Below are positions 1 to 64,000 of a DNA stretch of 64,000 nucleotides, one piece after another. Made by a program: the position numbers and the translations under genes. Each line of letters starts with the position of its first letter. The stretch's first letter is position 1. Below the pieces are notes generated by a model. It saw only the letters and a list, made by a program, of their open reading frames with translations. It did not search any database and had not been told where the DNA came from. The stretch comes from Paramacrobiotus metropolitanus (lineage: Eukaryota > Tardigrada > Eutardigrada > Parachela > Macrobiotidae): assembly GCF_019649055.1 (NCBI RefSeq), contig NW_026570289.1, positions 186,001 through 250,000 of the forward strand. Reading direction: 5' to 3'.

Positions 1-130
1 AAACAACAGAGAAAAGTCAAGCGATGACACTTAATCATAAGTAACAAGTAACAACTATACCTGCTCTATTAAGCCGATTGGCAGAATGTAGGATTGCAAC
101 AGACCAGCGTCCTCATTTTTTTGTTTGCAG

Positions 131-1985
131 GTAACCGCACTGCTTGCACTTCTCGGTGGTTTCCAGATCTTTGGCATCGTTTTCATTCAGACAGAAAGAG
201 ATTTGGTAAAAAAGAAACCAGAAAAATTTATTACAGAAATAAGTTTTTGTCAGTAACGGGTTTTACTTTTGCAGATGGAAACATGGACAAATACCGATTT
301 GCTGCACAGCATTCACCTGTATAAGACCACACCCAACGGATCTATTCAGGAGGAAATAGATTTCAAACAATCTAAGGCAAGGTGGTCTTCACGGTAGATG
401 TGGTAGGTCGTTAGCTACAAATATTTGAGATAACCTTGGCGCGTTCCATTTATGCCGCATACTATCGCGCAAAGGGCAGTCTATCTGTACAGATCTGTAC
501 TAGCACTTAACACAACTCTTAACGTGCTAATACTTAATTCTATTAAGTTATTAAACATTAACACTTCCTACAAAGCGAACGCATATGACCCGCAAATCGA
601 ATTGCAAGTAGAGCGGAAACTGGTAAAAAAAACGATTATGACAACGTCTGCGTCGACTTTGCTATTACAATCTTGGTGTCTGGGACGGGCCTTCTAAAGA
701 GAAACGGATACTATTCTTAATTTTACGTGTACTATAATGTGCTGTGGTTTTGGCGACGGTAGCGCGTTGAACTCGATTGGCATAAATGGTGCGAGTGGAT
801 TTTTCTGCAGTTAACCCTGAACAATGCATTCTTAGCGCGTTGTCTTATCCGTCGACGAACAATTAGAAAAATAATAATGATAAATATACGAGTACAGCAA
901 TGCTTTAATGTAACTCACAGCAGACAATAAGGGGAGCGGGCACAAGTTCAAAGTGTGTTTGGGATAATTATTTGTATCACCGTTGAATTAGTCAGCGGAC
1001 TGATAATTCGTCGACATTGCCGAAAGTGTTAGTCAACAACTGATTACAGTTCGAGCAATCTATTATCTACCATAGTATTATTATCTACCATAGTATTATT
1101 ATCTACCATAGTATTAAGAAATTCAACATATTGGAACAAGACAAGCGTTGTTTGGCGTAATACGAGTTTAAAAACGGGTGTTATTTATAACTAGTTAGGC
1201 TTATGATATGACTGAATGCTTAATATACTGCTTATGATATCCCTGCATGCTGTTAAAATTAACCACTGTGAATAACTGACCAACATTTTTACTGTTTTGC
1301 AGGGTCAGTGTTGTGGTTCGCAAAGTTATCAGGATTGGCTGGATCAAAAGACCAAAGATCACCTTCAAAATTGGATTTTGGGGCCAAATTTTACACTTCC
1401 GCTGAACAGAACTGACCGCCGGGAAAGCTTCGCGAGACTTCAACATCAGTCAATAGGATACCAAACGTTCTACATGCCACCTCCGTCCTGCTGTAAGGTG
1501 GAGCAAAGCCGCTGCACTATTGATCTGAAAACGCTGGCCGGGTGCTCGATCAGCTCGGATCATGACTTCTGCGATATCTACACTGAAGGATGTGCACCGA
1601 AAATGAACGCCCATCTGGACACAGTTGTACTAAACGCGACGCTGGTCATCGCGTTTGTATTTCTCTTTTTAGAGGTAAGGAGCTCCCAGTTGCACAGTTT
1701 CTGATTAGTTACTCCTGTTCCGATTTTAATTCAGATTATTTTATTAATACACTTTATATACATCTAATTCAGTTTATTTTTTTCCAGCTTGCCGGTTTTA
1801 TTGCCGTACTTTGCTGTGCTTGGCGAACACTGAACAACATGGCTCTCAACTACCACAAAATTAAGGATGATGGAATTCCCCAGCCAGTAACCGGATCCGC
1901 GGGCACAGCTACTCAACTTTCGCTCGAAACAACAAGCTTACAGTCGGTCTCAACAAGCGCACCAAATTACAGAACCTCGTCTTAG
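131..1985 (+). CDS. Tetraspanin, C-terminal two thirds (5' exons outside window)
   Basis: Four exons fit one frame with phase-0 joins: 131-205, 275-376, 1303-1674 and 1788-1985 (747 nt, 248 residues plus stop). The first encodes a hydrophobic helix (ALLGGFQIFGIVFI), read as TM3. The second starts the large extracellular loop; the third opens with the family hallmark CCG (GQCCGSQSYQDW), then PPSCC and further single Cys, about eight loop cysteines as in C8 tetraspanins, and runs into TM4. The fourth finishes TM4 (LAGFIAVLCCAW) and adds a Ser/Thr-rich cytoplasmic tail. Tetraspanins organise membrane protein microdomains. TM1 and TM2 are not visible and should lie left of the window. The second intron has an apparent GC donor. 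The family call is firm; the subfamily and the joining of exon 2 to exon 3 across 926 bp are inferred. Confidence 0.85.
377..1302 (+). other. Tetraspanin intron with apparent GC-AG boundaries
   Basis: The only phase-compatible join that keeps the loop in frame into the CCG motif uses AAG|GCAAGG at 374-382 as donor and TTTTGCAG at 1295-1302 as acceptor. The nearby GT (AAG|GTGG) gives the wrong phase. AG|GCAAG is the known consensus of the minor GC-AG class. I see no coding segment inside the intron; it contains a triplicated 18-bp repeat at 1062-1115. Confidence 0.6.
1062..1115. repeat. Three perfect tandem copies of an 18-bp unit
   Basis: The unit ATTATCTACCATAGTATT is repeated at 1062-1079, 1080-1097 and 1098-1115 without mismatch, inside the tetraspanin intron. 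Perfect identity suggests recent slippage. Confidence 0.9.
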
Positions 1986-2540
1986 AATTATTGCAACAAT
2001 GTCAGATTGTTTGATAGACATAATTTTTCATGATTTTATGCTGATGTTGCTGGAATGTGTTGCTAGAGGATTTTCTGGTGCAGTCTGAAGCAAAAACTAA
2101 AATTTTAAGTCATCTCCGCATGCATTATCCACGTACATAGGCTCAGCAGGTCGATACCACTAGCCGATGAAATACATCTGATTTCGCAAGAAAAACCACT
2201 TCCTTCTAGATTTTTCGAAAAATTTCGAACTTTTTTGATAGCACCGGTCATGCGTTCGGTGAAGAAATCACTGGAGTATTCACTTGTCGGCAGTGGCTCT
2301 CTCCAGTAGGAATACCGGGCAGATCCAGACGAAGTACAGCTGAATACTGGCGCACGCTCAGCGGTTGCCTAAAAAATACGGCCAAATCACCGACGAATAC
2401 AGCTTATATACAGAGTAATTGTAGGCGAAATGCGAAGAAATATCATGAGTGCACAGCTGGACCAAAATGGGATGCATTTCGGGGTGGTACCAAGAAAAGA
2501 AAAGAAATGTGGTAGAAAATCCACTGACAAGCAAGATATA
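1986..2540. other. Intergenic; nothing recognised
   Basis: This is the 3' flank of the tetraspanin gene. No ORF with coding character and no clear repeat is seen. Confidence 0.6.
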
Positions 2541-3477
2541 CAGAGGGTGAGCCACCGACATTGGCACAATGCACAAACTGATTTTTTAAAACTTCCTTTC
2601 GTCTACAACAATTTTTTCCAAAACATTACCCGATAGCCTGGGGTATATTGTACTTGATAAATTTGTCTGAGCTTAGTAAAGGATGTCTTTCAAAATCCAG
2701 GAAGAAAAACCTGGAGCGGGGTAGTAAAACAGTGCGTTTCAAAACTGGAATGCCTTTCGCAAAACAATTTCCTAAAAATCCCCCTTTACCGATCATTACA
2801 TACGAGATGCATTAAAATGTTAAAGAATCAGTGCTCTTTAAAACAAGTGTAATTCGGTTTTGATCAAAGCCATGGTTGAGTTTTTCTGGACGTCGGCTCC
2901 CAAAACTGACCGGATGTCCAGAAAACATCTGCCATTCTCTAACTAATTGTCCATTCGTCCTGAATTTCATAGAATATCTTCTACAAGCCTGTCAAAATAA
3001 ATATTTGTTTATATCAAAGCGAAATCGGCATCGGCGGTTTTTTTACCACGAGTTTCCCACTGCAAAAGCCAGCCGCTTCATTGAGAGTGTAAATCCCCAA
3101 TTTTTTAATACTTCTGTTTTTTTTCCCTCGGGATCCTGAACAAGGTTTTCACACAACTTTGTACGTTTTCATATAACCCTTAAAATCTTCTAAAATTAGA
3201 AACTGAATGTGACCAAAAAAATTCTTGCTTCATTTAATAATCATTTAAAAACAAAAATACAAAGTGAAATGTTTTGTCTGGGTTTTTTTCGCCGGTCGCG
3301 GACACTTGTGGTCACTTTATGTCACGTGTGCGCAATATCTTCTTGGAAAATTAGTTGTTTTCCGTTAACAGAGCGCTAAGGAAAAAAACTGCATCAGCGG
3401 ATTTAAAAGGACTTGAGCCTGGAAGTCACAAATAATTTCCTACCAAAAGTGTGCCAATGTGGGTGGCTCACCCTCTG
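2541..3477. mobile_element. Mariner-type MITE with about 28-bp TIRs
   Basis: The left end from 2541 (CAGAGGGTGAGCCACCGACA, continuing TTGGCACA) is repeated inverted at the right end, finishing at 3477, with one mismatch over 28-30 bp. Both ends are bordered by TA, the target of Tc1/mariner and pogo elements, and CAGAGGGTG is a typical start for that group. No transposase is visible in the 0.94-kb interior, so it is called non-autonomous. Short ORFs inside show no coding character. Confidence 0.75.
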
Positions 3478-3995
3478 TAATATAACGGAATATAATCTTA
3501 CGGAATTATAATATAACGATTACGGGCGATTTTCGCTTTAACACAGCTTGAGGCAGGGTTGACAGGCAAAAGCGCGTCGTATAAATGAATGTTTCCCAGT
3601 CCCGCCGCTCGTTATCTTACATTTTCGGCTTCTGAATTTGTAGTAAACTGCAATATTTCATCATTTGTGGTCCTTCGGACGGTAATCGTCAAGATCAAGA
3701 AGCAAAGAGCAGCAAATCAGCAGATCCATTGTGTCATAAGATTAGTCACAGGAAAAATCTCCGTCTTGGCAAAGATCCAGGCGATCACTAAGCCATAACC
3801 CTGCAGATTATGTAACAGAGAGCACGTTTGCCGGTTGTTATTTCATACAGAAACGACTCGCAAAAGTGTTTTCATCAACCGGCAAAAGCGTACGGCATAC
3901 GGTGCATTTGTTTGGACAGTTTTATCAACTGCAACCGCGCATTCCTCTGTGACACGGGCATGGTGTAAAATTTTTCCGGAATTTTAAATAAACGA

Positions 3996-4090
3996 AATGG
4001 CTATTCGCCCGGGACTCCGGGCGAGAAGCCAAATGGCTATTCGCCCGGGACTCCCGGGCGAGAAGCCACATGGCTATTCGCCCGGGTTTG
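3996..4090 (+). repeat. 36-bp GC-rich minisatellite, left array (about 2.5 units)
   Basis: The unit reads ATGGCTATTCGCCCGGGACT then CCGGGCGAGAAGCCAA. It contains a small palindrome (CGCCCGGG...CCCGGGCG). Because 36 is a multiple of three it creates an artificial open frame. Confidence 0.9.
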
Positions 4091-5191
4091 GACTTTCACC
4101 CCTTGCAGGTGGTATCATAATAGAAACAAAAGATCACAGACAGCGACGGCGAGTGACACTTTCCCGTGATCTGTCTGTTCCTTTTAAAGCAGTAACTAGG
4201 CCATCTTCCGTAATTTCTCCGTAAAACAATTCAAAGAACACAGACAAACAACATTTCTCACTTTCTTGCGATCAGTAACCACTGGCCAGTTAACAAAAGT
4301 GCCATCGAATAAGTTATTCGCTTCCTCAACACGCAAGCGGCATATTCATTTGGAATAAAATTACCTGCATTCAAATTGTCACTTTCGTTTGGTTGAAATT
4401 TTATCCAGGTTAATACTTATACCGCTTATACTTATACCGGTTAATACTTATAACGCCGCTTACAACGTTTTTTTACGGCTGCCGTTCACTGCAATTCCGT
4501 TTTTATTCCGCTAATCAAACACCGAGGTTAGTAAAAATGATACTGTATAAGCCGTTAGCGATTCCCGTCAAGTTTATACATGTACTTTTCCTTTTGAGTT
4601 TACTTTGTGTTATACTGCATTGACCGATGTCCATAAGACAGCAGTAATTTGAATCACAGGAAAAGCGGGTTGGCAGATAGGAAGGGGCGCTTTAAGTTGT
4701 TATGGCGGCAAGCACCTTAAAGGTGGCTGTAATAACATCTTGAGTGCCCTTTTGTTAAAGACGTAGGCAATGCACAAATTAAATCTAAATTATTTCTGCT
4801 AGATCGAAAAAAAGCTAAACACACAAAAGGCTATGTCGGTCACCGCTGTCGGACTGATGTTGTATTTACTATTAGCTAACCGGCTTACCCACTTTTTACT
4901 TTTTGTACTGTCGTTTATTTTGGTTTTTAAATTAATTGTTTATTTTTTGTAATCACCCTTCGATACTCATTACACACAGACCTTGAATGATCAAGTATTT
5001 CCGGCAGAGGGTGGAGCCTGTCTGTGTCAACTTATTTCTTTTTTGTGTTAGCCGTAATAACAGTGTTTTTACAATGGAATTGTTATTTCATATCGGCATT
5101 GTATGTACCCATGTTTACTTTTTTTCGTAGTAGCTTGTTTACGGCTTTGGCAATCACATTATTAGCAACATTTTCTATTAGTTATAAGTCT

Positions 5192-5261
5192 GTTTTTTCA
5201 TAATAATGTTTAGTAGTTATGTAGCTGTTTTTTCATAATAATGTTTAGTAGTTATGTAGCT
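5192..5261. repeat. Two perfect tandem copies of a 35-bp unit
   Basis: The segment starting GTTTTTTCATAATAATG and ending TTATGTAGCT appears at 5192-5226 and again at 5227-5261 without change. It lies in the AT-rich non-coding stretch upstream of the MULE ORF. Nothing else is recognised between 4100 and 5528. Confidence 0.85.
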
Positions 5262-5528
5262 AAGTCAAAAACTACCCGGCTACCTGATAAAATTCCTAAA
5301 AAAGTAAAATAAGTTTGCGACGGCTAAGCATTAATTTCCAAAAAGTGTCCTCATTTGACTGAATAACCTCTGTATATGCCAAACAGCGGTGACCAACAAA
5401 TCTTTTACAGAAACAGCAGACAAAACCTTGCACAATACAACAACCTTGCACTTGCAGGTTACGATACACATACAGTTGTGTTCGCAGGTGCACAATGACG
5501 TAGTCCAAGGCGTAACGTAAGGGAAGCC

Positions 5529-6284
5529 ATGGACAAAGAACTGACACTTGACTCCGAATTTGGGTCGTATGCGGAACTGGAAGGCTTTATGAACGCTTAC
5601 ATGGACTCTACGTACCAGTATTTTGTTAAAGGAAAACGTACTGACACACTGCAAATTGCTGATAAATTGAGGAGTACCCACCGATACTGCAAAATCGTGT
5701 ACGAATGTATTCACTACGGCGAGCCGCGAATTCCTCGATCAGAAGCGCGACCTAAAGACCGACCTAATCAGACTTCTGTTAAGCTGGGCTGCACAGTTAA
5801 GGCGATAGCGAAGCTAGAGCGACGTGATGGAAAAGCGTATTTTTATTTTACCGAAATCCCTGACGTCACAAAACACATTCACCCTTTAAGCTTGGCCACC
5901 TATAGCTTGTACCCACAAAAAAGGGCGCTATCACAAACCGAACGAACAGCTACGGTAGACATGCTAAAGACTGGATTGCCAGCGTCAGCAGTCGCAAAGG
6001 CAATAAACACGAATCGCGGAGAAAAGAACAGCGGGCGAGTAATCCACAAGACAATCCACAACACCGCAACAAAATGCAAAAAAGGAAAAAGACAAGGAAA
6101 AAGCGAAGAAGAAGTCATACAGGATGTGATTATTAATGTTAAAAAAAGCGACGCAGATGCCATTGTGGAACCCATCCTCGACGATAAAAAGCGCTTGACA
6201 GCACTCTATATCCAAACCGGAACAATGCGGGAAAATTATCGAAAATATCCCGAAGTTATATTTGTTGATGGCACAGGAAGATAA
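5529..6284 (+). pseudogene. MULE/ZSWIM-type transposase, N-terminal part only
   Basis: The 251-residue ORF resembles the N-terminal half of ZSWIM3-like Mutator transposases: a DNA-binding domain with a positively charged Cys-containing core (residues about 20-110), a helical segment, then PEVIFVDGT near the end, which matches the start of the MULE catalytic domain (first Asp of the DDE triad in VDGT). The frame stops three residues later, so the rest of the DDE domain and the SWIM finger are absent. Sequence in another frame just downstream encodes a Ulp1-like protease. I infer that an internal deletion or rearrangement near 6270-6285 removed the transposase core. Confidence 0.6.
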
Positions 6285-7213
6285 CGCCACTACCCAGCAA
6301 TCAAAAATCCGAAAACGAATTGACGGTGTGCCAGTTTACCACTACGACATGGACATTGTTCTGAAGCTTGGGAAGTTCATCGACATGAGAGTGGTTAATG
6401 CGTTCTGCTGTCTGCTAAACCGAACAGTTCGTGCGAACGAAAATCCGACATGCGCGGAAATCGCAAACCTGTCTCACATTTTGAAATGCCAGCCGAATTA
6501 CGGAGTAATTGATACAGTAAGAAAGCAGATCGACAGCGGCCGCCTCCTGGTACAGCCGTTGTACGACCACTCCTGTCACTTTGTCACCATCAAGTACAAC
6601 CCAAAAGACCAAGTAAGCTACGAATGTTTCTGATCAGAATAGCATAATAAAATGATTCGATATTAATACTTTTTAGTGCGTTTTCGTATTCGACTCTCTT
6701 GGCTGGGCGCAGAATAATTGGATAAAAATTCAAATTTGGACTCTGTGCGGAAGGAACGAGCCGCTGAACGTGCGTGTGGTGTCCTTGCATCCACAAGGTG
6801 GAGCATCGAACAGCTGTGCTATTTACGCTTGCGCGTACGCGTATATGTGCATTATGAAACCTGATGTACAACTTGATTCAATTAAGTTCAAATGCGGAAA
6901 CGCATTCAGGCAAGTACTTTTTAAACTGCATTGATATACAGGACAGAGATAACACAGATATAAGTACAGAATAACACAGGACATAAAAGTTCAGATTTCA
7001 CAATGTTATTGGTTTAGGCAGTGGATGCACACCGCAATTGATTCGGAAATACTGGCTGAACCTATCACTACATCTCCAAGAATTCGTACCGGCTGGACAA
7101 AGCCGAGCGTGCCTGAGTTTGTTTTGACGGAGGCATCAGTTAATCGCCTTCGGGAAGTGGAGAAGATTCCAGTTCTTGACGTTTTACACGAAAACGACGG
7201 ATGTCCTGCATAA
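6268..7213 (+). CDS. Ulp1/C48-like cysteine protease carried by the MULE
   Basis: Three exons join in phase 0: 6268-6612 (donor CAA|GTAAGC), 6677-6913 and 7022-7213 (258 codons). The protein shows the Ulp1-type order His-Asp-Gln-Cys: HFVTI at the end of exon 1, VFDSLG at the start of exon 2, HPQGGASNSCAIYAC with the catalytic Cys in NSC. Ulp1 proteases cleave SUMO or related proteins; copies are carried by some MULEs with unclear role. The start is uncertain: ATG 6268 overlaps the end of the upstream ORF in another frame, and the protease may originally have been the C-terminal part of one long polyprotein. All catalytic residues seem present, so it may still be translatable. Confidence 0.6.
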
Positions 7214-7816
7214 AGCAAAGTAATTACTTGCACTACCAAAGTAATCCGTAGCAAATAATGATTTTCTTGCATTGATTATATCAAAGCATGCTTCCGCGTT
7301 TGCAGAATGAGAACTTTGGAACCTTCAGGACGGCACATGTGGAATACTGTAACTTGTAAATGCATGCTGCGCTTCCGCCACAGTGACAGTTTTTCGCCTT
7401 TGATTTCCTAGCGTTTGTTTGTTTTGATTTTTACTTGGAACTTCATCGTTAACTGGCTGGAGTACTTCATTTAAGAAATATTGGCTCGATCAGTACTGTA
7501 GCTGTTTACGTATACTGCGTTTGGCTGTTTACTGCGTTTGATTATAGCTGTTTATACCATTAACTTGTATTTGAATTCACGTTTAGTTTTTCACATTTTG
7601 ATAAGGTAAAATTTTGCCAGCAGGTTGTACATGTAATAAAACCTTGAAATGTGGCTGAGGTGTTTGTCACCGATACGGTACGACTATCTGGTCAGCATAA
7701 TTACGGCTGACTACCACTTCCGTTCTGCTGGAGCGGCTTATTTGAAGACCACGTATACACCGGTTACACTAAAAACTTATAGAACGTAAAGATTGCTATT
7801 GCGGCCCACGTTCTCC

Positions 7817-8063
7817 GGCGAATAGCCGTTTGGTTTCTTGCCCAGTATCGATCCCGCGGTATCGATCCCGGGCGAATAGCCCTTTGGCTTCTCGGCCGGG
7901 AGTCCCGGGCGAATAGCCGTTTGGCTTCTCGCCCGGGGTCCCGGGCAAATAGCCCTTTGGCTTCTCGCCCGGAGTCCCGGGCGAATAGCCGTTTGGCTTC
8001 TCGCCCGGGGTCCCGGGCGAATAGCCCTTTGGCTTCTCGCCCGGAGTCCCGGGCGAATAGCCG
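7817..8063 (-). repeat. 36-bp GC-rich minisatellite, right array (about 7 units, inverted)
   Basis: This is the reverse complement of the array at 3996-4090. Units alternate between GGAGTCC and GGGGTCC and between CCGTTTGG and CCCTTTGG variants, so a higher-order 72-bp period is visible. The two apparent minus-strand ORFs here are products of the repeat. Confidence 0.9.
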
Positions 8064-8610
8064 CCACCTTAAATAAATTAACTGGTATCGGGCACGTCCT
8101 GCCATTTCCATCGCAAATGAATCGCAAATGTTACCCTAACAAACGTTTGCATCTACATTTGCAAATAGTACGTTTAGCATGGAGAGTTAGGCGAAGGTTA
8201 ACGTCGTAGAATTTATATAAATCGGTGCTAGCAAATTCGAACATCTGTACTCGGATGCCGTAAATTATTGTGCAAGAACAAAACTGCCAATTTTAAATAA
8301 ATTAAATTGTATAAAATGATGAAAATCTTTGGCTTGGATACTGTCACAAAAACGTTTTTTTGCCATAAAATGCCACACAACACAAATATTTTTGCACGGC
8401 GCATAGCACGAGTTATTGTACTGAAATATTTACCCCACACAAACATTACAGTACGTCAAAGTCTGCGCACAATCCACACTAAGAACATCGGGCTTAAATG
8501 CATTCGTTTTGACCATCGACTTCATATAGTTCCCAATCGCCGCCACCTCACCGTTCCGTTTGCTAGCCTTCCGATACGAATTACTCAGCATCTAGAATAA
8601 AATCCCACCA

Positions 8611-9129
8611 TTGGTGGAGGTCGATTACATTTGGGTAAGCGTTGCGCGTCGGGTAACGGGAAAACGCGTAAAAAATGTGACGTAACAGCGCGTAACCAAG
8701 CAAACATTCTGATTCGCAGTCACAAAATCTGGGATGGGTTTTCAGCTTACTTGTCCGCGTAAGCGTTGCGCTTCGACGTCGAAGCGCAACCATTACCCAA
8801 ACTACGAGTAACTCCTACTAGTAACTCTCCTGCACAGATCAACAAAATTTGTGTGTGTTTGGACTAAAGTAAATCCAGCGACTCAGAGTCACAATCTGAA
8901 ACTCATAATTAACTTTTTTGACGTAATACCACATTTACCACATTACAGCATTAAAAATGAGTTTTTCAGTTCCATTTCGGTGTTCGATTTCTTTCTTGGC
9001 ACGGAAGCGTACTCGACTCACGATTGGACGATTGTTTTTCTGCTGACAAGTGAGTCATGGCTAGTTTTTTATGCGTCTCTCCATTACCCACGCGCAACAG
9101 TTACCCAAATGTAATTGACCTCCACCAAT
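8611..9129. mobile_element. MITE with about 30-bp TIRs and an internal perfect palindrome
   Basis: The left end ATTGGTGGAGGTCGATTACA (8611 on, continuing TTTGGGTAA) is matched inverted at 9100-9129 with one or two mismatches; similarity continues imperfectly inward (GTTGCGCG, GGGTAA). A perfect 26-bp palindrome lies at 8765-8790. No coding capacity. A partial second copy of its right half follows immediately. Confidence 0.7.
8765..8790. repeat. Perfect 26-bp palindrome
   Basis: The half-site is GTTGCGCTTCGAC, followed at once by its reverse complement, with no spacer. It is internal to the MITE, near repeated GTTGCGC elements of the TIRs. Confidence 0.9.
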
Positions 9130-9364
9130 AATAAACCAGCGACCCAAATCACACTCCAAAACCCATAATTCACTTTTCGACGTTATACCACATTTACCCC
9201 ATTACAGCATTTAAAATGAGTCCACTTCGGTGTTCAATTTCATTATCGGCACGGAAGCGTACTCGACTTACGATTGGGTGATAATTTTTTCGCTGAGTCA
9301 TGGATAGTTTCTTACGCGTTTCTCCGTTACCCCACGCGCATCGGTTACCCACATGTGATTGACC
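9130..9364. repeat. Diverged tandem duplicate of the MITE right half
   Basis: The segment repeats 8867-9129 at roughly 80% identity by eye: shared blocks include CGACGT(T/A)ATACCACATTTAC, GGCACGGAAGCGTACTCGAC, TGAGTCATGG and the TIR-like end TTACCCACATGTGATTGACC. It may be a second insertion or a tandem duplication of one end. Confidence 0.75.
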
Positions 9365-9420
9365 TCACACATTATCGTTTTAATAATATTACTCGAATTT
9401 AACCATTAGGCGGTATTAAG

Positions 9421-10206
9421 TAGGGTTGTCATCACGTCGTCCCACTGTTTCACAAACTCACCGTTTTCCTGCTCACAATCCCATCATGCCGAACAATTGC
9501 GGGCGTGATAAAAAAATGTGATGAGTGATGGGGCGGTGATGTGATGGGATGAATTTTTATTTTTAAAAATGAAAGGTGAAAATCCGTTACCTAAACTATA
9601 GAGCTTCGACAGTACATACATTTTTAGCAACATTTTTAACAAATTCTGTGTTAGAGCAGTTTAGGAACGAGAAATGCGAAAAGTTGCAAAAGCATACTTT
9701 GAGTGACTTGGTTCGCCTGTGGTTTGGTTTGATTTAATTTTAAAATACATGTATCTGCAAAAACTTGTAGCAATTTAATACCGTCTTTGTGATTTGGCGG
9801 TTTTTGATTTTGTGAATTATCTGGCAAAGTGGCCGGAAATTGCGATACTGAAGTGACCGTGGAGGAAGAGGTTCATTAGATACTTGACATAATCCACCAG
9901 CGGCTTTTTAGTTTTTGCGAACTGCTGCAAAACTGCGAGAACCATAAGCCTTTGTTGCTTGCAGCTTTTGACTTTGGAGGGTTGTCAACTTGTTGTAGTT
10001 TAACTATGTAGTTGCGTCGGTTTTCTTTAACGTTTTTGAAAGGTGTCTTTCTTGAAAACAGTTATCATAAAATTTTGAATTTTTTGTTATGAAAAATATG
10101 TCAGAATTATTCAATAAATTAATAATCTATCCCACCAATCACATCACTTCCTGTTCACATTCCCATCACATCCCACCTCCAAAACCATGGTGGGATGACA
10201 ACCCTA
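9421..10206. mobile_element. hAT-type MITE with perfect 8-bp target duplication
   Basis: The ends are exact 13-bp inverted repeats: TAGGGTTGTCATC at 9421-9433 and its reverse complement at 10194-10206. Immediately outside, GTATTAAG occurs at 9413-9420 and 10207-10214, a perfect 8-bp direct duplication. An 8-bp duplication with a (C/T)AGGG start is the hAT signature. Subterminal regions hold many CCCATCACATCCC-like motifs in both orientations. The 786-bp interior has no transposase. The intact duplication and ends indicate a fairly young insertion. Confidence 0.88.
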
Positions 10207-10535
10207 GTATTAAGTATTCTTAGTTTTTATCACAACAGCCATCTCAGTGAGCAGGAAAATCCGCTACGTCTTCCGAATAATCGAAAGCAAAACGGACGAG
10301 TATTCGACATTCAAAACTACGGTCGAGGGAGCAAGAATATATCTATTGCACACCGGGACACAGGTACGCTGACCCGGAGAGCTTCAGAAACCCGGCACAT
10401 TTTTAGCGGAGACACTGCCAGCTATGCGACTGTCAATTTAATAATTATTTACTTTCTCGTATGGCAATAAAGCATACCGGTTGCGTACCGGTATCCTTGG
10501 ACGTATCCGCATAATGACCGTTTTCCGTGTTGCAG

Positions 10536-10979
10536 TTGTAACGCTCATGTAGGTAAGACATCGGGCCATTGCACCAAGGTCACGGTAGGTCGTTCGTGTT
10601 GGGACAATCAGTGTGTCCTACTCCATGAGATCCTGCATGCTCTGGGTCTCTTCTATGAGCACACCCGGCCGGATCGTGATCAGTACGTCGAGGTCTTCGA
10701 GGATGAAATCATGCCGCTCCACCGAGATGACTTCAAGATCCTGCCCCAAATGGACATGCACGGCACCGCCTACGATATCGAGTCCATCATCCATTTTGGA
10801 GCGTATGATTTTGCGCGTTCTACCGAGATACCCGCGATGATGCCCAAGCCACACCCGGACCACAGTTGGCCGTGGAAGATGGGCCAACGGAGAACGTTGT
10901 CGCCTCTGGATGTGGCCAAGTTGAAAAATATATACTGCGCCCACACAGCAGTTGATTTAAACGGTTTCGAGCACGAATA
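10536..10979 (+). CDS. Astacin-family (M12A) metalloprotease, C-terminal exon
   Basis: From an acceptor at 10531-10535 (TTGCAG) one frame runs to TAA at 10979. It holds CNAHVGK, then the zinc site HEILHALGLFYEHTRPDRD, a match to astacin HExxHxxGxxxEHxRPDRD, then YDIESIIHFG in the Met-turn position and LSPLDVAKLKNIYC at the domain end. Astacins are secreted zinc endopeptidases that process matrix and signalling proteins. The Met-turn Met is Ile and the following Tyr (fifth ligand in astacin) is Phe, so activity is doubtful. A possible upstream exon at about 10255-10370 (KIRYVFRIIES..., donor CAG|GTACGC) looks like the domain N-terminus, but its phase does not join directly, so an exon is missing or the gene is damaged. 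A hAT MITE lies just upstream. Confidence 0.7.
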
Positions 10980-11813
10980 AACCTACGCACTGGAATTATG
11001 CATAAAGTTTTTAAATTTTAGTTCCCTACAAAACGTTCAGTGAGAACTGCTGTAATAGCGCTTGAATAAATAAAATTAATTTCATTCTGCGGATTCTCCA
11101 CAACCCTTTTTTTGTCACTTAGCATTGCACAAATAAAGCGTTGCTTGATATTTTCTATAAAGCACTCCTCATTTGATTTTGTTGTTTGCTCAGTGAATGA
11201 CCCCAAGTGAACTAATGACAACCGAAATCGGCGCTGTTCAGTCCTTAACAGAATTAAATCGATCGGCGGCACATGGATATAAGAAGCATTTCGACGCACT
11301 GTCGAAACCGATGCATCCATAATGCACTATTACGATTTCAAGCTTTGTTCACGGTGACGCTAATAAAATGTAGTTCCAGTTAGCATTTTATGGTTCGTTG
11401 AGGCAAAAACCGTGGGTTAAGTGCTTGTGCTTTATTCCGCAAAAACCGATAAAGGTTACAGCGCTTACATAAGCACTTCTGCAAACTCCGGTATTTCGTC
11501 TCCACTTCTACTACGTATCAGCTGACGAAAAAACAACACGAGTGCATCCATCAAATGCAATGCATTTTTCATCCAGCTGAACTGACAGTTAGGTCAGAAA
11601 ACTATTTCTGGAAGCATCTGTATCACGCAATTTTAGTGGTAGTCCATATGGACATAAATCAGAAACAAAAAAGGAAGATCCACTTCAACAGATACGTGTG
11701 GACGTAGGAACTCACGCGGTGCCACTGATGGCGCTACCACACAATCAAGACCGAAGCCAGCGAACCACAGTTTACTCACTTTACTGTGTGCATCAGACGT
11801 TTCCGGTCATCGA
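10980..11813. other. Intergenic; nothing recognised
   Basis: AT-rich sequence between the astacin exon and the minus-strand gene. A 100-codon minus-strand ORF at 11018-11320 has no recognisable domain and is not supported by splice context. Confidence 0.5.
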
Positions 11814-12334
11814 CTAACCCCACTGGAACGACACAATCTGTGTCTGTGCGAGATATTCCGTTACATGCACCGGGATGTGCTGAATGCACACAGCATGCGG
11901 CACGAAATCCTGCGGATGGTCGGCGTAGTTGATCAGGTACTGCACATCATTCAGCGAACGGATGCGCAGTTCCGCCGGTTTATGGGCGATAATGTTCACC
12001 ACCATCTTGCCCAGCTCTACGCCCGACTGACCGTTCGTGGCCACAACAATTGACTGCGGAGCCGATGACCGCGGCGGAGGGTGGATTTGGTTACTAACGG
12101 AAATCTAAGAAGAACACTAATTATTGTTATTGTAATTTGTAGACCAGACTGCACAAAAAGCAGACGGCGAACCTGAGAATGAAACCCAGAATCGTTGCCC
12201 GGACGTCCGCTGTGGAATCTTTTCCGACGTTGCTGAAAAGAAGGATTCGGCAAGCGCTCCACAGGCGTATGCTCAGCAGCTTTCAGTTTCACCGGAATCG
12301 CACTGTGCTGCGGCTGAGTAGGCTGCTTAGCAAC
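11814..12334 (-). CDS. Unidentified protein, last two exons
   Basis: On the minus strand, exon 12334-12173 (after TTTATAG, donor CAG|GTTCGC) joins in phase 0 to exon 12104-11814 (after TTCTTAG) across a 68-bp intron, giving 150 residues to the stop. The first part is Pro/Gln/Arg-rich and probably disordered; the second starts with SIVVATNGQSGVELGKMVV and ends with a hydrophobic, His-rich stretch (VPHAVCIQHIPVHVTEY). I do not recognise the family. Coding character is inferred from the consistent splice sites, the GC-rich codons against AT-rich flanks, and the balanced composition. The 5' exons were not found. Confidence 0.45.
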
Positions 12335-12432
12335 CTATAAACAAAAGGTAAATGAATAAACACAAAGAAAAAATGCACGAGGTGAACACAATGAGAAAAT
12401 AACGATCTTTCATTTTTGCAAATAAGAGAACT

Positions 12433-12735
12433 GTGTCGTCATTAGAATGTCTGCTAGCGTCTTCTCTGGCTGCTTGGGAATGTCGGCTGCGGTCAAAAAG
12501 CATGAACTTTTCTTATGCCAAAAACGGGACGGCGGTCGGGAGCCAGGTCAAACAAGCACCGCACCGGAAATGCAAAGATCCGGTGCCGGTGAACGTACCA
12601 GCGTACCGTACCAATATGATCGAACTTGGAGCGAAAAGGAAACCGTACAGCCTGCGCTACACCAATTTACTGACCAGCAAGACCAGTGCGGACATCGAAG
12701 TGTGGGGACACAACGCTGTCCTGAAGACTGGGTAA
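12433..12735 (+). CDS. Possible exon, unidentified
   Basis: A 100-codon open frame in a GC-richer patch whose second half (from about residue 45) has protein-like composition with Arg, Lys and Tyr. No known motif and no clear donor or acceptor pair. Another frame is also open here. It may equally be non-coding. Confidence 0.2.
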   Translation: MSSLECLLASSLAAWECRLRSKSMNFSYAKNGTAVGSQVKQAPHRKCKDPVPVNVPAYRTNMIELGAKRKPYSLRYTNLLTSKTSADIEVWGHNAVLKTG

Positions 12736-12739
12736 CTTT

Positions 12740-13507
12740 CTGAATAAGTTAACCAGTGCGGCAGTAATAATATTGATTTAAGTACACTTGACTGTTTTAA
12801 AGGCGCTCTGCTCTGTACACACTACATACCCAATTTCTGTTAACTGCATGTTTTGGGTGTAGTCAGTCTTGGTTTATTCAGGCTAGTTTTTTTATACTTT
12901 GAGGTTATTATATTCAGCTCCAAACAGGTTTGAAATCCCATGCTACTCTGTAGACATCATCCTAGCCGGACATGGGCTACCTGCACTGATTCAATTTAAA
13001 TTAAAATCAAAGGCGTCTGGCACGAAAGGAGAATCGGTTGCTGGAGGGAGCAACACGTGCACCGGGCAGTGCCTCGGCGCAGCACTTTAGAACGTAGTGT
13101 TGAGCAGAGCAGTTGGCTTAAAATTATGAGTTGGGTCAGCTCTGCTCATATGCAACTAATTCCGAAAAATTGGGTACTCTTTGTCACAGTTAGCTCCCGG
13201 AAGTCGGGGTGGATGAATCGCCGTAAGAAGCAGCACTGGCGAATTTCAAGGGCGCGTTTCACCCTTTTTTTGCCTGGTCTGCTTTGTGGCATATTGTCAT
13301 TGTGCTCTCCACAAGGCACGAGCCACTGATTCTATTTCTATTGCAGAAGCGGTTCGTCTAACGCTCCCTTACCTTTGAGTCTTCACTGGTCTCAGTTGTT
13401 AAGTTGCACTGAGACTCATGCCCGAAAATTGCGCCAGTCCGCAGCGCACGCTTATCACTTGGCAGCGATTCATCCAATATCGAAAAATTTTCTGGAAAAT
13501 ACTGTTA
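12740..13507. other. Intergenic; nothing recognised
   Basis: Short ORFs on the plus strand (12899, 13057, 13375) lack motifs and splice support. Confidence 0.5.
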
Positions 13508-13795
13508 TTATGACAACAGGTTCACTAACAACGTGTTTCTATCCACAACTTTACCCAATTCCACGCGCTTTTTCATTGCGAGCTCATATTCTGCCACAGC
13601 CTCCCGAGCGTTTTCGAGCTCTTTTTCCGGGATCCAGCAGGATTCAGAATCGTCATACCCCGTAAACTTGACAAAATATTCCACCAATCCGTTGCGATAC
13701 CGCTTCTTTTTAACGCACTCCACTTCGTACTCTTCGCTGTCCGAGCAGAATTCCGGTTGCGTTAACAAGGACTCATCAGAGGCGGAACTAAACAT
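13508..13795 (-). CDS. Small chromodomain protein (HP1/CBX-like)
   Basis: A single-exon ORF of 95 residues from ATG at 13795. Residues about 22-72 form a chromodomain: EYEVECVKKKRYRNG, VEYFVKFTGYDDSESCWIPEKEL, followed by a helix (AREAVAEYELAMKK). Chromodomains of this type bind methylated histone H3 tails. The aromatic cage reads Tyr (EYEVE), Phe in place of the usual Trp (VKFTGY) and Tyr, so the cage may be conserved in function. There is no chromoshadow domain; the acidic N-terminus (SDSEEYE) is typical of HP1 proteins. Chromodomains also occur in retrotransposon integrases, but no integrase sequence is adjacent. Confidence 0.75.
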   Translation of the reverse strand: MFSSASDESLLTQPEFCSDSEEYEVECVKKKRYRNGLVEYFVKFTGYDDSESCWIPEKELENAREAVAEYELAMKKRVELGKVVDRNTLLVNLLS

Positions 13796-14035
13796 TGTGA
13801 ATCCTGGCGCACCCAGATCAGAAGTTGCCGGACAGCTGTGCCACTACAACAGATCCGAAACAGTAGGTTACCAAGGCTGTTTCGAATCGGGCACTGAGCA
13901 CGAGCCTTTCTCCCACCGGGAGGCGCGCACTTATGCTCTCTAATATTATTAAGCCCGTCTATCAGATATCAATCATATCATCACTTTCTAAATGGTATTT
14001 GCGAAAAACTAATTTCCGTTTCAAGATAATTTTTT

Positions 14036-14579
14036 AGGTGACCACTACGTACACACTCTTTCACACCCTTTCACTCCGTACACAACCAATTGCACTCTCT
14101 TTCATTCGGTGCACAACCTTTTTGCGCACTACCATTCACTCGGTGCACTACCAAACTTTTATATATAGAAGTATTTATATATATTATACTTAAAAACTTG
14201 TAATCTATATTACTACAGAAAAGCAACACTACAAAAAAAATATTGCTACTTTTTTGCAACATTATGGGACCGTTCCGACGAAGACGTCCTGGTGTATGAC
14301 AGCGTCGGCAAATAACTCACGTGGCAAGCAAAGATTGAATAAACAAGTGTTTCGGAGCAGGTCCTGCGGAGATTAGGGTGAAAAATGTTGTTGTTAAAAA
14401 AAAACGGTAGACATTGCGCGTTCTTTTATTCCAGAAATACAGTAACTCTGGTGTGAAAAAATTAAAAAAATTAAAAGGTTGTGTACGGAATGGAAGGTAG
14501 CGCAAAAATGTTGTGCACGGAAGGAAAGGGAGTGCCCAAGGCTATGTACGGAGTGAAAAGGGTGTACGGAGTGGTCACC
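14036..14579. mobile_element. MITE with about 100-bp TIRs, TA target
   Basis: The left arm from 14036 (GGTGACCACTACGTACACAC) and the right arm ending at 14579 (reverse: GGTGACCACTCCGTACACCC) remain similar for about 100 bp, through blocks such as TTTCACTCCGTACA, TTCCGTGCACAAC and TTTTTGCGC. Each end is flanked by TA. The arms contain repeated CCGTACACAACC-like units. No coding capacity. Confidence 0.75.
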
Positions 14580-14589
14580 TAATTTTTAT

Positions 14590-16330
14590 CCAGAATATTC
14601 TCCTTACATTTAACAGAGCTCCGAGTCGGAGCCTCCGACTATCATAAAGTAAGGCCATAATGCCCATTCAGATGTAATATCACACCCCTGCCCCTGCCAG
14701 GGGCACCCCAAAAGCCACAACAAACCAGATTTATAAACATCAGAGGTCTGGCATTAAGCTCTTACTATAATTATCGTACGTCCTTAACTGTTGTAAGAAT
14801 AAGAGAACCAGTAAAAGAAAAGTAAAACATGTAGAATGTCTGTAGCATCAGAGTGATAATGGTTGGAAATAAAAAATAATTCTGCACGAGCAAAGTGTGT
14901 ATATTAGGCTTGAATTTTCCTATATACCAGACTTTGTGGAGCCACTCCATCTCGCTACTACAGTAGTTTAGCTTCATATTTGCTGAAGCGATATAGCATT
15001 ACTACAATTTGCACTCCGCAGTAGCCAGACTATATTAACGAACACATCTTACCAGGCTATTGGAACTTTTTTTGGGTAATTTCAAGAATTTTATGCATTT
15101 TCGTTTTGATTTTATGAGATAAAACTATCCAGACTAGGAATGTAAAAAATATGCGGAGTAATTACAACACCACTGTATCCTGTACAAAATAAATCTGAGA
15201 GTTTCTTTTACATGTGTACTTCTATAGACTACAATTTTCGAAATAACACCTCTGTTTCATACTTTTACACTGAACTAGAAATTAAATTCTAGCAACATGA
15301 TTTAACTTGATGGTAAAACGGACCTATTTTGTGCATGACCTCTATTCTTCCGCTTATAAATGATCTATTTGAATCAGATTTTACTTTCTTATTTTCTGAT
15401 ATAGTATATTGGATTTACTTCGATTTCTTTTCTTAATGGGCTCGTTATCGCCCCTGGATGTAAATATCCCTCATCCAGTACCGGAGTGTGGCTATGGGGC
15501 CTTGCCTGGGGAATTTCTCCAGAGGCTCTGGATGCAGTTGCCACGCATTTGTTGTGCCCCGACAGTTCCTTATTTTGTGAGCACTTTCTTTGATCTCCAC
15601 GCACTCAGATCTCAAGCTGCCTCGCACGTTTGTTTGTAAGGAAGATAGGACCTGGTGAATGTAGTCGCCAGAAAATCCGTCCCAGCATGGAAAAAGTTTG
15701 TAAGAATTCAGCAATGCTACAGTGCGACAACCAAAAGAAGCTCCTTGTAACCGGAACTCCGGAAGCCGATGTTCTACCCGAACATTATCCACCGCAGTAT
15801 TTAAATAACTGAACCCCCGAAGCAAGTCAAAGTCAGGGATTCACAGGCGACGCGAAGAACTAGACATTGACGATTCAGCCTGACTCCGAAAGCGGGTAAG
15901 ACGTATCCTCAAAAACAGCAACGTTTCTGGTACAGTGCAGCAGCTGATAAGCAAAGAAATAGAAATGTCACTATCCGAAGAAACGTTGGCTGCGGAGAAA
16001 GAGATGCATCCCTTAAACTGCCGATCAGCCCACCACCTTCAGGCGCCGCAACGCCACTGCGAAATCCTGTAGGAGCAGCAGAGACCTTTTTAGCCATCCG
16101 TGCATCCCGAACGGCTCTGCAGCGGGGGCAGATTGGAGGAGACAAGCTATTTTAAGGTAATTCTGACCGTGAAAAACCCGCAAAGCAGCCAGATATCTCT
16201 ATGGCACATTGGCGGACGTGATGAACATAACGCTCAGGGTATATGTGCCCCCAAGATCACTGATATCTTATACGATGCCAATTTTATCTGCCTCAAGAAA
16301 AAGGCGACAGAGCGCGCCCGATCGCGGTGC
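14590..16330. other. Non-coding, possibly old transposon remains
   Basis: ORFs on both strands (for example 15445-15825 minus and 15909-16145 minus) have no recognisable domain. The region directly precedes an RT fragment and may be eroded LINE sequence. Confidence 0.4.
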
Positions 16331-16338
16331 CACGCTGA

Positions 16339-16725
16339 TTGCATTCTGCACTGTTTCTTCCAAAATTGCGTCGTCTTAGCAAAAAACTGCAGCCGCTTCT
16401 ACTAGATGTAAAAAATGCGTTTGATTCGCTTGATCCCAATAAAATGCTGGAAGCAACGGAAAAATTCCTGGCACGATACTACCGATACGTGTGGCAATGC
16501 TACGATTCCCTAACGGTCTTTCTGCATGATGCCTATCGCATCTCATATCAAGCGGGGATGAAACAGGGCGAACCCTTCTGGCCGCTGCTGCATTGTCTTG
16601 CTACCATCAAACCACACCGTCATCCGACATCGAAATACGGTGGCACTTTTTTGGATTGGAATGGATTACGAAATGACTCGGCAGACGTGTGCGATGATTT
16701 GTGTATCACCTGCAAGGATCTCTGA
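16339..16725 (+). pseudogene. Non-LTR retrotransposon reverse transcriptase fragment
   Basis: The ORF contains LLLDVKNAFDSLD, matching RT motif A (Asp in LDVKNAF), then GMKQGEPFWPLLHCL, matching motif B (GxxQGDPLxPLLF). Spacing between them fits a LINE RT palm domain. The YxDD motif does not follow: the frame ends soon after and similarity is lost. Only about 100 residues of the enzyme remain, so this is a relic. The motif style resembles the group whose C-terminal region lies at 29603-30724, so both may be one family. Confidence 0.65.
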
Positions 16726-16729
16726 AAAA

Positions 16730-18620
16730 ACGCTCTCCGCCGCATCTGAACATCGCGAAATGCTTGTTATTATTGATCGAAGTATCCTAAACCGGTCCCC
16801 AAATAGAAAAAAACGAATTTTTTCTGTCGCTTTCTGATTTACTGCTGCCATTGAAACGAGCTGAATTATCTCGGCACACCATTGCATGAAAATCCGGTAG
16901 CAAGGATGTTAGCTGCTGAAATTTAGATTGGCAGGTTGACTCAGCGCTTCGCATTTCGGCCTGCAGTGTATCCTTTAAAATGCAGCATGCGCCCAAAAAA
17001 GAACGATATATAGAGTGCGGAATATGTAGTGTTAGCGTGAGTCAAAGTTGCTGGGACAGTGTGACAAAATGATCTTTAGCGAACTAACAATTAGCAATGT
17101 GAACATCACCGACGCCGATGCCAAGCGTCACTTCCGGTTGCAAAGGTCGGCATAGAAACGAAACTGGAACCTCCTGGTTCGCACCGAACCAGCGGCAAGC
17201 GCCGAGATGGAGTAACGTTTGCCCCGTGGACAAACAAAAATGGTTAACCTAGGACACACCAAGTATATGTGTTCGGTAGCTTCGTCACGCATTCCAGCAA
17301 CATCGAAACAAGGAGGGGCTGCCGCGGAAAGCGCAGAGCAGGACAAAGTAGCGAAGTGTCGTGAAATCGGCTAGGAGTATATGCTCCGATACGATTCTAC
17401 GGTACGGGTTAAACATGATTATAGCGTGGGTAAAGTGTGCACTGAACTATTTGACCTTCAATTCATTTATAAATGACTTTGAACGTTGTACAAATATTTG
17501 CCGGGACTCCTCAACCGAAATAGATCAGTAGTAAAACCAGGCAGGTGACGCCATAGGTCTTCCTGGTGAAACTAGTGGATGCTCAGCGATGCCAGAAACC
17601 GACAAGAATTCCGGGCATATCCAAAGAAACCCCAGAGATTGACGTAGGATTGCCCATCATCGACGCACGCAGTGCGACTCCAGTTTAAAACGGAACAATC
17701 TTTCGTGCGATTTTCTTCGAGAAAATGGGAAGAGGAGAAGACTCGACCAAGCAGGATACGTGTTTCCGTGATTTTGTACTCTGTACGAAACAGTGCTTTG
17801 AACGTTTGCCCAAATTTCGAGATATGCTGATCTTTACACTGCGCAGAAGATACCAGTAAACCCCTGAATGTTGCACTTTTCTTGTTATTAGCCTGTATCA
17901 GCAGTCAGCAGAGAGCGACGACTGCTCAATGGAGTCTGAGTCAGGGTCACTTGAAAACAGCATAGCTGTCTCGCAGCAGCTAAGCACTCAAATGCAGCAG
18001 ACAGTCAATTACATCACCGCACTGATAACGATACTCAGCGCTTCAAAATTCTTGGCGATGCATTATGAACGAGGTTATCAAGCGGATTGAAGGAAAAAGA
18101 CTGTAGCGATGGCAGTACTTTCGCCTTTGTATACAAGAACGTGATACGGGCTAATTTCCCATACCTCGCCGTTTGATGCGATAACATCACCCAGCATCAA
18201 TATGCTAACCTGCGGTCCACATTCTATTTTTGACGCAACGCCAGAGAAACCTACAGGAAAGATGGTCGATGACTCGATACATCATCGAACCAAAAGGTCT
18301 GCCTGTGAAAGATTAGAAAAGGGCAAATGTGATCATCGTTATACCGTGGGAGCACGGAAAGCCGCCAGCTGTAATATTACCTTCGATATCCGAGACCGCC
18401 AGCTGTACTAGCGGTATCGGATATCGACCCCACTTCCGTGGACCTCGGTGCAGCAGCTGAGATCGTGGGAAAAGGAAATGAAGTTTGAAACACGTCTGGC
18501 TGCAACCAAGGTAGATTTCGTTGCTGCAGCCACAGAAATTCACGGTCCTTGGAGAGACGCAGGTGTTACTGTATTTACACAAGTTTAAGAGCCACCATAA
18601 TGACGTCATTCGCTTATAAA
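16730..18620. other. Non-coding; nothing recognised
   Basis: No ORF with coding character on either strand; moderate GC with scattered stops. It may be decayed LINE sequence continuing from the RT fragment. Confidence 0.4.
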
Positions 18621-20320
18621 CACCATGGGCCAGCAGCTACGTTCAAAACGGTTCAGCAAACAGCTGACTGACTTGTCTTCCCGTTGCAACAGCTGTTCTG
18701 TAGCATCAAAAACAAAATATTTCCCATTAAATTTTCTCTTCTAATGGTATTTATTTTTTCGCAAGTTACTAATGGATAAAAAACATCGAAAAAATTATCT
18801 TGAGTGGGAAATTCGTTATTATGTTAAGAGTTTTAAGTCCAGCCGATTATTAGTTAGACATTTTGCGCGTAAGAAAAGCACCTCCAGAGCAAATCTGATG
18901 CGATGGATATCCAAGTAAGTTTGTTTGCGATTTTGAAGTTTTTAATTATCTTAATCAAGTAATTAAACATAAATTGTGCTTAGAAAGGAAAATCTTGCGC
19001 CAAAAAAAAGAGGCCCTGAAAAGCTTTCGCGATTTCCCCACTCGAAAAAGATCTTCGACAATGGGTAGATGAAGAGCGCGCGAAGGGATATCCTGTAAAC
19101 CGCGGTGATCTCCGTGCCAGGGCTCTGGAGATTGCTGCTGAAAAAAACATCTCTAAATTCAATGCATCTAACGGCTGGATTTCCAAATTTATGGCACGAC
19201 AACATCTGTCCTCACGAGCAGTCACGCACACTGCTCGGAAAGAAAAGTTTTCTGAAAAAGACATTGTAAGCTCAATTGTAATTTTTAATCATTTTTTGCG
19301 TTTTCGTTCGACAATTCTGGTTTATTATTTTTTGCTTTTCTTAGGCTGGTCAAGAGCGATTTTTGGATGAGCTGGTCGAAATTGTGGATATCCAACAAAC
19401 ACCAGAGAAAGATATTTTGAACTTTGATCAGACTAATGTGAAATACGTTCGCTCGAAACAGCGAACAATTAATGAGTCCGGAGTCAAACAAGTTTCAGTC
19501 GTTACTGCGGCGGCAGAGAAAGAAGGCTTCACGATCCGCCTCGCGATATCAGCAAGCGGAGAAAAACTACCTGCTGTCATTGTTTTCAAGGGTAATGCCA
19601 GAACAGGTGTGCTGTCGGAAAGGATCATGAAGAAGCTGGATATCCCAGAAAATGTACGTGTACTGAGCTCTAAATCGTCCTGGTGGAACGAGCTGCTCGA
19701 CCATAAGTGGATAAAAGACACGTTTGAAGAAAATGGATATCCAAAAGTATTAATCAGGGACCAGTTTTGCGTTCACAAAATGAAACCATCAGCGGACCTT
19801 CTCGAAGAGCGCAACATTCGACAGGTGTTCATACCTGTTGCTATGACGGGTTTTTATTAGCCCCTGGATGTCGGTGTTAATCGACCGTTCAAAACTTTAT
19901 TATCAGGATAAGTATCATAAGTGGCGGAGGCAGCATCATGAGACGACAAAATCTGGCTATTTGAGAAACCCTTCTCGGCAGGATATCCTGAATTTTGTCT
20001 CTGTGGCTTCAAGCAAAACTGAAGCACTCGAAGACAAAGAAAACACAGATATGGACGATTGCCCAAACGGCACCAGTTCTCTCGATATGAGCTGCGAACT
20101 CGATTTAGAAGATTCTTTTAGTGACGAATTATAAATTGTTAGCCGTTGAACTTGTCAATAACTGCTGGATATCCAAAAATAGTATTATTGGCAGAAACAT
20201 GAAATAAAGAGTAATGGAATACCTAATTACAGAAAATTGCTCAAAATTGCTCACTTGGGCAGTGAACACGCGCAGCGTTCTTGCTGAACGATTTTGAACG
20301 TAGCTGCTTGTCCATGGTGC
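18621..20320 (+). mobile_element. Decayed pogo/Tigger element with about 38-bp TIRs
   Basis: The left end around 18622-18660 (CACCATGG, then AGCAGCTACGTTCAAAA and GTTCAGCAA) recurs inverted at 20281-20319 with four or five differences. Between the ends lies a pogo-family transposase with lesions. A TA duplication is not evident, so the exact ends may be eroded. Confidence 0.7.
18771..20134 (+). pseudogene. Pogo/Tigger (CENP-B-like) transposase, broken
   Basis: From ATG 18771 an exon encodes a psq-type helix-turn-helix and ends at a GTAAGT donor (about 18915). A second segment (about 18983-19266) carries a CENP-B-type domain (EERAKGYPVNRGDLRARALEIA), and a third (from 19346) the DDE domain: FDQTNV (first Asp), KQVSVVTAA, LPAVIVFKG, IRDQF (second Asp). 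At 19858-19860 a TAG replaces the Gln of the family motif QPLD, just before the third Asp. A frameshift near 19000-19030 and another near 19900 also break the frame. The tail after 19905 is acidic. With at least three lesions it cannot make active transposase. Confidence 0.8.
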
Positions 20321-22254
20321 ACACAGGCGGATTAGGGCATTTTTGTGGCTCTTAACCCAGGAAAACCGGGTACTAGAAGGGATGGGACTATAGTTTTGAA
20401 AATTGGTAGTTTGGGATAAAAAAATTCAATTAAGAAAAAAATATTTTTTTCAGAATTTTCGCTACCATAGGTCAAGCAGGAGATGACCATGTCGAGCTAA
20501 CACGCTTGGGAACCATGTTGCTCCGACATGTTATTTATTGCCGTTTATAACAGGCGATAGAAAAATCGCACAGAATATGCCAATCGCTTAAACGATAGGT
20601 CTCAACGAGTACTTGAACACAGGTGCATTACGATGGTCATCAAGATGACCAGTGGTCAAGGAAAATTTAGAAACGAAAACATCCTAATATGCACTAGTAC
20701 ATAAGCGCTACTTCGATATTTCGCAACAGTTGGTCACTTCTGCTCTACGGTTTGGACAATTGGGCACTTGACCTATTGCTGACCACAGTCCTGGTGACGC
20801 ACAGTGGAAGTAATACTATTCCCGGTTGTGCAACCGAACACTATAGCAGAGATTGCTAGCAGGAAGCATACGAGGGGATGTCAGTAACGCGTAGACAACA
20901 TAAGAGTATTCTCAAAGTGTTGTACGAGTGACCAGTTGTGAGAAAACGAGGGTATCGCGCAGTAGGGTCAATAAAGCCCTGCCAAAAAGCCTACTCGTAC
21001 AATCTAACTTACGTTTAAACTTTTAAAGAAAACAACAAATGCTCGTATTTACAAAGGAGGCAGTTCTGTTAGTCGACTTGTGGTGGTAGGCTAGCCGACT
21101 CCCTAAGCATCACGAATTATCCAAATTGTGTGGGAGTGATTGATTATACTTTGCACTGTCTATGTCGGCACCGCTGCTAAATAATGCTTAGTTGCATAAA
21201 CGGAGGCTGCCTTTACTCCCAAATGCTCTCTTCCGTTATACCGACCGCTTTGCACAGACTGGTTTCCAAAGGTTACAAGCGCTCATGAACCGGAAGGTTC
21301 AAATGTTTTTGATGCTCAATTAGCGAAGTGTAGACACGAGATTAATAATTTTTGCAAGATTTCACACTCATTAATACAGTTTAACTCCGATATAATCTGC
21401 AAAGAATATACGATTTTTCTCTGAAACAATGAATAGCTGGTAGGTTACAATACATGGCAATAACGGCGTTCCATACGCAAGCAGTTACACTGCAAAATCT
21501 TTTGAATTCTGATTGTTCCGGGTAATACGGGTCATAGCAATTTCAGAGCTACTCACAGCGGTCATTACACAACTTGTTTGCCTTTTCTTCACATTAATTT
21601 TAATTGCGTTTAGTCAAAAATTACGTTTTTCGAATTTCCGGTCATTGCTGACCAATGGTCACTTCACTGACCACTATGTACAAGTCAGTTAATACAGCTT
21701 TTTTTAGCTTTATTTTGATTGTTTATTGTGTCTTGTAGGACGCTTCTGTCAATTAATATGAATTTTGACACTTATTAATAAAATAGTACCGTGCCCAACC
21801 GTGTCATAACCGACATGGGATTTTCAAGTGACCAGTACTGGCCAGTGGGCGTTAATTTTCGGAACTTTGCTTCATGTTTTTATAAAACTCCGCAATTAGT
21901 TCTCCTGTGATTTTGTTGGTAATTATCTGATGTGGGGGTGGCTGTACAGACAAGCAGGACCTCCGGGAGCCCAGTTTGGTCAGTTTTGAGCATGTTTGGT
22001 CACCCTCTGGACCTTCCGGATATGACCCAGCTTACGGTTATATATTTTAAACTGTCGTCTAACATAACTTCTTTGAAACAAAACCAATAGAAACAACCTA
22101 TGATCATAACAACGGACTACAGAGAAGAAGTCCTCTACCATGTCGGTCTAACACGCATAGTGTGGAACGGGTTAAACTCGTGTAAATACAGTACTCTAAA
22201 CCCCAATCATCCATAAAATATTTCTGAGCCAAATCTGTCCACGTGTTATTTGCT
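20321..22254. other. Non-coding; nothing recognised
   Basis: No ORF over about 60 codons with coding character. Several short GGTCA/TGACC-type words occur (ACCAGTGGTCA, TGACCAATGGTCA), some as inverted pairs, without clear element boundaries. Confidence 0.5.
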
Positions 22255-22569
22255 ATTCAGCGAATTATTCTAATCTAGAAATAACTTCTATAACTTTTTT
22301 CGGAATATCGTTCGTATAAATTTGTTTCTAAGTAAATTATTAAGGGTGAGCTCGAATATTGTAAGTATCAAAAACAGGTTTGAGATTTGTGGAAGATGAT
22401 CTCTAGTCTCTATTATTCAGCAAGTTATTCTAATCTAGAAATAATTTCTTTTAATTTTTTCGGAATATCGTTTGTATAAATTCGGTTCTGAATAAATTAT
22501 TAAAGGTGATCTCAAATATTGTAAGTATCAAAAAAAGGTTTGAGGTTTGTGAAAGATGATCTCTAGTCC
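22255..22569. repeat. Two tandem copies of a 160-bp unit
   Basis: The block starting ATTCAGCGAATTATTCTAAT (22255) is repeated from 22415, period 160 bp, at about 88% identity by eye. Shared blocks include TCTAGAAATAA, TTCGGAATATCGTT, ATATTGTAAGTATCAAAAA and AAGATGATCTCTAGTC. Confidence 0.85.
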
Positions 22570-25500
22570 ATAGATTGCTGGCTAGATAGCGGATCAGAAT
22601 TTTACAAGATTATTACAACATCTGTGCAAACTACTTCCACATGCCTCAGATAAATTTTTCAGCACTAAATTCGAGCTCGGCGCTATTAATTCATATACAA
22701 TACAACTTCTGAGATCGCAGAAACGCTTTTCTTGCGTTAAGCTGAATTTCTACCGTCAGTGGAATCGGTGGGCACCATGAAAGCGTAGGAGAAGTGTTTC
22801 TGTAATAATAATTATGTTTGTGGTACTGAGTTTGTAGTGACTTTGTACTTGATATCAGATACCTATTAATGGTTAATAATGAAGAGGCGGTTGACAAAGA
22901 AATTGACAGTGCGCAGGAAATCTATAGACAAAAAGGACAGGCTTTTCCTACTTCACGGCCACGAACTTATTTGAAAAATCGATGCACGCAACACCCTACC
23001 TAATTAAGACGAATGAAATTAACTTTAAATATTTTTGAAAATTTCCAAATGTTTTTTAAAGATTACTAAAATTTCTAAATATTACAAAATATTCCTAAAT
23101 ATTCCAGACTACTGCAAAATTCGCTAGATATTGCAAAGCGCTGCTGAGTATTATCAGTATTGCTCAGTCTTGGAAAATATTGCGAGCTCAGTCTCAAAAA
23201 TGTTACTATAATGCTAATATTCGTAAATAATGAATTGGGAATGCTGTGTTCTTTCGGCAAAATTGCAGTTTGTTAAATGCATGATTTTCTGGTGTTTCCT
23301 TAACTCTCGCGTTTGTGGCGGTTCAAGCAGCAAAAGCTGAAACAAGATTTTCAGTTTCTTTATTCATTAGAAAAACAGTTAACAAAGGGAAGGATTCGAT
23401 GGAAAAAATCTGGAGTATTTATAAACAAACAAATAGCTAAAATTTTGAAATTTGGAAATAAAAAATGTATTTTGTATAACTGGTAAGAGATCCCGAAAAA
23501 AAACTTATGATTAGCAATTCTTTTGGGTCAATAAAAATCAATTTTAAAGCCCCACTGAGATGCTATGGATGCATTAAATTTGTTTTATCTGACAAAGTAC
23601 TGTACTGTCAAAAATATTGAAAAAGTGTAAAAAAGTACAACCACGATAAATCATCCCGCTTTCAATAAACTTGAATGCAGTATGTAAAAAATTATTTTCG
23701 GGGATATATCATGTAAGGCTCTTCAGTAGTAGTAGTAGTAATGGCAGTTTGTTGCTAAGTCAACTCAAGCGCGGAAGCACAGAATGTACATGAAATCTGT
23801 TACGGAAAGTAACCAGCTAGCTTTGTTTCCTGCTGCGATGCAAAGGCCATACATGACAAGAACATCACAAATCATCACAAAAAGCCATGCGGATGTATTC
23901 TCTTTCTCAATGCGTAATACATTTGTTCAAACTATTTTAAAAGACCCCGCCCATCAAAACGTGGAGAAACGCGGGATTTTCAAAATAACTTGGCACTGTG
24001 AACGATAAGGTACGCTTATTTTCGTTATGATTTTCGTCGAAGCTTGCGTTTCGAGCGAAATTATTTTCAATTCAAAAACGCGCCAAACCTTCCTTTTAAT
24101 TTGATGGCGACTTCTCAGAAACGTGCACTGTTTTTGCAGCAGGCCTACAACTTACCACGTACCTCGCTTGCTTAATATCCACCGTCCTTCCTGAACACTT
24201 GTTGGTCCTCGAAGATTATATCAGTACTTAGATTAACCCAAAGCAAAAACGACCAGGCTAAAATAGTTAACCAAGAATCAGTGGGAAGCGGAATGAGCTC
24301 ATCGGATGACTACGCGCAGTAACTCGTAATTAGCAGGAATGATTCGAAAGAGTGTCGTTTCTCATCTGAGTAATAACTAGCAAAGCACAGTATATATAAT
24401 ACATACTCATTGCAGTCTGCGCGCGTTACCGTACCTAGTATTACTACATACTTAAAGATTTCACGGAAGCTCCTGATTAGAGAAATTCTTCGCAAAATTC
24501 TTCGTCAAAATCATAACGTTTACGATTTTGAACATAAGAATTTTGTTGTACTACTTATTCAGCATATTATCAAGTTTGAAAAAATCATTTCTTATCATTT
24601 AAGTGTCATACTTTGTCTTATCTCTTTCGCGGTTTTGATCTTATTCAAGCAACGCGTAGCAACGTGTACGTAACCCTGCACATGGCGATGGCACCAGTGT
24701 TGAACGGTATGGTATGAACTATGATACTCGTAGTGATAGTACAATGCATTGCGAGACTCGCACAGCATTGTACTATCAATTAATAAAATAATTTCAGTTG
24801 GCTCACCAGTGGTGACAGGATAGTGTCATAATTCATCTCTGGGTAGTTATGGAAAGTTCACCCACCGTTGAAGTTACGAGTTACCCGGAGCAGCGAGTGA
24901 GGCTACGATTAACGCTATTTATCCAAGTAGACGGAGTTTTGGGTTAGACCGCGAGTTACGCTACAGTGGACAATACGATTTGCATATAATTTTTATTCGA
25001 GTTACGCTTTTTGGGTAGCGAGCCACGCTACAAAGTTACGCTCAAACTGAAAGGTTTGGAAAAAACTCGCGTTATGCTAAATAGTTAAAACTAACTGTCC
25101 AGATCTGTTATATTCGTCTAAAATTGAGGCTTAAATCACCGAGTAAGATAAAACTGGTCCTATTCCTATTTAATTGTGCGCCCGTTCACGTTAGCGAATG
25201 TTTTTCTATACTTGTTTTGCATGATTGGTTACTTGGTTAAAAATTTGGTAATACCTACCCTAAACAATTTTTTTCAAAAAATAGTGCTGGTTTTTATTTT
25301 ATTCTGTGAAATAAGTCATAATTGCCAGTATTTGAGGAATATCGCACAATCCTGACACTGCTGGTCACAGCCGACTCCGTTGCACTCACAAGTGCTGCCT
25401 TCCTAGCAACAGACAGCATAATTTTGTGAATGATGAATGTGCTCGTATAGCGCACGTCTCTCTGAACTGTACAAAAATATGCCACGTCACCCCAAGTGCA

Positions 25501-25949
25501 TGAGGCAGTGGAGACGGCAAGGCATTGTATTACTATAGCGTATAGCCGTATTTCCATGCCCAGATTGGGTAACGACCTTTTATTGATAACTCAGAAAAAA
25601 ACACTTAGAAGACATCCGCTGCTTGTGCTCACTTTCGTGACTACTACCGCTAGTTTTGCCAGTTCCACCATTATGCTAGGGGCACAGTTCAAGTGCGATG
25701 CAGAATTCTTCGAATTTCTTTGATTCACACCAGAAAGTGCGAGAGGTGCGAACCGAAGAAAAAGTTAGAACAAAATTTGCTTAAAATATGAGCACTCACA
25801 CTTCATTGAATTTCTAAAAGAAACCGAGATTTGCTCCGCCGTCGGCAGGTCATGGGCGCAAAATTGACGGGATTTCAGGTCCAGAGCGACTGCATTTCGG
25901 ATTCAATTTATAATTCTTAAAGTTATTGTGATAATGAGGTAATCGTTAA
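22570..25949. other. Long AT-rich non-coding stretch
   Basis: No gene recognised. It contains a (GTA)4 run near 23727, a strong hairpin at 24734-24778, and GAGTTACGCT-type repeated words at 24860-25040 that may be an old MITE. Confidence 0.5.
24734..24778. repeat. Hairpin with 14-bp perfect outer stem and inner stem
   Basis: TGATAGTACAATGC at 24734-24747 pairs perfectly with 24765-24778; inside, GCGAG and CTCGC form a second 5-bp stem around a single A. No associated gene. It could be a transposon remnant or a cruciform-forming sequence. Confidence 0.7.
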
Positions 25950-25951
25950 TA

Positions 25952-26215
25952 CCGTATTTTTCGAATTAGAAGCCCTGGGCTTCTAAATTTTCAAAGGTGC
26001 CTGGGGAGAGGCTTATACAGCAGAGGAGGCTTATATTGTAGAGGAGGCTTTTAAATTTTCAAAGCCTTTAAACTAGCGTAATTGCTATGCACCGTATATA
26101 GAGAGAGGCTTCTAATACGGAGGAGGCTACTAAATTTTCGAACTACGGTGGGGGGAGGCTTATACGATAGAGGAGGCTTCAATTTTGGAGGAGGCTTTAA
26201 ATTCGAAAAATACGG
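25952..26215. mobile_element. Short TA-flanked MITE with CCGTATTTTTCGAATT ends
   Basis: TACCGTATTTTTCGAATT at 25950-25967 is exactly inverted at 26200-26217, so the element is TA-CCGTATTTTTCGAATT...AATTCGAAAAATACGG-TA. The roughly 265-bp interior is built from repeated GAGGAGGCTT and GAGAGGCTTAT words in one orientation. TA flanks point to the Tc1/mariner-pogo superfamily. Confidence 0.8.
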
Positions 26216-26219
26216 TAAT

Positions 26220-27680
26220 TCTCTCAAACCGAATCGAATTCCTCCCTTGAAAAATGCGTCCTAACATTCTGCCAAAAAAAACGTCTGTAGTTGACCATTC
26301 TGCTGTCTAGCGTTTTGATCCCACGCCATTTCGCAAAAAAATCTTCAGAAAAGAAAATCCCTCCCACCAAAAACGGTGCCAAAACGCTCTTCGCACTCGT
26401 TTAAAGAAAAAAGTGCGAAAGGCGCTCATACTTTTTGTTCGATGCGAAGGATCCCATAGAACATTTTGCGCCCACACTTATTAGCACTTTTCGCCTTCGC
26501 ACTGTGCGAAGGCCTTCGCACTTGAAATGTGGCCGTAGCATTACCCTTCACAACTGTCCTGCTGCATTCCTAATATGCGGTAGAAGGGCGGGGCCGGTGC
26601 AAATACGCTCATTAGCTGCATGAGCGGTTTAGCAATCATACAGATAGAGTTCAGCGTAGCGCTAACAGGGCAAACTATAGGTGCGCAGTATAACAGAATT
26701 TATGATAGCGAATTCATGGTGCAAAGCGCTTGCGGCAATAAGCCACTGCAGTAATGGATTTCCACGTTGACGAAACATCCTTGTAGAACACATTTTTCTG
26801 CAAATTGAGTTGCGGTCATGGTTTTCCTAACAGATCATTAGCTAAATGAGCAGTTTTTAAAATCGTCGTTTAAAGTGTTTTGAACAACTGCTTGACGACA
26901 GAAACAACGACTTCCAGAGGCTGGCTAGTTTCACAAACAGCCATCGTGTTGTGGGTGTATGTGCAGTATATAACATACTCAAATTTCAGCTCTTGTCAGA
27001 ACGGGAGTGCAACAGGCTGACCCCTTGGATGTTTTACTGTTTTAGGTCCGGGGCAGGGGTGAAGCTCCCAGAAATATGAACCGAAAAAACAAGCATAATA
27101 ATTAAGGGGTGTCTACAACGGTTTCCTAATAATTAACTAGTCTGGTGGGAACCAGACAAAATTTCAGATAGAACAACATGAAGACCATAAATATTGAAAA
27201 CCAAAAAGAAGACCATTAATCCTCCTGCGCCTTGCGGGGGCTTCTTTTGATAAACAAATTTTAAACTACACAAATTTCAGAAACAACTCTTTGTGTTTCG
27301 ATTTTTGTAAATACGAGTAATTTGGGTTGAAGCAATTTTCCTCAAAATCGCTCTTGCAAATTAAACTTCTATGTCATTTTAACACCAAATGCATTAAGTT
27401 TAAAAAGAATATATGTAATGTTTGCCCGATTTGCTTGTGACCTTTCGCATATAAACCGTTATCGGCTAAATGTTCTTTCGTTCGCTGACCAGGTTAGTCA
27501 CCGACCTAGCGAGTACCAATCCAATTCTATGTTAATTTCTACGCCGAGACAAACTGGCGTGAAGGCTTACGACCTCACGCGGTGCCTTCTTATAACGATG
27601 CCTTACCCGACGCCTACATCATACCCTACGACATCCCGCTAGAAAGCTTGAGCTGGCCTGATTAAGCTTGAACCGGCCAG
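26220..27680. other. Non-coding; nothing recognised
   Basis: No coding ORF. Short ORFs at 26435 and 27418 show no motif. An isolated TGACCTTT occurs at 27438. Confidence 0.5.
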
Positions 27681-27681
27681 T

Positions 27682-29127
27682 ATGACGCGGCGGTGGTGGC
27701 AGTTTCGATACAGAAGCTACGTTAAATTCCGCGAGGTCACGGATATCGAGGACCAGAAGAGCCTGTTATTGGACTCGCGCGGCATTGACGCTGGACAGAT
27801 GTCCTTCTCCACATGTCTGCCGTGCAATCCGGGCGATTTCACTGTCTCACAGATCGTCGACAAGCTGGAACACGCCCATCTAAAGAAGACGAATGCCGCC
27901 ACCGAATAGGTCAACTATTTCAAACTCCAGCAAGAGTCTGGCGAGACCTGGGTGGACCTTTCTAACCGCCTGCGACGAAAGGTGTTTTCGTGCGCATTTC
28001 CAGCCGCCGTGCTCGGGAAGAGTGTGTCGGCGATCTTCCTTAACGGAATCGTCAGCGAAGCTTCACGCCAAAAGCTACATTCCAAGACCACCACTCTTGA
28101 GAACGCTCTGGAGACCAGCGAAGAATACGGACTCCGGAAGAGCAACAAAAAGGGTAGTATGGCGCCGGATGTAGCACGAGTGGACAAAGCTCGCTATGGC
28201 AGCGCACAGAGCGCAAACTGCGGCGGCGGACAGGAGCGGCGAGGCGCAGTTCCTGACAGGCAACCCACTGCTGTATATATATGGCGGTATTGAACGGCGG
28301 TATTGAACGTGTCCGATGGCTGCAGATCGAATCATGTCCAAACGGAGTGCTAGGCAAAGGAACTGGCTTAAAAAAACTGCGGAAGAAAAGGCCGTATCGC
28401 GAAGGTGCGCAGAAACGCGAAGCAGCCGCAGCGCGGACGGGGTGAACGCGGGACCTTTCTCGTAGAGGAGAAGATGGATCCGTTTTCTGTCGATGCAACA
28501 GCTGGACGAACCATCCACGTGTCGATCAAGTTGAACGGCGTTCCCCTGTTAGTTTTGGATACCGGTTCCAGCACCATAGTGACTTTCGACACTTGGCGGT
28601 CGGTCAGATTACCTATGCTGTCGTTATACGCGCCCCTCCTGCGAAGCATCGCTGCGCACGCTCGGATGGTCTTTGGCACCGTGACAGCGAACCTCACGCA
28701 AGGCCGGAACAACAAATCGCTACCCGTTATCATTGCGGTCAGGGGCGGCAATGTACTGGGCAGAGACTATAACCGGGCTCTCGGCCTTAGCTGGTTGAGC
28801 TTGCGAGATCGCCAGTCGGCATCCGCGCCCGTCATCTCCAAAATCACGGTGGATGAACTGCTAGCGAAGCACAGCGTCGTATTCCGCAAAGATCTGGGCC
28901 ACTGCCTGCCCTACAAAGCCCACATGCACCTGAAACCCGGAGGGACACCGGCATTCCGCAAGGCGCAACCGGTCCCGTTCTCATTCCGGGAAGCTCTCGA
29001 GCGCTACCTGGACCGCCTCGTGGAAAAGGGCATGCTTGGTCTGGTCGATCAGGCGGAGCTAGGCCGCACCGGTGGTGACCACGTAGAAGCTGGCGGGAGA
29101 CCAGTGTGTATGGTGGTCGAAGTATAA
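27682..29127 (+). pseudogene. Ty3/gypsy gag-protease-RT fragment, disabled by stops
   Basis: One reading frame runs from 27682 to 29127 with in-frame stops at 27907 (TAG), 28291 (TGA), 28351 (TAG) and 28369 (TAA). Before the second stop the sequence is gag-like (QIVDKLEHAHLKK, GETWVDLSNRLRRK). Then come decayed zinc knuckles (CRSNH, CGRKG with His and Cys lost), a retropepsin active site VLDTGSSTIVTF, and the beginning of RT (HLKPGGTPAFRKAQPVPF, LVEKGML), after which the frame is lost. Order and motifs fit a Ty3/gypsy pol with K02A2.6-like style. The RT palm, RNase H and integrase are missing and no LTRs were found. It is a different family from the large element at the right end. Confidence 0.8.
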
Positions 29128-29129
29128 CG

Positions 29130-29602
29130 CGTCCGTGTGGCCAAAGTATAACGCGTCCGAAATAATCGGACCCGCTACCGCCTACAATGGATTTCAGCAC
29201 TGTGGCGACTGCCACATTTATGGTTTGCCCGTAAACTTTCAGTGCTGGTGGCTGCTGCCACTGGGACTTTTATACCCTGCCGCCAGCAAGAAAACCATCA
29301 TAGACATAACGGAGATTTCGTACCACGAAAGTGTTAGAACGACAGTTTCATTGTGGACGCTTCACTGATATGAAGACTGCACGTTGCACTGACAAGTTCA
29401 GCGTTTCCGATACAGACTGCAATCATGTCATCAGTTGTAATATTCAAGGTGTATTCATCGCATGGTGAACGACCATGGAAGGAGTTCGAAAAACATTATT
29501 AGTTCATGCATAATGTGCTTTTTTGCCTTTCATGTATGCTTCCATTACGGTTGAACAGATAATTTTAATTCAAACCAAACGAGTACATGGTTTAAGAAAC
29601 AG
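29130..29602. other. Non-coding spacer between two retroelement relics
   Basis: A 25-bp word (AAGTATAACGCGTCCG) is present twice at about 29121-29160. Nothing else is recognised. Confidence 0.5.
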
Positions 29603-30724
29603 CTAAATAAACAAGAGCTCAGTAAACATATCCGCTCTCTCTGCGGTGCCCAAAACAGAGGCGGCGTTGCCGCGTTGTATCTCAATAGACAATCGCTGCC
29701 GAAGAAATTCGTGAGAGCGGACTTCACCTGAATGGGTCCGTAAACGCTTTCCCAGTTCTTTGATGATGGCAATGGCGGACGGTCCCCAAGGGCCCATTGT
29801 CTCAAAAGCGATGGGCGCGAAAATGTAACGACCGACCAAATAAGAGTATAAACTGGTCTTCCTTTCCTCTGCCTGAACGGCGGCCGATCCCGCGTTTGCC
29901 GATGTAGACTTGACGTGGGAAGCGGCAACCGTATCAACACACGTAACATCCCAAGCTAGACACATGCCCCTCTGCCATGCAAATGTTGTGCATCCATCTG
30001 GACGTCTGCTACTTGTGTTAGAAGTGCCGCGAGGCTCCAGTTTTGCAGGGATTCCGGCTGATACGAATGCGCGGCATACGACACTGTTAAGGGCACCATG
30101 CCGTGGATGCCTGCCGGCGGAAAAAGAACACGAAAGACCGTGATGGGCGTAGCAGTCGACAGGCTTGTAACACTTCGCGCAGTTGTGCGGTTCGCAGATC
30201 TTAGCGCCGAGTCTGAGCCCGACGGAGATTTTCAGCGTGTCATCGTCGAGCAGGTTGCCGATATGGGCCGATGGCAATGCATTAAGCCAAATACCGGCTT
30301 CCGGTCTCGACTGAGCGAGTAGACGCGCCTTGTTAACCTCATCGTCGCGGAATACTTCTAACAATGTGGCGAGAGACACGTTACACAACGGGAGGTCCCA
30401 TGCTTTTTGTGACTTTCGGAATTCTGGTGAAGGCAGTTCTGTCAACCGGGCATTGGTTTTCCAAATTTCCAGCGCTGTAGAGACATCGACGGCCGGTCGA
30501 TTGGGGAGCAGTAAAGACACCAGGTCGGCAACGGAGTGAATCGAAGCCAGAAAGGCTGGGAGTGCTAATTCCTCCGAGCGACGTAAGCCAATACCACCCC
30601 TGCTAACCGGAAGGCTCGCCTGTCGCCAGCTGGGATAGTCATCGTGATTGGTTCGGACGTTGCACAACTGTTGGAAGCAGGAACGCAAGAATGGTAACAT
30701 CGTAACTAGCAGGTATGGTAACAT
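29603..30724 (-). pseudogene. Non-LTR retrotransposon ORF, C-terminal part with endonuclease region (5'-truncated)
   Basis: A 373-residue open frame without RT motifs. Early residues (PSWRQASLPVSRGGIGLRRS) match the post-RT region of a LINE group common in invertebrates. It continues with a Cys/His cluster (CEPHNCAKC...HHGLSC), then RRPDG and WDVTCVD. The order CCHC finger, RPD, then D is that of the restriction-like endonuclease of R2/CRE-type LINEs, which nicks target DNA to prime reverse transcription. The RT domain upstream is missing: sequence switches to the XK-like gene within about 40 bp, as expected for 5' truncation on insertion. The frame is intact over 1.1 kb, so it is not very old. 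Confidence 0.65.
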
Positions 30725-30762
30725 CGTAACTAAGAGTGCGGCAACAAAGCTGCTCTTCGTGT

Positions 30763-33685
30763 CTATACTGGCGCATCATTCTCGATAACGGTGTAGTACC
30801 GTCGTTCTGGTTGCTCGCTTTTCAAAGGACATTCTTGTACCGGTTCGTGGATTTCCGTTGAATCCAGCAAAAGCACGTTGGCTTCACTGAAGAAGGCATA
30901 CTCCATTTCATCGGGTACGACTTTCTGTATAACGTTCGTCGCTTTATTCTCCTTTTCACCGCTTGCGACTTCCTTGTTATTACCAGTCGGGTTTAATTCC
31001 ATTTCATCTGGTTTGTCCTCGGTGGCGGTCGCACCGTTTTCCATTTCCGCAGTTGTTGCACTTCCGTTCGCCGCGTTACTGGTGGCAAACTTGTCAAGAC
31101 GCCATTCGAATGCCGGTAAATTTCGTGGTTCAATGGTTAATTTAAGCTTCTTGGAGCCAGCGGAAATGCAGTCTTTCAGCAGACACTGCTTCCCACAGGC
31201 CGCATGTTTCCTCCGTAATTCCTTGATTTCCACCCAGTACGCATCTTGATCCTTCCGCTTTTTAATTCCGTGATCGTACAGTTTCGACTTGTAGAATATC
31301 TGGTATGGTATCTGCTTTATTAGCCGATCGTTTGAATTTAAAGAATACAACTCGCGGAGAAACGCGTGCAGGGAAGTATGTAGATCCGCTTTAAAATCCG
31401 CGAGCTCGGGCGAAGTAGGATGGAATAGTTCCACCACGTTGCGATTCGGTTCAACAGCGACCGAGCGGATTCCAATATCCGTCATAACAACCGGGTTACT
31501 TTCAATGGGACGAGGTGGTCTTAACTGATTTAGGCTTGCCGTGTGTTCCTTGCATAGTAGAAAATCGCTATCCTCTTCCCCGCCTAAGGTTGCCAAGATT
31601 GCCACAATTTCCTGGGATTTATCAGTCAATAGGCTTTTCTCCAGAAACGGCACTGGTGTCCGTGTAATAATCAGCTGCGCTTGATCGGGATTCTGTTCAT
31701 CGCACCACGCCCATTCGCACAGCCAACACGGCCGGTAATGGCAATAACGATCTTTAAAATCTGTAAATACATACAAAAATTTAAATAAAGATAAAAAGCT
31801 GATCAACAGTTATGTCAAAAAACTGAAAAAAAATCAAAATCAAGCATTTCATCGATATCATAAATGTTAAACGTCCAAAGATAAATATCGATACAAAAAA
31901 ATAAATAAAGCAAATTATTATAAATAAAATAAAAAAAGTAGACGTATAGAGAAATACAAAAAAAATCGTACCAGAGCATTGTGAGCACTTTTCGCGGTGA
32001 CTAAGCCAGAAACTCTTGTCGGTGCAGAGACCGATTAAATAATGCAGAAATGGCAAGAAGAGTGACCCCACAATATTCCCCGCAAGTAGCGCCCAATACA
32101 TGGCGGATTTCGGAGGAATTACAAACGCCGACCCGCCGTTACACCGGATCCCGTTTCTCCAGTCCAAGTGCGTGGCGATCGCGTACACCGCAATTGCCAC
32201 TCCTTGGAGGATGGTCGCCAGGACACACCCCCGCATTGTCATCGTGGTCGTCACCGGCACCAATAAAAAATAGCCTAAAGTGGTCAGCAGCTGGCTAATG
32301 AATGCGCAAATTGTCCCAGCAGACCGTTTCCATGCTTTGCCCATGTTTTCCAGAGTGGAGTACTTCCGGCGATAGGAAAACGATAAAAACCCGGTAATGA
32401 TGGCTGTCTGGATGATAATCACCAGAAGAGACGCGGTCCAGTTAAAAACGGTCAATGAGATGAGAATATGATACCGGCATACAATGTAAAAGAAATTCGT
32501 GATCCATCCGCAGAAGGCAGCGAAATGCGGTTTCAGCAGCTGATTAGCGGTGCTCACGTCCACGCTGTCTTTCTCCAGGAAAATTTTATTGTTGAAGGCG
32601 CATTTGCCGGGAAGTGCTGCGCAGAATGGAAAATATTTGGCGATGGACAAGAAGGACAGGGCTGCGGTGATAATGGCTTTCCCCCAAGGAAACAATCCCG
32701 TTCCGGTGAGGATCAGCAAGATAATTAGCTGCGGATTCGATTCGTATTTAATTTCGGTGAGCTGCGCTTTTTGCACTTGCAGATCCTGGAATTCTATGTC
32801 TTTGCTATATGAATAATGATTAGTCAGTTCCCCGGAATTTCTCCACGCTCGTACGTATGATACGCATCTGATGGCAAAAAATCAAATTAACACAAAAAAC
32901 TGAATTCTAAACAGCATAATTTTTGGTTATGTAAAAATTGTGATCAATTTAAAATTATTCGATGGAATATCAGAAAACATAACTAAATGAATACTAAAAA
33001 AATACTGGTAAATGAAATATAGACATATTAAAAAATATGAAATGGAATAATTGAAGAAGAAAACTTTAAGAAGATTTGATGACATTTTTTATCTTGAAAA
33101 TTTTTGCAAATTACTAGAAAGACTTTTAGAAAGGGATCTATTTGATAAGCATTTATGAAGGATGCAAAGAAAAACAGAACTAACTGATATTTAATGAAAT
33201 TATTGATTGCGAAATTTTTTTAAAGTTTACCGGTTGATAAATGTAACGGGAAAGATGTCCAGAATGCATGCAAATACTGGATGGCAGCACTGTTCGAACG
33301 GCAGCGTTTCTCCGGCTCTAATCCGTTCTCCATCTTTCGTAACCAGCAAATGGTCTTCGGATTTGATGAGATTTTGTCGAGCTAAACGCCAATTCAGTGA
33401 AGCAGCTTTCGCCCAGTGTTGATGGGTCGCAAAGCGCCCTTTTACTGCGGAGAAAAGAACAGGGAAAAACGGCACTGCCGTGATGAAAAACAGCCAGACA
33501 ACAGCAATGGCGCATTTGTTTTCCCACCATAAATTAATAATAAAGAACACATCGCTGGCAATATCTAAAAGGGCTAGAAGAACGGTGAAGCAGCCGAAAA
33601 GGAAGATTAAACGAATCCATTGAAAAGTGGCCGATGATGCGTGATGCGGGTTCTGGAATCCATAGAAGAAATGGCTGACAGACAT
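30763..33685 (-). CDS. XK-related-like multipass membrane protein A
   Basis: Three minus-strand exons give an in-frame 2349 nt (782 aa): 33685-33231, 32867-31972, 31760-30763, with donors G|GTAAAC and G|GTACGA and acceptors ATCAG and TTTACAG. Exon 1 begins MSVSHFF and has two membrane helices around DIASDVFFIINLWW. Exon 2 has about six more helices and the segment EIKYESNPQLIILL, close to the XK-family pattern ExxxESxPQLxLQL. Exon 3 is cytosolic: a Cys/Trp cluster (YRPCWLCEWAWC), a helical part and an acidic tail ending near EPVQECPLK. XK/XKR proteins are lipid scramblases or their partners; the length here is nearly double the family norm because of the tail. It is paralogous to the gene at 39262-42055. 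Exon joins are well supported by the paralogue; the XK link is moderate. Confidence 0.7.
32881..33230 (-). other. Intron 1 of XK-like gene A
   Basis: AT-rich, from GTAAAC at 33230 down to the CAG at 32868. No coding segment or element is seen. Confidence 0.7.
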
Positions 33686-34180
33686 TCCTGTGGTGCAGGG
33701 AAAGCCTTGTAAACTTCATTCAGTTTACTAGATTGGTAAAACAGCCGTTAATGTTGCTGAAAGTACGAGTATGTGCAAGTCAGCTCCAACAAACCGGTTT
33801 TGAATTGAACGCAGTCGAATGAAATAAAAATAGCCTCTTCTACCGAGCGATTTCACAGCTGTGATAAGTACAGCCGCTCCCGGCATGACACACACAGCTA
33901 CACTATACAAGCAGCATGTTGACCGGCATTCAACTTCCCGATATCATCAGCTTCCCACAGCTGACAGACGCAGCTAACAACATTAATAAAAGCGTTTTCA
34001 AAAATCTATTGAGGAAAATAACAGCTGACTGCCGCACAAAGCGGGAATACCGTTCACCCAATCCCTGCCTTTACTTGTGCACGGTGTGGCTTTAATTTAA
34101 TTTATGTATCACTCTTAACAAATTTGTACAAAATAATTTCCGCACTGAATAAATATGAAATCATGTAATAAAATTACCGG

Positions 34181-34265
34181 CATTAACAAAAACAACAAAA
34201 ACAAAAACAAACAACAAAAAAAACAAAAACAAACAAAAACAACAAACAACAACAACAACAAAAAA
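34181..34265. repeat. A/C-rich simple repeat (AAACAA-type)
   Basis: Irregular AACAAAAAC units followed by (AAC)n, 85 bp, in the intergenic stretch upstream of XK-like gene A. It may be the tail of an old retroposon; no body was recognised. Confidence 0.85.
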
Positions 34266-34269
34266 CGGC

Positions 34270-36043
34270 ATTGGTTACGTACTATGGTGCATAAAAACGC
34301 ACCTCTTACTAACCGCAGAACATTCTCACTGGTCGTGTTTAATTTAGAAGGTCTGTGCAGAAAAACTTACTTATGAAAACTCCGTTATTTGGTTGTTGTA
34401 TCTGGAAAAGCAATCCAGAAGATCTTAACCAGGATGATTCTGGCAAGCTGGACTGACAAGCTTGTCCCAACCGGAGGGTCCGGACAGGCCTGCCAGTCCA
34501 TCCAGTCAATTTCGTCCCGTCATTTTCGTCCTTCCGTGTACGACACTCCACTTCCCTCCCCGCAGCTTCAGGAATGGAAAGAAAATACACTCGCACCTTC
34601 AGAGCACTCGGGCTGTTTTATATCCGGGATGATGCCAATAAAAACTCGACAAACCCGGCGGCGGAAATTTCGTTTATGCTTTGACCGTCTTTAGAGCACC
34701 ACAGTATCCCGCCGGACAAATGCGGTTCCAACAGTTTCGCACTTTTGTCTGCTTAGCTTCCTGCTCATATGCTGGATAGATGTTTTTTTCCGTAGAATTT
34801 TGGTTCGAAGAGTAATAGGGCGGACTTTACTGCTTGACGAAAGGTGGGATGTGGTCAGGCAAGCCTCTTACAGTCGCCACAACCGTTTATTGTGGCAGGT
34901 CGTCTGATGCTTGCTTGCCTGGTTTTGCGGGACAGTAGTGGATGATAGACTCCACTGAATTGAGTTGGAGGTTTAAGGACGCAAATCTGAACGTTTGTTG
35001 GCAGGGTACAGAACCATCGAATTAGTGCTGCGCGTTTAAACATTCGTTCTAACCGCATTTACCATTCCTGCATGGACACTGCCAGTGCTGCAGCAGAAAG
35101 AACATGTTCCTCGAATAAGGACTGTACAGCCACTCATACCATGTTGCATGATTCAGCGGTGCTGCCCTTCCCGGTCAGTAAACAGAGATGCGGGTAACTC
35201 TCCGTATATCCGCGATATCTAGGAGTAAGGGTATTTTCTTGGTTGCAGCATTTCTTGGTTGCAGGTTAAATTGTCGGCAGGTGATACAAGTGCAATATAA
35301 AGCAACGTCTGTAGCACGCCACCACGAGGGAAAAAAACAGGGGAAGTAAGAGCGGCATTGGTAAATGTTGCAGCGATATGGCGTTATTGCAGATTTACGT
35401 TTAAAGTCGAAAGTATTAATGATATGAATTGTGGATTGTGTATACCCGCTTTATGTACTGCCATCCGTCGTATAAGCGTTCAGCTGCGTCAGCAGCAGTA
35501 AATGGTGTCTCCATTGAAATCTAATGCCTGCCTAAGAGTGTAGTTCGCTTCCAAGGAATGCGCTCCAAGAAAGCATACCGGCAAAGTGCTTGTTAGTGTG
35601 TTTTACAAATAGCACTTGAAAAATCGGAGAAGGTATGCGAGGCGCAATCGTCAGCAAACTGCCGCGTATTACCGTACTAATTCGTGACACGCATGCTTCA
35701 ACTTTAAATGTGCTGATCCGGTTGGTTTCGAGAGTGCCTTCGTGACTTGAGAAAATGGCACTGCCATGCCGGAGAACTTAGCAGAATGCTTGCCGCGAAT
35801 AATGTCGACAATTTGCAAATTGTGATGTGCCACTTTAAAACCCGCTAACAAGCATTTTGTGAGCTTACGACCATTGGTGTTAGGGCGCAACATGGTCTTC
35901 GAAAGGTTCTTCTTAATTACCCTTGGCAATTAATGTACAATTAAATGCGGCATTTAATTATGGTTAATTTACTTGAGCGGAAGTTGTCGTTTCGAATTGT
36001 ACCGGCGCTCACTGCCTTAGCAACAGTTGTCTTGTGGGTTAGT
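34270..36043. other. Intergenic; nothing recognised
   Basis: ORFs at 34339-34694 (both strands), 34855 and 35669 show no motif or splice support. A small inverted sequence with GCTTGTCC and GGACAGGC lies near 34450-34490. Confidence 0.45.
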
Positions 36044-36859
36044 GTCGATATTAAGTAGGTTGCGTTTTGCACGGCCGGACGATTAACGGCAAAATTAACG
36101 ACAGTTTTGGCGTTGTTAATTTAAGGCCCCGGTGATTCGCATAAGAGGTTGCGTTATGCACTAAACAATTAACAGCGATAGATATTAGCGTGGCGAACTG
36201 TTGTGTTTTGACAGTCATTTTTTAATTTTTTGTATCGATACCGAAACGATTTCATGTTGCACCGTGAAAGTAACAGAATAAAGATTTTTTGTGGTAGAAA
36301 AACATAAGGTTAACACGTGTATGAACGTTTTCACGCAAACACTATTCTAAAGCAGTGTTATCCACTTATTCCATTCTTGAATGCAGGACTTCGTTTCTCA
36401 GAGGCCTCAGTACAGTCTCCGTACACTGCTACTCCAATAGTAAACTACTCGAATTACTGTATTTTATTATATGGAATAATTTTTACAATTGTGAAAGTTA
36501 AAGTAAAAAGTAAGCCATATAAGTGAAAAGTTTAAAGAGACCATTGGCAGCACTAACATTCGAGCAGTACTGTTGTGATTTTCGAAAAATTCGAGTCGAG
36601 TGGGCAACTCAGGATTGAATGCCCAGGCAGAAATTCACTGGGTACACTGTCTCGCCTGCGCAGTCTTCGTGCTCAATGGTCTATATGGGCCCAGTCGTTC
36701 ATTACTAAATTTCAACGTCGTTATTAACGAAACGATACCCCCTTCGTTTCGTTAATAACGACGGGTACTGCCGTTTAAACGTTCGTTAATTGTACTCCGT
36801 CGTTAATTCTATCGTCAATCGTACCCCTTCGTTGATACCGCAACCTGCTTAATATTGAC
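36044..36859. mobile_element. Foldback-type MITE with 21-bp TIRs and a 20-bp-stem hairpin
   Basis: GTCGATATTAAGTAGGTTGC at the left end (36044 on) is matched inverted at 36839-36859 with two mismatches. Near the right end, 36716-36735 (CGTCGTTATTAACGAAACGA) and 36744-36763 form a perfect 20-bp stem with an 8-nt loop. CGTTAA and GTTAACG words recur throughout. No coding capacity. Confidence 0.7.
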
Positions 36860-39261
36860 TCAAATGCATGCCACAATTTGATAAGTCATTCGAATCTTCA
36901 GAACAGTTGCGGCTGCTTCCTGAACCTTAGTTCAAGTTTGCATTGTTAATCAATATGTCATAGGATAATTAGCATTACAGGACTTACAGTAGAAACAGAA
37001 AAACAAATCGTACTTGTATCTTAAGCTACTTAAAAACGGAGGTTTTGGGTTTCAATGCCGGGAGACTAAACGACCGCAAAAATATATTAACCAACATAAG
37101 CAAGTCAACTTTTGCATCAGTATTCTTGTAATAGTACTGTCCTGTTCTTTTGCGCGGCTATAGGGAGATCGTAATGTAGTAAATGCCAGGCACGCATGCT
37201 TGGGTGAAATCGAAATAAAGGTTGTATTTTTTTTTTTGTACAATCAGTAACGCTTTATTAGGAATGTTGAGCATTGGTCCTGAAAGTTAAGCAACAAATG
37301 GCCATAGTCCATCAAAAACTCGTGTTGCGCGCAGACACCATTAGGCATGTATGGTCCTAAAGTATAGGCGGGCGCAATTTCGATGCATGGTTTTCTTATG
37401 GCAAAGAAAAAAGCACATCAGCATCCTGTAGCCGTGAATCCCAATTAAAACAAGCATATGGCCCAGTGGTGACCTTTCCGAGAGGTATATAATTGACTTC
37501 CGCTAATGTTGCGTTCATGATAGCGGACACTGCATTTTAGAAGTTTTAGTGTGAGTTTATTCGCAATTTCGCATCACTACGGCACCTGGAGCCATGTAAA
37601 AGCAGTGGCCACATCCATGCGTAGCAAGGAATACCAGCTGACTTTCCTGCTTTTCGCTCCACTCTGAAGGTCCATAGGTTTCTTAACAGTTCATCAGAAT
37701 CTTAAAGTAGAGGATACAATTCTCCACAAACCTGTATCTTTAGTTTCGGGATCAAGGGAACCAGTGAAGTTACGAAAAACGATTCGAATAAAGATAACTC
37801 CCTCTCTGGAGTCTGGACTGCACAGTCGCGGTAACATTTTTAACAAACACTCATACACTTTCGAAGGTAGTTACTTGCGCCATAGGTATATCGTTGCACG
37901 ATTGCCCAAACGTCGGGACTTAAGTAATTCTCCAGTATTTGAGGATTTTCTGACGAATAATACCGGTATGATGGTCAAGGGTGGCGTAGAGGCCCAGACG
38001 CTGGACGAGATGCCGGTGGGAGGAAAGTTTCTGGCGCAGCTGCAGCGCGGCTGGGAAGGGATTAAGCTCCTTCCACAGCAACAGCGCCAGTAAAGAAGGC
38101 GGGGCGGGAGGGGGGCGATATGCTCATAGGGTCCGGAGGGGGTGTCCATAGAAATGTCTGACTGCGTTAAAAAGTAAAAGCAGACAATGTGTGTTAAACA
38201 CGATTAATCACGGAAAAGCGAAAGTGAATATTATGATGAAAGGTAAATGTGTGCTCAAATAGCAAATCACCAGATCGAGTGACTCTGGTCAGAGCGACAA
38301 CGTGCGCATACTGTAGTTTTCTGCACGTGCGTGCGTACGTGCCGCTGTACGAGTTTACGTTCACACCACGCAGCTCACGGCATCTGGCAGTCTGGCAAGT
38401 GGCACGGATCCACTTTTCAAAGGCCGAGTAGTTAAAGCACAGTACAAGTACAGTGTGGCATAGTACAGCGGACACAACACTCTTGACGTCAGTGCCACTG
38501 CATGTGGCTTGCAAAACTACTTCTTCCAGTAGTGGCATGTTCTGCCTAAAGCCCCCAAACAGAAAACTGTACTGCCGTAAACGGCATACTGTACTGCAGA
38601 GCAGCACAGGTACCGTAACGAAAGTACCGTACGGCGTCCGTAACCGTATGCCAAATACACGGTTTTCCAATGGGCTAGCCGTATACGGTACGGTCAATCC
38701 GGTTATGTCGTCAGTTGGCTCACATTTAGTGCTGCACATTGTTGACCGTTCGAGTAAATCATAAGAGTCCCATAAAATCTTATCCCAACGAATTGATTAA
38801 TCCCTAACATACGCTGTGCAGAAGCACGCTGACTAAACGAATAATCGTTTAATAAACTTGGTGACAGCTGTAACTTTCTTACAGCTCTGCGACTCAATAA
38901 GTCTATATGTACTAAACCGCAGCATGGTCTACATAGAACATGAGAACAACAGTTTGACCCTTGGCTACAATAACAAGATGCGATCGGCCAAGAAAGCCTA
39001 AGTGCTACAAAATAGAGTAATCAATCATTCCTCAGTGACACTATCTAGCATGCACAGCACAGATGAACGCCTTTAACATAATATATACAAGCCACCACAC
39101 ACAGACAATCCTCCACTAAATCACAAGTTGTAAATGGTTCATTCACACAGGCACCGCACATGTCCGATCAACACGCTGTCCAAAAGACCTCTGTACAGTC
39201 CAGGATGCTGGCATCGTAACAGAATCGACTAGCACACCAGCTCGCCGATCCGGCCAAACAG
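36860..39261. other. Intergenic, mostly unrecognised
   Basis: Contains a T-run at 37228, an isolated TGACCTTT at 37470, a possible terminal exon at 37764-38093 and ACGGTA/TACCGT-rich sequence at 38560-38700. A 181-codon minus ORF at 38194-38739 has poor composition and is not accepted. Confidence 0.45.
37764..38093 (+). CDS. Possible small gene or 3' exon, unidentified
   Basis: A 109-codon ORF whose last 45 residues (from about FEDFLTNNTG) lie in a GC-rich patch with third-position G/C preference, unlike the AT-rich surroundings, and end LPQQQRQ. There is no known motif. The part before about 37910 looks non-coding, so the real exon may begin at an acceptor near 37872. Low confidence. Confidence 0.25.
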   Translation: MKLRKTIRIKITPSLESGLHSRGNIFNKHSYTFEGSYLRHRYIVARLPKRRDLSNSPVFEDFLTNNTGMMVKGGVEAQTLDEMPVGGKFLAQLQRGWEGIKLLPQQQRQ

Positions 39262-42055
39262 TCATATTCGCCCTTGATACTCCTTCAGCGGGCATTCCTG
39301 CACCGGCTGATCTTTGGCCTTGGCATCATCGATAGATAAAACGTTTTCATCGTTGAAGTACTCGTACTCCATATCATCCGGAACGACGCTCCCGTTGCTA
39401 TCAATCCGATCGAGCCGCCAATCGAACCCCGGCAAACCATCCGGCTTAATCTCAAGTTTCAGCTTTTTGGAGCCTTCAGAGCGGTTCACCTTCAACCGGC
39501 AGTGCTTTCCACAGGAAACATGCGCATTTCGTAATTGCTTCACTTCTGCCCAGTACGCATCCTGCTCATCACGTGACACAATTCCTTTATCGTAAAACTT
39601 TGACTTAAAAAACAACTGATACGCGAGTTTCTTATACAAAAATTTCTCCGAGTACAGCGCGCGCAGGAACGTATGCATCGACGTGCGGAGATCCCCGCTA
39701 AATGCCACCGATTCCGGCTCCATACTATCGGACAGCTCAACAACGGGGCTGTCATGGTTGGCGATACGTAATTCAATATGTGCCATAGTAACGCTGTCCA
39801 CTGCTTGGTTATGATCATCGCTCAGTTGGTTTGTGTGCTCTGTGCACAACAGGAAATCTCCCTTGGCGCCTTTGTATACTGACGCGATTAAAGCGGCAAT
39901 CTGTCGGGACTGTTCATTAACCAGAGACTTCTCTAGAAATTCTACTGGCACTCGACTGTGGATGGATTCCACTAGGGGCAGCATCTGCTGAGCATTCTGT
40001 GCTATTAATTCCTCCTCTTGAGTGATTTCTTCATGACACCGCACCCATTCGCACAGCCAACACGGCCGATGATAACAATAGCGGAATGCGAACTCTACAA
40101 CAGAACGACACAGTTTTCGCACCAAAGACTGGACATTGTTTCTATAGTGCTAATAAACGTTCGTGAACGTAAATGTTTTCGTATTAGCCAGATGTTTGTG
40201 GTATTTCAGTGCAGCTTCTTTAGCTTTGGGAATCACCGGCACACAAATTTTTTACACTTGCAATCACGGAATTCCTTAACGAAATCACGCCTCGATAGCA
40301 TTCGAGCGGCAGCAAACTTCAAAATTTGGTTTACTGGATTTTTACCTGCACATTCAAAGCAGTCTTTTCTGTGACGTAGCCAGAGCGTGGAATCGGTGCA
40401 CAAGTTGACCACATAATGAATAACCGGCAATAAGAGCGATAGCACAACATTGCCGGCCAATAGTCCGTAGAACCAAACTGATCGCGGCACCACCGCGTGG
40501 AAGATGTCACTGTCCCGGCAGTGTATCTCTTTCCGCCATTCAACATGAACCAGCAAAGCGTAGACACCGGCCGCCACCAATTGAAGAATGGTCGCCAAGA
40601 GACACCCCATCGTAGTCATCGTTGTGGTCACCGGTACTAAGAGAAAGTATCCCAGAGTTGTCAGAAGCTGAGTGATAAACGCGCAAATTCGTCCGGTAAG
40701 CTTTTGCTTGCCAGTGTGCGATTCTTGCCGATACGATTGCCGGTAGGATCCAATCAGAAACACGGTTACAATGGCGCAGTGAATTCCCGTAACCATCAGC
40801 GAGGCCACCCAGTTGTACACCGTCAGGGAAATAATCAAATGATATCGGCAAATAATGTAGAAGAAATTCATAAAAGTTCCGCAAATACTAAAAAGCCTTG
40901 GTTTTAACAATTTATTAGCTTCGCTCAAACTAATACTGTCTTTTTCCAGATAAATTCGGTTATTGAACGCGCATTTGCCGGGCAATTTAGCGGAGGATGG
41001 GAAATATTTGGCGATGGAGAAAAACGACGCCAGAGCGGCGTACCAGACGCTGCGGAGCGGAAATAGTCCGGTGCCAATTAAAAGCAATAAAATTATCAGC
41101 TGCGGGCTAGATTCGTATTTGATTTCGGTTAGCTGCGCTTTTTGCAGCTGCATATCCTGGAATTCGATGTCTTTATTGTAGGAATAGTGTTTGACGGACT
41201 GCGGAGCGTTTTTCCAAGCTTGCACAAATTTGACGCACCTGCTCCCCAAAAATTGCAGATATAATCAAATTGCTGTTGAAAAAAAGATTCGAAAATTCTT
41301 GGAAGAAAATAATTAACAAAAGCGATGCTAAATTATCTTTAATTATCTTTAAGCGATGCCGAATTATCTTTTATTATTTATCTTGAGCAAAATATTTCCT
41401 AAATGAACGCTAAATTGCGAAACTATTACTGTATAATTTTTTAATTAAAGCATTTCAATAAAATAAATAAAAGAAATTTTCAATTAAATTTTGTTCTTAA
41501 CTTAGCAATTTTATTCGCGTAATTATCTACAAAACTCGGTAATTTGTAGAATTACTTCTCGTTTTTAGAGTAGGTTTATAAACATCTTTTAAACGTTTAC
41601 CGACGAAAAAAGGAGATGGGAAAAATATCCACGATATTGCACACCGCCTCCCGACAGCAGTTCTTCAAAAACGGTGGTTCTTGGACTTCTACTTTTTCTC
41701 CGGCTCGTGTCGACAATAGGCGTTCTTCCGACTGGATGAGTTTCTGTCGCGCCAACCGCCAGTTCCAAAATGCCGCTTTGGCACCGTTCTCATGCTGAGC
41801 GAAACCACCCTTCACCAGCGAAGACACCACCGGGAAAACCGGCACCGCGGTAATGAATATCAACCATGGAATGGCGATGGCGCACCCGTTGTGCCACCAC
41901 AAACCGACAATGAAAATAACATCACTGCTTACATCCCACAACGCCAGCAACACGGTAAAAAGAGCGAAGGAAATTAGCAGGCGAAACCACTGCCCAAAGC
42001 ATGAGTTTTTATGGTGAGGATCCCGGAAACCTAAAAGGAAATGTCCCAGTCCCAT
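39262..42055 (-). CDS. XK-related-like multipass membrane protein B (paralogue of A)
   Basis: Exons 42055-41601, 41238-40346 and 40094-39262 sum to 2181 nt (726 aa). Exon 1 is exactly as long as in gene A (455 nt) and both introns have the same phases. It starts MGLGHFLLGFRDPHH, with DVSSDVIFIVGLWW; exon 2 has KDIEFQDMQLQKAQLTEIKY and ESSPQLIILL, almost identical to A; later helices include LTTLGYFLLVPVTTTMT, also shared. Exon 3 keeps the YHRPCWLCEWVRC cluster, KLKLEIKP and the VQECPLK end but a shorter acidic tail. Same strand as A, 5.6 kb apart, so a tandem duplication with a long diverged spacer. Function is inferred only from XK-family resemblance. Confidence 0.72.
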
Positions 42056-42059
42056 TTTT

Positions 42060-43069
42060 CCAACCGGCTTAAGCAGGCCGAGACAGCATTTTTTCTTCGC
42101 TTGAGAACTGTAAATTTACGCAACCCGTTACTGCGGTGTAGCCGGAAGCATTATAGTGGATATGCTTTTAAACTATGATCGCAGGCACAGTTGTATACAA
42201 AGGAGTGATTAATGATTGTCTTCGAAGCCGGTTTGAACTTAAAATCAGTGACAAACTTCGCAGACAAGAAGTAACTATACTCGGCGACAGTCAGTCTGAC
42301 ACATCGTACAAGCCTCCAAGGTGTTAGCGTAACTGCTAGCTTTGTCATGTGTTAAGTATTCTATTTTCTGACGCATCTTCGTGCAACGCTTTTATTATCT
42401 GCCAGATCTTTATGTCGTAGAAATAAGTACAGCGTTAAACGAAGCCAAAATTTCCTTTCCTTGTCAGTGGTAAAGAATCTGCTGATATGTAATAAGTAGT
42501 AACTAACAATATGCCATAAAAAAAACTGCGCTTTGCGAAATAATGATGAATTTTTACGTATGATGCTTTTGTCTAGTGCAATAGTGCTTAGTCAAACAAG
42601 TTTGACGGTGAGCAATGAGCGCACACCGTCTGATAATTGTCTCAAAAATAAACAAGTTAACAGAATGCAGATACATCGTAGCACATCATAGGCCGATTGC
42701 AATCCGTATTTCAACGCTGGCATTCAGAACACCGTCAAAGTGCGCTTGCATTAAAAGTTTCGTCAACCGACTTTTGTACATCGCAGCAAAGCGTGCCTTG
42801 TACATGGCAATCACTACTTGCATCTTCTGATCACGCTTTTGTCTGGCCATGCATCACGTGTGTCAAGTGTGTCAACGCATCGGCACTTCGCAGCGTGGCT
42901 CGGTATGTTCGATTCACGTTGAGCGCATTTACCAGTCTTCCGTGATTTAGAATGAATAATCTTTGCCTGATAATGGCTCGCCTCACACATTAATGCGACC
43001 CATTGCCGTATTCCTGACATCTGAGGTCGAAGCTATAATAGTGCTTTACCCGCTATAATAATTTTTGTT
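42060..43069. other. Shared upstream region of XK-like B and the kinase (divergent)
   Basis: The two genes are transcribed away from each other across this 1-kb gap, so both promoters probably lie here. I see no clear TATA or element; ORFs at 42615-42945 show no motif. Confidence 0.45.
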
Positions 43070-46000
43070 ATGTTCGGATTCCCGTTTCGACGAAACTGGG
43101 GAATAGCAAAATTCCGGCCGCCCTTTCCTTACACACTGGAAGAACCCATCGGCCATGGCGGACTGTCGCGGGCTGTCTACAAGGTCACCGACGAGAGTTC
43201 AGAAGAGACGTACGCGGTCAAGGCCATCCCGGTGATTTCCGGCACACCAGACGCTGAACTGCGTAAACATCTCCACGAATTCAAGACCATTGTCAAGCTC
43301 AGCGCGCGGCCCCACCGCAATGTCGTTCGATACTATTATTTCGATGTCGCACGGTGGGATGCTGGACCGGAAGTGCGACTGTTCATGGAATACTGCAACG
43401 GTAAAATTAGTAGTTCGGAGTATTTTATATTGCCGGCGAACAAAGCAGATAAATATGAAAAGAAAAAAAAATAAAAATATATAAAACACAGAGTGAAATA
43501 TAAATAAGTAGTTTCAGAACAAAATGAAAGCAAAGTAAAATAAAACTCCTTTTTAAACAAAATCGTGCTTTCCTGTTCTAATAATTCTGCGTCGTCTTTA
43601 GACAGTCTTTTGCTGATTTGCTGCTTAACAGGAACTAGTATAATAAGCAGCGGACGCGCAGTTAGGTCAACGACCGCCGTTCTTTTGTAGCGGCTACATG
43701 CGAAATTATACACGCAGTAGCATATTGCAACGAAAGTCATAATTTTATAGTATATAGTGAGTGGCGCTCATGGATTTGCATATTGATAAATAAATTACGT
43801 TTATAGTAAGTAAACAATTCGGTCACGCTACGGGCGTGGCAGCCGACTGCTGCAATAATGCAATGATACCGAACAACATTCAAAAGAACTGCCGCGAATT
43901 CGGTTATAATATGATCTCTGTAATTAGTCTCGTGTAGTGTATGTAGTACTCGTACAAAGATTGTACGAGTATCTCGTGAAATGGATAATGGCTTATGGCT
44001 AATGTGCCGTAGCAACGGTATTGTTGTTGTCCGTTATTGTTGCCATGTCTAGTGTTTAGTTGGTTGTTTGCTGCTATGTCCGCTCACCAAAAAATTTTAT
44101 GTAAAAGGCTCCTGCTTGTAGCGGACGTCATCACGCGTCCTAAGGCTGAGCGCACGTATCCGCGTATGCGTGCATATTATGCACACGTATGAAGACTTAG
44201 CGACTTTTTAAAACTGAAGCAATTCCAGTCCATTCTGCTTTCACAACATAACTGGAATCTAGAATATTCTGGCACCAGAAGTGAACTCGCATAGTTATGT
44301 GCCATAAGAAAATGAAAAAGCAATTACAACTGCTATTAGCTCTTGATATAAATAACAAAAGTGAACGTTTTTTCCTAGTCTTGCAATATTATTAAAACAA
44401 ACAGAATGCCACTGAAAAGTAATTCAATTCGTTTTATTCAGACAAATACATTCGGGTACCACAATCGTGGGTTTTTGCTGCCTCAAGGCAATACAATCTC
44501 AGGATATTATCATGTTCTTGGAATAATATGAAAAAAAAACTTTCAAGACGCAAGACCCATGGGTCGCGTTTAGTTCTAAAAAATCCAATAAGTTCTATAC
44601 ATGGCTGTTCTTTAACTGCAAGTCAATCTACAGGCCAAAGTGTAGACATTTTAATCCAAGCGTACCGCACAGTTTATCCCATAGTGAACTACATAGTTGA
44701 GCCCGCAGTTTATCTCGCAGTGAACCACGCAGTTAACCGCACAGTTCGTCCAGCAGTAAACCCCACAGTGTATTCCCGAGTTCTTTGCATAACGTTTTCC
44801 CTTGCAAGTCAATCCGTATTAAACCATACAATATGTTCTACATAACATCTCAGGATTTTTTATTTTATTTTGCAATATTTTTGTAGCAATATTTCTTGCA
44901 GTATTCTTTAAAACACTACCATTTTCAAACAAACATTTATATTAAAGTAGTTTTAAAACAATGATGATTTATTCACAATCACTTCTGCTGAGTATTTGCG
45001 CAACAACTGTGAGCAATTCGTAAACGCTATTATTAGGAACACTGGCAGGCGTGCAAAGTAAATTTCTTTCCGGCATGTTTGTTTCGGTAGTTCCTTCAAA
45101 GAAATCGAATTTACAGCATTTTGGCTAGTCATAAAAGTACTTGATTTATGATGTTTCGTTAATGTTTTGATCCCAATAATAATTCAGAAACTGTTTGCAG
45201 ATATAAATTCTATTGAAGTTTGTGCTTATAAAAAATTATATTGAATACTAAATGCAATAATTCAACTGTTATGAGGTTACTTATGTATTTATTTAACATT
45301 GCAGATCACACAGATCAAACGTAGAAACGCGAGTCGGCAACTGCATTAATCTGCATACAAACTTTAGTAAGTAGTTGTTTTGTTTGTAAAATTGTACAGC
45401 AAAATAAAATAAAAAAAGTTTGAGATTTTATGTGGAATATATTGTATTGTTTACTACGGATTGAATTGCACGCGAAAACGATATGCGAAGAACTCCGGAA
45501 TACACTGTGGGGTTTACTGTTGGAAGAACTGTGCGGTTAACTGTGTGGTTTACTGCGGGATAAACTGTGGGATCAACTATGTAGTTCACTATGGGATAAA
45601 CTATGCTGTACGCTGTGACTTAAATGGACTTATACACTTTGGCCTGTAGATTGCCTTGCCGTTAAAGAACAGCCATGTCTAGAATTTATTGGAATTTGTA
45701 AAATAAGCGACCAATGGATCTTGCCTTTTGAAAGTTTTCTTTAAATTATTCCAAGAACGTGACATTATCTTGAGTTTTTTATTATCTTGAGGCAGCTTGC
45801 AAAAACCCACGATGAGTTCGCAAAACTGTGGTACTCGAATGTATTTGTCTGCTTAAAAAAAATTGAATTGATTTTCAATGATATCCTGTTTGGTCTAATA
45901 ATGTTTCAGGACGAAGAAAACATGTTCACTTTTGTTAATTATATCATGAGCTAATAGCAGTTATAATTGCTTTTATGGCTCATAGCTGTGCGAGTTCACT

Positions 46001-47391
46001 TCTGGTGTCCGAATATTCTAGATTCCAGTTATGTTGTGAAAGCAGAATGGACTGGAATTGCTTCAGTTTTAAAAGTCGCTAAGTCTTCATACGTGTGCAT
46101 AATATGCACGCATACGCGGATACGTGCGCTCAGCCTTAGGACGCGTGATGACGTCCGCTACAAGCAGGAGCCTTTTACATATAATTTTTTGGTATGTCCG
46201 CTCGGGACAGCAGCAAACAACCAACTAAACACTAGACATGGCAACAATAACGGACAACAACAATACCGTTGCTACGGCACATTAGCCATAAGCCATTATC
46301 CATTTCACGAGATACTCGTACAATCTTTGTACGAGTACTACATACACTAGTGTAGTGTATGTAGTACTCCTACAAAGATTGTACGAGTATCTCGTACACT
46401 ACATCTCGCCAAAAAAAACTCAATTATAAAAACCCCAATTGCTACGAACAGGAATCGTCTGCACAGAACCGGGAAGTTTCTAAAAGTTCTAACAGTTTTG
46501 TGAAAAAATAAGTAGTTTAATTGGTTCCGCCCTTTTTTTTATCAAATTGAAAACGGCCTTGGTGCGTTTTGTAAGAAAATTCTAAGCCGTTTTTTATGAT
46601 TTATTAAGGCCTACATCTTTTAATCTCTGCAGTCAGAAATTTACGCGGAAATGTGAAGTATAAGGAGGATGGGCAGCTGCACGTTCAAATAAGTCTGACA
46701 AATTGCCTTTCATTTAGGTCACAACCTAGCAGGGAGAAATGAGTCATTAGCGGCTAGCAAGCAACGCTTGAAGGAGCACGACATCGTACGCGATTTGAAG
46801 GATATTTTGCGAGGTCTCCAGTACTTACACCGGAACGGAATCGTCCACCTGGATATCAAAGGAGGCAACATCCTCATCACGACAACCGGCGTGGTGAAAC
46901 TGGCTGACTTCGGTTTAATCACCAAAATACAAGGCGCCGTCACAGCGTCCGGCGAAGTCAACGGCGCCGCGGGCACCACAGTGTACATGGCACCGGAGCG
47001 CTTTTCCGGCGTATTCGGCCGTTGTGGTCGGGCCAGCGATGTATGGAGTGTAGGTTGTGTATTGCTGGAGATGCTGCACGGACATGCACCGCGTTTCTAC
47101 CGCCGGGAAAGCCGCGGCAAAATGATGCTGATGGTACGACTACCGGAGATCGAGGCAGCTCTCGCTACAGGAGAAAAACCTTGTTATTTTCACCCGGGGT
47201 CGAAGGAGGATCCCCAGAAACTGGGTCGGAAAGGATGCCATGATTCAAAGGAGTTTCTGCGTACTGGTAAAGACTTCCTGGATTCGTGCTTTCGATTAAC
47301 GGCAGCGGACCGCCCCACGGCGGCGGCTTTGCTACAACATCCGCTCTTAACGGTAAAGCGAGGTCCGTTCAATTTTTTTACTGCGACTTGA
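43070..47391 (+). CDS. Protein kinase, MAP3K/STE-like
   Basis: Exon 1 43070-43400 and exon 2 46733-47391 join across a 3332-bp intron (donor AACG|GTAAAA, acceptor CTAGCAG) to give 329 residues, essentially a bare kinase domain. Visible motifs: glycine loop IGHGGLSRAVYK, VAIK lysine in YAVKAI, hinge FMEYCNG at the exon join, catalytic loop HLDIKGGNIL, DFG in ADFGL, MAPE, DVWSVGCVLLEM and a final RPTAAALLQHPLL. KGGNIL resembles MEKK-type KGANIL. The catalytic loop is HLD rather than HRD, a non-RD type as in Wee1 and Mos, suggesting no need for activation-loop phosphorylation. The intron is mostly filled by a foldback element. The stop lies shortly before the next gene on the same strand. Confidence 0.82.
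44670..44777. repeat. 12-bp minisatellite, nine units, left foldback arm
   Basis: Units such as CAGTTTATCCCA, TAGTGAACTACA, CAGTGAACCACG and CAGTTCGTCCAG repeat with exact 12-bp period for 108 bp. The period is a multiple of three, which explains the repetitive ORF here (NHAVNRTVRPAVNPTV). Confidence 0.85.
45498..45620. repeat. 12-bp minisatellite, right foldback arm (inverted)
   Basis: Inverted counterpart of the left array, with units like AACTGTGGGATC and AACTATGGGATA-type words and one or two extra or missing units, so the arrays have diverged by unit gain or loss since the arms formed. Confidence 0.85.
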
Positions 47392-47510
47392 ACTGCCATG
47401 TCAGAAAAGGAAAATTGTGACAACAGGGAAGAGACCTACAGGAATATCATCAAAAAGTGGAAGTTCCACTAACAAGCGCTGCGATTGGTGCGGAGCCACG
47501 CTGGAGAGGC

Positions 47511-48456
47511 ATGCTGCAGTGGATCGCTCAATCTTTATTGCCCAAAAATCCACCCAGCGGCCTGGCGCCTTTGTGTACGGGGTGCAGACGTATCCAGCAA
47601 GTCAACAGCGACATCTTTCATTGGCTGGTGCGTTCACCAGACAGCAAATACTGCGCGTCGTGCTGGGCTAAGGTGTGCAGTCAGGCTAATGGTAGCAGTT
47701 GATCTATCAGTAATTCAGTATCCGTGTATGTGATAAATTCAACGGTTTTGTGTCCTTTAGGTTCGAAAGCACTACGTTGGAAGTAGAAAGGTACCTGTGT
47801 ACCTGAATTGAGTTTAATCCCGCTAAACGTGCAGTATAACTTTGCAGACATCGGATCTGCACATTGCCAGCTGTGCTGATTTTCTTCGTCTTCCTTTATC
47901 TAATTCGGCATCGGCCCAGCAGAAGCAAAAGCCAGCAAAATGCTTCGCTCGCGTTACTCACGGAGAAACTTTCGCAGCGCATTGTGCCGGTTGCGCTCGT
48001 GTCCAGCGCAGCGATGCCGATCCGTTCTACCACAAGGCTGAGGATCCGCTGACCAAATATTGCCGCACGTGCTGGAACCACATGTGCAACAGCCACCTTC
48101 TGTGTTGTGCGTGTTGCGGCCGCCGTCAGCGACCCAACGGCGAACGCGTCCATTGGTGGATGGACGGCAGCAATAAGGCCTACTGCACTGTCTGCTGGTG
48201 GCCATTTAAGACGGTTGCACCGGCTGTGTGCACTGGGTGTGGTCGACGACAGCTGGCTAATGAGGAAGGGTTCCACTGGTCGAGTCACGTCCCGCGGAAC
48301 AAATACTGTCCGTCGTGCTGGAACCAAATCAAGAAAAGGAAGGCGTTTTCCTGTACGTGTATTCAAGCGCAAGATCCTGGTGGTGATCGAATGCGCAGCC
48401 AGCGTTTTAATGCTGATCCGAGCTATTGTCAGAAATGTTGGCCAATAAGGAAATAA
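47511..48456 (+). CDS. Protein with tandem CxxC...YCxxCW repeats
   Basis: Proposed exons 47511-47672 (donor AAG|GTGTGC) and 47848-48456 (acceptor TTTGCAG) join in phase 0. About five units of roughly 32 residues follow the pattern C-x2-C-x-R-x-Q-x(5-9)-H-W-x(7-9)-Y-C-x2-C-W: CTGCRRIQ...FHW...KYCASCW, CAGCARVQ...YCRTCW, CCGRRQ...VHWW...YCTVCW, CTGCGRRQ...FHW...KYCPSCW and a degenerate last one ending YCQKCW. Four Cys per unit suggest a zinc ribbon each. I do not recognise the family. The start is unresolved: frame 0 has no ATG before 47511, and another frame just upstream encodes CDWCGATLE, perhaps another unit lost by frameshift. It begins close behind the kinase on the same strand. Confidence 0.6.
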
Positions 48457-50329
48457 GTACCCTACGTGTATGTTTACCTGGTTGGCCATGTTAATTCCTT
48501 CGATTACGCCTGACTGACGGATACGCAGCCGATGGCTTCTGAATTTTGTTGAGCATTCGATAGCTCTTTTGTGATTAATCTTGCCTCCTGTCAATCTCAT
48601 GAAATGTGGACTAGATTCGGCGGTTTTAACTTTCGCATACTTAACAGCAAAATCCCGCTACGCTTGATAATAATTTGCAAAATAACTTAAATAGGTTCAC
48701 AAATAAGCCATCTGTACTGCCGTGTGCTCGCCTCGATCGGCGTTTTAATTAAGTTTTTTTTTATATGAATATCCAATATCCATTATCCATCTTACGTCAG
48801 CACTACCGATCAAGCTGTGTCAACAGTAGCACATCGTGTCATCTCTAAAATCTGATGTCTGCCGAATATCGTAGCTCGGTTCCAAGGATTGCGTTACTGA
48901 ATATTAAACTCATCATAATTATTTTGCTTATAAGTTTGATTATGCTTATCATAATTGAAAATTGATCGAATTTTAATTATGATCAGCATAATCAAAATTC
49001 AACAATTTTAATTAAACTGGAGCATAATTAAAATTGTCCAATTTTAATTTTGCTTATCATAATTAAAATTCAGTTTTCTTTTGATCAAGCTGTTTATAAT
49101 ATGCATAAGTTGACTCATGATTAAGCTTAAGTATAATTAAAAGTGACCAGTTTCAATTATGCTCAGCATAATCAAAACTGCCATAATTTTAATTGAATTA
49201 ATTATATTGTTTAATTCCCAGCATAAATAAGAGTTTAAGAGTTTAATTATCACTAGATTGCGTTTGAAAAATATGTTGTTAGCGGGTTTGCAAATAACCC
49301 TTCACAAACTGTCGGCGGGATGCGCAAAGCGATCGCTACAGGAACCGCTGAATCGTTTGCGGATTTGCTTTGAATTTGCCAGTTAAGCTACAGATAGTTC
49401 AAAAGATTTATTGTAGCACGGCAAAACTGTAGTGTCATGCCGAAGGATTTCAGATGTCTGTCGCAGTCGACAAATGTTTTAAGCGCTGCAGAATTTCGTG
49501 GTTACCAGTTACCATTTTCACCGGCATATTTTCTTGAAGTGTGCCCTCCAAACCGAAGGATAGTATTCGCAGCAAACGCTTTCGTTGAAAAACCCATGTT
49601 CAACTGCTGTCGCATCTTATCGGTTAATATTTGAACTAAAAACGGATTTCGGAAGAAAAAACCACAACCTGATAACTGGCTGGTAGAATCAGCAGGCTGT
49701 CTATCGACTATCGAGACGTTTACTTAGGAGTACAGTCTGTACTAAAGCATGTCAACTCTAACTGCTTACTTAGTGCTTTTGGGAAGTTTTAGATTGCGAA
49801 TGCTGGTTAGAGATGGAAGGATATTAACCGAACCATGACTGTAATTATTCTTATCGAAATTGTGAGAGCATTTTATTCTTCGTTTTCGAAACGTTTGCTT
49901 GATCCAGTTTGTTCAAAGTTAAGCACGTAAGAGCAATAACTGTTGTTAATCAATGGAAAGCTTCCGCATTCCGTAAATCGGCAGCCGTGCCACGCCGCGC
50001 TGCGTTTATGACAAATTGATCGGAGCAGAGGATTCATTAGGCAGGAGGAGGAGCAGAGGCACACCAGTTATACAACAGTTAACAACTTTGATATTTCTTT
50101 TGACGCTCCGCCTGGCTGTATTTCGGCTCGGTGTCGGTTCTGCGAGCATTTCGCAGAAACAAAATGGTCACATTCGTGGATGTTTCCTCCATGGTCACCT
50201 ACCCATCCGCTGCCAGATACACCGCTAAGGCGACGGAGACGAATTGCGTACCAATGGCACATAACGATCCCGCCGCTCTTTCGTGAGCGGTACATAGGTT
50301 CCATGTAGCTGCAGTTTGGAAGGTCGGCC
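48457..50329. other. Intergenic with an AT-rich repeat; no supported gene
   Basis: Contains the palindromic AT-rich block at 48904-49220. ORFs at 49437-49634 (plus, 65 codons) and 49873-50304 (minus) show no motif. Confidence 0.45.
48904..49220. repeat. AT-rich palindromic minisatellite
   Basis: Variants of TTTTAATTATGCTCAGCATAA and ATCATAATTAAAATT recur in both orientations at roughly 35-45-bp spacing for over 300 bp. TTATGMTSAGCATAA is a near-palindrome. Nothing coding. Confidence 0.7.
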
Positions 50330-50862
50330 TCATTTCACGGAACCGCGGCCCCTATTTCGCAGCACCAACAGCTGTTTAATATCTTCTGTTGTCGACTTGA
50401 CTGTGAATTCGGTAGCCGCGGCCCTTGTACTGTTGAGAGCGGCCCTTATCTGTAGTACATCGCGCTCATGCGCATAGCGGAGCAGAATTTTTTGCAGGCC
50501 TCTAGTGTCTGGCAATCCCCACCGGCAACCAACTTCCGTTTTTCTTGGTTCATCAGTTGGCTGAGATATTCATCTAGAGCATAGTTGTATACCGACATGG
50601 CGTTGACTTACAGGAAATGTGCACATTACGCTGCGATACCGGCGATGAGATCCAGCTCATTCTAAAGTTCCGCCTGCTGAGCCAAAGAATGGCACACGAT
50701 ATCTTCCGTCGCTAGAATACGCTTGACTCCTGCTGCAACAGATCGTGAATGCTCTCGTCTAATACCTCAACCGACCTGACACGATATTCGCACTTGACCA
50801 AAACACGTGGCTCTCCACAATGGGAGCATTTGCTGGCGTCGTTCAGCACCTGTTAGCTTCCA
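50330..50862 (-). pseudogene. Eroded gene fragment, identity unknown
   Basis: On the minus strand protein-like sequence continues across frame changes and stops: KCSHCGEPRVLVKCEYRV with a CxxC pair, VEVLDESIHDLLQQES, ATEDIVCHSLAQQAEL, then stops, MSVYNYALDEYLSQLMNQEK, and in another frame LQKILLRYAHERDVLQIRA and KSTTEDIKQLLVLRNRG. The segments read as one helical protein with a small zinc finger, broken by at least three stops and two frameshifts. I cannot name the parent. It could alternatively be a spliced gene, but the required donor and acceptor sites are not evident. Confidence 0.4.
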
Positions 50863-51280
50863 ACACGCCATTAACGCGCCACCAAATTATAAACAGTAGT
50901 GTCTGGGAACGCCTTCGAAGGTGCGCCCCCTCTTCCTGTCTGCGCTGTTTGCCACCGATTGTTGAAATGCCGAAGATTCACCTTTCATTAATTTTCATTT
51001 ATTAAAACATTTGACTGCGTCCGAACGTACCGGACATCGTAATTTCCTACGATACTGCTGATTTCGAAATACATAATTAACAGCCGTTATTTGCACTATT
51101 GCAAATACAGACTTCTTCCTTTGTTATTTTGAGAGCTCAAACTGAGCCCGATAGCTCACTCTCTCCTTGCATTCCTCGAGCTTACCTATGTTACCACATA
51201 GCCTTTAGACGTGGATGTTGCGTGTGGGGACATGATAATATATTCGCGGCCTCGTACATCAGTCGAGCCTTTGTCGATGC

Positions 51281-51515
51281 TTTAGGGGCATCCATAAATT
51301 ACGTACGCAGAAAACCACAATTTTTTCACCCCTCCCTCCCCCTTCGTAGCGGTCCGTCACGTTTGCTTGACCCCTCCCCCCTGGTTCGCTCAATCGTAAT
51401 ACATGGAGCTGACCACCCCCTCCCCCCTGGGTTCGTCAAGGCCGTCACAGCTTGTCACACTTTTTGGACCCCTCCCTCCCTGGTTCGCTGCGTACGTAAT
51501 TTATGGATCCCCCCT
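51281..51515. mobile_element. MITE with AGGGG-ATCCATAAATTACGTACGC ends
   Basis: ATCCATAAATTACGTACGCA lies at both ends in opposite orientation (51289 on, and ending near 51507), preceded by TTAGGGGC and followed by CCCCCCTTAA. The interior is pyrimidine-rich (CACCCCTCCCTCCC, GGTTCGCT) and itself partly repeated. GGGG-CATCCATAAATTACGT ends are seen in MITEs of many animals. Confidence 0.75.
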
Positions 51516-51519
51516 TAAG

Positions 51520-52660
51520 CTGCTGCGGTCCAGACCAAGAGATGGTCGCTGACGAAACACAGCTGCCGACGCCTGCCGTGACCGGGGCTACAGTTTCGTG
51601 AATTTTGGTCCAAGTGCCGTTAGAAATTTTCAGACCCTGTGGAGATGGTAATAAAGCACTTAAGTGAACCAGATGAGAAGACCGTACAGTCGCTGCTGCA
51701 CGGAATTTGTGGTGTTTTTGGACATTCTCGTGTAGCATTTTACTTCGTACTTAGCAACGGCGGTGTTAAGATTACTTACTTTTCGTCGTAATTTATACTC
51801 AGTTATCTTCGAGGTGGTTACCGTCAACGTGAACTCGTATAAAAAAACGTATGGTCTATGGTCACTAAAAATGCTCTGAACTGCGCAGAACTGTCGTTAA
51901 GAATTCTATATCACAATAAAAATCTGCTGTATCTGTAAGTATTTACGGTGTTATTCGTCATTATGCGTTTTTTGCTATTTAGGCGTCAATAAATTAAGTT
52001 TATAATTGAGCGAAAATTTTTGAACTTTTTATAACAGTCTAATGCTAGATCCAACTGTGATCCAGATACGGAGACCTAAACGGAATAGATCCCGTGGAGT
52101 GAGCTATGCGATAAGTATAGCGAACTACGCGGAATCGCGAAACGTCGCACCGCTAATAGCTGACTTTTAATAATATTGACAAATCTGCTCAACAGAAAAT
52201 CAACAATGATCGGCGCAGCTCGATCGTAAAGCGTGGAGCCCATTCAACAGCGTGCAACGCTGTGCAGCACGTGCTATGCCGCGCCCACTAACAAAACACA
52301 AGCCAATCAGAAGCGAGACACAACACAGGCCATAATCCAAAGGCGTAGCGCCTAGCGCCACTGACGTGAACGCTAGTGATCCCGGTCTCACATGCCTCTG
52401 GGGGGATGCCGAGCTCCTGTGAGGCTGGACACACTCCCGAATCCACGAGAAGACGACGGTCGCCGAGTGCCTGTGTGTGCTCAAAAACATCAATTTCTCT
52501 TAATCCATTTTATCACATCAATTCCGTAAAGGCACAATTCCATTTAATACAATGTGAAATAAAGAGATCCAATTATAAAAATACTATCAAATCATTAGAA
52601 CAGATCAACAGTAACAGATCAACAAAAGTATTAATCAAATTGTAGACTAGGATCCTCCAT
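51520..52660. other. Probable 3' flank or LTR region of the large retroelement; not resolved
   Basis: The 3' LTR of the minus-strand element should lie here or just to the right, but with the 5' LTR outside the window I could not define it. A GC-richer block at 52200-52500 stands out. No gene is recognised. Confidence 0.3.
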
Positions 52661-53201
52661 TTCTGACTCGCAAAGGTCACAGGTCCTGTCCACCGTTTTC
52701 CGCACTTTAATCCATTCCGCTCCGTTGAGCAACTTCGCGCATCCGTAATGCGACTTTCATCACAATCCGCTTTGAGAATCGGGTGCGTATCAAGTACGAC
52801 TTAGGAATACTGCTTCATCTTTGGAATATAGTGCGTATCGATTGTACGACTTCAAAATGAGATCCATAAAGGTCATGGAGGGACGTCAATGAAGACAAGC
52901 GTAGTTCGCTTCCTCCCTAGTAAAGGTCATCCTTTGTTAAGACAATCCGTTGAGATGTGCGACTCAATTTGGGTTAATGATCCCAAAGGTCATGCGACTT
53001 GAATTCTATTACGGTGACTCTGTTGGGCAATTGATGATCCCAAAGGTCATCCCACTCGTCAAAACTTCCGTTAAAGGTCATGGAGGGACTTAGCCAGTTT
53101 TCTTTAGCTTTCAAGCACTTCTTCGCTTGCCTCCCTGGTAAAATTTACGGTTTGACCTTTCTGTCGCACATCCAACTTCAGTACGCCTCGAGCGGCCAGA
53201 A

Positions 53202-53650
53202 TGCCGGCAAGTTTACCGTAGCATCTCTGATGGGGCCGGCTAGTTACCGCATTGAATTTACCCCATGAAATTTCCACATTTAATCTTTTACTCTTGTTCG
53301 CCGCCTGTGGCCAATGTTAATACGAGAAATCCGGCTCAATTACCGTAGTTTTTCTCGTTTCACCTTTAACACTGAATCGCTTAAGAAGAGTGCCGGCGCA
53401 GTTTACCGTAACAACTCTAATGAGGCCGACTGATTGCCGCATTAAGTTAACCTCATCAATATTCCACCTGTTGTCTTTCTCTTTTTCGCCGCTTGTGGCC
53501 CCGTTTCGTATTCAAGAGATCCGGCTTGATTACCGTTGTTTCTCTTGTGCATTTATAACACTGAGTCGCTTAGAGAGGAGAGCCGGCTAACTGCCGTAAC
53601 TACTCCCTTGGGGCCGGCTTTATAGACCGAATCAATTTCAACCCCAATAG
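53202..53650. repeat. Tandem repeat, about 190-bp unit, 2.4 copies
   Basis: Units start near 53202, 53392 and 53582: each has GCCGGC or GCCGGCT followed by (T)TTACCGTA, CTCTGATGGGGCCGGCT, CCGCATTGAATTTACCCC, TTCGCCGCYTGTGGCC and ATCCGGCTYRATTACCGT. Identity is about 75-80% by eye. It lies in the 3' non-coding region, between the last ORF and the site-rich segment. Confidence 0.75.
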
Positions 53651-53833
53651 ATACTCCACATGATTTCTTTTAGGCAATTCTGTGCTATAAACGCTGCAAA
53701 CAACAAATACACAAATACAGTTTATGTTAACATGTCACGTGTCACGTCCTTTATACAACACCATTTGCATCTTTGTGACGTACCGACAAATGCCGTAGAC
53801 GTCCTTTTAATAGTGTGATCCTAAAGGTCAACA

Positions 53834-55246
53834 CTATTCCATTTCATTTGAATCGCCCTCGTCATCTCTCGGCGGGCGTTTCTTAGCGCTTTCCGGTTGG
53901 TTTCGGTCGGAAGTTCGGTCAACTGGTTCCGTCGAGTCAACTTCCATGACCTTTGTCGGGTCAACTTCGCGCTGGCCACGACCTTTACCTTGGCGACTGC
54001 GCTTAACCGCCTCAAGTCGATGGCGTGCGTCATTTTCTTCGAGTCGCAGTCTTCGATTATCAGGGTCTTCCGCCAATCGACGCTGCACGTCGGCGAGATT
54101 ATCCCGAAGCTGTTGGTTTCGGATGCCGCGTCGTCCCATCTGGTTAGGCGCACGGTCTGGGCGACGGTCACTTTTCTTCACTAAGAATTCCTCAATGTAG
54201 GTTTCGATTCCGTCCACCGGTTCGACGTAGTCACTGCCCAGAGAATCTTTGATCTTATTAATCCTTTCTTCTACTTGGGATGCGTGGCGCTGTGTCAAGT
54301 TGCCCTTTTCCATTCGTGTCTTGCACTTTTTCAGCGCCTTGCGAGCCGTATGCGCTATGCTGATATGTTCCATCGGTTGTCCCAATTTAGCGACATGAGC
54401 TCGGAAGAACGGTGGAATGTCGTCTTTCATGGTATTAGACACCAATTGATTCTGTGTCTTGTAATGTGCCAGTCTCGCAGCAAAGACCTTTTGCCCCATC
54501 CTTTTTGCGGCATAGTCCTTAGGATCCACCTGTAGTCCTATCGACGCCCTTGCTGCAAGCAACTTGAAAGCTGGGTTCACATGTCGTAGAACAAACTGAG
54601 CCACGTATTCTTGGCGTTCGGGATAATCTCTGTAGTAGAACTGTGTCATCCCGATTGGGTCAGTTGTGTCCAGCGGTACATCCAATAAACTTAAATCCAC
54701 CAAACTATGTAGTCCATTCCGTCGAATAGGGAGATAACAGTCCCGTACCGAGTCGCGGTGGATGAACAACTGACGGAAAAGTCCTTGTTCCACTCCTTGT
54801 TTAATCTCTCTCGCATAACCCGAGTCAAGTAGGAATTGGCTCAACTGTCTCAGAATTGTGCCAATTTTGTTGGCTTCAACCGAATCCGGCTCAAGTCCAA
54901 AGTATCGACAAATTTCGACCGTTTGTTCATCAATATCAGTCGTATTATATTCCATGTCGATGGTATCCGGTTGTCGGTTATCGAATCTGGAGTTCTGTCG
55001 GTGATCAGCCCGGCGATGATTATCCGGTTCTCGTTGACCTTCTGGTTCCCGTCGCTCTCCTGACTCAGGCTGCGACGGTTCGTTACTCGCCGGTTGTTCC
55101 GGTTGAAGGTCGCTATCCAGAATTACATTTCGTCGATGGGTCACGTTCTCTTGAGACGTTTCCGCAATCGAACTAGTCCCTTCCATCGCATCGTCTTCTT
55201 GTACGACGCTCACAATTGGATCCACTACATGAACCATTGACTCCAC
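53834..55246 (-). CDS. Retroelement 3' ORF d: helical protein, unknown role
   Basis: A 470-residue ORF from ATG 55246. The first 110 residues are Glu/Pro/Arg/Asn-rich and disordered; residues about 115-330 are predicted mostly helical with many Leu and Arg (VEICRYFGLEPDSVEANK, LLDSGYAREIKQGVEQG, YPERQEYVAQFVLRHVNP); the last 130 are charged, with a basic patch (RRPDRAPNQMGRRGIR). No signal peptide or membrane helix, so it is not a typical Env. No CCHC knuckle. The shape (disordered N-terminus, helical core, basic tail) is compatible with a Gag-like protein in an unusual position, but I see no diagnostic motif. Confidence 0.55.
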   Translation of the reverse strand: MESMVHVVDPIVSVVQEDDAMEGTSSIAETSQENVTHRRNVILDSDLQPEQPASNEPSQPESGERREPEGQREPDNHRRADHRQNSRFDNRQPDTIDMEYNTTDIDEQTVEICRYFGLEPDSVEANKIGTILRQLSQFLLDSGYAREIKQGVEQGLFRQLFIHRDSVRDCYLPIRRNGLHSLVDLSLLDVPLDTTDPIGMTQFYYRDYPERQEYVAQFVLRHVNPAFKLLAARASIGLQVDPKDYAAKRMGQKVFAARLAHYKTQNQLVSNTMKDDIPPFFRAHVAKLGQPMEHISIAHTARKALKKCKTRMEKGNLTQRHASQVEERINKIKDSLGSDYVEPVDGIETYIEEFLVKKSDRRPDRAPNQMGRRGIRNQQLRDNLADVQRRLAEDPDNRRLRLEENDARHRLEAVKRSRQGKGRGQREVDPTKVMEVDSTEPVDRTSDRNQPESAKKRPPRDDEGDSNEME

Positions 55247-55830
55247 CCGCTGATACTTTGGGGGTGAATCTTCCCGTTCAGTGCTTGATGACCTTTACTT
55301 GCGCCCGAGTCAAAGGTCGCATAAAATGCAGCTCTCTGTTGCCATCTTTTATCCTGTGGGTCGGGTGTTCGGTTCCGCGTTTGTTCGCGTCTTTTGTCCC
55401 ATGACCTTTCAGGTGTTGACATTCTGACATTGCGATTCCGGAATGCGACTCCCATCGGCACCTGATGCCCTTCCTTTTCAGGTTCTGTACGGAATGTCTC
55501 CGCACGCCGTTTTTGTTCTCGTTCCCTTGTCGCTGCCAGAATCTTGGCTGTATCAATCTTCCGCTGTATGGTCATTTCAGTTATTTCATCTCCGTGGCGC
55601 ACCCATCCTCTTCCGCCACGGTAATCTCGGTCGCGGGAGCGTTCGCGTGACCTTTCAGTACGGTACTCACGTGTCCTTTCACGAGAGTGTTCACGTGACC
55701 TTTCACTCCGTCTTTCAGAAGTCCGTTCATGTTCACGTGAATGTCCGCGTGACCTTTCTCTATGCGGAGGCGACCGTGGCCGTATGAAGCCTTCATCCCG
55801 TTTGAAGCTTCTTGTCAGTTTCTTTTGGGC
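55225..55830 (-). CDS. Retroelement 3' ORF c: Arg/Ser/Glu-rich protein
   Basis: A frame open from about 55830 to 55225. Its first part is an RS/RE-like tract (HRERSRGHSREHERTSERRS and further RERSRDRD), largely created by repeats of GAAAGGTCACG at DNA level. The second part (from 55602, MRHGDEITEMTIQRK) is helical and charged. It overlaps the end of ORF b and the start of ORF d in other frames. It may be read by frameshifting from ORF b or be spliced; a true start was not identified. Confidence 0.4.
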   Translation of the reverse strand, partial: AQKKLTRSFKRDEGFIRPRSPPHRERSRGHSREHERTSERRSERSREHSRERTREYRTERSRERSRDRDYRGGRGWVRHGDEITEMTIQRKIDTAKILAATREREQKRRAETFRTEPEKEGHQVPMGVAFRNRNVRMSTPERSWDKRREQTRNRTPDPQDKRWQQRAAFYATFDSGASKGHQALNGKIHPQSISGWSQWFM

Positions 55831-56287
55831 TTATCGTTGGTGACCTTGCTCTTTTTCCACTCTTCGTGGCTCCGCTAGATGGTTCTGTAACCGAACTGGT
55901 CCGTCCACGTGTTGATCCTGCGGTCGAGCTGGCCCGTGACCTTTCTGCTCGTTCAGTTAATTCGGCATCAATCTTTCTCTTTGTTGCCAAAAGGTCACTG
56001 TCAGACATTTCATCCACCGAAGTGGCTTTTTCGACTAATGGCTTAGATGTTCCTGCGCTGCTGGTCGCTGGAATCGTTTTCTCTTCCGGAAATACTTTAA
56101 GGTATCTCAGAACCTTCTCGATAATCCGCGGCCACTGCCTGCCATGTACTGCCGGATGATATTGCCACATCGATGCAATTTTATCGCTAATTCTTTGCGC
56201 TTGACTTCTATCGCTTTTGTTTTCTCTTTCAACGCTGTGTGGCATGGTTTGATGACTGCCTCCAGGCTGATCAACTTTCCATACCAT
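55793..56287 (-). CDS. Retroelement 3' ORF b
   Basis: A 164-codon frame overlapping the end of ORF a by 180 bp in the -1 frame. After about residue 30 it reads as normal protein (RISDKIASMWQYHP, IIEKVLRYLKVFPEE) followed by a Ser/Thr/Arg-rich tail with ERAERSRASSTAG. It is probably the continuation of ORF a by frameshift or after an indel. Confidence 0.4.
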   Translation of the reverse strand: MVWKVDQPGGSHQTMPHSVERENKSDRSQAQRISDKIASMWQYHPAVHGRQWPRIIEKVLRYLKVFPEEKTIPATSSAGTSKPLVEKATSVDEMSDSDLLATKRKIDAELTERAERSRASSTAGSTRGRTSSVTEPSSGATKSGKRARSPTISPKETDKKLQTG

Positions 56288-57183
56288 CCATGTTCGTCTT
56301 CCACTCTCATGTGAATTCTGTAAAGGTCACGGCACATCCTGTTAAAGTCCTGAATGGCCGTTCCATCCGCTTCTGTCAACTCTTCTGCTTTGTCCACGAT
56401 TACGTTTAAACGCGCATCGTCCTCTCTGAGGTCCAAAGGGAGTTTCGGCGCGTACTCGTGTACTGAAGGTTCGCCTGGTGGCGTCAACCGTAACCCATCT
56501 GGTCCCGTTTCGTCCAAGTTAGGGCCCAGTGATGGCAATATGCCTCGCGGTCGTGGTGAATCGAACCGGTTTCCGCCTCGTCTTCCTCCTCTCTGTGGCG
56601 AGTTCCGGTGAGATCGTTGCGCTCCAAGTTGCTGCGGTGTTCTCATGCGAGGCGCTCCGATATCCGACAGTGACAAGCCTCCCGTCTCCGGAAAAGGCGG
56701 TAATATCGGAGATGACCTTTGTGATCGTGGTGGAGTTCCGCTGAATCCACCATGTCCCATAAATCGACTCGGTGTGGTCTGTTGCGGTGGCGGCATCAAC
56801 ATTCTTGCCGGTCCCATCATTACTTGTGGTGGTCCCATCGGTGGGGTATATGATCCTGGATACGGTTGATACGGGGCGCCCGTTACTTGTCCCGAATACT
56901 GGGTTCCGGCAGGTGAGCCGTGGTGCACCCAGCTAACCGTGTCCTGATAACTCGTCTGCTGTCCTGGATCGTGATACACGTAATATCCCTGGCCGCCATA
57001 GTAACCTCCTTGACTTGTTCCAGGTTCATTCTGAGCCGTTCCCACTGACGACGTCGATCCTTCACCATATGAGGTGTCATAACCGTATTCACCTTCCATT
57101 CTTATAGGTGTAGATGCTTTTAGTGGGTTTCCAATACTTTCCGAGTCTGAATTATCCGAGTTTTGTCGTTCCAATCTGTCCAT
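56107..57183 (-). CDS. Retroelement 3' ORF a: Gly/Pro/Tyr-rich N-terminus, helical C-terminus
   Basis: A 358-residue ORF starting MDRLERQNSDNSDSES. Residues 30-230 are low-complexity G/P/Q/Y/S-rich (GGYYGGQGYYVYHDPGQQ, PPMGPPQVMMGP) with RG-rich patches (RGGRRGGNRF), similar in composition to prion-like RNA-binding domains. Residues about 250-350 form charged helices (EELTEADGTAIQDFNRMC, EDEHGWYGKLISLEAVIK). It lies only 150 bp after the pol stop. Could be a structural or nucleic-acid-binding protein; no known domain recognised. Confidence 0.55.
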   Translation of the reverse strand: MDRLERQNSDNSDSESIGNPLKASTPIRMEGEYGYDTSYGEGSTSSVGTAQNEPGTSQGGYYGGQGYYVYHDPGQQTSYQDTVSWVHHGSPAGTQYSGQVTGAPYQPYPGSYTPPMGPPQVMMGPARMLMPPPQQTTPSRFMGHGGFSGTPPRSQRSSPILPPFPETGGLSLSDIGAPRMRTPQQLGAQRSHRNSPQRGGRRGGNRFDSPRPRGILPSLGPNLDETGPDGLRLTPPGEPSVHEYAPKLPLDLREDDARLNVIVDKAEELTEADGTAIQDFNRMCRDLYRIHMRVEDEHGWYGKLISLEAVIKPCHTALKEKTKAIEVKRKELAIKLHRCGNIIRQYMAGSGRGLSRRF

Positions 57184-57331
57184 TAACTGTGCTTACCTTC
57201 TATAAAACGAAACAATAAAGGTTAACTTTTTGCACAGTGGTGACCTTTCTTTTTCCTTTTCGACTCCTATTTTTAATTTATTGTGACCCCTTATTTATGT
57301 CTATGTGGTTATTTGTTCTCTCGTCCTTTAG

Positions 57332-60300
57332 TTATCCGATCAAGAAGTTCTTTCTCGGCTGCATCCTCAGGTTCGCCTTTTGGGTCAATAAGTCCGTAGG
57401 GGTCGGTTTCTTTTTCTTCTGTTTGGCTTTCCGCTCGTTAATTGCTTTCGCTATATCACGGCCCAATTGTTCAGCTTTTGATTTGACCGCTTCTATCTCC
57501 TCTTCTCTCTTTTTTATGAGGTCATTCTCATTACCGGTAACAGTGCGTGGTTCGAAAAAATTCGGGTCACGCTCTGACATCTCAGCGTCCGTACGCTGTT
57601 TCGAAAGGTCATCCTTATCTTCGGTAGCAGTGCGTGGTTCGAAAAAGGATTGTTGCAGGTCCTTTTTGGAAGTACGCTCTGGTACTTTAGAGGTCGGTTC
57701 GTTGTCTTGTTCCTGTGACCTTTCTGCCAAATTACCAGCCTCCGTGTTCAACTTGATTGTGACTGCTGTTTCGAAATCCTTATCCTCTTTCTTCTTTCTT
57801 CCTCTTTTCTTTGTAGATTTGTTTTCTTTTTCCATTTCAGGTAGCGGAGGTGGTTCGAAAAAAGATTCTTTTTGAGGAGTATGCTCTGCGCCCTTATCCA
57901 CTTTTTCCCTTTCAGGTAGCAGAGGTGGTTCGAAAAATTGATTGGTACCATTTTTCGAAGCAAGCTCGGCTTCTTCCGTTTCTTTTTCGTTCATCGTTCG
58001 TTGCGAATCTTTCTCGTCGGGTAATGGCGGATGCCACGGCTTTAACCGATCAATAGAAACCACTTTTAGATCCGCTTCCTTCTTCGGATTCTGCTCGATG
58101 ACCTCCGCTTCGTTTGTTCGCGGGAAGCTAAGAATTTTCCACACTTTGTCGTACTTTGACTTGAAATCCGACTGATTTTCTTTTTTTCCTTGTTTAGTAT
58201 CTTTTGGAAGTCGTATAAGTACCAAATCGCCCACCTTGAAATTCGGCTCCGATTTCTTCTTATTATAAATTTCCGCATTTTTCTCATATGCGTCTTTGAT
58301 GTTACATCTCGCCACTTCTTCGGCAAAGGTCAAGTTCTTTTTCATGGTCTCCACCCATTCGTCTGGAGTTCCGTAATCATCGGGTATATTCGTTTTTGTA
58401 ACCACATCTTCCGGCATTGTCATTTCTCTGCCGTGTAGCATATAGTATGCTGAATATCCCGTTGTGGCGTGCACGACTCTGTTCATCGCCGAAATAACAT
58501 ATGGGAGATACTTGTTAAACTTCCGCTCATTTCCCGCTTTTAGGTATTGCGCCAAGCCATCAGCAATCGTTTGCATCTGTCTTTCTACTTGGCCTTGACC
58601 TTCTGGATGATACGCCGTTCCAAATGTGTGTTTAATCTTAAACACATTGGTGACCTTTGTCAACACTTCGGCTGTGAAGTGCCGTCCACGATCCGTATGT
58701 AGGATGTGCGGTGCTCCGTGTACCAATATCACGTGCTTTACAAAGACTTTCGCGAATTCTTTAGCCGTTGCCGTCTTCATTGGTACCGCAATCACATATT
58801 TCGTCAGTTGATCAATAAACACCGCTATGTATTTGTATCCACGTTTCTTCGTTGGCAACAGCGGTCCCTTCAAGTCCGCGTAGACTCGGAAGAATGGGTG
58901 TCCAACCTTTATCTCCTGTAGTTTACCGGGTGGGCATTTCCTCGGTGTCTTGCGAAATTGGCATCCTTGGCAAGCAAGTATGTAATTCTTCACGTCAGTG
59001 CTCATTCTGTCCCAATAGTAGCGCAATCTTATCGCTGACAGAGTCTTTTCAAATCCCAAATGACCTGCTGCTTTCTCGTCGTGCAATGCGTGGATTATCG
59101 CTCTTCGCATTGACAACGGTACCACATATGACCTTTCAAGTCTCCCATTTTTATCCTTTACTCGGTACAGTATGCCGTTCCACAACTGGTAATGCACTTC
59201 AAATTTGGATCTCGTTTCGGCGTCTGGTAGATGTTCCAGCTCGTCTATTATCATCGCCAGATGAGGATCTTTCAGCTGTTTGTTTCGCAACTGCAAGTTT
59301 GAGTCATCTTCTTCTTCCTCATCACCTTGTAAGTTGACGATACGGACTGTCGCCGTACTCAGTTCGTTCCAATCCTTGATGACCTTGCATCGCGGTAATG
59401 GCTTATATCTCTTTTTCATCTGTTTTGGGAATCTCAACAGCTTGATCGGGCATTCGTTCAGTGCTTGTGTCACTTTATCCGTTTCCCAAAGGTCATCTCC
59501 TTTCTCCGCTGCTTTATCAAGTCCAGTGACCTTTCCATTATGAACTTCGGCCTCTGCTTCAAGTCCGGTGACCTTTAAGTCACTAACGGTGGGCAACCAA
59601 CTTTTTACACGATTCACATTAGCTTCTATTTCAGCCGACTCATTCGCCGTAGCTGAAGTGACCTTTAACCGTTTTTCTCGTTGTTCCGCCATCTGTAGGA
59701 ACAGCTGACCGATTTCGATTGCTGGTTCTTTCGTGTCAAATTCCTTTTTATAATCCTCGAAGTTTGGGATCTCATCGAATTCCTCTTCTTGACACGTCGG
59801 GCCTTCAATTGGCGCTCTTGATAACGCGTCCGCGTTGTCACAATATTTTCCCGGTTTGTATTCGATTTTAAATTGGTGACCTTGTAATGCCATTGCCCAT
59901 CTTGTCAGGCGTGGGTTCATTCCGACTTTATTCGTCTCTGACCTTAACAAATTGGTGAGCGCCTGATGATCCGTCCTTACGGTGAATTCGGCATAATCAA
60001 TGTACGGCTTGAATTTTCTGACAGCAAACACGACTGCCAGACATTCCCATTCCGTTACGCCGTAATTTCTCTCTGCTCCGTGTAAGACGCGGCTGGCGTA
60101 CGCGATCGGGTGACCTTCTTGAGATAGGACAGCACCGATTCCTTCTTTACTCGCGTCGCATTCGATTACGGTCGGCTTCGTCGGGTCAAACTTTGCTAAT
60201 ACAGGTCCTTCGCATAACAGCTGTTTCAGACTGTTAAATTCATCTTCGTGTACCTTCGTCCAGTCTTTCTTTACATGTTTATCCTGTCTCAGCAGTTCGT

Positions 60301-61199
60301 ACAAATGGCAAGTCTTCTGTGCATATCCCATTATGAACTTGCGGTAATAATTCGCCAGTCCGAGGAATGACCTCAATTGCCTTTCTGTTTGCGGTCGTTT
60401 GAATTCTTTAACTGCGGTGACCTTTTCAGGATCCATTCGAACTCCGTCTTCGCTGAGTATATGACCTAGGAATCCCATCTGTCTCATTCCAAATTCACAT
60501 TTCGTCGGTTTAATCGTAAATCCCGCTTCAACTAAACTCATTAAGACGTTTCTCAAGTTTTGCATGAAAATCGCCCAAGTTTTTCCGGCGAAGATAACGT
60601 CATCGATGTACCCGAAAACGCAACCCTTTCTTTTCGCTTTCGACAATACTTTGTCCATGCACAGTTGGAATGTTGCTGGCCCATTGCAAACTCCAAACGG
60701 CATACGTTTAAACCGATACATTCCATCTTGCGTGACAAAGGTCGTCTTATTGATTGACGCTGGATCCATTGGGATCTGCCAGAATCCACTTTGCAAGTCC
60801 ATTTTCCCGTAATATTTGTTGCCTGCACACGCGTCGAGCAATTCATCTGGATTCGGTAGCGGGTAATTATTCTTTCTCGTCAGCTTGTTAAGCATAATGT
60901 AATTGACACAGAATCTCGTCCCCATTGTTCCGTCACCATTTTTCTTTACTGCCAGCACGACTGGGAAACTCCACTCGGCGTCCGACGGCTCGATTACATC
61001 TTGTGCCAACATTTCTTCAATATGTTTTGTTATGAACTCACGGCCTGTCCAACTCGTTCTGGCCGGGTTGCATTTAACTGGTTTCGCGTCTCCCGTATCG
61101 ATTACATGAGTGACCCCTTCACGTCTCCATACGGTTTCTTTGATGTCGGTAAGACCTTCCAGAATTCCCAGAACGCGTTGTATACGTCGTTCTTCTGTT
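57332..61199 (-). CDS. Ty3/gypsy pol: reverse transcriptase, RNase H, integrase
   Basis: The frame opens at about 61199 and runs to 57332. In order: VTHVIDTGDAKPVKC (RT entry), RFCVNYIMLNKLT, KMDLQSGFWQIPM with motif A Asp, MPFGVCNGPATFQ, active site YIDDVIF, FLGLANYYRKFI; RNase H ECDASKEGIGAVLSQ and RTDHQALTNLL; integrase HHCC finger (HDEKAAGHLGF ... CQGC), then DLKGPL, HTDRGRHF and the Glu in HPEGQGQVER, the DDE triad. After the integrase comes a 230-residue tail with several FFEP motifs and basic stretches; no chromodomain. All catalytic residues are present, so the enzyme may be active. Relative to ORF1 it is in the -1 frame with about 95 nt overlap, and I see no canonical slippery heptamer. 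Confidence 0.9.
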
Positions 61200-63987
61200 C
61201 TTCAGTTAGGTCAGGTCCTAGTTTCAAATTCCCAATTATCTTTGTCAGTTCCGTTTTCGTTGTATCATCCACCTCTGGGTCCTCGAGTACGTTCTTTACT
61301 GTCCCAGCGTTGACCTTTACATTCTCCATATGTTCATACGGCTCAACGTAGCCGAGAAGCTGATTTTTCTTCACGATTCGGTATTTGCTACTATGATTCG
61401 CAATGACGATTTCAAAGTACTTTCCTCTGTGGTCCGTTACTCCTGCCAACGGTTGTACTTCAGTTTCTACTTGTGGGACCGGTGTGAACATCAGCTTGTT
61501 TTGAGCCGGTGCGTATTTTCCCATCTTGACCTTTACACGTGTGCAGTTTGACGGTTTCAACTTGATTCGTTGGTCGCTGTAGACTTTGATCACGTCTTTC
61601 GACATTCTGGCTTTTTCCACTTTCAATCTTCTGACTTTAATATCCTTTTCTTTTTCTTCATCTACTTCATCATCCTCATCCAAGTCCATTAAATCCTCTT
61701 GCTCCGAAAGGTCACTTACACCTGAATCTTCCGAAGTTGTTGAGTTATCACTTGAACTCGTCCACTCTGAATCCGAATTACTGCTCTCATATCCCTGTGC
61801 AGTGGCTTGACCTTTGTCAGCCTTTTCAAGTGGGCGCTCATCAACTCCTTCATCTTCCGATGAAAGGTCACTTTCGTTTTCTCGCGAATCGCTAAGTTTT
61901 TTCGCTTTCGAATTTTTGAGCAGGGGTTTGTCCCCTTCTTTTGCCTTTCGCCCGTTTCGTGCGGCTACTCTCGGGTGACTCCTCGCTACTCGAATTCTCG
62001 TTGGTGACCTTTCTGATTGATCGGAGTTTGACCTTTCTTCGTCCGATTTTGACTTTTCCAGTTCATTTATTTCTTCGGGGCTCGTTAATGGCTTTTCGGT
62101 CAACTCGACCGGCGGACATTCCTCACCGTTATCGAGTGACCTTTCCCCGTTTTTTGCCTCAGTTACTGGGTTTTGTTGTTCGTTCGATATCCTTTCAACT
62201 TCCTCTTTAAACCTTTTCCACATTTCACCTCTGTCCGTTAACATTTGCGCAATATCGAAAGCCGACTTTGAACTTTCTTCTGTTTCATTCGATTGTCCTT
62301 CGGCTATCTCTTTAACTGGTTCCTCTTTCTCTGCTTCTTTGACAGTCCCTTTATTGGTTTGATCCTGTTGAACTGTTTCGTAACCTTTAGGTCGTTTAGG
62401 ACCAACGAAAATGCAGTTTGCCATCAGTTCTTCGGTGACCCATTCATCATTCGGAATCGTTTCATACATGCACCATGTATCGCCACCTCGTTCTGGGTAG
62501 TCCACTCCATCTGGATCTGGTGCAAAGGTCACCTTTTTCTTTTGCATCAGTCCCGGTGACCTTCTTCTCCGGGTTACTTGTAATTCTCTCATGTCTTTGA
62601 CATCAAATGTGGGAATTTCTCTTTCAAATTTATCCCAGTATTTCTCGAATGCTTTTTCGTTTCCCTCTTTTAACGCGTTGTAGTACACTTCAAGTGATTC
62701 GTAGACAGGTGTACCAAGTCCTGCCGGGAAGATGATCGTTCTCCCTTCACCTTTATACATGTGGTTCACACGGAAGTCCCAGAAAAGATCAACTCTCGCT
62801 TCTTCCCACATTTCTCCTTCCTCGGTCATTTCTTCTATCTCTCGTTCAAATCTCCTTTCTGTTGCTACCGGATCGAGAGGATCTTGGATTCCTTTCTCCA
62901 CACGTTGCAACCAATGGTTCAGCCATCTGCCTCTTCCAATTATGAAACTTTCCACACATGACAACCACGTTCGATATCTATTCCAATGATACCGTTCGAT
63001 GTGTGGTTTCCACATTTCGTTTGTCCGCATGATGCTTTTCGCTTTCTTTTGGGCATGACCTTTAAGGTCTGCTAATGCGGCATTACATCTTGGCCATTCT
63101 GAAAGGTCATCTTGGGAGGCATTTTCACAACATTCCGTGCATTCCCATTGTGGTTGCACTCTGCACGGATCCTCAAAGTAACCGTGGTGACAACTCCCGG
63201 CTCGTTCTTCTGGAGTTAATGTCCTTTGACTCGCTTCAGTTTTAACCTGTTCCTGTACTGTGGTAACTTCCTCACATTCGATTGGAGTCACGCTTTTATC
63301 CTCAGAGGATATTTCAATGACCTCTGGTTCTTTTTCTGTTCGGTGACTTTTCAATTGTTCGAGTGCCTTGTCGCGGATTTCGCTTGTAAACATCTGTTCC
63401 TCTTCAACTATTCGTTTAAAAACTCGTAACCTTTCACTCTTTTTATCCTTCCCCACTTTAGCCGTCTTTATTTCCAGTGCCTCTGGTACTGGGATAGGCT
63501 TTGCCCACTCCATGTCTGGCACAAGAGATTGTTTCGCTGCAACTGCCGCTTCTTTCTGTGTGGCAATTATCTCTTCAATCATTGGTGACCTTTCAATCGT
63601 TGGTGGCCTTTGAGAGTCACGTTCTGTTACTTCCTCTTTGGCTTTATCTGGTAGCCTTTCATTTTGGGTAGCAGATCGTGGTTCGAAAAGGTTCGAATTA
63701 CGCTCTCGTTCCAAGTTCTCAGTTGCTGGTGACCTTTCGTCTTCCTTTCCCAGTGCCTCTGGTACTGGGATAACTTTTCCAACTTTTCCATTTTCATTTT
63801 TCGTTTCCAGTGCCTCTGGTACTGGGATAATTTCTTCCTGCTGCACTTTTGTCATTCCCGGTGCCTCTGGTACTGGGATGACCTTTTCTCTTCCCTTCTG
63901 TGCCAGCAAGGTCCGATTTAATGTCTTTTCGATCTCCTGCTGAATCATTTGCAACTGCTCAAATGGTGACAATTCTTTTCGCGTCAT
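61102..63987 (-). CDS. Retroelement ORF1, upstream of pol (5' end may lie outside)
   Basis: A 961-residue frame that is still open at the window edge, so the start at 63987 is provisional. The N-terminal 170 residues carry four IPVPEA(L/P) motifs and LFEPRSAT; residues 270-500 form a more ordered, Trp-rich part with a Cys/His cluster (CHHGYFEDPC...CTECCENA) and WNRYRTWLSCVESF; then a long acidic, Ser-rich tract (DLMDLDEDDEVDEEKEKD). The last 150 residues (RIKLKPSNCTRVKV, NHSSKYRIVKKNQLLGYVEP, DLTEEQKNDVYNAF) match the linker that normally lies between protease and RT in Ty3/gypsy. No D(S/T)G protease motif and no CCHC knuckle is visible. Role inferred as Gag or Gag-Pro. Confidence 0.6.
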   Translation of the reverse strand: MTRKELSPFEQLQMIQQEIEKTLNRTLLAQKGREKVIPVPEAPGMTKVQQEEIIPVPEALETKNENGKVGKVIPVPEALGKEDERSPATENLERERNSNLFEPRSATQNERLPDKAKEEVTERDSQRPPTIERSPMIEEIIATQKEAAVAAKQSLVPDMEWAKPIPVPEALEIKTAKVGKDKKSERLRVFKRIVEEEQMFTSEIRDKALEQLKSHRTEKEPEVIEISSEDKSVTPIECEEVTTVQEQVKTEASQRTLTPEERAGSCHHGYFEDPCRVQPQWECTECCENASQDDLSEWPRCNAALADLKGHAQKKAKSIMRTNEMWKPHIERYHWNRYRTWLSCVESFIIGRGRWLNHWLQRVEKGIQDPLDPVATERRFEREIEEMTEEGEMWEEARVDLFWDFRVNHMYKGEGRTIIFPAGLGTPVYESLEVYYNALKEGNEKAFEKYWDKFEREIPTFDVKDMRELQVTRRRRSPGLMQKKKVTFAPDPDGVDYPERGGDTWCMYETIPNDEWVTEELMANCIFVGPKRPKGYETVQQDQTNKGTVKEAEKEEPVKEIAEGQSNETEESSKSAFDIAQMLTDRGEMWKRFKEEVERISNEQQNPVTEAKNGERSLDNGEECPPVELTEKPLTSPEEINELEKSKSDEERSNSDQSERSPTRIRVARSHPRVAARNGRKAKEGDKPLLKNSKAKKLSDSRENESDLSSEDEGVDERPLEKADKGQATAQGYESSNSDSEWTSSSDNSTTSEDSGVSDLSEQEDLMDLDEDDEVDEEKEKDIKVRRLKVEKARMSKDVIKVYSDQRIKLKPSNCTRVKVKMGKYAPAQNKLMFTPVPQVETEVQPLAGVTDHRGKYFEIVIANHSSKYRIVKKNQLLGYVEPYEHMENVKVNAGTVKNVLEDPEVDDTTKTELTKIIGNLKLGPDLTEEQKNDVYNAFWEFWKVLPTSKKPYGDVKGSLM
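63474..63879 (-). repeat. Four copies of a 22-bp word in ORF1
   Basis: CCAGTGCCTCTGGTACTGGG followed by AT occurs at 63474, 63750 and 63807, and with one change at 63858. On the coding strand each encodes IPVPEAL or IPVPEAP. Conservation extends to silent positions, and the word has inverted ends (CCAGT/ACTGG). Spacing is irregular (276, 57 and 51 bp). Confidence 0.85.
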
Positions 63988-64000
63988 CTTTTTCTTTTCG

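Follow-up and report, generated by a model that had tools for sequence, protein, structure and literature searches.

To our knowledge, transposons with clustered sites for a protein keep those sites in non-coding DNA, and we know of little work on transposon control in tardigrades. The insulator of Drosophila gypsy has about a dozen Su(Hw) sites in one non-coding stretch, and VANDALs are DNA transposons. In Arabidopsis, the VANDAL21/VANC21 system provides sequence-specific anti-silencing (PMC5735166). Burro (>30 kb) and Ogre (16-25 kb) are giant Ty3/gypsy-like retrotransposons with extra coding regions, and the LTR makes up much of the length of Ogre (PMC6431247). The NBRE, the monomer response element of NR4A receptors, is the word AAAGGTCA (PMC4777543).

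Here we describe a retroelement of the tardigrade Paramacrobiotus metropolitanus that begins within a stretch of 64,000 nucleotides (the window) and is densely set with exact AAAGGTCA/TGACCTTT sites. Like the gypsy insulator, it is a case of an LTR retrotransposon with clustered sites, for a host DNA-binding protein there and for a putative reader here, but instead of about a dozen sites in one stretch it has ~90-100 over at least 18 kb. With VANDAL21 it shares a dense short word (YAGTATTAY there) almost confined to one kind of element, gain and loss of sites between related copies, and a single orientation in non-coding arrays (PMC5735166). It differs in being a retrotransposon. VANDAL motifs occur mostly in tandem repeats outside genes, vary from one family to the next and are recognised by a protein of the element itself, whereas the majority of sites here are scattered through coding sequence, families A and B have one word, and any binder is putative, with weak domain hints for an element-encoded one. 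Giant size, gypsy-like affinity and extra coding regions recall Burro and Ogre, which have other hosts and other extra domains and for which the available part of PMC6431247 mentions no such carpet of sites. As the earlier note on this DNA had recognised, the word is identical to the published NBRE (PMC4777543), although its binding in a tardigrade is putative. A literature search turned up no publication describing the element or its sites. The element offers a testable case of dependence on a DNA-binding protein along a transposon body, and may preserve a natural record of the sequences that such a protein prefers in a tardigrade; across 30 copies, synonymous positions directly reveal constraint on an 8-bp word, as does the difference between mutations that were inherited and those that followed insertion.

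Results

Structurally, this is a giant LTR retrotransposon of the Ty3/gypsy type, lying on the minus strand (Table 1). The window copy extends from 52038 to 71793 in window coordinates (19.8 kb), running ~7.8 kb past the window end, and it begins at its LTR, not at 52660 as had been claimed. Both LTRs are present and flanked by the target site duplication ACAG, and because they are identical, this copy is young. Its ORF matches the Pfam models RVT_1, RT_RNaseH, Integrase_H2C2 and rve, and the best relative of pol among solved structures is Ty3 (7q5b, E 5.7e-85). A protease (PF13650) was found in the equivalent ORF of another copy (L032), so that the PR-RT-RH-IN order of Ty3/gypsy pol is seen, with the protease part taken from that copy. 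Upstream of pol, a gag-like ORF (L031:2209-3915) has a stretch of Cys and His judged by eye and no Pfam match, and TGGTAGCA, which adjoins the 5' LTR, looks by eye like a primer binding site. Scans for tRNAs and Rfam families gave no lead, and the 3' ORF region within the window had no Pfam match.

Table 1. Features of the window copy, in window coordinates unless a contig is named.
Feature	Position	Strand	Remarks
Left TSD copy, ACAG	52034..52037	.	Read from flanks; right copy next to the partner LTR, G000:C69:257794-257797
3' LTR, 355 bp	52038..52392	-	100% identical to G000:C69:257439-257793; no AAAGGTCA
Partner LTR, 355 bp	71439-71793 (G000:C69:257439-257793)		Beyond the window
3' non-coding region	52393..53833	-	8 sites, 7/8 antisense to the element
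Sites of 3' non-coding region	52672, 52868, 52922, 52985, 53042, 53073, 53823	+	
Site of 3' non-coding region	53153	-	
3' ORF region remnant, broken in this copy	53834..57183	-	10 sites
ORFs of the 3' remnant	53834-55246, 55225-55602, 55793-56287, 56107-57183	-	
Point of length difference	55809..55812	.	~4.6 kb absent relative to the C162 copy (L033:1541-6163), by BLAST
RT, RNase H and integrase ORF, 1226 aa	57332..61012	-	10 sites: 7 sense, 3 antisense
Linker part of pol polyprotein	61102..63987	-	14 sites; frame runs past the window, protease further upstream
Exact AAAGGTCA/TGACCTTT sites, window part of element	52672..63886	.	43 sites

The site count of the earlier note was reproduced, with 43 exact matches from 52672 on (seven of them within 52672-53160), only two elsewhere in the window (27438 and 37470), and all three frames represented among the coding sites. 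Its estimate that chance would supply fewer than one also held: for 52651-64000, a first-order Markov model gave a mean of 0.6 and a maximum of 4 in 200 runs, and a second-order model a mean of 0.83. Third- and fourth-order models, which themselves already learn much of the word, gave 4.4 and 21.5 (maximum 38 for the latter). None of 100 dinucleotide shuffles of the whole window reached its 45 matches, and words with one mismatch numbered 27, compared with ~11 when scaled from the remaining window. The full window copy has 88 sites (33 on the plus strand, 55 on the minus strand), 45 of them beyond the window (18 in L031, 27 in L034), and a 5' non-coding cluster in L034 packs 13 into ~510 bp. 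Its two non-coding ends hold 21 of the 88, with the remainder mostly in ORFs, and the LTRs of the two copies examined have none. A longer copy, of at least 24.4 kb, has 100 sites. Genome-wide, the word forms 2417 close pairs and its reversed form 48, and 81 among the 100 close pairs listed sit, by eye, in seven clusters; high word density is almost confined to certain elements.

Codon usage as the source of the excess was considered and dropped. In 9 of 11 ORFs (six from the window copy, two from the C162 copy and three from a related family), the observed count lay above all 500 codon-preserving shuffles, with 0.03-2.8 sites expected per ORF and 1-31 observed; the two that did not exceed their shuffles were 53834-55246, with a single site, and the gag-like ORF, with two. 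Coding sites are mostly in the sense orientation, a bias attributable to codon constraint, and the same shuffles predict antisense sites to be far rarer than sense ones. Nevertheless, the 11 coding pieces, some of which are homologous and so not all independent, contain 24 antisense sites against ~0.9 expected. Sites in the window copy's non-coding ends run almost uniformly antisense to the element (20 of 21).

Across copies, the word is under constraint at the DNA level. We aligned the RT-IN region of 30 of the 38 copies found and analysed eight sites, which were identical in 94% of copies compared with 53% for neighbouring words (0/20,000 resamples), although one of the eight was retained in just 22 of the 30. 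When sites were picked in one copy and scored in the others, which could be done for 9 of 10 sites, the score was 0.93 versus 0.36-0.42, for each of four copies. The synonymous minor fraction was 0.025 within sites (22 codons) and 0.198 nearby (229 codons; P 3.5e-8). Variants common to at least two of the 30 copies occupied 1 of 64 site columns as opposed to 215 of 702 neighbouring columns, whereas singleton variants, which arose after insertion, occupied 11 of 64 and 121 of 702, or 17% each. Control words chosen by the same majority rule as the sites had a mean of 14.1 shared-variant columns, against one for the sites. The upstream region, aligned for 28 of the 30 copies with seven sites, behaved in the same way, with shared variants in 2/56 site columns and 159/567 neighbouring columns (P 8.6e-6) and singletons in 10/56 and 92/567. 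Downstream, where 9 of the 30 copies and two sites were aligned, no site variant was seen, a result that was not significant. The RT-IN tests of identity, synonymous variation and shared variants excluded five positions in the gap-rich tail, with sites in 1, 1, 19, 13 and 6 copies. Selection seems to keep the word on transposing lineages, and its preservation hints that some protein has to be positioned along the DNA of the element. Shuffles and cross-copy conservation together support the earlier proposal that the DNA itself gains and retains sites wherever the protein can accommodate them.

Outside the word, position 9 is almost never G (0 of 88 sites in family A, 3 of 113 in two family B copies), with milder biases towards G at -1, C at 10 and A at 13. 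The probable protein-binding word is AAAGGTCA with C, T or A as the next letter. A tandem-repeat origin was considered and dropped since the flanking preferences are short and sites are strongly conserved across copies. Decay from one longer repeat, which the earlier note had named as a refutation, is thus not evident.

Family B, with 71% identity in pol, has the identical word, partly at common and partly at new positions. Of the 10 sites that the window copy has in RT-IN, 6 are exact at the same aligned place in family B, against an 8-mer background of 9.5%, and family B has seven sites of its own in this comparison; site positions thus turn over in part. L039/L044 proved to be a second family B copy (92% identical over a 7.5 kb BLAST alignment), so the argument from an unchanged word stands on two families. 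Family E is a closer relative (84% amino acid identity in pol) with 3 sites in 4.0 kb, and the carpet is therefore not indispensable. A motif switch in family E to ATAAAAGA, present four times in 2 kb, was rejected because 315 of 2000 codon shuffles matched or exceeded it (commonest 8-mer at least four times per shuffle); the next 2-kb piece has no ATAAAAGA. In the sister family P0011/P0006, compared at the protein level (58-64% amino acid identity), tripeptides that the word could encode number 3.9 and 3.0 per 1000 residues, versus 11.3 in P0001.

Discussion

On balance, we favor the view that the whole element body serves as a platform on which a sequence-specific DNA-binding protein, possibly an NR4A-like receptor of the host, sits and keeps the element active. 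One such protein would occupy the body in the chromosome, reading the word as double-stranded DNA, and would aid expression or escape from silencing. Site-rich copies would then leave more descendants, with point mutation creating and removing sites wherever the encoded proteins permit. A bolder form of this idea, which we regard as possible but hold only tentatively, is that a clade of giant tardigrade retrotransposons rewrote its coding sequence to carry ~100 nuclear-receptor-type sites, becoming coated and overriding silencing. Either a conserved receptor of the host or a chromatin protein encoded by the element could form the coat, and transcription-factor sites would have been selected through synonymous positions along the whole polyprotein.

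The site layout does not look like that of a simple promoter element, because the LTRs are motif-free and the sites extend across 18 kb, most of it coding. LTRs are nonetheless the expected place of a promoter, and the lack of sites there counts against a platform. Nor would a platform indifferent to orientation need the nearly uniform antisense arrangement of the non-coding ends.

The binder might instead be encoded by the element, as VANC binds VANDAL motifs and lifts silencing, an explanation we consider rather unlikely. Its appeal lies in a dense short word almost exclusive to certain elements, which is the logic of VANDAL21 (PMC5735166), and in the long extra 3' proteins, whose matches (17 and 10) are all named P. 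metropolitanus. One of these, P0144, has a linker-histone-like match (PF00538, E 2.4e-4, 21.7 bits against a cut-off of 22.4), and another starts with C-x2-C-x12-C-x2-C, present in the five rows, of 11 aligned, that extend this far. However, PF00538 was matched in one of four proteins of the P0144 kind (six scanned), with one piece at E 0.079; the linker-histone-like region, modelled with its last piece omitted, had a pLDDT of 36, and two of its pieces, searched against the PDB, gave no lead. Comparison by hhalign with four H1/H5 domains gave probabilities of 3-6%, while 20 column shuffles for each domain gave at most 1.1%. For the model of the Cys-pair protein, Foldseek returned no PDB match at E 0.001. 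Furthermore, families A and B have one and the same word, whereas VANC motifs differ by family.

A role of the word in RNA, in packaging, stability or translation, would draw on the non-random orientation of the sites, but we find it improbable: the sense bias of coding sites is explained by codon constraint, one transcript has both orientations, antisense coding sites far exceed expectation, and the antisense site at RT-IN alignment column 2687 is retained in 28 of 30 copies. It is more doubtful still that the sites serve the host, as a repression mark or in chromosome structure, and persist since copies are young. The identical LTRs of the window copy fit such youth, but the constraint is measured relative to neighboring bases on the same tree and holds between families 71% identical, and sites that harm the element would vanish from transposing lineages. 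Amplification of a short word or longer repeat without function, raised earlier as the plain alternative, survives in part, in that the 5' non-coding cluster looks locally duplicated and repeat families D2 and D9 display local duplication. As a general account it is very improbable, being already contradicted for the coding sites tested by synonymous constraint, by depletion of shared but not singleton variants, and by flanking preferences that are only short.

Our guess for the reader of the proposed platform is a host NR4A-type nuclear receptor, at a little under an even chance, because the word is exactly the NR4A monomer site and is unchanged between families ~29% apart in pol. The host also has receptors resembling ERR, FTZ-F1, COUP-TF and RXR, and NR4A is therefore not singled out. 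A study of C4 zinc-finger proteins in tardigrades mentions neither NR4A nor HR38 in its main text (PMC12941274). A candidate host NR4A gene lies at G000:C45:296812-297648, where two exons of the putative DNA-binding domain are 83% and 73% identical, the top two of 37 matches.

Distribution of AAAGGTCA along the retrotransposon

Counting exact matches to the 8-bp word AAAGGTCA in both orientations, we found 45 sites in the window, of which 43 lie at or after 52672; chance expectation for 52651-64000 is 0.6 (first-order Markov) or 0.8 (second-order Markov). An earlier note had reported this concentration from the sequence alone, and its counts and coordinates were borne out. The sites lie in a minus-strand copy of a giant Ty3/gypsy-type LTR retrotransposon (family A), whose reverse transcriptase-integrase (RT-IN) protein has Ty3 as its best solved relative and finds its top match among annotated proteins in Paramacrobiotus metropolitanus. 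The positions and complete identity of its LTRs indicate that this copy is ~19.8 kb long and young. A second copy, on contig C162, spans at least 24.4 kb to the contig end and includes ~4.6 kb of 3' ORF region missing from the window copy. At least 37 further copies, complete or partial, share 84-97% identity (counted by hand from 54 rows; 38 of 2517 candidates scored).

The window copy carries 88 sites and the C162 copy 100. Sites are sparsest in the gag-like ORF (1.2 per kb) and in RT-IN (2.7 per kb), and reach their greatest density, 5-10 per kb, in linkers and non-coding parts; coding sites use all three frames. In the window copy's two non-coding ends, 20 of 21 sites are antisense to the element; almost all such sites are antisense in both copies read (window 52393-53833 and extracted pieces L034:2028-2543, L036:193-940 and L035:1921-2328).

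Features of the window copy and other repeats in the window
Feature	Position	Sites	Remarks
LTRs	52038-52392 and C69:257439-257793 (window coordinate 71439-71793)	0	355 bp each, 100% identical, ACAG flanks
3' non-coding part		8	
Tandem repeat in 3' non-coding part	53198-53587		imperfect, ~190 bp, without AAAGGTCA
Broken 3' ORF region		10	
RT + RNase H + integrase (RT-IN) ORF	57332-61012	10	minus strand; domain matches
Protease and linker ORF		23	
Gag-like ORF		2	
5' ORF		14	coiled-coil in appearance (by eye)
5' non-coding part		13	
Two short stretches		8	together
Inverted arms	44001-46283		at least ~880 bp each, 86% identical, ~525 bp spacer
Arrays of 36-37-bp units	3995-4086 and 7866-8062		common CCCGGGCGAATAGCC-like words

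Selection on the word

In an RT-IN alignment of 30 copies we scored eight sites, leaving out five further positions in the gap-rich tail, each present in 1 to 19 copies. The eight were identical in 94% of copies, compared with 53% for adjacent words, and synonymous variation was 0.025 inside sites against 0.198 nearby. The clearest test of selection is to separate inherited from post-landing mutations, taken as variants common to at least two copies and variants in a single copy. Of the 64 site columns, 1 carried a shared variant and 11 a single-copy variant; for the 702 columns next to them the figures were 215 and 121 (P 8e-9 for shared, P 1.0 for single-copy variants); columns are non-independent and copies related by ancestry, and neighbouring columns were used as control because they share the sites' tree. 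This combination of few shared and normal single-copy variants suggests that sites are free to mutate in landed copies, not in transposing lineages. The outcome was unchanged when sites were picked from one copy or control words by the same majority rule. The upstream region gave the same pattern (28 of 30 copies, 7 sites); the downstream region, with 2 scorable sites and 9 of 30 copies left after filtering, had no site variant and was not significant. The carpet of sites is genuine, and the constraint on it acts at the DNA level.

Two copies of the related family B, on contig C1, carry 4.8 (L040, L043) and 5.3 (L039, L044) sites per kb; they are 92% identical to each other and, over BLAST-aligned stretches, each ~74% identical to the window copy. 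The RT-IN ORFs of the two families share 71% identity; of the 10 A sites there, 6 recur exactly in B, compared with 9.5% for 8-mers generally. Two of the six sit in a poorly conserved linker where alignment is less certain; B has 7 RT-IN sites absent from A. Family E, closer to A than B is (pol 79% DNA, 84% protein identity), contains 3 sites, 1 in one piece and 2 in the other, over the 4.0 kb read. Among four aligned A/B-common sites in the compared piece, E has two in altered form and is missing the stretch that would contain the other two.

Candidate binders of the word

The carpet is best read as a platform for a putative DNA-binding protein that would aid the element. Directly after the word, G is absent from all 88 sites of the window copy and occurs at 1 of 55 and 2 of 58 sites of the two B copies. 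With all 201 sites taken together, G precedes the word (-1) in 87, C occupies position 10 in 93, and A occupies position 13 in 89; flank positions other than -1, 9, 10 and 13 are nearer background. PMC4777543 gives AAAGGTCA as the NR4A monomer site. Among 63 zinc-finger-C4 matches in the host genome is a two-exon match to the NR4A2 domain (83% and 73% identity, the top two of 37 rows), which together with the NR4A site makes a host receptor a plausible candidate binder. Alternatively, the putative binder may be encoded by the element itself: one 3' protein has a linker-histone-like match slightly below cut-off, and a Cys pair is conserved, but structure modelling of the 3' proteins gave no support. 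Searches with these proteins returned relatives all named as P. metropolitanus. The weak linker-histone-like match concerns L033:3422-5094, from the C162 copy, and protein P0144; the public proteome annotates such 3' proteins as genes of the host, one example being 'RNA-binding protein 25-like'.

The word elsewhere in the genome and other repeats

Genome-wide, single AAAGGTCA sites number 42,562 compared with 15,522 for the reversed word, and close same-orientation pairs 2417 compared with 48. Among 100 pairs listed, 81 fall by eye in seven C1 clusters, and the remaining pairs include those of a satellite-like stretch and of a probable DNA transposon's ends. The former (L041, G000:C1:565001-568500) has AAAGGTCATCCACCTTTC units and 10 sites, and comparison with pieces of the retroelement gave no match. 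In the latter (L042, also on C1), paired sites at 687-713 and 4784-4810, in opposite orientation with 4.1 kb between, are arranged like the terminal repeats of such an element; a comparable set lies at C1:2686083 and 2688826. Within the window, the inverted arms look like another mobile or inverted-repeat element; their comparison started at 44001, and the left arm may extend further.
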